Positions 1 to 40,104 of a stretch of 40,104 nt of DNA are shown here, piece by piece; positions within the stretch are counted from its first letter, which is position 1; every line of letters starts with the position of its first letter. Origin of the DNA: Candidatus Lambdaproteobacteria bacterium RIFOXYD2_FULL_50_16 (lineage in GTDB: Bacteria; SAR324; XYD2-FULL-50-16). Where the stretch lies: positions 1 to 40,104 of the forward strand of contig MFNE01000023.1 in NCBI GenBank assembly GCA_001783695.1. Reading direction: 5' to 3'. The notes beneath the pieces were generated by a model, which was given only the letters and a program-made list of their open reading frames with translations, did no database searches and was not told where the DNA came from. A program made the position numbers and the translations under genes.

Positions 1-17
1 CTCAAAGAATCCCAAAA

Positions 18-854
18 TTAAATCAATAAATCCAAAAGGCTCTCGATTAAAGCCAGATTGGCACCTTTTTCGTTGTAAACCACGTAAGACGGCTGGCGAA
101 AAACCGGGGCATCGCTCACGGGAAAAAGGGGGCGTACCGATCGTTGTACAAATGCTTTGGGCAAATAAGCCGCTCCACCCTGTTTATTCAACCATTCCAA
201 CGCCCAGGCACCCATTGCTAGTCGCAACCGCGGAGGTTCTATATCGCCAAAGCTTCTTTGGTGTTCGTTAATAAAACCGGCACCCCAATCGACCAGAACG
301 TATTTAGGACCCAAGGCTTGACTCAATTCTTGGCCAGGAGCGGAAGAGACCAAAATCAACTCGGTGGGGGCTAACTCACAGGTGACTAAATCCTTGACTT
401 GGGTTGGTTCAAACATCACCCCGACATCCAGTGTCCGGGCGAGCAACCGATGTATTTGCTCTTCAGCACTTAAGGCTTCGCCGCGAAAGATTAGGTCCGG
501 TTTTTTAGATTTGATTTTTATTAACCAGTCACCTACAAACAGGCTCCAAAGACTGTTCAGACTACCCACAAACAAAACCTGCTGTTCAGGCTGGCTATAA
601 GCAACCGCTTGGCGGGCCTTGTCCCACAGATTAACGATGGTTTCCGCCTGACTTAAAAGCTGGGTCCCCGCTTGGGTCAAACCAATCTCGCCTCGTTTAC
701 GATCAAACAAGTCGAGACCTAGTTCATCTTCTAAGAGTTTTATTCGAGCGCTAATGGTCGAGGTAGTTACAAAAAGGTGGCTAGCCGCTTTGCCAAAATG
801 GCGAGTTCGGTTAACCTCTAAAAAGGTACGCAAAACATCAATGTCCATCGTCAT
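18..854 (-). CDS. LysR-family transcriptional regulator, HdfR-like
   Basis: N-terminal HTH 'MDIDVLRTFLEVNRTRHFGKAASHLFVTTSTISARIKLLEDELGLDLFDR' is typical of LysR regulators and resembles HdfR. Confidence 0.9.
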   Translation of the reverse strand: MTMDIDVLRTFLEVNRTRHFGKAASHLFVTTSTISARIKLLEDELGLDLFDRKRGEIGLTQAGTQLLSQAETIVNLWDKARQAVAYSQPEQQVLFVGSLNSLWSLFVGDWLIKIKSKKPDLIFRGEALSAEEQIHRLLARTLDVGVMFEPTQVKDLVTCELAPTELILVSSAPGQELSQALGPKYVLVDWGAGFINEHQRSFGDIEPPRLRLAMGAWALEWLNKQGGAAYLPKAFVQRSVRPLFPVSDAPVFRQPSYVVYNEKGANLALIESLLDLLI

Positions 855-1026
855 GCTCCAGGGAGTATAATCGGGTTATCAAAACGTAACCGACTTTTTT
901 TTTCAACAAAAATAAATAAACGAGACGTTCGAATTTTATTGATTTACCCGCTTGCCGTAGGCTCGGTACCTTTAGCCTGCCGGAGCGCTCCGCTCTGGGG
1001 TGACCTTTTATTCCTAAAGGAGAGGC

Positions 1027-1254
1027 ATGAAAAAGTTTGTGGTTTTGGTAATCGCATTGGCATCATTCCCAATGTTTTTGGCCGCCGCCGACGCGAGTCA
1101 GACCAAGGAAGCCCGTGAAATTTGCACGGTTGAAGCGGGCCAAGAAGGTTTAGAAGGTGACGATAAAAAAGCTTATATTGAGCAATGTATTCGTGAATAT
1201 TTGGAGTCCATGTCAGAAGACAGCGGCGAAGATAAATCTAACGAAGCTCAGTAA
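1027..1254 (+). CDS. Small secreted protein with a PsiF-repeat-like motif
   Basis: Signal peptide, then 'REICTVEAGQEGLEGDDKKAYIEQCIREYL', similar to the PsiF repeat; AAAGGAG RBS upstream. Confidence 0.6.
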   Translation: MKKFVVLVIALASFPMFLAAADASQTKEAREICTVEAGQEGLEGDDKKAYIEQCIREYLESMSEDSGEDKSNEAQ

Positions 1255-1262
1255 ACTTGTAG

Positions 1263-1299
1263 AAAAACGGCTTTCCCTGCTGGCAGGCCGTTTTTCCAA
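1263..1299 (+). terminator. Rho-independent terminator
   Basis: AAAAACGGC...GCCGTTTTT inverted repeat just after the 1254 stop. Confidence 0.75.
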
Positions 1300-1479
1300 A
1301 TTTTTGCATCCTGTCGGTTATCCTTTTGCCAAGGTCGCCTATCCCCGCCCGCCACAATTTAGCTTTGCCTGCTGCTATCTGCTGCTCTAAAGTAAAAAAG
1401 AGTTGGCAAAATCGCTTGCTATTTGTTAGGTTGCCGCGATTGCTTCAAAAGACCACCCTTTTGCTCCCCTAAAAAAAAC

Positions 1480-4146
1480 ATGGACATCCAAGTTCTTAGT
1501 GCTCCTTGGCATACCGCTACCCCACAGGAGACCGTATCCCGCTTACAAACCAGTGCCCAGCAAGGCCTAAGTTTGGCTGAAGTGGCCAGCAGACAAGCGC
1601 AGTATGGTCCCAACCGACTCGAAGAGTCCCAGGCAAAGTCCCCCTGGCGGATGTTTTTTGAGCAGTTCACCGGGCTCCTTATTTTAATCCTAATTGCGGC
1701 CGCCATTGTTTCTGGTTTTTTAGACCAGATAACAGAGATGGTGGCGATTTTGGCGATTGTGCTTTTGTTTGGGATTTTAGGCTTTGTTCAGGAATACCGG
1801 GCGGACCAAGCCATGGCGGCCCTCAAACGGCTTTCGGTACCCAGTGTTATGACCTGCCGTGACGGAGTCTGGGGGGAGGTTGGATCGATGGAATTGGTCC
1901 CTGGTGATTTGGTGAGATTAGAGGCCGGCAGCTTTATTCCTGCCGATTTAAGATTGGTCTCCATTAATAGCTTTCAAGTTGACGAGTCTGCCCTAACCGG
2001 GGAATCGGTCCCCGTGTTTAAGGTTTTAGAAGCGATTCCCCAAGGGGACGCTCCCCTAGGCAATCGAAAAAATCAGGCCTTTATGGGCACCTTTGCCGTA
2101 AAGGGCCGGGCGGAGGCCTTGGTGGTGGGCACGGGGATGAAAACCGAGATTGGCCGAATCGCTGAACTCTTGCAAACCACGGAAGCCGGCGCGACCCCGC
2201 TGCAAAAAAAACTAGATCAAGCAGGTCGGTTTTTAGCGATTGTGGGCGGGGTTGCTTGTGTGCTGGTGATGATTTTAGGCCTGTTGATGGGCCAGCCGAT
2301 TACCCAGATGTTTTTAATCGGTGTAAGCCTCGCGGTCGCGGTGGTCCCAGAAGGGCTTCCGGCAGTGGCGACGATTACCTTGGCTTTGGGTGCCAGAAGG
2401 ATGTTGCAAAGAAATGCCTTAATCAGAAAATTGACCTCTGTTGAAACCTTGGGCTCGGTCACGGTTATCTGCTCTGATAAAACCGGCACCTTAACCCAAA
2501 ACCGGATGACCGCCGATCTGCTCCAGCCTGCTGGTAACGGACCCATGGCCAATGCGCGGCTTTTAGAGGTGGCCCTGCTCTGTAACGATGCCCCTTGGCC
2601 TGCTCCCGCCGAATCAGAACAAAAATTGGCCGGTGACCCCACCGAGATTGCCTTGGTTGTTGCGGCGGCCAAAGATTTGGACAATTCCAAGGTCCGCAGT
2701 CAGGCCCCCCGAGTTTTCGAGTGGCCTTTTGATTCAGACCGCAAGCGGATGTCCACGCTCCATCGTTTAACCGATAACGGTGCATGGTCTCAAATCTTGG
2801 GTAAAGAGGAAGGATTGCTGGCTGTTAAAGGCGCGGCAGACCTCTTGTTGGCACTTTGTACCCACACCGTGGGAACCAACGGGTTAGAACCCTTTGGCGA
2901 GAAAGACCGTCAAACCTGGAATGCCGAGATTGCAAAAATTGCCGAGGGAGGCCGCCGAGTGCTGGGCTTTGCGGCTAAGGGGCTGGATTTAAGCCAAACT
3001 AGTTTGAGCGAAAAAACGGTGGAGCAGGGTTTGGTGTTTATAGGTCTAATTGGGATGATAGACCCCCCTCGTCCTGAATCCAAGTCGGCGGTTGAAGCTT
3101 GTACTAAGGCGGGGATTCGCCCGGTAATGATCACTGGTGATCACCCGGCTACCGCGCGCGCCATTGCCCTAGCCTTAGGGCTTAACCACAACGGAGCCAC
3201 CTTATCAGGGGCCGAACTAAGCAAGCTTAGTGAAGCCGAACTAAAAGTCGCCGTTGGGGAGGTCAGTGTATTTGCGAGGGTCAGTCCAGAACAAAAGTTG
3301 CGGATCGTCCAAGCTTTGCAGTCCAGAGGGGAAGTGGTTTCCATGACCGGCGACGGAATCAACGACTCGCCCTCTTTAAAACAGGCTGATATTGGTGTCG
3401 CCATGGGGATCACGGGCACAGACACCGCCAAAGAGGCCAGCGCCATGGTGCTGCTTGACGACAATTTTGCGACAATTGTCTCGGCGGTAGAAGAGGGTCG
3501 GACGATTTATGACAACATTCTGCGGTTTCTGCGTTTCTCGATTACCGGTAACACGGGCAAGGTTTTGGTGATGTTGCTAGCCCCTATTTTTGGGATGACC
3601 GTGGCGCTTTTACCCTTGCAACTCTTATGGCTCAATCTGTTAACAGACGGTCTTTTAAGTGTCGGCTTGGGGATGGAGGCGGCTGAAAAAGGGGTGATGT
3701 CCCGCCCGCCCAGACCACCGCAAGCCAGTGTTTTTTCAAAGGATATGCTGAACTACATCGGTTGGGCTGGCCCCCTGCTTGGGCTTATAGCTCTGGCATT
3801 AGCTTGGTACTTTTTCCCCCAAGAGCCCACCGCCGAAGGGCGCTGGCAAACCATCCTATTTACCGGGATCGTTTGTTTAGATATTGGCCAGTGTCTGGCT
3901 TCCCGCTCAGTCGATCAAAGCTTGTTTTCCTTGTCTATTGCCAGCAACAAACTAGTGTTTTACATGGCGGGCTTAGTGCTGGGCTTGCAATTAGCGGTAC
4001 TTTACCTGACTCCTTTGTCGAGTCTTTTCCGAACGGTGCCCTTAAGCGCGGTCGAGTTGGGTGCCTGTTTAGGAGCAGGTGTTTTGTTTTTACTGATCCT
4101 AGAGTTGGCCAAGTGGAATGGACGACGGCAGGTGGCTAATCCTTAG
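1480..4146 (+). CDS. Cation-transporting P-type ATPase, probably Ca2+-type (PMR1/SERCA-like)
   Basis: Motifs TGES, PEGLP, DKTGTLT, TGDGINDSP; start probably the internal ATG at 1480 (MDIQVLS) rather than 1423. Confidence 0.93.
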   Translation: MDIQVLSAPWHTATPQETVSRLQTSAQQGLSLAEVASRQAQYGPNRLEESQAKSPWRMFFEQFTGLLILILIAAAIVSGFLDQITEMVAILAIVLLFGILGFVQEYRADQAMAALKRLSVPSVMTCRDGVWGEVGSMELVPGDLVRLEAGSFIPADLRLVSINSFQVDESALTGESVPVFKVLEAIPQGDAPLGNRKNQAFMGTFAVKGRAEALVVGTGMKTEIGRIAELLQTTEAGATPLQKKLDQAGRFLAIVGGVACVLVMILGLLMGQPITQMFLIGVSLAVAVVPEGLPAVATITLALGARRMLQRNALIRKLTSVETLGSVTVICSDKTGTLTQNRMTADLLQPAGNGPMANARLLEVALLCNDAPWPAPAESEQKLAGDPTEIALVVAAAKDLDNSKVRSQAPRVFEWPFDSDRKRMSTLHRLTDNGAWSQILGKEEGLLAVKGAADLLLALCTHTVGTNGLEPFGEKDRQTWNAEIAKIAEGGRRVLGFAAKGLDLSQTSLSEKTVEQGLVFIGLIGMIDPPRPESKSAVEACTKAGIRPVMITGDHPATARAIALALGLNHNGATLSGAELSKLSEAELKVAVGEVSVFARVSPEQKLRIVQALQSRGEVVSMTGDGINDSPSLKQADIGVAMGITGTDTAKEASAMVLLDDNFATIVSAVEEGRTIYDNILRFLRFSITGNTGKVLVMLLAPIFGMTVALLPLQLLWLNLLTDGLLSVGLGMEAAEKGVMSRPPRPPQASVFSKDMLNYIGWAGPLLGLIALALAWYFFPQEPTAEGRWQTILFTGIVCLDIGQCLASRSVDQSLFSLSIASNKLVFYMAGLVLGLQLAVLYLTPLSSLFRTVPLSAVELGACLGAGVLFLLILELAKWNGRRQVANP

Positions 4147-4165
4147 GTATTATCGAGACTTGTGG

Positions 4166-4681
4166 CTAGGCTGGATGGCAGACAAAACGCTCTTGTTCCT
4201 CATCGAAGTAATAATGAGGTAACAATTGCTTGGCGACTTTAAAAAGCTCGGGTTTTGCTAAAGCCTGCGCGTTAGGCCCTGTTTCAAAAATAATCGCGTG
4301 CCGCTTTTGCGCGGTTGAAATTAGGGCCAATTGTTCTTGCCAACCAGCCACTAACTCAAGATGGATGACGGCGGGGGTGTGAAGTTTCTGAATCACCAGC
4401 CCAATTTCTTCGGGCATTAAATCAAAACATCGCTCTGCCTTACCATTTAATAGATGTTTGGAGAGCTTCACCGAGGTTTGGACTTCGCCCGCACCGCTTG
4501 GTTTTTGGCGATAATCAACCAAATACATCGCCTTAAATTCGCCAGACAAGAGTTTTAGTTTTTGATCCGATAGGGGCAACACCGAGACTAGGTTCTTGGC
4601 CTCGTAGCGCCTGCCCAGGGCAATAAGCTGGGGCACCAACCCTTCTGCCTTAGATCTCTTGCCTAGAAAACCTTTGATCAT
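4166..4681 (-). CDS. Hypothetical protein, 171 aa
   Basis: Intact ORF between annotated genes; no family recognised. Confidence 0.65.
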   Translation of the reverse strand: MIKGFLGKRSKAEGLVPQLIALGRRYEAKNLVSVLPLSDQKLKLLSGEFKAMYLVDYRQKPSGAGEVQTSVKLSKHLLNGKAERCFDLMPEEIGLVIQKLHTPAVIHLELVAGWQEQLALISTAQKRHAIIFETGPNAQALAKPELFKVAKQLLPHYYFDEEQERFVCHPA

Positions 4682-5155
4682 TTAGTCACTCCAAACGGTT
4701 TTGGCCCAATTTTTAACAGGCTTTAATATTAAGGGCTACTGATTATTTTAGGGCATCAAGGACTTTGTTGTTTTTTTGGGCGGGGCTCTTGTCTTTATTC
4801 AAAACCCCCTTCCAGGTTAATTAGGTCCAGCCGACAAGTTTAAATCAGGCTGGGTGACCTAAAATCCTTTATTATTGGGATACTTTTACAAGCGGAGTTG
4901 CTTGGCTATTTGTACCAAATGGAGGCCCCGTTTTTAGTTTATAAAAGGCGCTTTGACGGAATTGGGGTGAGCCAAGTATTAATGAAAGAGACCTTTTATA
5001 ATCAGGTTATTTTAAAAACCTCAAGGGTCGCGCGCAAATCCAGGTTTAAAGGCTCTGTTTCAGCGCTGAAAGCTGGCGAATAAAGCAAATTAAGTTTCGT
5101 TTTTGCCAAAAGTTCATTAAAGAAACTTTGGTATCAGACGGAAATTTTACCTTTA

Positions 5156-5770
5156 ATGATCATGATCGGCATTATCAATTATCGCTGCGGGAATCTGCAA
5201 AATCTGCAAAATGCCCTGGATTTTTTGGGGCATCCCTCCAGGCTGCTGGAGAACCCAGAGCAGATGCAAGGTATTCAAAAGTTGATTTTGCCTGGGGTCG
5301 GGGCGTTTAGGCATGCGGCCAATAACCTCAAGGAATTTGGCTTTTGGGAGCCTTTGCTTAAGGCTTTTGCCGCAAAAACACCCATCTTAGGGATTTGTGT
5401 GGGGATGCAACTCTTGTTTTCGAAGTCTTATGAAGACGGCGAAAACGAGGGCTTAGGGTTGATTGAGGGAGAGGTGGTCCGCTTTGACCACGACCTCAAG
5501 GTGCCCCACATGGGGTGGAACCGGGTCGAGTTCCACCAAGAAGACCCACTCTTTGAAGGTATTGCCAAAGAAAACTGGTTTTACTTTGTTCATTCTTACG
5601 CCTGTTATCCTAAAGACCAGCAATATCTTTTAGGCGGGGCGTTCTATGGTCATGAATTTTGCGCGGCCACCCGCCGGGACAATCTTTGGGGGGTGCAATT
5701 TCATCCAGAAAAGTCGCAAGAAGATGGCCTACGGCTCCTCAATAACTTCGCAAAGGTAAACCCATGTTAG
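5156..5770 (+). CDS. hisH: Imidazole glycerol phosphate synthase, glutamine amidotransferase subunit
   Basis: GIINYRCGNLQN, PGVGAF, GICVGMQLLF and HPEKSQEDG motifs. Confidence 0.95.
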   Translation: MIMIGIINYRCGNLQNLQNALDFLGHPSRLLENPEQMQGIQKLILPGVGAFRHAANNLKEFGFWEPLLKAFAAKTPILGICVGMQLLFSKSYEDGENEGLGLIEGEVVRFDHDLKVPHMGWNRVEFHQEDPLFEGIAKENWFYFVHSYACYPKDQQYLLGGAFYGHEFCAATRRDNLWGVQFHPEKSQEDGLRLLNNFAKVNPC

Positions 5771-6522
5771 CTAAACGGGTGATCCCCTGCTTGGATATAA
5801 AAGCGGGTCGAGTGGTTAAAGGGGTTAATTTCTTGGGGCTTAAAGACGCGGGTGACCCCATCGAATTGGCCAAAAAATACAACGACCAAAAGGCGGACGA
5901 ATTAGTTTTTTTAGACATCACCGCGACCAACGAAAAACGCAAAACCCTCATCGAGCTAGCCAGCCGGCTGGCCAGAGAGATTTTTATCCCCTTTACAATT
6001 GGCGGGGGGATCTCTAGCGCCGAAGAGATTCATGATCTAGTCACCGCAGGCGCGGATAAAATCTCGATAAACTCGGCGGCCGTAAAGCGGCCTGAATTAA
6101 TCAGCGAAGGGGCCCGGCAGTTTGGGGCCCAGTGTATTGTGGTCGCTATTGATGTAAAGTCGGTTGGCGGCGGCAAGTGGCATGTTTTTACCCATGCCGG
6201 GCAAAAAGACACGGGTCTTGACGCGGTAGAGTGGGCTTTAGAGGCAGAGGCGCGGGGGGCGGGGGAGATTTTACTAACCAGTATGGATTGCGATGGGGCC
6301 CAAAAAGGCTTTGACCTAGTTATCACCGCGCAGATCAGTAGCCAGCTCAAAATCCCAGTGATTGCCTCTGGCGGCGGGGGTACGTTAGAATCCTTTTCCG
6401 AAGGGGTTTTAAAGGGCAAAGCAGACGCGGTTTTAGCGGCTTCCGTATTTCACTATGGAACCTTTAGTGTTAACCAAGTCAAACGGCATATGCAAAAAGA
6501 CGGCATCTTGGTGCGTCTCTAG
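5764..6522 (+). CDS. hisF: Imidazole glycerol phosphate synthase, cyclase subunit
   Basis: 'MLAKRVIPCLDIKAGRVVKGVNF', 'FLDITATNEKR'; overlaps hisH by 7 nt. Confidence 0.96.
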   Translation: MLAKRVIPCLDIKAGRVVKGVNFLGLKDAGDPIELAKKYNDQKADELVFLDITATNEKRKTLIELASRLAREIFIPFTIGGGISSAEEIHDLVTAGADKISINSAAVKRPELISEGARQFGAQCIVVAIDVKSVGGGKWHVFTHAGQKDTGLDAVEWALEAEARGAGEILLTSMDCDGAQKGFDLVITAQISSQLKIPVIASGGGGTLESFSEGVLKGKADAVLAASVFHYGTFSVNQVKRHMQKDGILVRL

Positions 6523-8555
6523 CGGGTTGTTTCAAGCCTTTGGGTTGCCGGTTGAACAGTTGGTTTGGCCCCTTCGATGAATTTTTGGAAATATACAAAG
6601 AAGGTAGTCCCCACCTCTAGTTGACTCTGGCAAACGATCTCCGCCCCCATTCGGGCACACATATTTTTCACAATATAAAGGCCCAACCCGCTGCTAGACT
6701 CTCCCCCGGTTGGTCTAGCCGAAAGCTTTTGGAAACGGCCAAACATTTTTTTCTGGTCCTCTTCATTTAAACCACCCCCTTGATCCTTTACGGAAAAAAC
6801 ATATTTATCAGGGGTTTCTTCAATTAAAATTTTCACCAAACTGTTCGGGGGGGTATATTTAATGGCGTTGGAAATCAAGTTGTCCAAAACGGCTTCAATC
6901 CCCATAGCCGTTCCCCAAATATTGTTCCCTTCCTTAAGTCCCCATAACTGCAACTTGATCCCTTTTGACTCGGCCCTACGCATATGTTCGGGCAAAAGGC
7001 GGGACAAATAATGCCCTAGGTCACAGTTCTGAAGTTCACTTGCCTGCTCCAACTCGATGTTGCTGACCTCCAAGAGGTTTTTGATCAGCTGCATCATGTT
7101 GACGGTGCTTTTAAATATACCTTCGGCATACTGCCGTTTTTCAGGCTCTGATTCCTCCATTATCAGCAACTCGGCCATGCCCGCAATTCCACTTAAAGGG
7201 GAGCGCAAATCATGCGCAACAATACTGGTAAACTCGACCCGGTCCCGCACTAAATCACTCAAGCGCATATTGGCCAGGGCCAGTTTTTCGGTGCGAATTT
7301 GCACTTCTTGTTCCAGTTCGTTGGCTTGATCACTTAAGAGTTTGTGTTCTCTTTGGACGGCTTTTGCTAATAGTTGTCGAGATTTTTCTCTTTCTCGGCG
7401 TAGAAAATTAATCCGGTCGGCCAGGGCGAAAGAAAGCAACAGCATTTCTATACCCGAACCGACCTGCAATGCGTGTTCGGCTAAAAATTCGCTTTTAAAC
7501 ATCCCTAAAAAGGACAGACCCGAATAAAAAGTAGCGAGCAACATCACCGCCCAAGCGGCGCAAAAAAACCGAACCTGACGGTCACCCTGAATCAGCCGAG
7601 AAATCGACACCACAAAAAGGGCAATTGGTAAAACCAGCATGAGGTAAACCGATAAAATCATCACCTTGTCAGATAACTGGCTGATCACTAGCAAGCAAAA
7701 CAGACCTGAAATCACAATTAACCCATTAAATAATCGGTCCTGCCAAACGAGTTCAGGCCCGATCCTTAAAAAGGCTTTTACAAATAATAACACAAACAAA
7801 AAGGTTAAACTTGCACTAAAGCTTAGCATAAAATTGTTCAGCCAAGGCTGGTGCGCAAAAAACCACCAAGAGGCGTCACCAAACAATATGGACAGGGTTA
7901 AAAGCATAAATAACCCATACAATGCGTACAGGTAATAAACCCGGTCTTTTAGGGCGTTGCCCACAAAAAGGTTATAAAAAAATAAGACCAACATGATCCC
8001 GTAATAGACGCCCCATAAAAGGCGGTGGAGCCCTTGGTGCTCCAATAGGCCGGAGGGGGTCCACAAACTTGCAGAAATCTGCAAGGTACCCTTAGACCAA
8101 ACCTTTAAAAATAACTCGTGTTTCCCTTGGTCTAAGTCTATTGGAAATTGAAAGTCAGGGGCCTTGATGGGGCGGGTGGAAAAGTCCAGTTGGTCGCCGG
8201 TTTTCCACACCTCCACTTGACCATCGGGCGACACATGATACAGTTCAAGGTGGTCCAGAAAAGGAAAGCCAAATTGCAAGATACGGTGGGCTACCTCTAG
8301 GTTTGGTTGTTCGAGGAACCAATGAAACCAAAAAACGCTTTGAGAATGACCATAATTAAGTCCCGTTTCGGGGGCTTCAATAAACTGGTCCCGCCTATTT
8401 TGGATGTCTTCAAAACTCAGTTGACCCGACGGATCTTCAAACAGATAGGTGCAGGTGGTGAGGTCGGTGTGAGCCTGGGAGGGGTCAATTAGGGAATGGG
8501 CAGAGAGTCCGTAGGAGTGGAAAAGCAAAAAGGTCAAAATGAAAATTTTTGACAA
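6519..8555 (-). CDS. 7TMR-DISM sensor histidine kinase
   Basis: Signal peptide, DISM extracellular domain, seven TM helices, H-box 'VAHDLRSPLSG', N-box '[14 protein letters not shown]', 'GLGLYIVKNM'. Confidence 0.92.
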   Translation of the reverse strand: MSKIFILTFLLFHSYGLSAHSLIDPSQAHTDLTTCTYLFEDPSGQLSFEDIQNRRDQFIEAPETGLNYGHSQSVFWFHWFLEQPNLEVAHRILQFGFPFLDHLELYHVSPDGQVEVWKTGDQLDFSTRPIKAPDFQFPIDLDQGKHELFLKVWSKGTLQISASLWTPSGLLEHQGLHRLLWGVYYGIMLVLFFYNLFVGNALKDRVYYLYALYGLFMLLTLSILFGDASWWFFAHQPWLNNFMLSFSASLTFLFVLLFVKAFLRIGPELVWQDRLFNGLIVISGLFCLLVISQLSDKVMILSVYLMLVLPIALFVVSISRLIQGDRQVRFFCAAWAVMLLATFYSGLSFLGMFKSEFLAEHALQVGSGIEMLLLSFALADRINFLRREREKSRQLLAKAVQREHKLLSDQANELEQEVQIRTEKLALANMRLSDLVRDRVEFTSIVAHDLRSPLSGIAGMAELLIMEESEPEKRQYAEGIFKSTVNMMQLIKNLLEVSNIELEQASELQNCDLGHYLSRLLPEHMRRAESKGIKLQLWGLKEGNNIWGTAMGIEAVLDNLISNAIKYTPPNSLVKILIEETPDKYVFSVKDQGGGLNEEDQKKMFGRFQKLSARPTGGESSSGLGLYIVKNMCARMGAEIVCQSQLEVGTTFFVYFQKFIEGAKPTVQPATQRLETTR

Positions 8556-8685
8556 ACCTCCCCCCTGGTAAAATTTTCTTTTTTCCCCGTGAGTAAATTG
8601 TAGGGTAAATAATTTTACAAATCTAGTTTTTTTTGGCCATCCAGTCAGAAACGAGGCCTATCTTCGGTAATTCATTGAGTTATAT

Positions 8686-9747
8686 TTAATACCACTTAAA
8701 CAATTTTAACCCTCCCCAAAAGGTCACCAGACCCGTAAAAACCAAAAGCCCCATTTTAACACCCACTTGGGCCAGTCCGGCCCCTTCATGCATAATTGCG
8801 CGCATGCCGTCGGCAAGTAAGCTTAGGGGTAGGTGGCTTAGTACTGGCCAACTCCACTCAGGGAAATTGTGGTAACTAAAAAAGACCCCTGAAAGGATCA
8901 TCATCGGCATAGTCACGAGGTTGACCAGCCCTGAACCAACGGTGGTGTTGGCCGTGCGACTGGCCATTAACACCGCAATCCCGGCAAAGGCCAAGTTGCC
9001 ACATAACATTAGCAGCAAAAACAGGGCAAAGCTCCCTTGCAGGGTAATGTCAAAATACATCCAAGCGAAAAAAAACAGAATCGCTGTTTCTAAACTAGAG
9101 ATCAAAACCCGGTTAAAGAACTGGGCCATAAACAAAGCATAGCGAGGCATGGGGGTGGCCACCATTCGCCGCAAAAGTTTTTTCATCCTTAACTCAATCG
9201 TCGCCCAACCAATTCCCCAGATACAACTATTCATCACCCCCATGGCCATCAGCCCAGGGATTAAGAAGTCAATGTAACGTCCACCTTTGGCCGAGATCAC
9301 CTCCACCCGTTCAGGCCTAGTTTGGGCCTGTTGATTCAGGCCCCGGCTAAGAAGCAGAAACACCCCTTTGGCCGCTTCGGAACGTGGGTCAAAGCGGTAA
9401 ACCAATTCCCCTGCCCGTTCCTCTAAAATCAATTCGAGGTTACCTCGGCGTAAGCTGGATAGGGCTTCGCTTTCTTCCAAAGGCCGTAGCTTTACCAGCT
9501 CGTTGCCCAGCCCCTCTATCTTGAGTTCTAAATCCGGGCCGGTTTTGCTCAAGCGGCCCTGTGCCACTAGCGCCTCTAGTTGAGTACTGCCGCCCACCAA
9601 GGCTACGATATGTTCCTTTGGCTGGTCCCCAGAGAAGGCAATCCCTAAAACCCAAGCCATTAAAATCGGGAATCCAAACACCCAAAACAACACCCCTGGT
9701 TCTCTAATAAAGATCTTGAACTGGGAGGACATCAATTGGAACATCAT
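8686..9747 (-). CDS. ABC-2 type transporter permease
   Basis: One N-terminal TM, soluble loop, five C-terminal TM helices; adjacent to an ABC ATPase. Confidence 0.9.
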   Translation of the reverse strand: MMFQLMSSQFKIFIREPGVLFWVFGFPILMAWVLGIAFSGDQPKEHIVALVGGSTQLEALVAQGRLSKTGPDLELKIEGLGNELVKLRPLEESEALSSLRRGNLELILEERAGELVYRFDPRSEAAKGVFLLLSRGLNQQAQTRPERVEVISAKGGRYIDFLIPGLMAMGVMNSCIWGIGWATIELRMKKLLRRMVATPMPRYALFMAQFFNRVLISSLETAILFFFAWMYFDITLQGSFALFLLLMLCGNLAFAGIAVLMASRTANTTVGSGLVNLVTMPMMILSGVFFSYHNFPEWSWPVLSHLPLSLLADGMRAIMHEGAGLAQVGVKMGLLVFTGLVTFWGGLKLFKWY

Positions 9748-9775
9748 GGGCCGCTCCTATTTGGGGGCTTTTAGG

Positions 9776-10711
9776 TCAAGGGGATTCGATGAGTCCGCGA
9801 CCTGTCATCGAAACAAAAAGATCGTCTAAGGTCATTCTTCTGGACTGCAACTGTTTGAGAACATGCCCGCGTTCTTCGATCCAGTCTAAAAATAAAGGTA
9901 GCGAGAGAATCACCGATTCCACTTTGATATGCCCCTGCCGCCCCGTCTCGTCTAAATGCCAGTCGAGCCCTAATAGCTCTTTTGGCAGGCTGGTTTTATC
10001 TAAGGGTTGAGCCAATTCAAAGTGAATCATCTCGGTTAACCCCATCCCACTTAAGAGTTCAGTTAGGCTGCCATCTGCCAAAAATTTTCCGTGGTCCATA
10101 AACAAAATCCGGTCACACAAGGCCTCGGCCTCTTCCATGTAGTGGGTGGTTAAAATTAGCGTGGTGCCTCTGGTTTTAACCTTTTTTAGGATTTCCCAAA
10201 GGTCTCGGCGGCTGTTGGGGTCTAGGCCGGTGGTAGGTTCGTCGAGTAAGAGAATTTCAGGATCGTTCATCAAAGCGACCCCTAAGGCCAGCCGCTGCCG
10301 CTGTCCGCCAGATAAATCGGCGGCCCAGGTATCGGCTTTGTCGCCTAAGTGCACTAGTTCAAGGTTATCCTTGGCTCGTTGGGCAGGTTGGCCGTAAAGG
10401 CTGGCAAAGAGGTTTAAGGTCTCGAAGGTGGTCAATTTATCAAAAAACCTAGTCTCTTGAAAGCTAAGCCCGATTCGACCTTGCAACCCTTTGCGGTTGT
10501 CTTTCCAGGTGGTGCCAAAGAGATAAATGAACCCCTGGTCTGGGGCCTGCACCCCTTCGATCATTTCAACCAAGGTGGTCTTGCCCGCCCCGTTGGGCCC
10601 TAAAAGCCCGACAAATTGGCCTCGGTAAATTTCGAGGTTCAGGCCATCACAAGCGGTGAGCTTGCCAAATTGCTTGGTGACTCCTTGGAGGCGGATAACT
10701 GGTTCCATCAC
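9776..10711 (-). CDS. ABC transporter ATP-binding protein
   Basis: Walker A 'GPNGAGKTT', signature 'LSGGQRQRL', Walker B 'ILLLDEP'. Confidence 0.95.
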   Translation of the reverse strand: MMEPVIRLQGVTKQFGKLTACDGLNLEIYRGQFVGLLGPNGAGKTTLVEMIEGVQAPDQGFIYLFGTTWKDNRKGLQGRIGLSFQETRFFDKLTTFETLNLFASLYGQPAQRAKDNLELVHLGDKADTWAADLSGGQRQRLALGVALMNDPEILLLDEPTTGLDPNSRRDLWEILKKVKTRGTTLILTTHYMEEAEALCDRILFMDHGKFLADGSLTELLSGMGLTEMIHFELAQPLDKTSLPKELLGLDWHLDETGRQGHIKVESVILSLPLFLDWIEERGHVLKQLQSRRMTLDDLFVSMTGRGLIESP

Positions 10712-11481
10712 AAACCCCCACGGGTAAAAACCGGGGCAAGCGGCCCGGAAAGTTTAGGTTGATACTGATACCCCTCTAGGTCGAATTCCAAAATCCCGGA
10801 AGTTTGGTCAACTCTGTTTGTCAGCAGGTAACGGCACATCAGCCCCCGCGCCCGTTTGGCAAAAAAACTGACCATTTTATATTGCCCGTCTTTAAATTCT
10901 TTGAACTGGGGGTTAAGGATCGGGACCTTTATTTGCTTAGGCTCGACCACTTTAAAATATTCGATTGAAGCCAAATTGACCAATGTTTTGTGTCCGTTTT
11001 CTTCGATATCCTGGGCGAGCCGTTCGCTAAGGCTGGTTCGCCAGAATTGATAAAGGTTCTTGGCCCCCTCGGTTTTAAGGGCACGCCCCATCTCTAAGCG
11101 GTAGGGTAAAATCAGGTCTAAAGGCCGCAAAAGACCGTATAGCCCACTTAAAATCGCCAAGTCCCGCTGGGCCCGCGCAGTCACTTCAGGGGGGAGGCTC
11201 CAGCCCTCAAGCCCTTGGTAAGCATCCCCATTAAAAGCATAAAGAGCCGGCTTAGCCAAGCCATTAGAATAGGGAAGGGTGAAGTCTTGGAAGCGTTGCC
11301 AATTAAGCAGGGCGAGCTTTTCTGACAACTCCATCAAAGCGCCCAACTCGCTGAGCGACAGCTTTTTTAAAGTGGCCAGCAATAGGGCACTTTTTTCTAA
11401 CATCCGAGGCAAAGAATATTCCCCTAGCGGAACCGGGCGCTCGAAATTTAAATCTTTGGCAGGAGAGAGCAACATTAACAT
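10708..11481 (-). CDS. yaaA: Peroxide stress protein YaaA (DUF328)
   Basis: 'MLMLLSPAKDLNFE', 'LALLNWQRFQDF', 'SGLYGLLRPLDLILPYRLEMG', 'VNLASIEYFK'. Confidence 0.93.
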   Translation of the reverse strand: MLMLLSPAKDLNFERPVPLGEYSLPRMLEKSALLLATLKKLSLSELGALMELSEKLALLNWQRFQDFTLPYSNGLAKPALYAFNGDAYQGLEGWSLPPEVTARAQRDLAILSGLYGLLRPLDLILPYRLEMGRALKTEGAKNLYQFWRTSLSERLAQDIEENGHKTLVNLASIEYFKVVEPKQIKVPILNPQFKEFKDGQYKMVSFFAKRARGLMCRYLLTNRVDQTSGILEFDLEGYQYQPKLSGPLAPVFTRGGL

Positions 11482-11683
11482 GGTTTTCCTAAAAGCTTTT
11501 TTCCATACCTACCGGGCTTGGAGGCATTGCGCAAGCGACGACCACGTCAATTGCGGGCTATGCAAAAGCGCTCAAAGGGAATATAATTTTCAGCATACTC
11601 CTCAAGATTGGGTTTACATAGGGTACAAAACCAAGTAATTCCCTTCTTCAGTTGGACGCTCTTAACTCGATAGCGATAAGCTG

Positions 11684-12823
11684 GTGACCGACGACCAAAG
11701 TCTATTGGGCGAGGTCGGCAATAATCTTTTTATGTTCGCCGACATTCCTCCCGAATATTATCGCACTCCTATAGCTACGCTGTTGGAGCGAGGGCAGAAG
11801 ATTAAACGCCAAATGGGCGATGAGCTTTTGATCCTAGCACACCATTACCAGCAAAACGACACCTTTAGCCTTGCCGATCATTCTGGCGATAGCCTCTATC
11901 TAGCCCAACAAGCGGCCCAAACCAAGGCCCGCTTTGTGGTGTTTTGTGGAGTGTTGTTTATGGCCGAGTCAGCCGATATAATCACTGCCGACGACCAGAT
12001 GGTTCTACTGCCCAACCTAACTGCCGGATGCAGCATGGCCGATATGGCCGACCGAGACCATGTGGAAGACGCACTCGATCAAGTGCTTGAGATTTGTGGC
12101 GTCCCGGCCATTCCGATAACCTATATCAACTCCTCTGCCGAGATTAAGGCCTTGACCGCTGAACGGGGTGGCTCGATCTGCACTAGTTCTAATAGTGAGC
12201 GTATTTTGCGCTGGGGCCTTTCCCAAGGTGAACGGGTCTTTTTCTTCCCAGACCAATTTTTAGGCCACAACACCGCCCTGCAAATGGGGATTAAGCCTGA
12301 AGAGATTGTGTTGTGGGCCCGAGAGAAGGCCGACGGAGGGCTTACACTTGAACAAATCAAGCGGGCTAAGGTGATTTTGTGGAATGGATTTTGTTCAGTT
12401 CACCAACGCTTCACCCCGGCCCATATCGCCGGGGTTCGGAAAAGGGTGCCCGGAATTCAAGTGATGGTTCACCCTGAATGCCCGGTCGAAACGGTTAAGG
12501 CCGCTGATTTTTCGGGCAGCACCAGTCAGATCATAAAAAAGGTAAGTGAAGCGCCCAAGGGCAGTAAATGGGCGATTGGCACCGAGATTAACATGGTGGA
12601 CCGGATGGCTAAAGAACTTAAAGCCAAGGACGACAAATATATTGAGGTTTTAAACCCTAACGTCTGTATTTGCTCAACCATGTACCGAAACCACCCGGCG
12701 CATGTGCTTTGGGTTTTGGATCATTTAAGGGACCAAAAACCCATCCACCAAATCAAGGTGCCCGAACCGGTGAAAAGCTTGGGTCGGCAAGCGTTGACCA
12801 AGATGTTGGAGCTTAGCGCCTAA
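11684..12823 (+). CDS. nadA: Quinolinate synthase
   Basis: 'LAHHYQ', 'FCGVLFMAESADI', 'LPNLTAGCSMADM', 'HPECP', 'NVCICSTMYRNHP'; true start may be ATG at 11732. Confidence 0.95.
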   Translation: MTDDQSLLGEVGNNLFMFADIPPEYYRTPIATLLERGQKIKRQMGDELLILAHHYQQNDTFSLADHSGDSLYLAQQAAQTKARFVVFCGVLFMAESADIITADDQMVLLPNLTAGCSMADMADRDHVEDALDQVLEICGVPAIPITYINSSAEIKALTAERGGSICTSSNSERILRWGLSQGERVFFFPDQFLGHNTALQMGIKPEEIVLWAREKADGGLTLEQIKRAKVILWNGFCSVHQRFTPAHIAGVRKRVPGIQVMVHPECPVETVKAADFSGSTSQIIKKVSEAPKGSKWAIGTEINMVDRMAKELKAKDDKYIEVLNPNVCICSTMYRNHPAHVLWVLDHLRDQKPIHQIKVPEPVKSLGRQALTKMLELSA

Positions 12824-14386
12824 ATGAGCCCAATTAAACCAGAACCGCTGGTCATTTTTGGTACTGGGATTGGCGGTTTGATGACTGCTCTGATGGCCGC
12901 TGAACATGGGCCTGTTACCCTTTTCACTAAAGCCAAGATGGGAGACACCAATACCAGCTTGGCCCAAGGCGGTATCGCTACAGTCTGGCGCGAGGACGAC
13001 AGCGCCGAGCTTCATATCCAAGATACCCTAAAAGTGGGCGGAGGGATTAATGATGTGGCGGCGGTCGAAGTGCTTTGCCGATTGGGGCGCCCAGCGGTAG
13101 AAAAGTTGATTTCCTTAGGCGTAAATTTCGACCGGACCCATAGCGGCTATAGGCTAGCCTTAGAGGGAGCCCACTCGTTGCCTCGAATCCTTTTTGCTGG
13201 AGGGGACGCCACGGGGATGGAGATCCAACGCGCCTTAAGCGAAGCGGTTCATGTCCACCCTAACATTGAAACCGTTGAAAACGCGCCTCTGCTTTCGATC
13301 GAGGCCCAAAGCGGGCGGGTCGAGGGGATTCGGTATTTACACCCCCAATTAGGCCCCAAAAGACTGGACTGCCACCAATTGGTTCTGGCGACCGGCGGGG
13401 CGGGGCGGATGTTTTATTACACCGCTAACCGCGAGACCGCTACTGGCGAACCGATGGCCATGGCCCTCTTAGCTGGTGGAAGGCTGGTGGACTTGGAATT
13501 TTTTCAATTTCATCCTACCGCCCTTGACCAGCCCGGCTATGACAACTACCTGATCAGCGAAGCCGTTCGCGGTGAAGGGGCGATCTTGGTTAATGAACAA
13601 AACCAAGCTTTTATGGCGGGATACCACGAGCTTAAGGAACTCGCTTCAAGAGACGTGGTCAGCCGGGCGATTCACCAAGAGATTCTTCGCTCAGGCCGGG
13701 TCTATCTTGACGCCACCAAGCTTAAACACGAATCCGTCGAATACCGTTTCCCCAATATCTTCCACCACTGTTTTTCGGCGGGGATCGATATTCGCAAAGA
13801 GCCCATTCCGGTCTCCCCGGTTGCCCATTACATGATGGGTGGGCTGGCCACCGACCTTTGGGGGCGAGCGCATATCCCTGGTCTCTACGCTGCTGGCGAG
13901 GTCACCCGCACTGGCGTGCATGGCTCGGGGCGTTTGGCCTCGAATAGTTTGCTAGAAGGCGCGGTCTTTGGAATGCGGGTTGCCCAAGCAGTGTTGGCGG
14001 ACCAAAAACAAGTACCCCAAATTTGGGAAGGCCCGCTGGTCCCCTCCCCGGCACTAGAGACGCCCTCCTCGGTCAGCCGACCCCTGGAACGGACCGAGTT
14101 CCGAAAATTGATGTGGGAACACGCCAGCTTGATCCGCAACGAATCGGGGCTAAAACAATTGATTACTCGTTTAGATCAAGCCTTGGGGCCGGTCCCAGAC
14201 GGGCTGGATTACGGCCAATTCGAGCTTTGGCATATGATTTATTTAGGACGATTGTTGGCGCAAGCGGCCTTACTGCGCACTGAATCTAGGGGCAGTCATT
14301 ACCGAGAAGACTTCCCCACTTCCCTCCCCGCCCAACAGGGCTCGATCCGTCACCGTTTGGGCTTTACGCCTGAACTGGTCCGTTAA
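12824..14386 (+). CDS. nadB: L-aspartate oxidase
   Basis: 'GTGIGGLMTAL', 'TSLAQGGIA', 'HPTAL', 'AGEVTRTGVHGSGRLASNSLLE'; abuts nadA. Confidence 0.95.
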   Translation: MSPIKPEPLVIFGTGIGGLMTALMAAEHGPVTLFTKAKMGDTNTSLAQGGIATVWREDDSAELHIQDTLKVGGGINDVAAVEVLCRLGRPAVEKLISLGVNFDRTHSGYRLALEGAHSLPRILFAGGDATGMEIQRALSEAVHVHPNIETVENAPLLSIEAQSGRVEGIRYLHPQLGPKRLDCHQLVLATGGAGRMFYYTANRETATGEPMAMALLAGGRLVDLEFFQFHPTALDQPGYDNYLISEAVRGEGAILVNEQNQAFMAGYHELKELASRDVVSRAIHQEILRSGRVYLDATKLKHESVEYRFPNIFHHCFSAGIDIRKEPIPVSPVAHYMMGGLATDLWGRAHIPGLYAAGEVTRTGVHGSGRLASNSLLEGAVFGMRVAQAVLADQKQVPQIWEGPLVPSPALETPSSVSRPLERTEFRKLMWEHASLIRNESGLKQLITRLDQALGPVPDGLDYGQFELWHMIYLGRLLAQAALLRTESRGSHYREDFPTSLPAQQGSIRHRLGFTPELVR

Positions 14387-14407
14387 ACACAAACTTTTTT
14401 AATACCC

Positions 14408-15256
14408 ATGGAATTTCGCTTAATCCAAGACCTGATCGAAAAAGCCCTCACCGAAGACCTGGCGTGGGGAGATATTACGGCGGATCGGTTGATCCAAGAA
14501 AATCAATATTGCGACCTTTATTTGGTGCTGCGTGTTAACGGGGTGGTCTCGGGCATGGAAGTAGCCGAGCGGGTGTTTAAAACCTTAGACCCCTCGGCTA
14601 TTTGGGAGCCGATGGTTAAAGATGGGGATGTTTTAGAGGCGGACACGGTGATCGCTCGGGTTTCGGGAAAAGCAATTAAGTTGGTTCAGGCGGAACGCAC
14701 GGCGCTAAATTTTATGCAGCGACTATCGGGCATTTCCACCATGACCCACCAATACGTTTCCGAGGTTCGCAAGGTGAACGCTAAATGCCGAATCACGGGC
14801 ACCAGAAAAACCACCCCTGGCCACCGCTACTTAGAAAAATACGCAATCCGTATGGGCGGAGGACACAACCACCGGTTTTCCTTAGCCGACATGGCCATGA
14901 TCAAAGACAACCATTTGGCCCTCTTAGCCCAGCAAGGGAAAACCTTGGGTTACGCAGTACAAAAGCTCCGTGATGAAGGGCCCCATAGCCTTAAAATCGA
15001 AGTCGAGGTGGACCGGCTCGATCAGGTGCAAGAGGTGATTGATTCAAGAGCCGATGTTATTTTACTAGACAACATGAGCCTGGAAGATATGACCGCCGCC
15101 GTCAAACTTATCGATCGGAGGCTTTTGGTGGAGGCTTCTGGCGGGGTGACGATTGAGCGCGTGGCCCCCATCGCCGCGACCGGGGTAGATATTATCTCAG
15201 TAGGAGGGCTGACCCATTCGGTAAAAAGCATCGATATCGGACTTGACTATCGCTAA
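14408..15256 (+). CDS. nadC: Nicotinate-nucleotide pyrophosphorylase
   Basis: 'EDLAWGDITAD', 'ERTALNFMQRLSGI', 'TRKTTPGHR', 'GGGHNHRFSLADMAMIKDNH', 'IEVEVD'. Confidence 0.96.
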   Translation: MEFRLIQDLIEKALTEDLAWGDITADRLIQENQYCDLYLVLRVNGVVSGMEVAERVFKTLDPSAIWEPMVKDGDVLEADTVIARVSGKAIKLVQAERTALNFMQRLSGISTMTHQYVSEVRKVNAKCRITGTRKTTPGHRYLEKYAIRMGGGHNHRFSLADMAMIKDNHLALLAQQGKTLGYAVQKLRDEGPHSLKIEVEVDRLDQVQEVIDSRADVILLDNMSLEDMTAAVKLIDRRLLVEASGGVTIERVAPIAATGVDIISVGGLTHSVKSIDIGLDYR

Positions 15257-15325
15257 GAAGCCTTAAAAAATTTGGCGATTTCTCGACCTTTGGACCCAAT
15301 CTTGAATTGCTAAAGCTAAGCTTTT

Positions 15326-15339
15326 GGGGCTTCGGCCCC
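15326..15339. other. GGGGC-UUCG-GCCCC hairpin between nadC and the next gene
   Basis: Perfect 5-bp stem with UUCG loop; no T-run on either strand, so function (terminator or mRNA end) is uncertain. Confidence 0.4.
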
Positions 15340-15367
15340 CTGAACCAAAACCAAGCCAAAACTCCTG

Positions 15368-16600
15368 ATGCGCCCATATAAGCTATTTATTTTACTGCCT
15401 TTTTGCCTTGCTTTTCTCCCTTGTAACGGGTTTTCCTACGATTTTGGCAATCTGCGCCAAGATCTCAAGGCTGACTTGGGACACCAAAGCAGCCGCAAAC
15501 CAAAGATGGCAATTGTTTACCGGACCTTGTCGCGAGAAGACCTCAAAAAATCCTTTAACTTGATCGAACTCAAGCGCGATTTGGCCCACGAGATGGTTCG
15601 CAGCTTTCGGGTGCCTGACCCAGTCGTAGTCGGTGAGATGATGAAGCAAGAGGACCAGACCTATGACAAGCTTCTTTCAAACCCCGGGGCGCTAGCTGAA
15701 TTTGCCCAAAAAACCGAAACCGAATTGGTGTTATTGGTGAATTTGGAGCCTAAAGGCAAGCATTTGGCGATGGATTTTAAACTGTTAACCGCCCAAAACC
15801 AGCCTTTATCCAATCACCATTTAGAACTATCCCCGGAAAAGTTGGACAAAAATCCCAGACTTACCGAGGCCAACCCTCAGGTAGCCCCAAAGACCCATCG
15901 GGCCAGTATCAAAGAACCAAAAGAAACCCTGGCCCAAGGTGGAATTGAGTTTGTGCCTCGCGAATTTATGGAGGATCACAACGATTCTTGGATCGAGATC
16001 AACCAAACCGCCTTTTTAAACCCAAACCGTAATTACCTAGAAATTGGGACTTGGCCCAAAAGCTTGCCTGATACAGACATTCGCCCTGTAAGGCTGCGCT
16101 ACGAATTCACCTGGCCTGATTTAATGCAGTTTGGGTTTCAATCTAATGCTAACGCCGCCGGTGGGCACCACAGTACTTATGCGCACTTGAAGGTCCAAGT
16201 GGTCCATTTAGAGGAATTCAGCGCCGCAGTTGGCTACCGTAGGCGGTTGGCTTGGGATTCAGCCAACCCAGAGTTTAACCAGGGCTGGTCGATTGATTCC
16301 TTTAACGATCAGCGCAATAAATCTACCCTGTATATTGCGGTTAGCCGCAAGGAACAAAGCTTAGGCCTCCTAGGCAACTTTTACTTAGACAACCAACAAG
16401 CAGGGGTAGGCGCCAAGTTTTTGATCACCGAAGACATCATGGCTGTCTTTGACGGATTTACGAATTATTACGACAACCCCCTGGTCCGCAACGATGCTGC
16501 CGCAGGTATCCAGTTCCACAGTCCTACGGGTACCCTAGCGAGCCTAGTTTATCGGATGGATTCCACCGAGGTCCATTTTAGTCTGGGTGTAAACTGGTAG
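15368..16600 (+). CDS. Secreted/outer-membrane protein, probable C-terminal beta-barrel
   Basis: Signal peptide; alternating hydrophobic strands in the C-terminal half; ends in aromatic 'FSLGVNW'. Confidence 0.6.
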   Translation: MRPYKLFILLPFCLAFLPCNGFSYDFGNLRQDLKADLGHQSSRKPKMAIVYRTLSREDLKKSFNLIELKRDLAHEMVRSFRVPDPVVVGEMMKQEDQTYDKLLSNPGALAEFAQKTETELVLLVNLEPKGKHLAMDFKLLTAQNQPLSNHHLELSPEKLDKNPRLTEANPQVAPKTHRASIKEPKETLAQGGIEFVPREFMEDHNDSWIEINQTAFLNPNRNYLEIGTWPKSLPDTDIRPVRLRYEFTWPDLMQFGFQSNANAAGGHHSTYAHLKVQVVHLEEFSAAVGYRRRLAWDSANPEFNQGWSIDSFNDQRNKSTLYIAVSRKEQSLGLLGNFYLDNQQAGVGAKFLITEDIMAVFDGFTNYYDNPLVRNDAAAGIQFHSPTGTLASLVYRMDSTEVHFSLGVNW

Positions 16601-16714
16601 ACAAAAAGCTTGTTTTATAACCGTTCAAGGGCTTTTCAAAGCTAGACATTTAAGTCCAACTTATGCCAAGATTGCCTATAAGCAGGCTATATCCATGTCT
16701 TGCATAGGAGACTT

Positions 16715-18640
16715 GTGAACCGGATTAAAACCCAACGCACTAAAAAAATTGCTGATCGTCAAGCTAAGGTTACCGTTATGGTTGCTTTGGCATTGGGCAT
16801 TTTAGTTAGTGGTTGGCAGGTAGTGGTCGATTACGACATTGAATCAGGCCGGATGGTCTCGATCAGTCACGAATCTCTTGAAATCTTAGACCAACCCGCC
16901 GCTCTGGCTGCTTATAAAAATTCCACCGAACTGGCTCGCGAGATTGTAGTCGGTTACGCCGCCTTTGATACGGTCAACCGAGTCGAAATCCGAAATGCCC
17001 GAGGTGAGGTTTTGGCTGTTTCTGGTGGAGGATTAGTCTCAGGCCCAGGTCGGGCGGTAAGCGATTTTTTATTTGGTCCGACCAGAAGCTTCTTGCGAAA
17101 ACTCACTTTTATGGCCCCTCCGACCCAGCTCAATGATATGGCCAAGGTGGTTGAAGCGGGGGAATTAGAGGTTTGGTTTGATACCTATCCTTCAGGGGTG
17201 GTTTTTCTAAAACGCTCGCTCTTGACCTTTTTCGGGGGGATGGTCCGCAATATTGCTTTGTCGCTGATTTTATTATACTTATTTAATAAAATGATCACTC
17301 GGCCCTTTGTTGATATAGTCACTCAGCTCGAACTTATTGATCCTGATGAGCGTAAAATGGAGCTTCTTAAGGTCGCCGATAGCCATGAAGGGGACGAGTT
17401 CTCCCAGCTGGTCGAGGCGACCAATCACCTCCTCAATAATATTTCCGAAAAGATTGCTCAAGAAAAAGAGACTCAGTTTGATCTAGCCCATGCCAAAGAG
17501 CAGGCAGAGGCGGCTTCTCGGGCTAAATCTACCTTTTTAGCCAACATGAGTCATGAGATCCGCACCCCCCTAAACGGCATACTAGGGATGACCTCGCTCC
17601 TGCAAGAATCCACGTTGGACGCAGAGCAAAAAGATTTTGTACGTGACATTTTAAAAAGTGGCCAGCATTTAACCAACCTTTTGGGAGACCTCTTAGAAAT
17701 CTCCAAAATTGAGGCGGGAAAACTTGATTACAATCCCTCTGAATTTGGAATCAGTGCGCTACTCAACCACTTGATCGACAGCTTTGCCCCAGAGGCAAAA
17801 GTCAAAGAAATTCTATTAGAAACCAATATCAATCCAGATTTAAATCGCCGTATAGTGACCGACGAGCTTCGCTTAAGGCAACTCCTCTCGAACCTCATTT
17901 CCAACGCAATTAAGTTTACCCCCAAGGGGGGCCGGGTTCAGCTTTTTGCCGAATTGCTTGAAGAATCTTCGCAACCCCCACAGATTCGGGTGACCGTTAA
18001 AGATTCGGGGATCGGAATTAGTGAGGAAAACCAAAGCAAAATATTTGAACTCTTTACCCAGGTGGACGGTAGCTTCACTCGCCGCTATGAGGGCACAGGC
18101 CTAGGTCTAGCCCTTTGCCAAAGGTTAAGCCTGATCCTGCGTGGTCAGATTGGGCTTAAGAGCCAGCTTAACCAAGGTTCTAGTTTTATCTTTACCTTTA
18201 GTCCTGAAGCTGTACGGTTGGTGGGAGAAACTGAATCCTTGAATCAGGCGGTAGGGGCAAAAACCAACCTTGATGAAAGGCCGCTACGTATTTTAATAGC
18301 GGAAGATAATCCAACCAACCTCAAATTATTAGAACGGTTTTTAGGCCAGTTGGGATACCGCGCTGACCAAGCCCTCGACGGGGCCGAAGCCTTAGAAGCG
18401 ATGACCGCACACAAGTATGATCTGGTTTTTATGGACATACAAATGCCCAAAATGAGTGGGGTCGAAGTCGTGCAGACCTATCGCCAACGAGGGGGCCAAG
18501 GGCCGGTCATTGTCGCGGTAACCGCCCACGCCATGAGCGGCGACCGGGAAAAATACTTATCCTTGGGTATGGACGAGTACCTAGCCAAACCGGTCCATGT
18601 CAAAGACATTTCTGTTTTAATCAAGCAATATTTCGGTTAA
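16715..18640 (+). CDS. Hybrid sensor histidine kinase / response regulator
   Basis: '[18 protein letters not shown]', '[16 protein letters not shown]', '[12 protein letters not shown]', C-terminal REC '[10 protein letters not shown]...[13 protein letters not shown]'; GTG start at 16715 follows AGGAG (track start is TTG 16700). Confidence 0.93.
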
Positions 18641-18702
18641 GTTACTTGGCAGGGGGCAAAGCTTAGAGTAAGCTTCGCCAGTCACCTCATACCGGAGTGG
18701 TT

Positions 18703-19254
18703 ATGAAATTTCTAACCTCTATGTTAGTGTTTTTAGCCCTTGCCCTGCCAGCCTTCGCCGAGCCCATCTCGGTTGAAGCTTGCTACGAAAAGTTTTCCCG
18801 TTACAGCCCTAAAGATATTGTTGCGCTGACCGAACAGGCGAAAGCTCAAATCTTAGAAGACCCCAAAAAAGCGCTGGAACATTACAACCAGCTTAATAAA
18901 GACAGCTTTCCTGACCCACCCCACTCGCCAGTGGTGACCATTGTCCGTTGTGATGAGATGAGAGGTGAGGCCTTTTTTATGGACAATATGCGGGCGGCAT
19001 TTCAAGAAAAAAACTACCTAAGGAAGTTTCAAGATGTGGAGGGTAAACACCCTTTTGTAGAGCTTTGCGCTAAACTCAAAGGAAATATAAAGGGCGCATG
19101 GACCTTGCAAACCCATTACTGGATTGATTGCGACGGACCTTTGCGAATGGGCGTGTTGTTTTTAAAGGTGCCCGGCACCCCCTATGTCGTCCAGTCTAGC
19201 CTTCCCTCAAAGACCCTAAGCCTAGCCGATTACGAGAAGTCGCTGGCGCCTTAA
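18703..19254 (+). CDS. Periplasmic protein, possibly single-Cache-like
   Basis: Signal peptide '[19 protein letters not shown]'; '[15 protein letters not shown]...[27 protein letters not shown]' weakly resembles sCache; ATG at 18703 after GGAG. Confidence 0.6.
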
Positions 19255-19261
19255 GAGTTCA

Positions 19262-21169
19262 ATGGAGCAAATTACCCTGGGCACGGCGGGCCATATTGAC
19301 CATGGCAAATCGGCTCTGGTTTTGGCCCTAACCGGCCAGGACCCAGATCGTTGGGCCGAAGAAAAACGTCGTGGGATCACGTTAGATCTAGGCTTCGCCC
19401 ATTTTGAGCCCGTTCAAGGCAAGCGGGTTTCTCTGGTGGATGTCCCCGGTCACGAGGGATTGATCCACAACATGCTGGCCGGGGCCCAGGGGTTTAGTGG
19501 GGTTCTGTTGGTGGTGGCCGCCGACGAGGGGCCCATGCCCCAAACCATCGAGCATTTCCGTTTATTACAACTCTTAGGGATAAAGCGGGGTTTGGTTGTT
19601 TTAACCAAAACCGATTTAGCCGACCCTGATTTAATTGAACTTCTTAAACTGGAACTGGCTGAATTATTTCTAGGCAGCTTCATAGAATCCGCCCCTATTT
19701 TAGAGGTTTCCGCCAAAACCGGGGCTGGGATTGAGGCCTTAAAATCAGCCATAGTATCCCAGTTTTTCCCGGCCCCCAAACCAACGGGGCCCTTTCGACT
19801 GGCCATAGACCGCGCCTTTAGCCTAAAAGGGTTTGGCACGGTCGTTAGCGGCACCGCCCTTTCTGGGGATTGCACTCTCGAAAGCCCTTTATGGCTCTAC
19901 CCCCAAGCTAAGGCGGTTAAAATAAGGGGGATTCAATCCTCCGGGGCGGTTACCGAAGGGGCGCAAGCGGGAATGCGTCTAGCCTTTAACTTAAGTGGCA
20001 TAACGACCGAAGAGATCGAGCGAGGCATGCAACTCGCCGAACCGGGAAGCCTGTTAGTGACCCGCAGGATTGGGGTTAGGTTAGAACCCATTGAAGCTGA
20101 AGCATCACGAATCAAGCCCCGCAAATGGGTCCAGGCGTTTTGCCATGCGGCCAAAACCCGCGCCGAGATAATCCCTCTAGGGGCCTTTGCACCCAAGTTG
20201 GGGCCAACTTATTGTTTGCTTAAACTAGAACAACCTCTGGCACTGCGCCCTGGAGACCGGCTGGTGTTGCGCGGTGGTGAGCCCGAGCGAAGTCTAGCGG
20301 GGGCTCAGGTTTTGGCCCTGGATGGCCCCTTAGGCCGCCGGGATCGGCCACTTTTAGCTCAGTGGCTTTTAGACCTAGACCAAGGAGACGAGGGCAGGCG
20401 AATCTTGGCGGCCTTGGCCTTGGCTGGGCTCAAAGGACTAAATCAAACCGAGTTGGGTTTGCGGCTAGAACTATCTAAAAAGGCCCTGGAACGCCAGATT
20501 CAAACCTTACTGGCTAGTCAGGCTATTCTGGAGCCTGATAAAAACAGTAAACGGCTTTTCCACCCTGATCCTGCCAAACGGTTGATCCGCTTTTTCCAAA
20601 GCCAACTAGCCCACTTTCATCAGTCCCACCCTGAAGAGGCAGGTGCGCCTGCGGACTACTTTTATGGCAAGTCAGCACGTTTTTTAGAACCTCAATTGGT
20701 TAACGGTTTTTTAAGCTGGGCCGCTCGCCAAAATCTACTGGCCAAAACCGATAATTTCTATCATCTTATGGGCTTCCAGGGTGGCTTGAGCCCGGTTCAA
20801 AAACAGAAGATTGAGGCCGCTTTAGCCCAACTAGCCAGTAGCAGCCCCAACTGCCCCGGCCTGCACGGGTTAGCCGAGGATTTGGGGATAGAAAAATCGG
20901 CGCTTTTTGGGCTTTTGAAGATGGCGGAAAAAAAGGGGTGGGTAACCCAAGTGGGGCCTGAGCTTTTTTATCGATCTTCGGACTGCGAGGCGCTTTGGCA
21001 AACGCTTAAAGCATTTTTGGCCCAGCGGGGTCAGGTTACGGTTATTGAGTTCAAAGAATTGGCTGGGCTCAGCCGTAAAAATGCGGTCACCTTGTTAGAA
21101 TATTTCGACCAGAAGAAACTCACGTTCCGGGCGGACGACCACCGGGTAGCCTACGAAAGGGATTTATAA
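19262..21169 (+). CDS. selB: Selenocysteine-specific translation elongation factor SelB
   Basis: '[40 protein letters not shown]', '[16 protein letters not shown]', 'TKTDL', C-terminal winged-helix region. Confidence 0.95.
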
Positions 21170-21171
21170 CC

Positions 21172-24100
21172 ATGTCATTGGTGATCGAGGTTTCGAGTCA
21201 GTCGGTCTATATCGCCAAATATCAATTGGAGTTTCCCTTTGCGCCCTTGCCCGATCGCTTGGCCAAAGCGGCACTGGAAACCTACCAGATGCTTTCCCAA
21301 AGCCCCAAGGTTCAGTCCCAGAGTGGGAGGGAAGAGCGGGGGGAAGTGATTCGGCTTTTGCAATCTTTTGGCCACCAGTTATACCAAACCCTGATCCCCG
21401 AAGCCTTACGCCCTCGCCTCCCCAAAGAAGGGGCTCTGTTTATTCGTGCTAAAGACGAAAAGTCTAAAACCCTGCCCTACGAGCTTCTCTTTGATGGGGC
21501 TAGTTTTATCGCCCAGACCCAGGGCGTAATTAGGCTATTTGGAGCCCGAACTTTAGAGCCGGACCAACCCCAAAAACTCCCTCAAGATCGTCTTAAAATA
21601 ACCCTACTTAGCTACCGCCCAGACCAAGCTAGGTCCACCAGCCCTGGTTTTATGTTGCCCGTTGAACGCTTAGGCCAACTGGCGCAAAGTGGCCAGCGCC
21701 GTTTTTCCGCCCAGGTGGATGGCAACGCTGAATGGGGGCGGACCCTGTCCATGATTGAATCAGGACTAGATATCTTGCTTTTTACGGGATACGAGGACGA
21801 GGGACTTTGGGCAATTGGGGGGCAAAAACCCGAAGAAGCATTGCCCCGCTTGACTCGCGCATTAGAGATTGGCGTGAGGCGGGGGCTGCGACTGCTTATT
21901 TTGGCCAGCTCGCAACTTTTAGAGGGCTCATCGGGATTAGAAAGGTATGGCTACAAAGGGATTCCCGCGGTGATTAGCTTTGAAGGGCGTTTGGATACGG
22001 AACGCGCCCTGGAATATTTAGGGAGCCTTTGGAGCGGACTAAGTTTAGGCCAAACCCTTTTGCAGGCGCACCGCCACGGGGTCAATCAATTGCAAACCAG
22101 CCTAGGCTTGAGTTGGGATTGGTCTTGGGTGCGGCTTTCCATGCCCAAGGAGTTGGTGGACCATCCAAGGTTGGATTCACTACGAGCCTTCAGCCTCACC
22201 GCCGATCCCCCACCCATTTCTTCAGAGCCCAACCAAACGGCCTTGGTGCTTTCAGGGCGCCGATTTGCGGGCAACCTAGAGGTCTTGAGCCAACTTGAAA
22301 AAGCGCTAACCTCCGAGGGTGAACAGCGGATCGTTTGGCTTCGAAGTCTGCAAGGCCAGCACCAGGAAGAATACCTTTTAGAGTACTTTAGACGCCTCGC
22401 CCCCAAAGCTGATTTTTCGGTGGATATCTTTTACTATTACCGCTGGGGCTTCCATGAAGGGCAGCAAAAAAGCTTGTTGGACCGTGAGCTAGCCGACGAG
22501 TTTGGCTTTTTATGGGGAGACGAAAAAATTTCTGAGTTTTTCGATTTTTCCTTGGTGTCTTTAAAAACGGGGACCCATCCAGGGCACCGTTACCTTTGTG
22601 TTTATTTCCCGCCCGACCTCTTGGACCCTTTGTTCGAAGCTTGGCTTAAAGGGCGTCGGGCTTTGGGCTGGCGGGTTTTGCTTTTTAGCCAATATAGTTT
22701 TGTCACGGACCTGCCAACAGAGGTGATCAGCACCGACCGAACCAGCCTAGATGAGATTAAAAACGCCTTCGAAGACCGTTTACCCGAGTCTTGGGACGAA
22801 TTGTTAAAAACCCAAGTGCCGCCACAAATGCGCAACCATGCACTGCTAAGCCAAGCGGTAGCCAGTGGGGAGGAGCCCTTTACAGACCTGTTTAATTCCC
22901 CACTTGAGCCAGAGGCCCTTTGGAGTCAAAGCTCAGCCCTGGTTCAAGCAGGGCTTGGTGTAAGTGCCAAACGGTTGTTGTGTGGTTTGTATCTACTCAA
23001 GGTCAAATGGCACAAACCGGACCTGGAATTACTTTTTGGCCCCGAGTTAGATAAAGACCTAGAGCGACTCTTTGAGTTACATTTAGTGGAGCGCAACCTA
23101 GAAGGGAACCTATATTGGATGGCCGGGAACTTGGCGATACTGTATCGAAAATACAAGCTTTTGCCTCAAGACTTGTTGGTCAAAACCGGGCAGGAACTCT
23201 TGCAGAAGATTATTGGCAGCCTAGAGGCGTTGGAAACCGAGCCGAGCTTAGTAATAGCCGGATTCAGTCAGGTGGCCGCCGAAGTCGCTCACCTTGGTTC
23301 CCGCGAGACCGCGTTGCAACGCAACCTCCAATTCGCCAAAAAAATGGCCCCCGATTTGGGAAGCAAAGTGGGGATGTTATCACAAAACATCTTAACCAGC
23401 CTTGAGCTAGCCTTAGAAACCGGCTCTAGCCAAGCCTTAGAACGCTGTTTTTCTAGTATCTTGTCCATTTTTGATCACCTACCCTTAGAGGCCCAGACCT
23501 TAAGGCTTTATCAATGGCTGCTCCAGGCGGAAGAAGAGCGGCACAACTGGCCCCAAGTTTCGGCGCTCCAATGCCGTTTGGCGGCCATTCATGTTCGCCA
23601 GGGGGCCAAAGAGCGGGCCAAGGGGTTGCTGGTTTCAGCCACCCAGTTGGCGCTGGACTTGGGCAATCCCGCTGAGCGCAGCCATATTTTGGTTGAGATT
23701 GCGCTCTTACTCCTGGAAATCGGCGAGATGGAACAGTTACAAGATTTTTTAGGCGCGGCGCAGTTTCAACCAGAATACCTAAACCAAGAAACCTTGGCTC
23801 GGCTTTGGTTGATAGACGGGCACTTGCTGTACCACCACCAAGAACCCGGTCCCGCCCGCCGGGCTTTGGCCAAGGCCTACGAATACAAACATCCCTTTTT
23901 ATCAGACAGTCTTGCCGCCCAAACTGAATTAATCCTAGCTAAGTTGGCTCGCAAAACCGAACAAATGCCCGAAGCCGAAGCCCACTTGCGTGAGGCGGCC
24001 AAGCTCTTTGAAAAAGCAAAGCAGTGGGAGCGGGCTGCCGCAATCCATGACGAGCTTGTGGCGCATAAAGAATCCCAAAACCGCCCTGGTTCGACCATTG

Positions 24101-24282
24101 AACACCTTGAATGGCTTTACCGCTACAACTGCAAAGAAGACCATTTAGACCGAGCCCGCAAGATCGCCCTTAAATTAGGCGGGCTTTATTATAACGCGGG
24201 CGACAAAACACGTTCAACCGAGTACTATGGCAAGGCCCAATCCGAAGCAATCGGCCCCAACCCCAACCATACCCCGCCATGA
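21172..24282 (+). CDS. Large CHAT-like protein with degenerate catalytic residues and C-terminal TPR-like repeats
   Basis: 'LPYELLFDGASFIAQTQGVIRLFG', 'LDILLFTGYEDEGLW' (usual GH replaced by GY), 'LLILASSQL' (usual SAC replaced by ASS), 'VISFEGRLDTERALEYLGSLWSGLSLGQTLLQAHR'; helical repeats in the C-terminal half. Confidence 0.7.
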   Translation: MSLVIEVSSQSVYIAKYQLEFPFAPLPDRLAKAALETYQMLSQSPKVQSQSGREERGEVIRLLQSFGHQLYQTLIPEALRPRLPKEGALFIRAKDEKSKTLPYELLFDGASFIAQTQGVIRLFGARTLEPDQPQKLPQDRLKITLLSYRPDQARSTSPGFMLPVERLGQLAQSGQRRFSAQVDGNAEWGRTLSMIESGLDILLFTGYEDEGLWAIGGQKPEEALPRLTRALEIGVRRGLRLLILASSQLLEGSSGLERYGYKGIPAVISFEGRLDTERALEYLGSLWSGLSLGQTLLQAHRHGVNQLQTSLGLSWDWSWVRLSMPKELVDHPRLDSLRAFSLTADPPPISSEPNQTALVLSGRRFAGNLEVLSQLEKALTSEGEQRIVWLRSLQGQHQEEYLLEYFRRLAPKADFSVDIFYYYRWGFHEGQQKSLLDRELADEFGFLWGDEKISEFFDFSLVSLKTGTHPGHRYLCVYFPPDLLDPLFEAWLKGRRALGWRVLLFSQYSFVTDLPTEVISTDRTSLDEIKNAFEDRLPESWDELLKTQVPPQMRNHALLSQAVASGEEPFTDLFNSPLEPEALWSQSSALVQAGLGVSAKRLLCGLYLLKVKWHKPDLELLFGPELDKDLERLFELHLVERNLEGNLYWMAGNLAILYRKYKLLPQDLLVKTGQELLQKIIGSLEALETEPSLVIAGFSQVAAEVAHLGSRETALQRNLQFAKKMAPDLGSKVGMLSQNILTSLELALETGSSQALERCFSSILSIFDHLPLEAQTLRLYQWLLQAEEERHNWPQVSALQCRLAAIHVRQGAKERAKGLLVSATQLALDLGNPAERSHILVEIALLLLEIGEMEQLQDFLGAAQFQPEYLNQETLARLWLIDGHLLYHHQEPGPARRALAKAYEYKHPFLSDSLAAQTELILAKLARKTEQMPEAEAHLREAAKLFEKAKQWERAAAIHDELVAHKESQNRPGSTIEHLEWLYRYNCKEDHLDRARKIALKLGGLYYNAGDKTRSTEYYGKAQSEAIGPNPNHTPP

Positions 24283-25673
24283 GTAAACGCTTTCTTCAAA
24301 TCGCCCGCAGTATGCCGGATCAGGGTTTTTCAGAAGCGCAGGTGGAGGCTTTTAAGCGGCTGTACCTCGCCTGGAAGAAGCAAAGCCAAAGCCAGCTCGA
24401 TTGGGCCGAAGTTAAAAGCCCGCCGGAAGAGGCGGTGCTACACTATGAAGACTTTGCGGAGGTGGACACCGAGCGGGCGAGGGACCTATTGTCCAAATTG
24501 GCGGTTTGTCGGCTCAATGGGGGCTTGGGGACCAGCATGGGCTGTGTCGGACCCAAGTCAGGAATTGAGGTCCGCGGGGGGGAAACCTTTATGGATTTGA
24601 TTGTCACCCAAATCCGGCGGCTTAATGAAGTTTATGGTTCGGCGGTGCCCCTGGTGTTGATGAACAGTTTTGCCACCGATTCAGACACCAAAAAAATGAT
24701 CCGCCGCTACGAAGACGAGCTGGAGATTTATTGCTTTACGCAAAACGAATTCCCACGCCTCCGGGTGGATTCCAACCTGCCGATGTTAAAAGTCCGCCAC
24801 CCTGGCCAATACAGCTATCCACCGGGTCATGGTGACTTCTACGACAGCTTTACCCAGTCTGGGATTTTAGACCAGTTGTTGTCGGCGGGCAAAGAGTACC
24901 TCTTTGTGGGCAACGCCGACAACTTAGGCGCCTCGGTGGACCTGAAGATCTTAGCGCAAATGGATAAAAGCGGGGTGCCTTTTATTATGGAGGTGACCCC
25001 TAAAACCAGGGCCGACGTCAAGGGCGGAACCTTGGTAAAAACCCCCGATGCGCATCTGCAACTTTTAGAAATCGCCCAGGTGCCCAAAGACTACGTGGAG
25101 GAGTTTAAAAGCGTCAAAAAGTTCAAAATTTTCAACACCAACAACGTCTGGATCAACCTAAAGGCGATGAAGGCCAAGTATGATCAAGGCGGGATGGAGT
25201 TGGAGGTGATTGTGAATAAAAAAACGGTCAACCATGTCCCGGTGATTCAACTAGAGACGGCCATCGGCGGGGGGATGAAGTGTTTTGAGGGGGCCAAAGC
25301 GGTCAAGGTGCCTAGGAGCCGGTTTTTGCCGGTTAAAAAAACCGACGATCTATTGTTGGTGCAGTCCAACCTCTTTGTGCTTAAAGATGGGGTCTTGGTC
25401 AAAAACCCAGAGCGCCAATTTGAAGGACTGCCCCTGATCCGCTTAGGCGCCTATTTCCAGGACCTGGAAGCCTACGCCGAGCGCTTTGAAGAGATCCCCG
25501 ACATTTTAGAATTAGACCTGTTAACCATCGTTGGCGATCTACGCTTCGGCAAAAACGTCACCTTGCGAGGTAACGTGATCTTGGTCTGCGAACAAGGCAG
25601 CCTAACCCTGCCCGAAGGCACCGTCTTAGAAAACAAGGTAATGACCGGCTCCATCAAGATGGGGGAGTTGTAA
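24279..25673 (+). CDS. UTP--glucose-1-phosphate uridylyltransferase, eukaryotic-type UGPase family
   Basis: 'CRLNGGLGTSMGCVGPKSGIEVR', 'PPGHGDFYDSF', 'FVGNADNLGA', 'FNTNNVWINL'; ATGA overlap with upstream CDS. Confidence 0.9.
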   Translation: MSKRFLQIARSMPDQGFSEAQVEAFKRLYLAWKKQSQSQLDWAEVKSPPEEAVLHYEDFAEVDTERARDLLSKLAVCRLNGGLGTSMGCVGPKSGIEVRGGETFMDLIVTQIRRLNEVYGSAVPLVLMNSFATDSDTKKMIRRYEDELEIYCFTQNEFPRLRVDSNLPMLKVRHPGQYSYPPGHGDFYDSFTQSGILDQLLSAGKEYLFVGNADNLGASVDLKILAQMDKSGVPFIMEVTPKTRADVKGGTLVKTPDAHLQLLEIAQVPKDYVEEFKSVKKFKIFNTNNVWINLKAMKAKYDQGGMELEVIVNKKTVNHVPVIQLETAIGGGMKCFEGAKAVKVPRSRFLPVKKTDDLLLVQSNLFVLKDGVLVKNPERQFEGLPLIRLGAYFQDLEAYAERFEEIPDILELDLLTIVGDLRFGKNVTLRGNVILVCEQGSLTLPEGTVLENKVMTGSIKMGEL

Positions 25674-25720
25674 AAAGGGGTTTAGTTTTTGCTTTAACCC
25701 AAGTACAGTAAAGGCCCTCA

Positions 25721-26224
25721 TTGCCATTTACTTTCCAAGTTTGGTACGATGAGGGGGCGAGGACAGATTCAGATAAAGGCGACATGATCGAAGAACAAGT
25801 GGGTACCTCAACTAAAAAAGCGTCAAACCATCCTGTAAGATATGGCAAGCTTGAGGTTGAAGTAACCAAGGTAAAGGAAGGGGTAACGGTTTTTATAAAA
25901 GGGGGGACCGATAAGCACACCATTCAAACCGTGGAAACCGATAAGGGGACCGAGATTTCCTACCTCAATGTGCGGGGCTCCAGAAAAACCAAGACCACCG
26001 TTACCGGACCAGAATCGTTAGATTGGGTGTGTCTAGTGGACAATACCCTTTCAGAATACCTGCAACGGCCTGAAATAAATAAGGACCTTAAACATGTTGT
26101 TGAAAATTTTAAAATTCAGTTGGCTTCCCAGGTGCGCCAATGGCGAGCTGATCGATCTAATGCGAGAGCCAAAGAACTTTTTGAAGGTAAAAGAACAGGC
26201 CTCAAATTTGAGGACTTGCCTTGA
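25721..26224 (+). CDS. Hypothetical protein, 167 aa, first gene of a small cassette
   Basis: ORF with TTG start (TAA upstream at 25709), coupled to the next ORF; start uncertain. Confidence 0.5.
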   Translation: MPFTFQVWYDEGARTDSDKGDMIEEQVGTSTKKASNHPVRYGKLEVEVTKVKEGVTVFIKGGTDKHTIQTVETDKGTEISYLNVRGSRKTKTTVTGPESLDWVCLVDNTLSEYLQRPEINKDLKHVVENFKIQLASQVRQWRADRSNARAKELFEGKRTGLKFEDLP

Positions 26225-26508
26225 TGGAGGTTTTTTTTCACCCAGAGTTTAATGCTCTTTGTGAAGAATTAAAACGGTTCGACCAAGATCTGTACGACCG
26301 GTTTAAAGTTAAACTTAAAATTTTGCTTAATACAGATCCTAGAACCATGGAAGGGATTGAGTGGAATAAGGCAAAAGACCTCTACACCTGGGTATTCCTA
26401 CCCAATTCATTGAAAAAACATCACGAGAGTATTGAAGTAGATTTAAAGATCAGCGGAAATAAGATAGCTGTTGTTGACTTGTATTTCCTGCCCCTAGGTA
26501 TTTTTTAG
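26224..26508 (+). CDS. Hypothetical protein, ~94 aa, possibly RelE/ParE-fold
   Basis: ATG overlaps upstream TGA (TGATG); helix then beta-hairpin pattern 'FFHPEFNALCEELKRFDQDLYDRFKVKLKILLNTDPRTMEGIEWNKAKDLYTWVF...IEVDLKISGNKIAVVDLYFLP'. Confidence 0.55.
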   Translation: MEVFFHPEFNALCEELKRFDQDLYDRFKVKLKILLNTDPRTMEGIEWNKAKDLYTWVFLPNSLKKHHESIEVDLKISGNKIAVVDLYFLPLGIF

Positions 26509-28965
26509 CTAGTCGATCTCCTCTAACTCCACCGGTTTGAAGAGGCGCAGCGTCAGGCTATTGGTGAGGACCGAGACCGAGGAGAGGGCCATGGCCAAGG
26601 CGGCGATCATGGGGCTTAGAGCGGGGCCGCCGAAGGGGACCAAGATGCCCGCAGCGAAGGGAATACCCAGACTGTTGTAACAAAAGGCCCAGAAGAGGTT
26701 TTGTTTGATTTTGGTTAAGGTCTGGCGGGCGAGGCTTAAAGCGGTCAAGAGCCCGGTTAGTTGGTCTTTGACTAAGATAAAATCAGCCGACTGCACCGCC
26801 ACCTCTGCCCCGGAACCAATAGCCACCCCTAAATCGGCTTGCACCAAGGCGGGGGCGTCGTTGATCCCGTCGCCAACCATGGCCACCCGAAGCCCTTTGG
26901 CCTGCGCCTGTTTGATCCATTCTAATTTTTGCCCTGGCAAAAGACCGGCCCCCACCTGTTTGATCCCCAGTTTTTGGGCAATCGCTGCCGCCACTAAGGG
27001 GTGGTCGCCGGTTAACATAACGGGCTCGATCCCTTGGGCCATAAGCTGGGCCATCACTAAGGCGGCTTCGGGCTTGACCGGATCGGCGACACCTAGGATG
27101 CCTAAGATTTGCCCGCCTAAACTGACATAAATCGGCGTGATCCCCGCTTCCCCAAGCTTCAAGCCTTCAGCCGGTTCAGCCCCTTGGCCAGCAAAACCAA
27201 AGTGACCGACTTTTAAGGTTTGGCCTTGGTATTGGGCTTGGACTCCCAAACTCTTGACCATTTCTACGTTATCTAGCGCCAAGGGGGCGATCTGGGCCTG
27301 TTCGGCGGCTAGGCATATCGCCTTGGCGATAAGGTGTTCGCTTTGCCGCTCGGCGCCAGCAGCCAAGGCCAGCAACCCATCCCGATCTCCGTTTATGACT
27401 AGGGTTTCTAAAAGCTCTGGTTTACCGCGAGTCAAGGTGCCGGTTTTATCAAACATAATCTGGTCCAACTTCGCCGAATTTTCTAGTGACTCGCCGCCTT
27501 TAACTAAAATCCCCAACGCAGCTCCTCGGCCCACCCCCACCAAGATAGCGGTCGGTGTGGCCAGCCCCAAGGCGCAAGGGCAGGCGATGACCAAAACCGC
27601 CACAAAGACCTGCAACCCAAAGGTAAAGTCACCGCCCAAAATCCACCAGCCCAACCCAGCCAAGGTCGCTAAAACCATCACCACCGGCACAAACACCCCC
27701 GAAATCTGGTCTGCCAGCCGAGCGACCGGGGCCTTTTGGGCGTTGGCGTCTTCGACTAACTTGATGATCTGGGCCAAGGTGGAGTTTTCCGCAGTTTTAG
27801 TGACCTCGATCTGGATCGGTTGGCCCTGGTTGAGGCTAGCCCCGGCGACCGGGTCGCCGACGCCTAATTCAACGGGCATGGACTCACCGGTCAAAAAGGA
27901 TTGGTCCAGTGCGGTCTGGCCTTCTAAAATCACCCCGTCCAAGGGCACCCGTTCGCCAATTTTGACTAAAAGCCGGTCGCCGGGCATCACCTCTTCAATG
28001 GGTAGTAGTGTTTCTCGGCCTTTGTCGTCGATCAGCCGGGCGTCGCTAGGGCGCAGTTTCAAAAGCGCCTTCATCGCCTCGGCGGACTTTTGTTTGGCCC
28101 CGGACTCTAAAAATTTGCCCATCAAAATCAAGGTCAAGATCACGGCGGTGGACTCAAAGTAGAGCATATGAAACCCCCTCGAATCGCCGCCAAGAACCAG
28201 CGCCAAACCCCATAGGCTATGGCCAAAGCTGGCCAGTGTGCCAATGGCGATTAACGAATCCATGTTGGGGCCTAGGTGGTAAAGCGCTTTTAATCCGCGC
28301 TGATAAAATTGGCGGCCTAACCCCATTACCGGCAGGCATAAAAGCAGCTGGGTCAAAACAAAGGTTTGGGGGCTGTAATGGGGGCTGACAAATTCGGGAA
28401 GTTTTAAGCCCACCATCTCGCCCATGGCGACTATTACCAAAGGCAGACTCAGGGCCAAGCTGCCTATAAATTTGTTTTTTAAGGCCAACCGCTCCTTTTC
28501 CTTGGCCAAGCTGTGGGCCAAGTCATCTGAGTTGGCTTGCATCTCTTTTAGGGGGTAGCCCAAGGCCTCCGCCTTTTCTTTGATCTGGGCCGATTTGAGT
28601 TTGGTTGGGTCAAAGCGGAGCGCCGCCTTTTCAGTGCTAAGATTAACACTGGCCTTGACCATGCCTTCCAGTTCGCTAAGGCCCTTTTCCAAGTTCGCCG
28701 AGCAACTAGCGCAACTCATTCCCTCCACCCGAAAAACCAGATTGACCAACTTAACCGGCTCCTTGGCCGGATAGCCCCCCTCGGTGACCGCTTGGATCAC
28801 TTGGTCCAACGCCAGTTGGGATTCGTCGTAGGTCAGGCTTAATTGTTCGGTCAATAGGTTCACCGCCGCCCGCTCGACCCCAGGCAGGCCCCGGACAATG
28901 CCCTCAACCCGGGCCGAGCAAGAGGCGCAACTCATCTCGCTTACCTCTAAGATCGCTTCTTTCAT
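26509..28965 (-). CDS. copA: Copper-translocating P-type ATPase CopA
   Basis: Two HMA domains (MSCASCSA x2), 'VIACPCALGLATPTA', 'FDKTGTLT', 'GDGINDAPAL'. Confidence 0.96.
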   Translation of the reverse strand: MKEAILEVSEMSCASCSARVEGIVRGLPGVERAAVNLLTEQLSLTYDESQLALDQVIQAVTEGGYPAKEPVKLVNLVFRVEGMSCASCSANLEKGLSELEGMVKASVNLSTEKAALRFDPTKLKSAQIKEKAEALGYPLKEMQANSDDLAHSLAKEKERLALKNKFIGSLALSLPLVIVAMGEMVGLKLPEFVSPHYSPQTFVLTQLLLCLPVMGLGRQFYQRGLKALYHLGPNMDSLIAIGTLASFGHSLWGLALVLGGDSRGFHMLYFESTAVILTLILMGKFLESGAKQKSAEAMKALLKLRPSDARLIDDKGRETLLPIEEVMPGDRLLVKIGERVPLDGVILEGQTALDQSFLTGESMPVELGVGDPVAGASLNQGQPIQIEVTKTAENSTLAQIIKLVEDANAQKAPVARLADQISGVFVPVVMVLATLAGLGWWILGGDFTFGLQVFVAVLVIACPCALGLATPTAILVGVGRGAALGILVKGGESLENSAKLDQIMFDKTGTLTRGKPELLETLVINGDRDGLLALAAGAERQSEHLIAKAICLAAEQAQIAPLALDNVEMVKSLGVQAQYQGQTLKVGHFGFAGQGAEPAEGLKLGEAGITPIYVSLGGQILGILGVADPVKPEAALVMAQLMAQGIEPVMLTGDHPLVAAAIAQKLGIKQVGAGLLPGQKLEWIKQAQAKGLRVAMVGDGINDAPALVQADLGVAIGSGAEVAVQSADFILVKDQLTGLLTALSLARQTLTKIKQNLFWAFCYNSLGIPFAAGILVPFGGPALSPMIAALAMALSSVSVLTNSLTLRLFKPVELEEID

Positions 28966-28986
28966 GGCGGTGACCTTTGTTTTCGG

Positions 28987-29193
28987 TTATCCCAATTGGG
29001 CCGGGTAACCGGCTTGGGTAATCTTTTGGGCTAATTGATTTAGATCGGGATCTCCTTCAAAACCTAGTTCCAAAAGCCCGGTTTCAAAGCTGGCCTTTGC
29101 TTCGGCCAACCCGAATTCCTTGGCTATGCCCTCCACTTTAGAGGTACAGCCGCCACACTTCATCTTTTCTACTTTTAAGGTCGCGTTTTTCAT
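28987..29193 (-). CDS. CopZ-like heavy-metal-associated (HMA) chaperone
   Basis: 'KVEKMKCGGCTSKVEG' CxxC HMA motif; between copA and csoR. Confidence 0.88.
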   Translation of the reverse strand: MKNATLKVEKMKCGGCTSKVEGIAKEFGLAEAKASFETGLLELGFEGDPDLNQLAQKITQAGYPAQLG

Positions 29194-29197
29194 CGGT

Positions 29198-29464
29198 TCA
29201 CCGGGGATAGGAGATTAGTTTCATGATCTCTTCGATTTTTTGCTCAAACTCGCCCCCCTCTGCTTGGGCAGCATCGTTAACGCAGTGGCGCAAGTGCCCT
29301 TCTAAAACCCCCAACTCAATCTGCTCCAGCGCCGACTTGGCCGCCTTGATTTGAGTCAAGATGTCCACGCAGTAGCGCCGTTCTTCGATCATCCGGGCAA
29401 TCCCTTTGATCTGCCCTTCGATTTTATTGAGCCGTTTGAGTTGGTCTTGGTGATTAGGGAACAT
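29198..29464 (-). CDS. csoR: CsoR-family copper-sensing repressor
   Basis: 'LKRLNKIEGQIKGIARMIEERRYCVDILTQIKAAKSAL...EGHLRHCV' with the C-H-C ligand pattern. Confidence 0.93.
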   Translation of the reverse strand: MFPNHQDQLKRLNKIEGQIKGIARMIEERRYCVDILTQIKAAKSALEQIELGVLEGHLRHCVNDAAQAEGGEFEQKIEEIMKLISYPR

Positions 29465-29484
29465 GGGGCCTCCTTTGGATTACA

Positions 29485-29505
29485 ATATACCCCATGGGGG
29501 TATAT
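29485..29505. promoter_or_regulatory. Predicted CsoR operator upstream of csoR-copZ-copA
   Basis: Palindrome ATATACCCC-ATG-GGGGTATAT, GC-core CsoR-type inverted repeat, 20 nt upstream of the csoR start. Confidence 0.75.
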
Positions 29506-29782
29506 GACGTCAAGGGAACAACAATACCCTAATTTGTGGGCGCGAACTGAAACTAGTCTGGGGTGCCCCTGTGCCATTAAGGGCGGCGAATTTATAAGAG
29601 CCGAGCAGGAACGGTATTTTTTTGGGGTAGCCGAGGCTGGTATTGAGGTTGCAAAAGGAGGGGGAAAAAGAGGGGAAGCTTGTTTTTTTGTGTTTATAGG
29701 GGCCGCTTTAACCCTCTTTTTTAAGGGGGGTGCCATGGGCTCTACCCCTGAAAACAACCAAAATCTGTAACATCTGGTTATG

Positions 29783-29869
29783 TGGTACCCGGAACCGGAT
29801 TTGAACCGGTACGCTCTTACGAACAAGGGATTTTAAGTCCCTGGCGTCTACCTATTCCGCCATCCGGGC
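29783..29869 (-). tRNA. tRNA-Leu (UAA)
   Basis: Minus strand GCCCGGATGGCGGAATAGGTAGACGCCAGGGACTTAAAATCCCTTGTTCGTAAGAGCGTACCGGTTCAAATCCGGTTCCGGGTACCA; long variable arm, encoded CCA. Confidence 0.97.
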
Positions 29870-29932
29870 CCATCCCCCCCTTTATAGAGCGGATGATTAG
29901 TTTCGTAAAGGGTTGGGATTGGATTTATAAAA

Positions 29933-29958
29933 AAAGAGGCCCTGAACAGGGCCTCTTT
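29933..29958 (-). terminator. Rho-independent terminator of the HesB-like selenoprotein gene
   Basis: Minus strand AAAGAGGCCCTGTTCAGGGCCTCTTTTTTT, 5 nt after the TAG stop. Confidence 0.85.
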
Positions 29959-29962
29959 CGGG

Positions 29963-30256
29963 CTAGCAGCTACGACCCATCTTGGGCTGAAGTGAAAATC
30001 CCTTGTAAAAACCAGAACGACGAAAGTCGATTATACTGGGCTCCAGGTAGGGAGCCGCTTTGGGGTCGATTGCTATGGGCACCTGATCAACTATAAGTTT
30101 CTGGTCCCCTTCTCGCGTCTCATCCAGAGACATGCCAAATCTGGGGCCCCCTCAGCCAAAGCCTTCGATCTTAACTCGCACCGCCATGCCGGCTTTAGTG
30201 CTTAGAATTTCTTGTAGTTCCGATTTTGCAGAAGCGGTCAACTCGATTAGGGCCAT
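29963..30256 (-). CDS. HesB/IscA-like selenoprotein (UGA-encoded Sec at codon 35); absent from the ORF track
   Basis: Minus-strand reading: MALIELTASAKSELQEILSTKAGMAVRVKIEGFG-U-GGPRFGMSLDETREGDQKLIVDQVPIAIDPKAAPYLEPSIIDFRRSGFYKGFSLQPKMGRSC-stop; AGGAG-5nt-ATG; TGA at 30154..30152 aligns with the conserved A-type Cys35; selB present in window. Confidence 0.9.
30124..30154 (-). promoter_or_regulatory. Candidate bacterial SECIS element
   Basis: After UGA: GGGGGCC-CCAGA-UUUGGCAUGUC-UCUGG; 5-bp stem starting 8 nt after the UGA, loop with GG ~16-17 nt downstream. Confidence 0.6.
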
Positions 30257-30350
30257 AGGGTCTCCTGTTTGGTTATGACTTAACTATATATTAATAATTG
30301 AATATTATTTCGTCAAGCAGGAAAAGCGGCTATCCCCCCAAGGTCTGGGG

Positions 30351-30893
30351 TTATAACCAATACATCGGATACTTGCGGGTAGGGGCAAGGTTATTAACCA
30401 AAAGGGCCACCACCAGCATCACCAAAGCCCCACTTAAAGCCGGGATCAACGCATAGAAGTATCCTAGGTTATGCAAATTGTCGGAACCAATCACCGCGAT
30501 TAATGCCGTTGCTCCCCCTGGCGGGTGTAGCGTAATGGTTAACTGCATCAGCACAATGGCCAAAGATACGGCCAAGGCTCCGGCCAAAACCGGCATATCC
30601 CCAAAAAATTGGAAACAAGCGACCCCTACAAGAGCCGATAAAAAATGGCCGCCGATTAAGTTTCTAGGTTGGGCCAGGGGCGAGCTTATCGCTCCATAAA
30701 CCAGCACCGCCGACGCCCCAAAGCTGCCAATGATCATCACCAAGTCTTGGGGTGCGGCCCAAAAATAGTGCAAACCAGCGACCGCACTGATCCCTAAAAA
30801 ACTCCCCAACCAAGACCAGTATATCTCTGCTGGTGGAGTCAGGGGCGCTGATTGGCCCTTGCCGGCCATTTTGGCAAAATATGCTTTGATCAT
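30351..30893 (-). CDS. HPP-family membrane protein
   Basis: 'TLHPPGGATALIAV' signature and four TM helices. Confidence 0.9.
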   Translation of the reverse strand: MIKAYFAKMAGKGQSAPLTPPAEIYWSWLGSFLGISAVAGLHYFWAAPQDLVMIIGSFGASAVLVYGAISSPLAQPRNLIGGHFLSALVGVACFQFFGDMPVLAGALAVSLAIVLMQLTITLHPPGGATALIAVIGSDNLHNLGYFYALIPALSGALVMLVVALLVNNLAPTRKYPMYWL

Positions 30894-30898
30894 AGATT

Positions 30899-31474
30899 TT
30901 AACCGTGAGTAGGTTTGGCCGGGGTTCTAGGGCCAGTGCGAACCAAAAGGGTAATGCTTACTAAGAGATGAACCAACAAAAGCCCCGAGCCTGCCCATAA
31001 CATAGCTAACCCAGCGGATTGCTGTTGGTCTAGGGTGAAACGGGCGCAGATTTGAGCCTGGGAGAAGCGTAGGATCAGTCCCATACTGCTCCACATGGCA
31101 ACCGCATAAATCCCCGCAGCAATCTGGCCTATGGGCCCTATAGCGGGCAGGCTAAGGCCCAGCCCAATTCCGCAAACCACCAGGGTCAAATGCATCAACC
31201 CGTCAATTAGGTTACTGTCCACCGCAAGGTCCAATGATCGGGGTACCATCCAAAACAACACCCCCCCAAAACTTAATACCACCCAAGCCAAAGCCATGGA
31301 CGTTTGGAGCTTATAACCCTTAAAACCTATAGATAAAAGTGCTCCCAAGCCAATTAATAGGGGCACCTGTCCTAATAGCTGGGCGCTCATAAACTGGTCA
31401 AAATAGGGGTCCAAAGGGGGCAACGAAATCAGAGCGATCAGACCCAAAACCACTAAAAGCCTATATTTTTTCAT
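30899..31474 (-). CDS. Polytopic membrane protein, possibly CtaG/DUF1404-like
   Basis: Hydrophobic 191-aa protein overlapping the SCO gene; 'SAQLLGQVPLLIGLGALL', 'WMVPRSLDLAVDSNLIDGLMHLTLV' weakly CtaG-like. Confidence 0.6.
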   Translation of the reverse strand: MKKYRLLVVLGLIALISLPPLDPYFDQFMSAQLLGQVPLLIGLGALLSIGFKGYKLQTSMALAWVVLSFGGVLFWMVPRSLDLAVDSNLIDGLMHLTLVVCGIGLGLSLPAIGPIGQIAAGIYAVAMWSSMGLILRFSQAQICARFTLDQQQSAGLAMLWAGSGLLLVHLLVSITLLVRTGPRTPAKPTHG

Positions 31475-32088
31475 TGACCCTCAGCGGTGTCAGCCAATAG
31501 CCGGTTAAGCTCGGGTATCCCTTGATACGAGCGGACCAGCAGGCCTTGTGGGTTGATCAAAAAGCTTAGATTATCATGGATTGGGTTTCCGAATCGGTCC
31601 TCGTCCACCCACATTCCCATATTCCGAAGTATCTCAAAGTATGCTTCCCGCCCCATTGGGGTTGGGCTGGCCATACGCCAGTTTTGGGGAGCGCCTTTAA
31701 AATCCCAAGTGTGTTTAAGTAACTCTAACCGGTCCCCTTCGGGGTCTAGGGTTAAGGTCCACAAATTAAAGTGGGTTTGGCCCCTTAGCAAAAGTTGGTC
31801 GTTTAGTTGATTGAGTTCTGCTTGAGAGATAGGGCAGGTCCCAGTGCAATTGAGGTAACCAAAAGTGATCAAGTGGTACTGGCCTTTGAGTTGATCCAAA
31901 GACCAAGTACCCCCTGATTGATCGGTCAGGGCGAGTTTAGGCGGAACCTTGGGCATGGGCGCGGCTGACGCTACTACATAAGCGTAGCTAGTAAACGCCT
32001 TAAAACCCAAGGTCCAACCATAAAACACCATCCATACAAAAAACAGGGCTGCCAATCCAGGAAAGGCCGCCCGACCTAGACTAATCAT
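31471..32088 (-). CDS. SCO1/SenC-family copper chaperone / thiol-disulfide protein
   Basis: 'FGYLNCTGTCPISQAEL' (CxxxC) and 'LTLDPEGDR', 'IHDNLSFLINPQG'. Confidence 0.92.
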   Translation of the reverse strand: MISLGRAAFPGLAALFFVWMVFYGWTLGFKAFTSYAYVVASAAPMPKVPPKLALTDQSGGTWSLDQLKGQYHLITFGYLNCTGTCPISQAELNQLNDQLLLRGQTHFNLWTLTLDPEGDRLELLKHTWDFKGAPQNWRMASPTPMGREAYFEILRNMGMWVDEDRFGNPIHDNLSFLINPQGLLVRSYQGIPELNRLLADTAEGQ

Positions 32089-33524
32089 TACTCAGCCCAA
32101 GCCTTTTTAACACCTGAAAAGACCGCAGCATAGTAAGCCAAGGCCCCTACCGCGATTAACAGAATAAAGATCACCGCAATCGAGGCGGTAGATTGGCCTG
32201 CTTGGGCGACCGCCGCCACGGGCAGTGAGTCGTAATTGGACATCCGGCGAGGAACCGCCATTAAGCCCCCAACAAAAAACGAGGTCACAAACCCATAACC
32301 CCCAATCGCTATGGTCCAAAGACCAAAGCGGGCCAATTTGTCTTCTTTGGGGCCCATGAGGAAATAGACCACGCCAATAAACATAAAGACCACCCCTAAA
32401 AGGAAATAGGTGTGGAAATGGCCTGGAACCCACATGGTATTGTGTAGGTAAAGGTTAAAGCGGATGGTTGAATCCACTACGGCAGCGAGGCCGCCGACAA
32501 TCCAACCACAAATACCTAATACAAACGCCAGGGGCACAAAGCTCCATTTAATATTGGAGCGGTAAACCTGAGCGAAAATACCAAAGACCGTGACCACCGT
32601 AGCCGGGACGGTGCTTAGGTAAGAGGCAATCTGTCCTAAGTACTGAACGGCGTTGGGTTGGCCAAAGTCGAAGTAGAGATGGTGGAAGTAAGCAAAAAGC
32701 ACCAAGAAAAAGGCGAGGTTCCAAGAGATAGCCACAATCCGGTTCATCTTCCAAGGGCGCCCTGAGAAAATCGGCAACATCTCGTACACCGCCGCAACCC
32801 CAAAGTACAAGGTGATGTTCACCAAGGTGTGGCCAAAGAGGAACACCATGTTTTTCATCAAAAGGGGGTCTAGGGCCAGTTCAGGACTTAGCCACTTGGC
32901 TAGATACAACATCAACATAGCAGCACCAACTACCGTGGTTAAAGCCCCGGCCAGCATGGCTACCATCAGGATAACCATCATCGGAGGCATTTCCTCTTTT
33001 GGGGTGTTTCCAGCGATGTAATTCCAGCCTAGACCGTTAGTAAAGCCGTAGCGGCTGGCAATCGCTCGGATGATGTCTAATTGGCCCAAAAGCCAGGACA
33101 CCCCTAAAAGGATCAGCGAAATTACCGCGGCGCCAGCCGCCCAAGAGGGCCAACCACCCATAAAGGGTAGTGGATAAAGTACATACCAACCTGCACCAAA
33201 ACGGCCAATCAAGGTGGCTACAATCAATCCAACCACGCCGAGTAGGGTGAGTACATAGTTAAACTTGAAAAGCCCCAAGCTGGGCTTGGCATGCTGCGCG
33301 GTGAGGTACCAGACGCCTACGTAAGCGCCCACATACATGACCCCAACCATTCCTAAACCATGCAGGGTCATCACTGCGTAAAAAAGATCAGGCGGTAAGC
33401 CTAACATACCAGCTTGCGCAACCCGCATTACCAGTCCTAACAAAACCAAAATGAGGAAAACCACAAGCCCCGTGATGGCATAGACGATGGCCATTCGTTT
33501 GGCCCCTAATTTATTTTCGATCAT
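32088..33524 (-). CDS. Heme-copper oxidoreductase subunit I lacking the usual active-site Tyr; candidate NO reductase
   Basis: Metal-ligand His in 'TLHGLGMVG', 'LFGHTLVN', 'YFHHLYFD', 'WVPGHFHTYF'; GHPxVY Tyr replaced by Asn. Confidence 0.85.
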   Translation of the reverse strand: MIENKLGAKRMAIVYAITGLVVFLILVLLGLVMRVAQAGMLGLPPDLFYAVMTLHGLGMVGVMYVGAYVGVWYLTAQHAKPSLGLFKFNYVLTLLGVVGLIVATLIGRFGAGWYVLYPLPFMGGWPSWAAGAAVISLILLGVSWLLGQLDIIRAIASRYGFTNGLGWNYIAGNTPKEEMPPMMVILMVAMLAGALTTVVGAAMLMLYLAKWLSPELALDPLLMKNMVFLFGHTLVNITLYFGVAAVYEMLPIFSGRPWKMNRIVAISWNLAFFLVLFAYFHHLYFDFGQPNAVQYLGQIASYLSTVPATVVTVFGIFAQVYRSNIKWSFVPLAFVLGICGWIVGGLAAVVDSTIRFNLYLHNTMWVPGHFHTYFLLGVVFMFIGVVYFLMGPKEDKLARFGLWTIAIGGYGFVTSFFVGGLMAVPRRMSNYDSLPVAAVAQAGQSTASIAVIFILLIAVGALAYYAAVFSGVKKAWAE

Positions 33525-33533
33525 GTTCGTCTC

Positions 33534-34085
33534 TTAAAGGGATTGGGTGACAGTGAAATCGGTATTCATCACCGGGTGACCAGAGCCGCAATATTCCATA
33601 CAGAGAATTTGGTAGGTTCCTGGTTGGTCAAATCGGTAATAGATCTTGGAAGCGTATCCTGGCATAGCTTGGGTTTGGGTCAAGATCTGACCGGCTTCAT
33701 TATAAATGCCAATCCCGTGGTTGACGTCGGTGGCGCTCACTTCGAACTCGACCAATTTGCCAGTCAAAATCGCCTCTACGGGGGCGTTTTCTTTTAAATC
33801 AATGGCAGGCTGAACCTCCCAAGCCCACATGCTGCCTACTACCTTTACGTTATAGTCTGCCGATTCTTGGTTCGGGGGGAAGTAAGGTAGGCCGTGTAGG
33901 CTACCAAACAAGGAAACCACGATAAACAAAGACAGCGCAAAAAAATAAACCTTGCGCATGCCGTAGATTTTGGGGGCCACCGTCTCTAGGGGGGCGCTAT
34001 TGTGGGTGGAACTGATCAGCCACTTGGTGACTGCAAAAATGATCAGCGTGCCCACCAGGGTGATGAGACCTGCGTACCATGCCAT
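33534..34085 (-). CDS. Cytochrome c oxidase subunit II-like protein with CuA site
   Basis: N-terminal TM anchors; 'DVNHGIGIYN' and 'CMEYCGSGHPVM' (CxExCxxxHxxM) CuA motif. Confidence 0.92.
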   Translation of the reverse strand: MAWYAGLITLVGTLIIFAVTKWLISSTHNSAPLETVAPKIYGMRKVYFFALSLFIVVSLFGSLHGLPYFPPNQESADYNVKVVGSMWAWEVQPAIDLKENAPVEAILTGKLVEFEVSATDVNHGIGIYNEAGQILTQTQAMPGYASKIYYRFDQPGTYQILCMEYCGSGHPVMNTDFTVTQSL

Positions 34086-34145
34086 AAAATAACCTCGGGA
34101 TGTTTAACAGATATCCATCGGGACTGGAGTCCTTCAGGGAAAAGC

Positions 34146-34229
34146 TTTGATCGCGCTTGGACGCAAAAGATCAAAGTGGAATTTAATATATAGCTTTGTA
34201 AAGGAAAACGGAATGCAAAGCAATATATA
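34146..34229. promoter_or_regulatory. Intergenic region with two inverted repeats between the oxidoreductase operon and nsrR
   Basis: CTTTGATC (34146-34153)/GATCAAAG (34170-34177) and TATATAGCTTTG/CAAAGC(A)ATATATA (ends 34199 / starts 34216). Confidence 0.4.
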
Positions 34230-34343
34230 AAATACCACTATAGGCAACTTTGTGGTTAGCCCTTGTGAAGGCGGGCTGATAAGGCTATTCTTCTTAGGAA
34301 AAAATTGCGGTGTCACCTATTAAACTTTGATTCGAAACTTGCT

Positions 34344-34784
34344 ATGCGTTTTAAAAAACAATCGGATTACGCCCTTCGAGTGCTGATGTACTTAGCAACC
34401 GTTCAGGGAGATTCCACCACCATAAAAGAAATTGCCCAAAGTTTTGGTATCTCTCAAAATCATTTGATGAAAGTGGTCCAAAGCCTTCGTCAGTCTGGCT
34501 TTGTTAAAACCCAAAGGGGGAACAAAGGGGGGATTCGCTTAGGCCAACCGGCAGAGCAGATTAAAATTGGCCAAGTCTTACGTAAAGTGGGAGAGCAAAA
34601 TGAATTGGCCGAATGTTTTATTCAGGTCGGACAATGTAAGATCGATCGGATTTGCCAGCTTAAACCCGCCTTGGCAAAAGCCAACGACGCCTTTTTTGAG
34701 GTGTTAGATGGTTACAGTCTGGCAGATATCCTAGGCTCACCTAGAGCCATGTCTGATCTTTTGCGTCTTGGCACTAGAGTTTAA
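34344..34784 (+). CDS. nsrR: Rrf2-family regulator, NsrR-like
   Basis: 'MRFKKQSDYALRVLMYLA', 'ISQNHLMKVVQSLRQSGFVKTQRGNKGGIRLGQPAEQIKIGQVLR', three Cys in 'ECFIQVGQCKIDRICQLKPAL'. Confidence 0.85.
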   Translation: MRFKKQSDYALRVLMYLATVQGDSTTIKEIAQSFGISQNHLMKVVQSLRQSGFVKTQRGNKGGIRLGQPAEQIKIGQVLRKVGEQNELAECFIQVGQCKIDRICQLKPALAKANDAFFEVLDGYSLADILGSPRAMSDLLRLGTRV

Positions 34785-35083
34785 CCGATTGGAGAAAGAC
34801 TATTTGATCCCCTTCGCCCATACGGATTGCCCATTCATAGCGGATTTATAACCATTTTAAGCCTATGGCCCAGTAGATTAAGGCAAAAGAAGCTTTTAGC
34901 CTCTTGCCAAGACAACTTTTTCCCAGATATATAAGGGCTTAGCGAAAGCTAATAAACAGGCTCCAGGTGAACGGCCCAGCGCGAAGTTGTCCGATTTTGA
35001 CCGAAAAAGCCCTAGCACCCAATCAAAGGTTGCGGTAGAAACGCTGCAAACCTTACACTTGACCACTTTTCCAGGGAAAACAG

Positions 35084-35368
35084 ATGGCAAACATCACTAA
35101 AAAAGATCTTATCGCTACCGTTGCCGGTTCTACCGGCCAAAGCAAATCGGCTGCTGAAGCCGCAATTAACGCTGTAATTGGCTCGATTACCGACGCTCTT
35201 TCTAAAGGCGATGACGTTACTTTGGTTGGTTTTGGTACCTTCACCACCGTAAACAAAGCTGCTCGCGAAGGCCGCAATCCAAAAACCGGCGAAAAGCTCA
35301 AGATTCCAGCTTCAACCGCACCTAAGTTCAAACCTGGCAAAGCACTTAAAGACGCTGTGTCCAAGTAA
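35084..35368 (+). CDS. HU-family DNA-binding protein
   Basis: 'MANITKKDLIATVAGSTGQSKSAAEAAINAVIGSI...GFGTFTTVNKAAREGRNPKTGEKLKIPAS'. Confidence 0.96.
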   Translation: MANITKKDLIATVAGSTGQSKSAAEAAINAVIGSITDALSKGDDVTLVGFGTFTTVNKAAREGRNPKTGEKLKIPASTAPKFKPGKALKDAVSK

Positions 35369-35403
35369 GGATTCAGGAAGAGGTATTTCCGTTTCCTAAA
35401 TAG

Positions 35404-35429
35404 GCCGGGCTTGTCCCGGCTTTTTTTTT
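35404..35429 (+). terminator. Rho-independent terminator of the HU gene
   Basis: GCCGGG-CTTGT-CCCGGC followed by T9. Confidence 0.93.
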
Positions 35430-35559
35430 GCCCAAAATTGGGAATCTGGGCCTTGGCTATTTGCAGAATTAGAGCTTAGGCGTGTATTGGACCATTTATA
35501 GCCTTTATTTATAGGCTACAGCCACTAGAGCAAAAAAACTTTTGTCTATAAAAGTGGGG

Positions 35560-36198
35560 TTAAAGGCGGCCATAAATTCGCTCAGCCAGATGTGTTAGGC
35601 CTCGGGCTTTAAACTGGCTATAAGAATCTAGCGTATCTACCCTACCCAAGGGAATTAGGCCAGGGTACAAGGCCTCCACCTCTTTTTGCCCCACACTAAA
35701 AGGAGGACCCGACATTTGGGTCGTGTCATATTCCATGGTCACCAGGAGATGTTTCGCTTGGGGGCATAAGGTCTCCATATGTTTAGCGTAGGCCGGGCGC
35801 ATGGTCGGGGGCAGCGCGATCAAACTAGCCCGCTCAAATACGGCGTCTATACGCCCTGCTTGGGCTTTGGTCAGGGCAAAAAAGTCTCCAACCATCAAGG
35901 TCAATTGGTCAAAGTGGTATTGAGTGAAGTTTTCTTGATTTGAAGTCGTAAAGACTAACCGGTTTTCTGCGAAGAACTGGCTCGCTGCTAAAGGACTAAG
36001 CTCCACCCCTATTACTTCTAACCCCTGGCTAAGAAGCCACAACATATCTAAACTCTTGCCACACAATGGCACTAAAACCCTCGCCCCCGCCTTGAGCCCC
36101 AAGCGGGGCCAATATTCGCTCAAATGTGCTGTAACTTGGTTTTGGTGAAAGCCAATCTGATTTTCTTGCCAGCGTTCTAACCAAAAATTAGGTTCCAT
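35560..36198 (-). CDS. tpm: Thiopurine S-methyltransferase
   Basis: 'FWLERWQENQIGFHQ', 'RVLVPLCGKSLDMLWLLSQGLEVIGVELS'. Confidence 0.93.
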   Translation of the reverse strand: MEPNFWLERWQENQIGFHQNQVTAHLSEYWPRLGLKAGARVLVPLCGKSLDMLWLLSQGLEVIGVELSPLAASQFFAENRLVFTTSNQENFTQYHFDQLTLMVGDFFALTKAQAGRIDAVFERASLIALPPTMRPAYAKHMETLCPQAKHLLVTMEYDTTQMSGPPFSVGQKEVEALYPGLIPLGRVDTLDSYSQFKARGLTHLAERIYGRL

Positions 36199-36213
36199 GA
36201 CTTTAGGGGGTGG

Positions 36214-40104
<3,891 letters not shown>

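Follow-up and report, generated by a model that had tools for sequence, protein, structure and literature searches.

A probable selenocysteine-containing HesB/IscA-like gene, truncated by standard ORF calling, in a Lambdaproteobacteria genome

HesB-like selenoproteins had been catalogued by 2005-2006 (PMC1794560, PMC1242214, PMC1088965) and carry a UxGP motif (PMC13188914). One member, from Methanococcus maripaludis, was confirmed by mutagenesis and 75Se labelling, and disruption of hesB in this organism left nitrogen fixation unimpaired (PMC11097638). According to published rules, a bacterial SECIS element (bSECIS) has a loop of 3-9 nt, a stem of 4-16 bp and a G within the first two loop positions, lies 16-37 nt from the UGA and folds with a minimum free energy of -7.5 kcal/mol or lower (PMC13188914).

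We analysed a 40,104-nt stretch of contig MFNE01000023.1 from Candidatus Lambdaproteobacteria bacterium RIFOXYD2_FULL_50_16, hereafter called the window (Table 1). A first-pass annotation had proposed that a gene on its minus strand becomes complete when a single in-frame TGA is read as selenocysteine (Sec), and we reproduced both its coordinates and its translation: the frame runs from ATG to TAG and yields MALIELTASAKSELQEILSTKAGMAVRVKIEGFG-U-GGPRFGMSLDE...MGRSC (97 aa). Under translation table 11, all that is left of this frame is a stub of 34 codons and a fragment of 56 codons starting at an internal ATG (M42-C97), and ORF calling with this table returned nothing of at least 60 aa on the minus strand at the locus. 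ORF callers therefore miss the gene, as had been claimed for a plain caller, and it represents a well-supported Sec gene added where automatic annotation truncates. The well-spaced AGGAG ribosome-binding site and the terminator described earlier were likewise found, and because it has these two signals of its own, the gene looks monocistronic, forming a single-gene unit. A sigma-70-like promoter is only a weak candidate; two such sites were found in the region, with 1.0 expected by chance. G+C content by codon position (0.57/0.44/0.52) was similar to that of the window genes (0.57/0.39/0.57).

Table 1. Features of the Sec-HesB locus and the selB gene in the window
Feature	Coordinates	Strand	Details
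Sec-HesB gene	29963..30256	-	97 codons plus TAG; PF01521, 33.6 bits; TGA also present at this codon in homologs
In-frame TGA, predicted Sec, residue 35	30152..30154	-	aligned to the conserved A-type Cys
Predicted bacterial SECIS hairpin	30116..30132	-	6-bp stem UGUCUC/GAGACG; apical loop UGGAU (30126-30122)
AGGAG ribosome-binding site	30262..30266	-	spacer to ATG of 5 nt
Intrinsic terminator	29926..29959	-	12-bp hairpin, then U run; fold -19.9 kcal/mol
Sigma-70-like promoter (weak evidence)	30288..30316	-	TTGACG-17-TAATAT; 9/12 matches
selB, Sec-specific elongation factor	19262..21169	+	635 aa; GTP_EFTU, SelB-wing_3, Beta-barrel_SelB, SelB-wing_2; not adjacent to the Sec-HesB gene

With the TGA read as Cys, residues 4-83 matched PF01521 (Fe-S_biosyn) across this codon, scoring 33.6 bits against a gathering score of 26.3. 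The best NCBIfam match was NF038090 (IscA_HesB_Se) at 53.5 bits, below its cut-off of 85, and TIGR01911 (HesB_rel_seleno) gave 42.9 bits, below 66.35; these trusted cut-offs are thresholds for naming rather than biological features, and other Sec relatives, scored singly, also fell below those of the Sec-HesB models. Since it lies under both, the predicted protein, judged by its sequence, belongs to a divergent branch, largely of UxGP type, within the known HesB-like selenoprotein family. Current NCBIfam models miss this branch, which is present in several phyla. An AlphaFold2 model computed from 16 sequences reached a pLDDT of 86, with the C-terminal tail as its least certain part (block mean pLDDT 65); its best PDB match was E. 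coli IscA (1r94, E 2.6e-7), and SufA was also among the top matches. Together, the Pfam score above gathering, the IscA fold and the TGA-bearing homologs described below support the proposed identity as a Sec-containing HesB/IscA-like protein.

Scanning 84,980 genomes with this one protein yielded just one relative, and we therefore turned to whole-genome searches. In a set of 58 related genomes, every one of the closest homologs, which come from the same family and class, contained exactly one TGA, located in the U35 column, and the frame on either side of it was open; within the class, 16 homologous genes had TGA in this column. So did relatives from further families and phyla (Natronincola sp., G392, G663, G418, G561 and G488), and in the phylum to which G561 belongs, eight genes had it as well. 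A TIGR01911 search in one unrelated phylum returned only matches without a stop, none above the cut-off. About 20 A-type homologs, in turn, had Cys at this position, and in IscA-type PDB chains the residue aligned with position 35 was the conserved Cys. The placement of Sec at the conserved Cys35 thus agreed with both lines of comparison, and the suggested search for Cys or Sec at codon 35 of homologs found TGA in the Sec relatives and Cys in the A-type proteins. In a tree built, like the alignment, from a sample of the family, 20 Sec rows were separated from all 21 Cys rows and one Sec row (L090), with a split support of 96/86. A lone TGA in a small ORF could also arise if a TGC or TGT codon of a Cys-type HesB gene had changed to TGA, in a pseudogene or through a sequencing error. 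This is very improbable here: arguing against it are the same-column TGA in 16 same-class genes and in further families and phyla, the unbroken frame before and after this codon, and the covarying SECIS described next, and the recurrence of TGA at codon 35 in independent genomes refutes it.

The predicted SECIS hairpin agreed with every published bSECIS rule, with a loop of 5 nt starting 25 nt after the UGA, a stem of 6 bp, GG at loop positions 2-3 and an energy of -10.9 to -20.6 kcal/mol, depending on the stretch folded. Judged from the window sequence by itself, the hairpin was only modestly unusual (fold z -0.95), and 2.6% of synonymous recodings reached an equal stem length. As single-sequence folding was unconvincing, we used a comparative test on 17 Sec genes, namely the window gene, 15 from the same class and that of Natronincola. 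All 17 showed a hairpin at equal distance from the UGA with the loop UGGAU or UGGAC. RNAalifold identified six pairs, three of them with compensatory changes, and the covariation score was 0.519 compared to 0.228 after shuffling (0/500 shuffles reached the observed value), with slid controls at 0.157 or below. The mean stem length was 6.2 bp versus 1.8 bp in synonymous recodings of the same proteins, none of 2000 being as high, and Cys homologs formed a stem of 0-3 bp at this position. To give one example, a Val codon (GTT) before Leu-Asp-Glu was accompanied by GAA for Glu, and Ala, Ser or Thr (xCT) by GAG, so that the pair was kept. The strength of the evidence for this predicted SECIS is the cross-gene comparison, not the window hairpin alone. 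In genes from the phylum of G561, the RNA downstream of the UGA looked differently folded from the window-type SECIS, a difference to be expected if the shape of a SECIS depends on the local SelB.

The source genome assembly (97.9% complete, 54 contigs) contains selA (473.6 bits, cut-off 267.9), selD (355.2 bits) and a tRNA-Sec with anticodon TCA, so that a genome check for selA, selC and selD, proposed at first pass, found all three components. The selB gene, reported earlier from the same window, was identified there by GTP_EFTU and SelB winged-helix domains. The selD gene (L003, contig C46 of G000) is itself a selenoprotein gene, its own catalytic position being encoded by an in-frame TGA (CGUAAK). 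Directly 3' of selB lies a 1036-residue ORF (21172-24282, plus strand) with no Pfam match at E 0.001. The frame would be equally open whatever residue the TGA gave, as under an alternative code with TGA as an ordinary amino acid or under general read-through. We rejected this explanation as having a negligible probability, given that TGA is the ordinary stop of 6 of the 29 main genes of the window, that the genome holds the full Sec machinery, that A-type homologs have Cys at this position and that a SECIS is present. Instead, the TGA would be decoded as Sec by SelB and the Sec-tRNA, together with the hairpin that closely follows the UGA, and the gene is almost certainly a genuine selenoprotein gene. 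The finding goes beyond chance because the PF01521 match across the TGA, the conserved TGA and the covarying SECIS coincide. Overall, the best explanation, and a highly probable one, is a Sec-decoded A-type selenoprotein encoded as a single-gene unit and belonging to a divergent, single-Cys HesB-like branch; we infer that the gene is expressed.

The first-pass annotation had further described this copy as lacking the C-terminal CxC pair and ending in a single Cys. This is correct, but not peculiar to the copy: whether from the same class or from another phylum, almost every UxGP relative found lacks a CxC and finishes with C, CC or CY (GGNC, YAC, SRC, GTC, GSC, SCC, GGSC, YDC), the exceptions being L029, with no Cys, and L090, with several Cys. 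The single terminal Cys is therefore a branch-wide trait, and the altered metal or redox chemistry proposed for the copy is plausible as a putative property of the single-Cys branch as a whole. The source genome holds a separate Cys A-type protein ending in CGCG (contig C6), which presumably carries out the canonical CxC function.

Four further Sec A-type proteins (L016, L032, L034 and L035, from G007, G008, G006 and G009) make up a sub-branch in which GxGUKGS replaces UxGP, with a UTGI variant in L036 (G004). This UKGS-type sub-branch falls outside the published UxGP motif; its members have no C-terminal Cys, most end in PWFxGF, and the SECIS hairpin is at the same place. G004 harbours four Sec-HesB paralogs (L011, L030, L031 and L036, on contigs C102 and C116), three of them on one contig. 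HesB-like selenoproteins had been called known but rare in the annotation; the former holds, the latter only loosely, as several relatives contain two to four copies.

Upstream of the Sec-HesB gene lie a gene for an HPP-family membrane protein and a cytochrome oxidase/SCO cluster; downstream of it lie a tRNA-Leu and a copper ATPase/metal-repressor cluster. In the latter, a copper ATPase with two heavy-metal domains, a small heavy-metal-associated protein and a metal-sensitive repressor stand in a row (26509-29464, minus strand). A regulator with three Cys that appears Rrf2/NsrR-like by eye (34305-34784, plus strand) is located near the cytochrome oxidase genes. The neighbours do concern copper and haem-copper oxidase, yet they say little on function, since the gene looks monocistronic. 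In relatives, the gene neighbourhoods revealed no common partner beyond one genus and none pointing to function. In that one related genus, the Sec-HesB gene (L010, L013, L014) is situated between sigma-54 activator and pyridine-nucleotide disulfide oxidoreductase genes on the same strand.

In the functional reading that we favour, Sec35 and the terminal Cys97, the latter on a flexible tail, would bind a metal or Fe-S species or form a reversible selenenylsulfide, and the protein would act in redox reactions or metal trafficking, separately from the house-keeping Cys A-type carrier encoded elsewhere in the genome. We give this assignment about an even chance of being right, and consider metal or Fe-S binding and redox activity at the site about equally probable. 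Were the protein an ordinary Fe-S scaffold or carrier like IscA and SufA, with Sec merely replacing Cys35, this would suit the shared fold, the Sec at a ligand position and the homology to an Fe-S assembly family; however, the protein lacks the CxC from which IscA and SufA draw their other ligands, the genome has its separate canonical A-type protein and nitrogen fixation in M. maripaludis was not impaired when hesB was disrupted (PMC11097638), which makes such a role unlikely. Somewhat doubtful, though a serious possibility, is a thiol/selenol redox enzyme that uses a Sec35-Cys97 selenenylsulfide and has no metal role: Sec is typical of redox sites, the single terminal Cys is conserved in the UxGP branch and the oxidoreductase gene adjoins the Sec gene in three relatives, but the UKGS sister branch keeps Sec without a terminal Cys, and the reductase neighbour is confined to one genus and absent at the window locus. 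More speculatively, and in our view quite unlikely, the window gene and its relatives could form a separate Sec-only A-type lineage (with a single terminal Cys, or none in the UKGS sub-branch) that left Fe-S carriage for selenium-dependent redox or metal sensing, with up to four copies in some genomes. This compact, multi-copy branch with Sec and one Cys is a convenient test object for whether HesB-like selenoproteins bear metal clusters or perform redox chemistry. The value of the discovery is moderate.

Among described proteins of this fold, Allochromatium vinosum DsrR (2k4z) resembles the structure model (Foldseek E 2.5e-4), but belongs to another sequence family and has no Sec; DsrR is an A-type homolog without the set of conserved Cys residues and is not known to act as a carrier. 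The A-type Fe-S carriers IscA, SufA and ErpA share the fold, and their Cys35 aligns with the predicted Sec. They differ from the window protein in having Cys at this position, in the SG or AG found where the window protein has GP after Sec+1, and in their C-terminal CxC: where a canonical carrier combines Cys35 with this pair, the window protein has U35 and one terminal Cys, Cys97, only. Closest are the HesB-like selenoproteins (TIGR01911, NF038090), with which it shares the A-type fold, a length of about 100 aa, Sec at the conserved Cys, a SECIS just downstream and the UxGP motif, here UGGP, while its sub-cut-off scores and an identity of about 35-43% to its nearest homologs set it apart.
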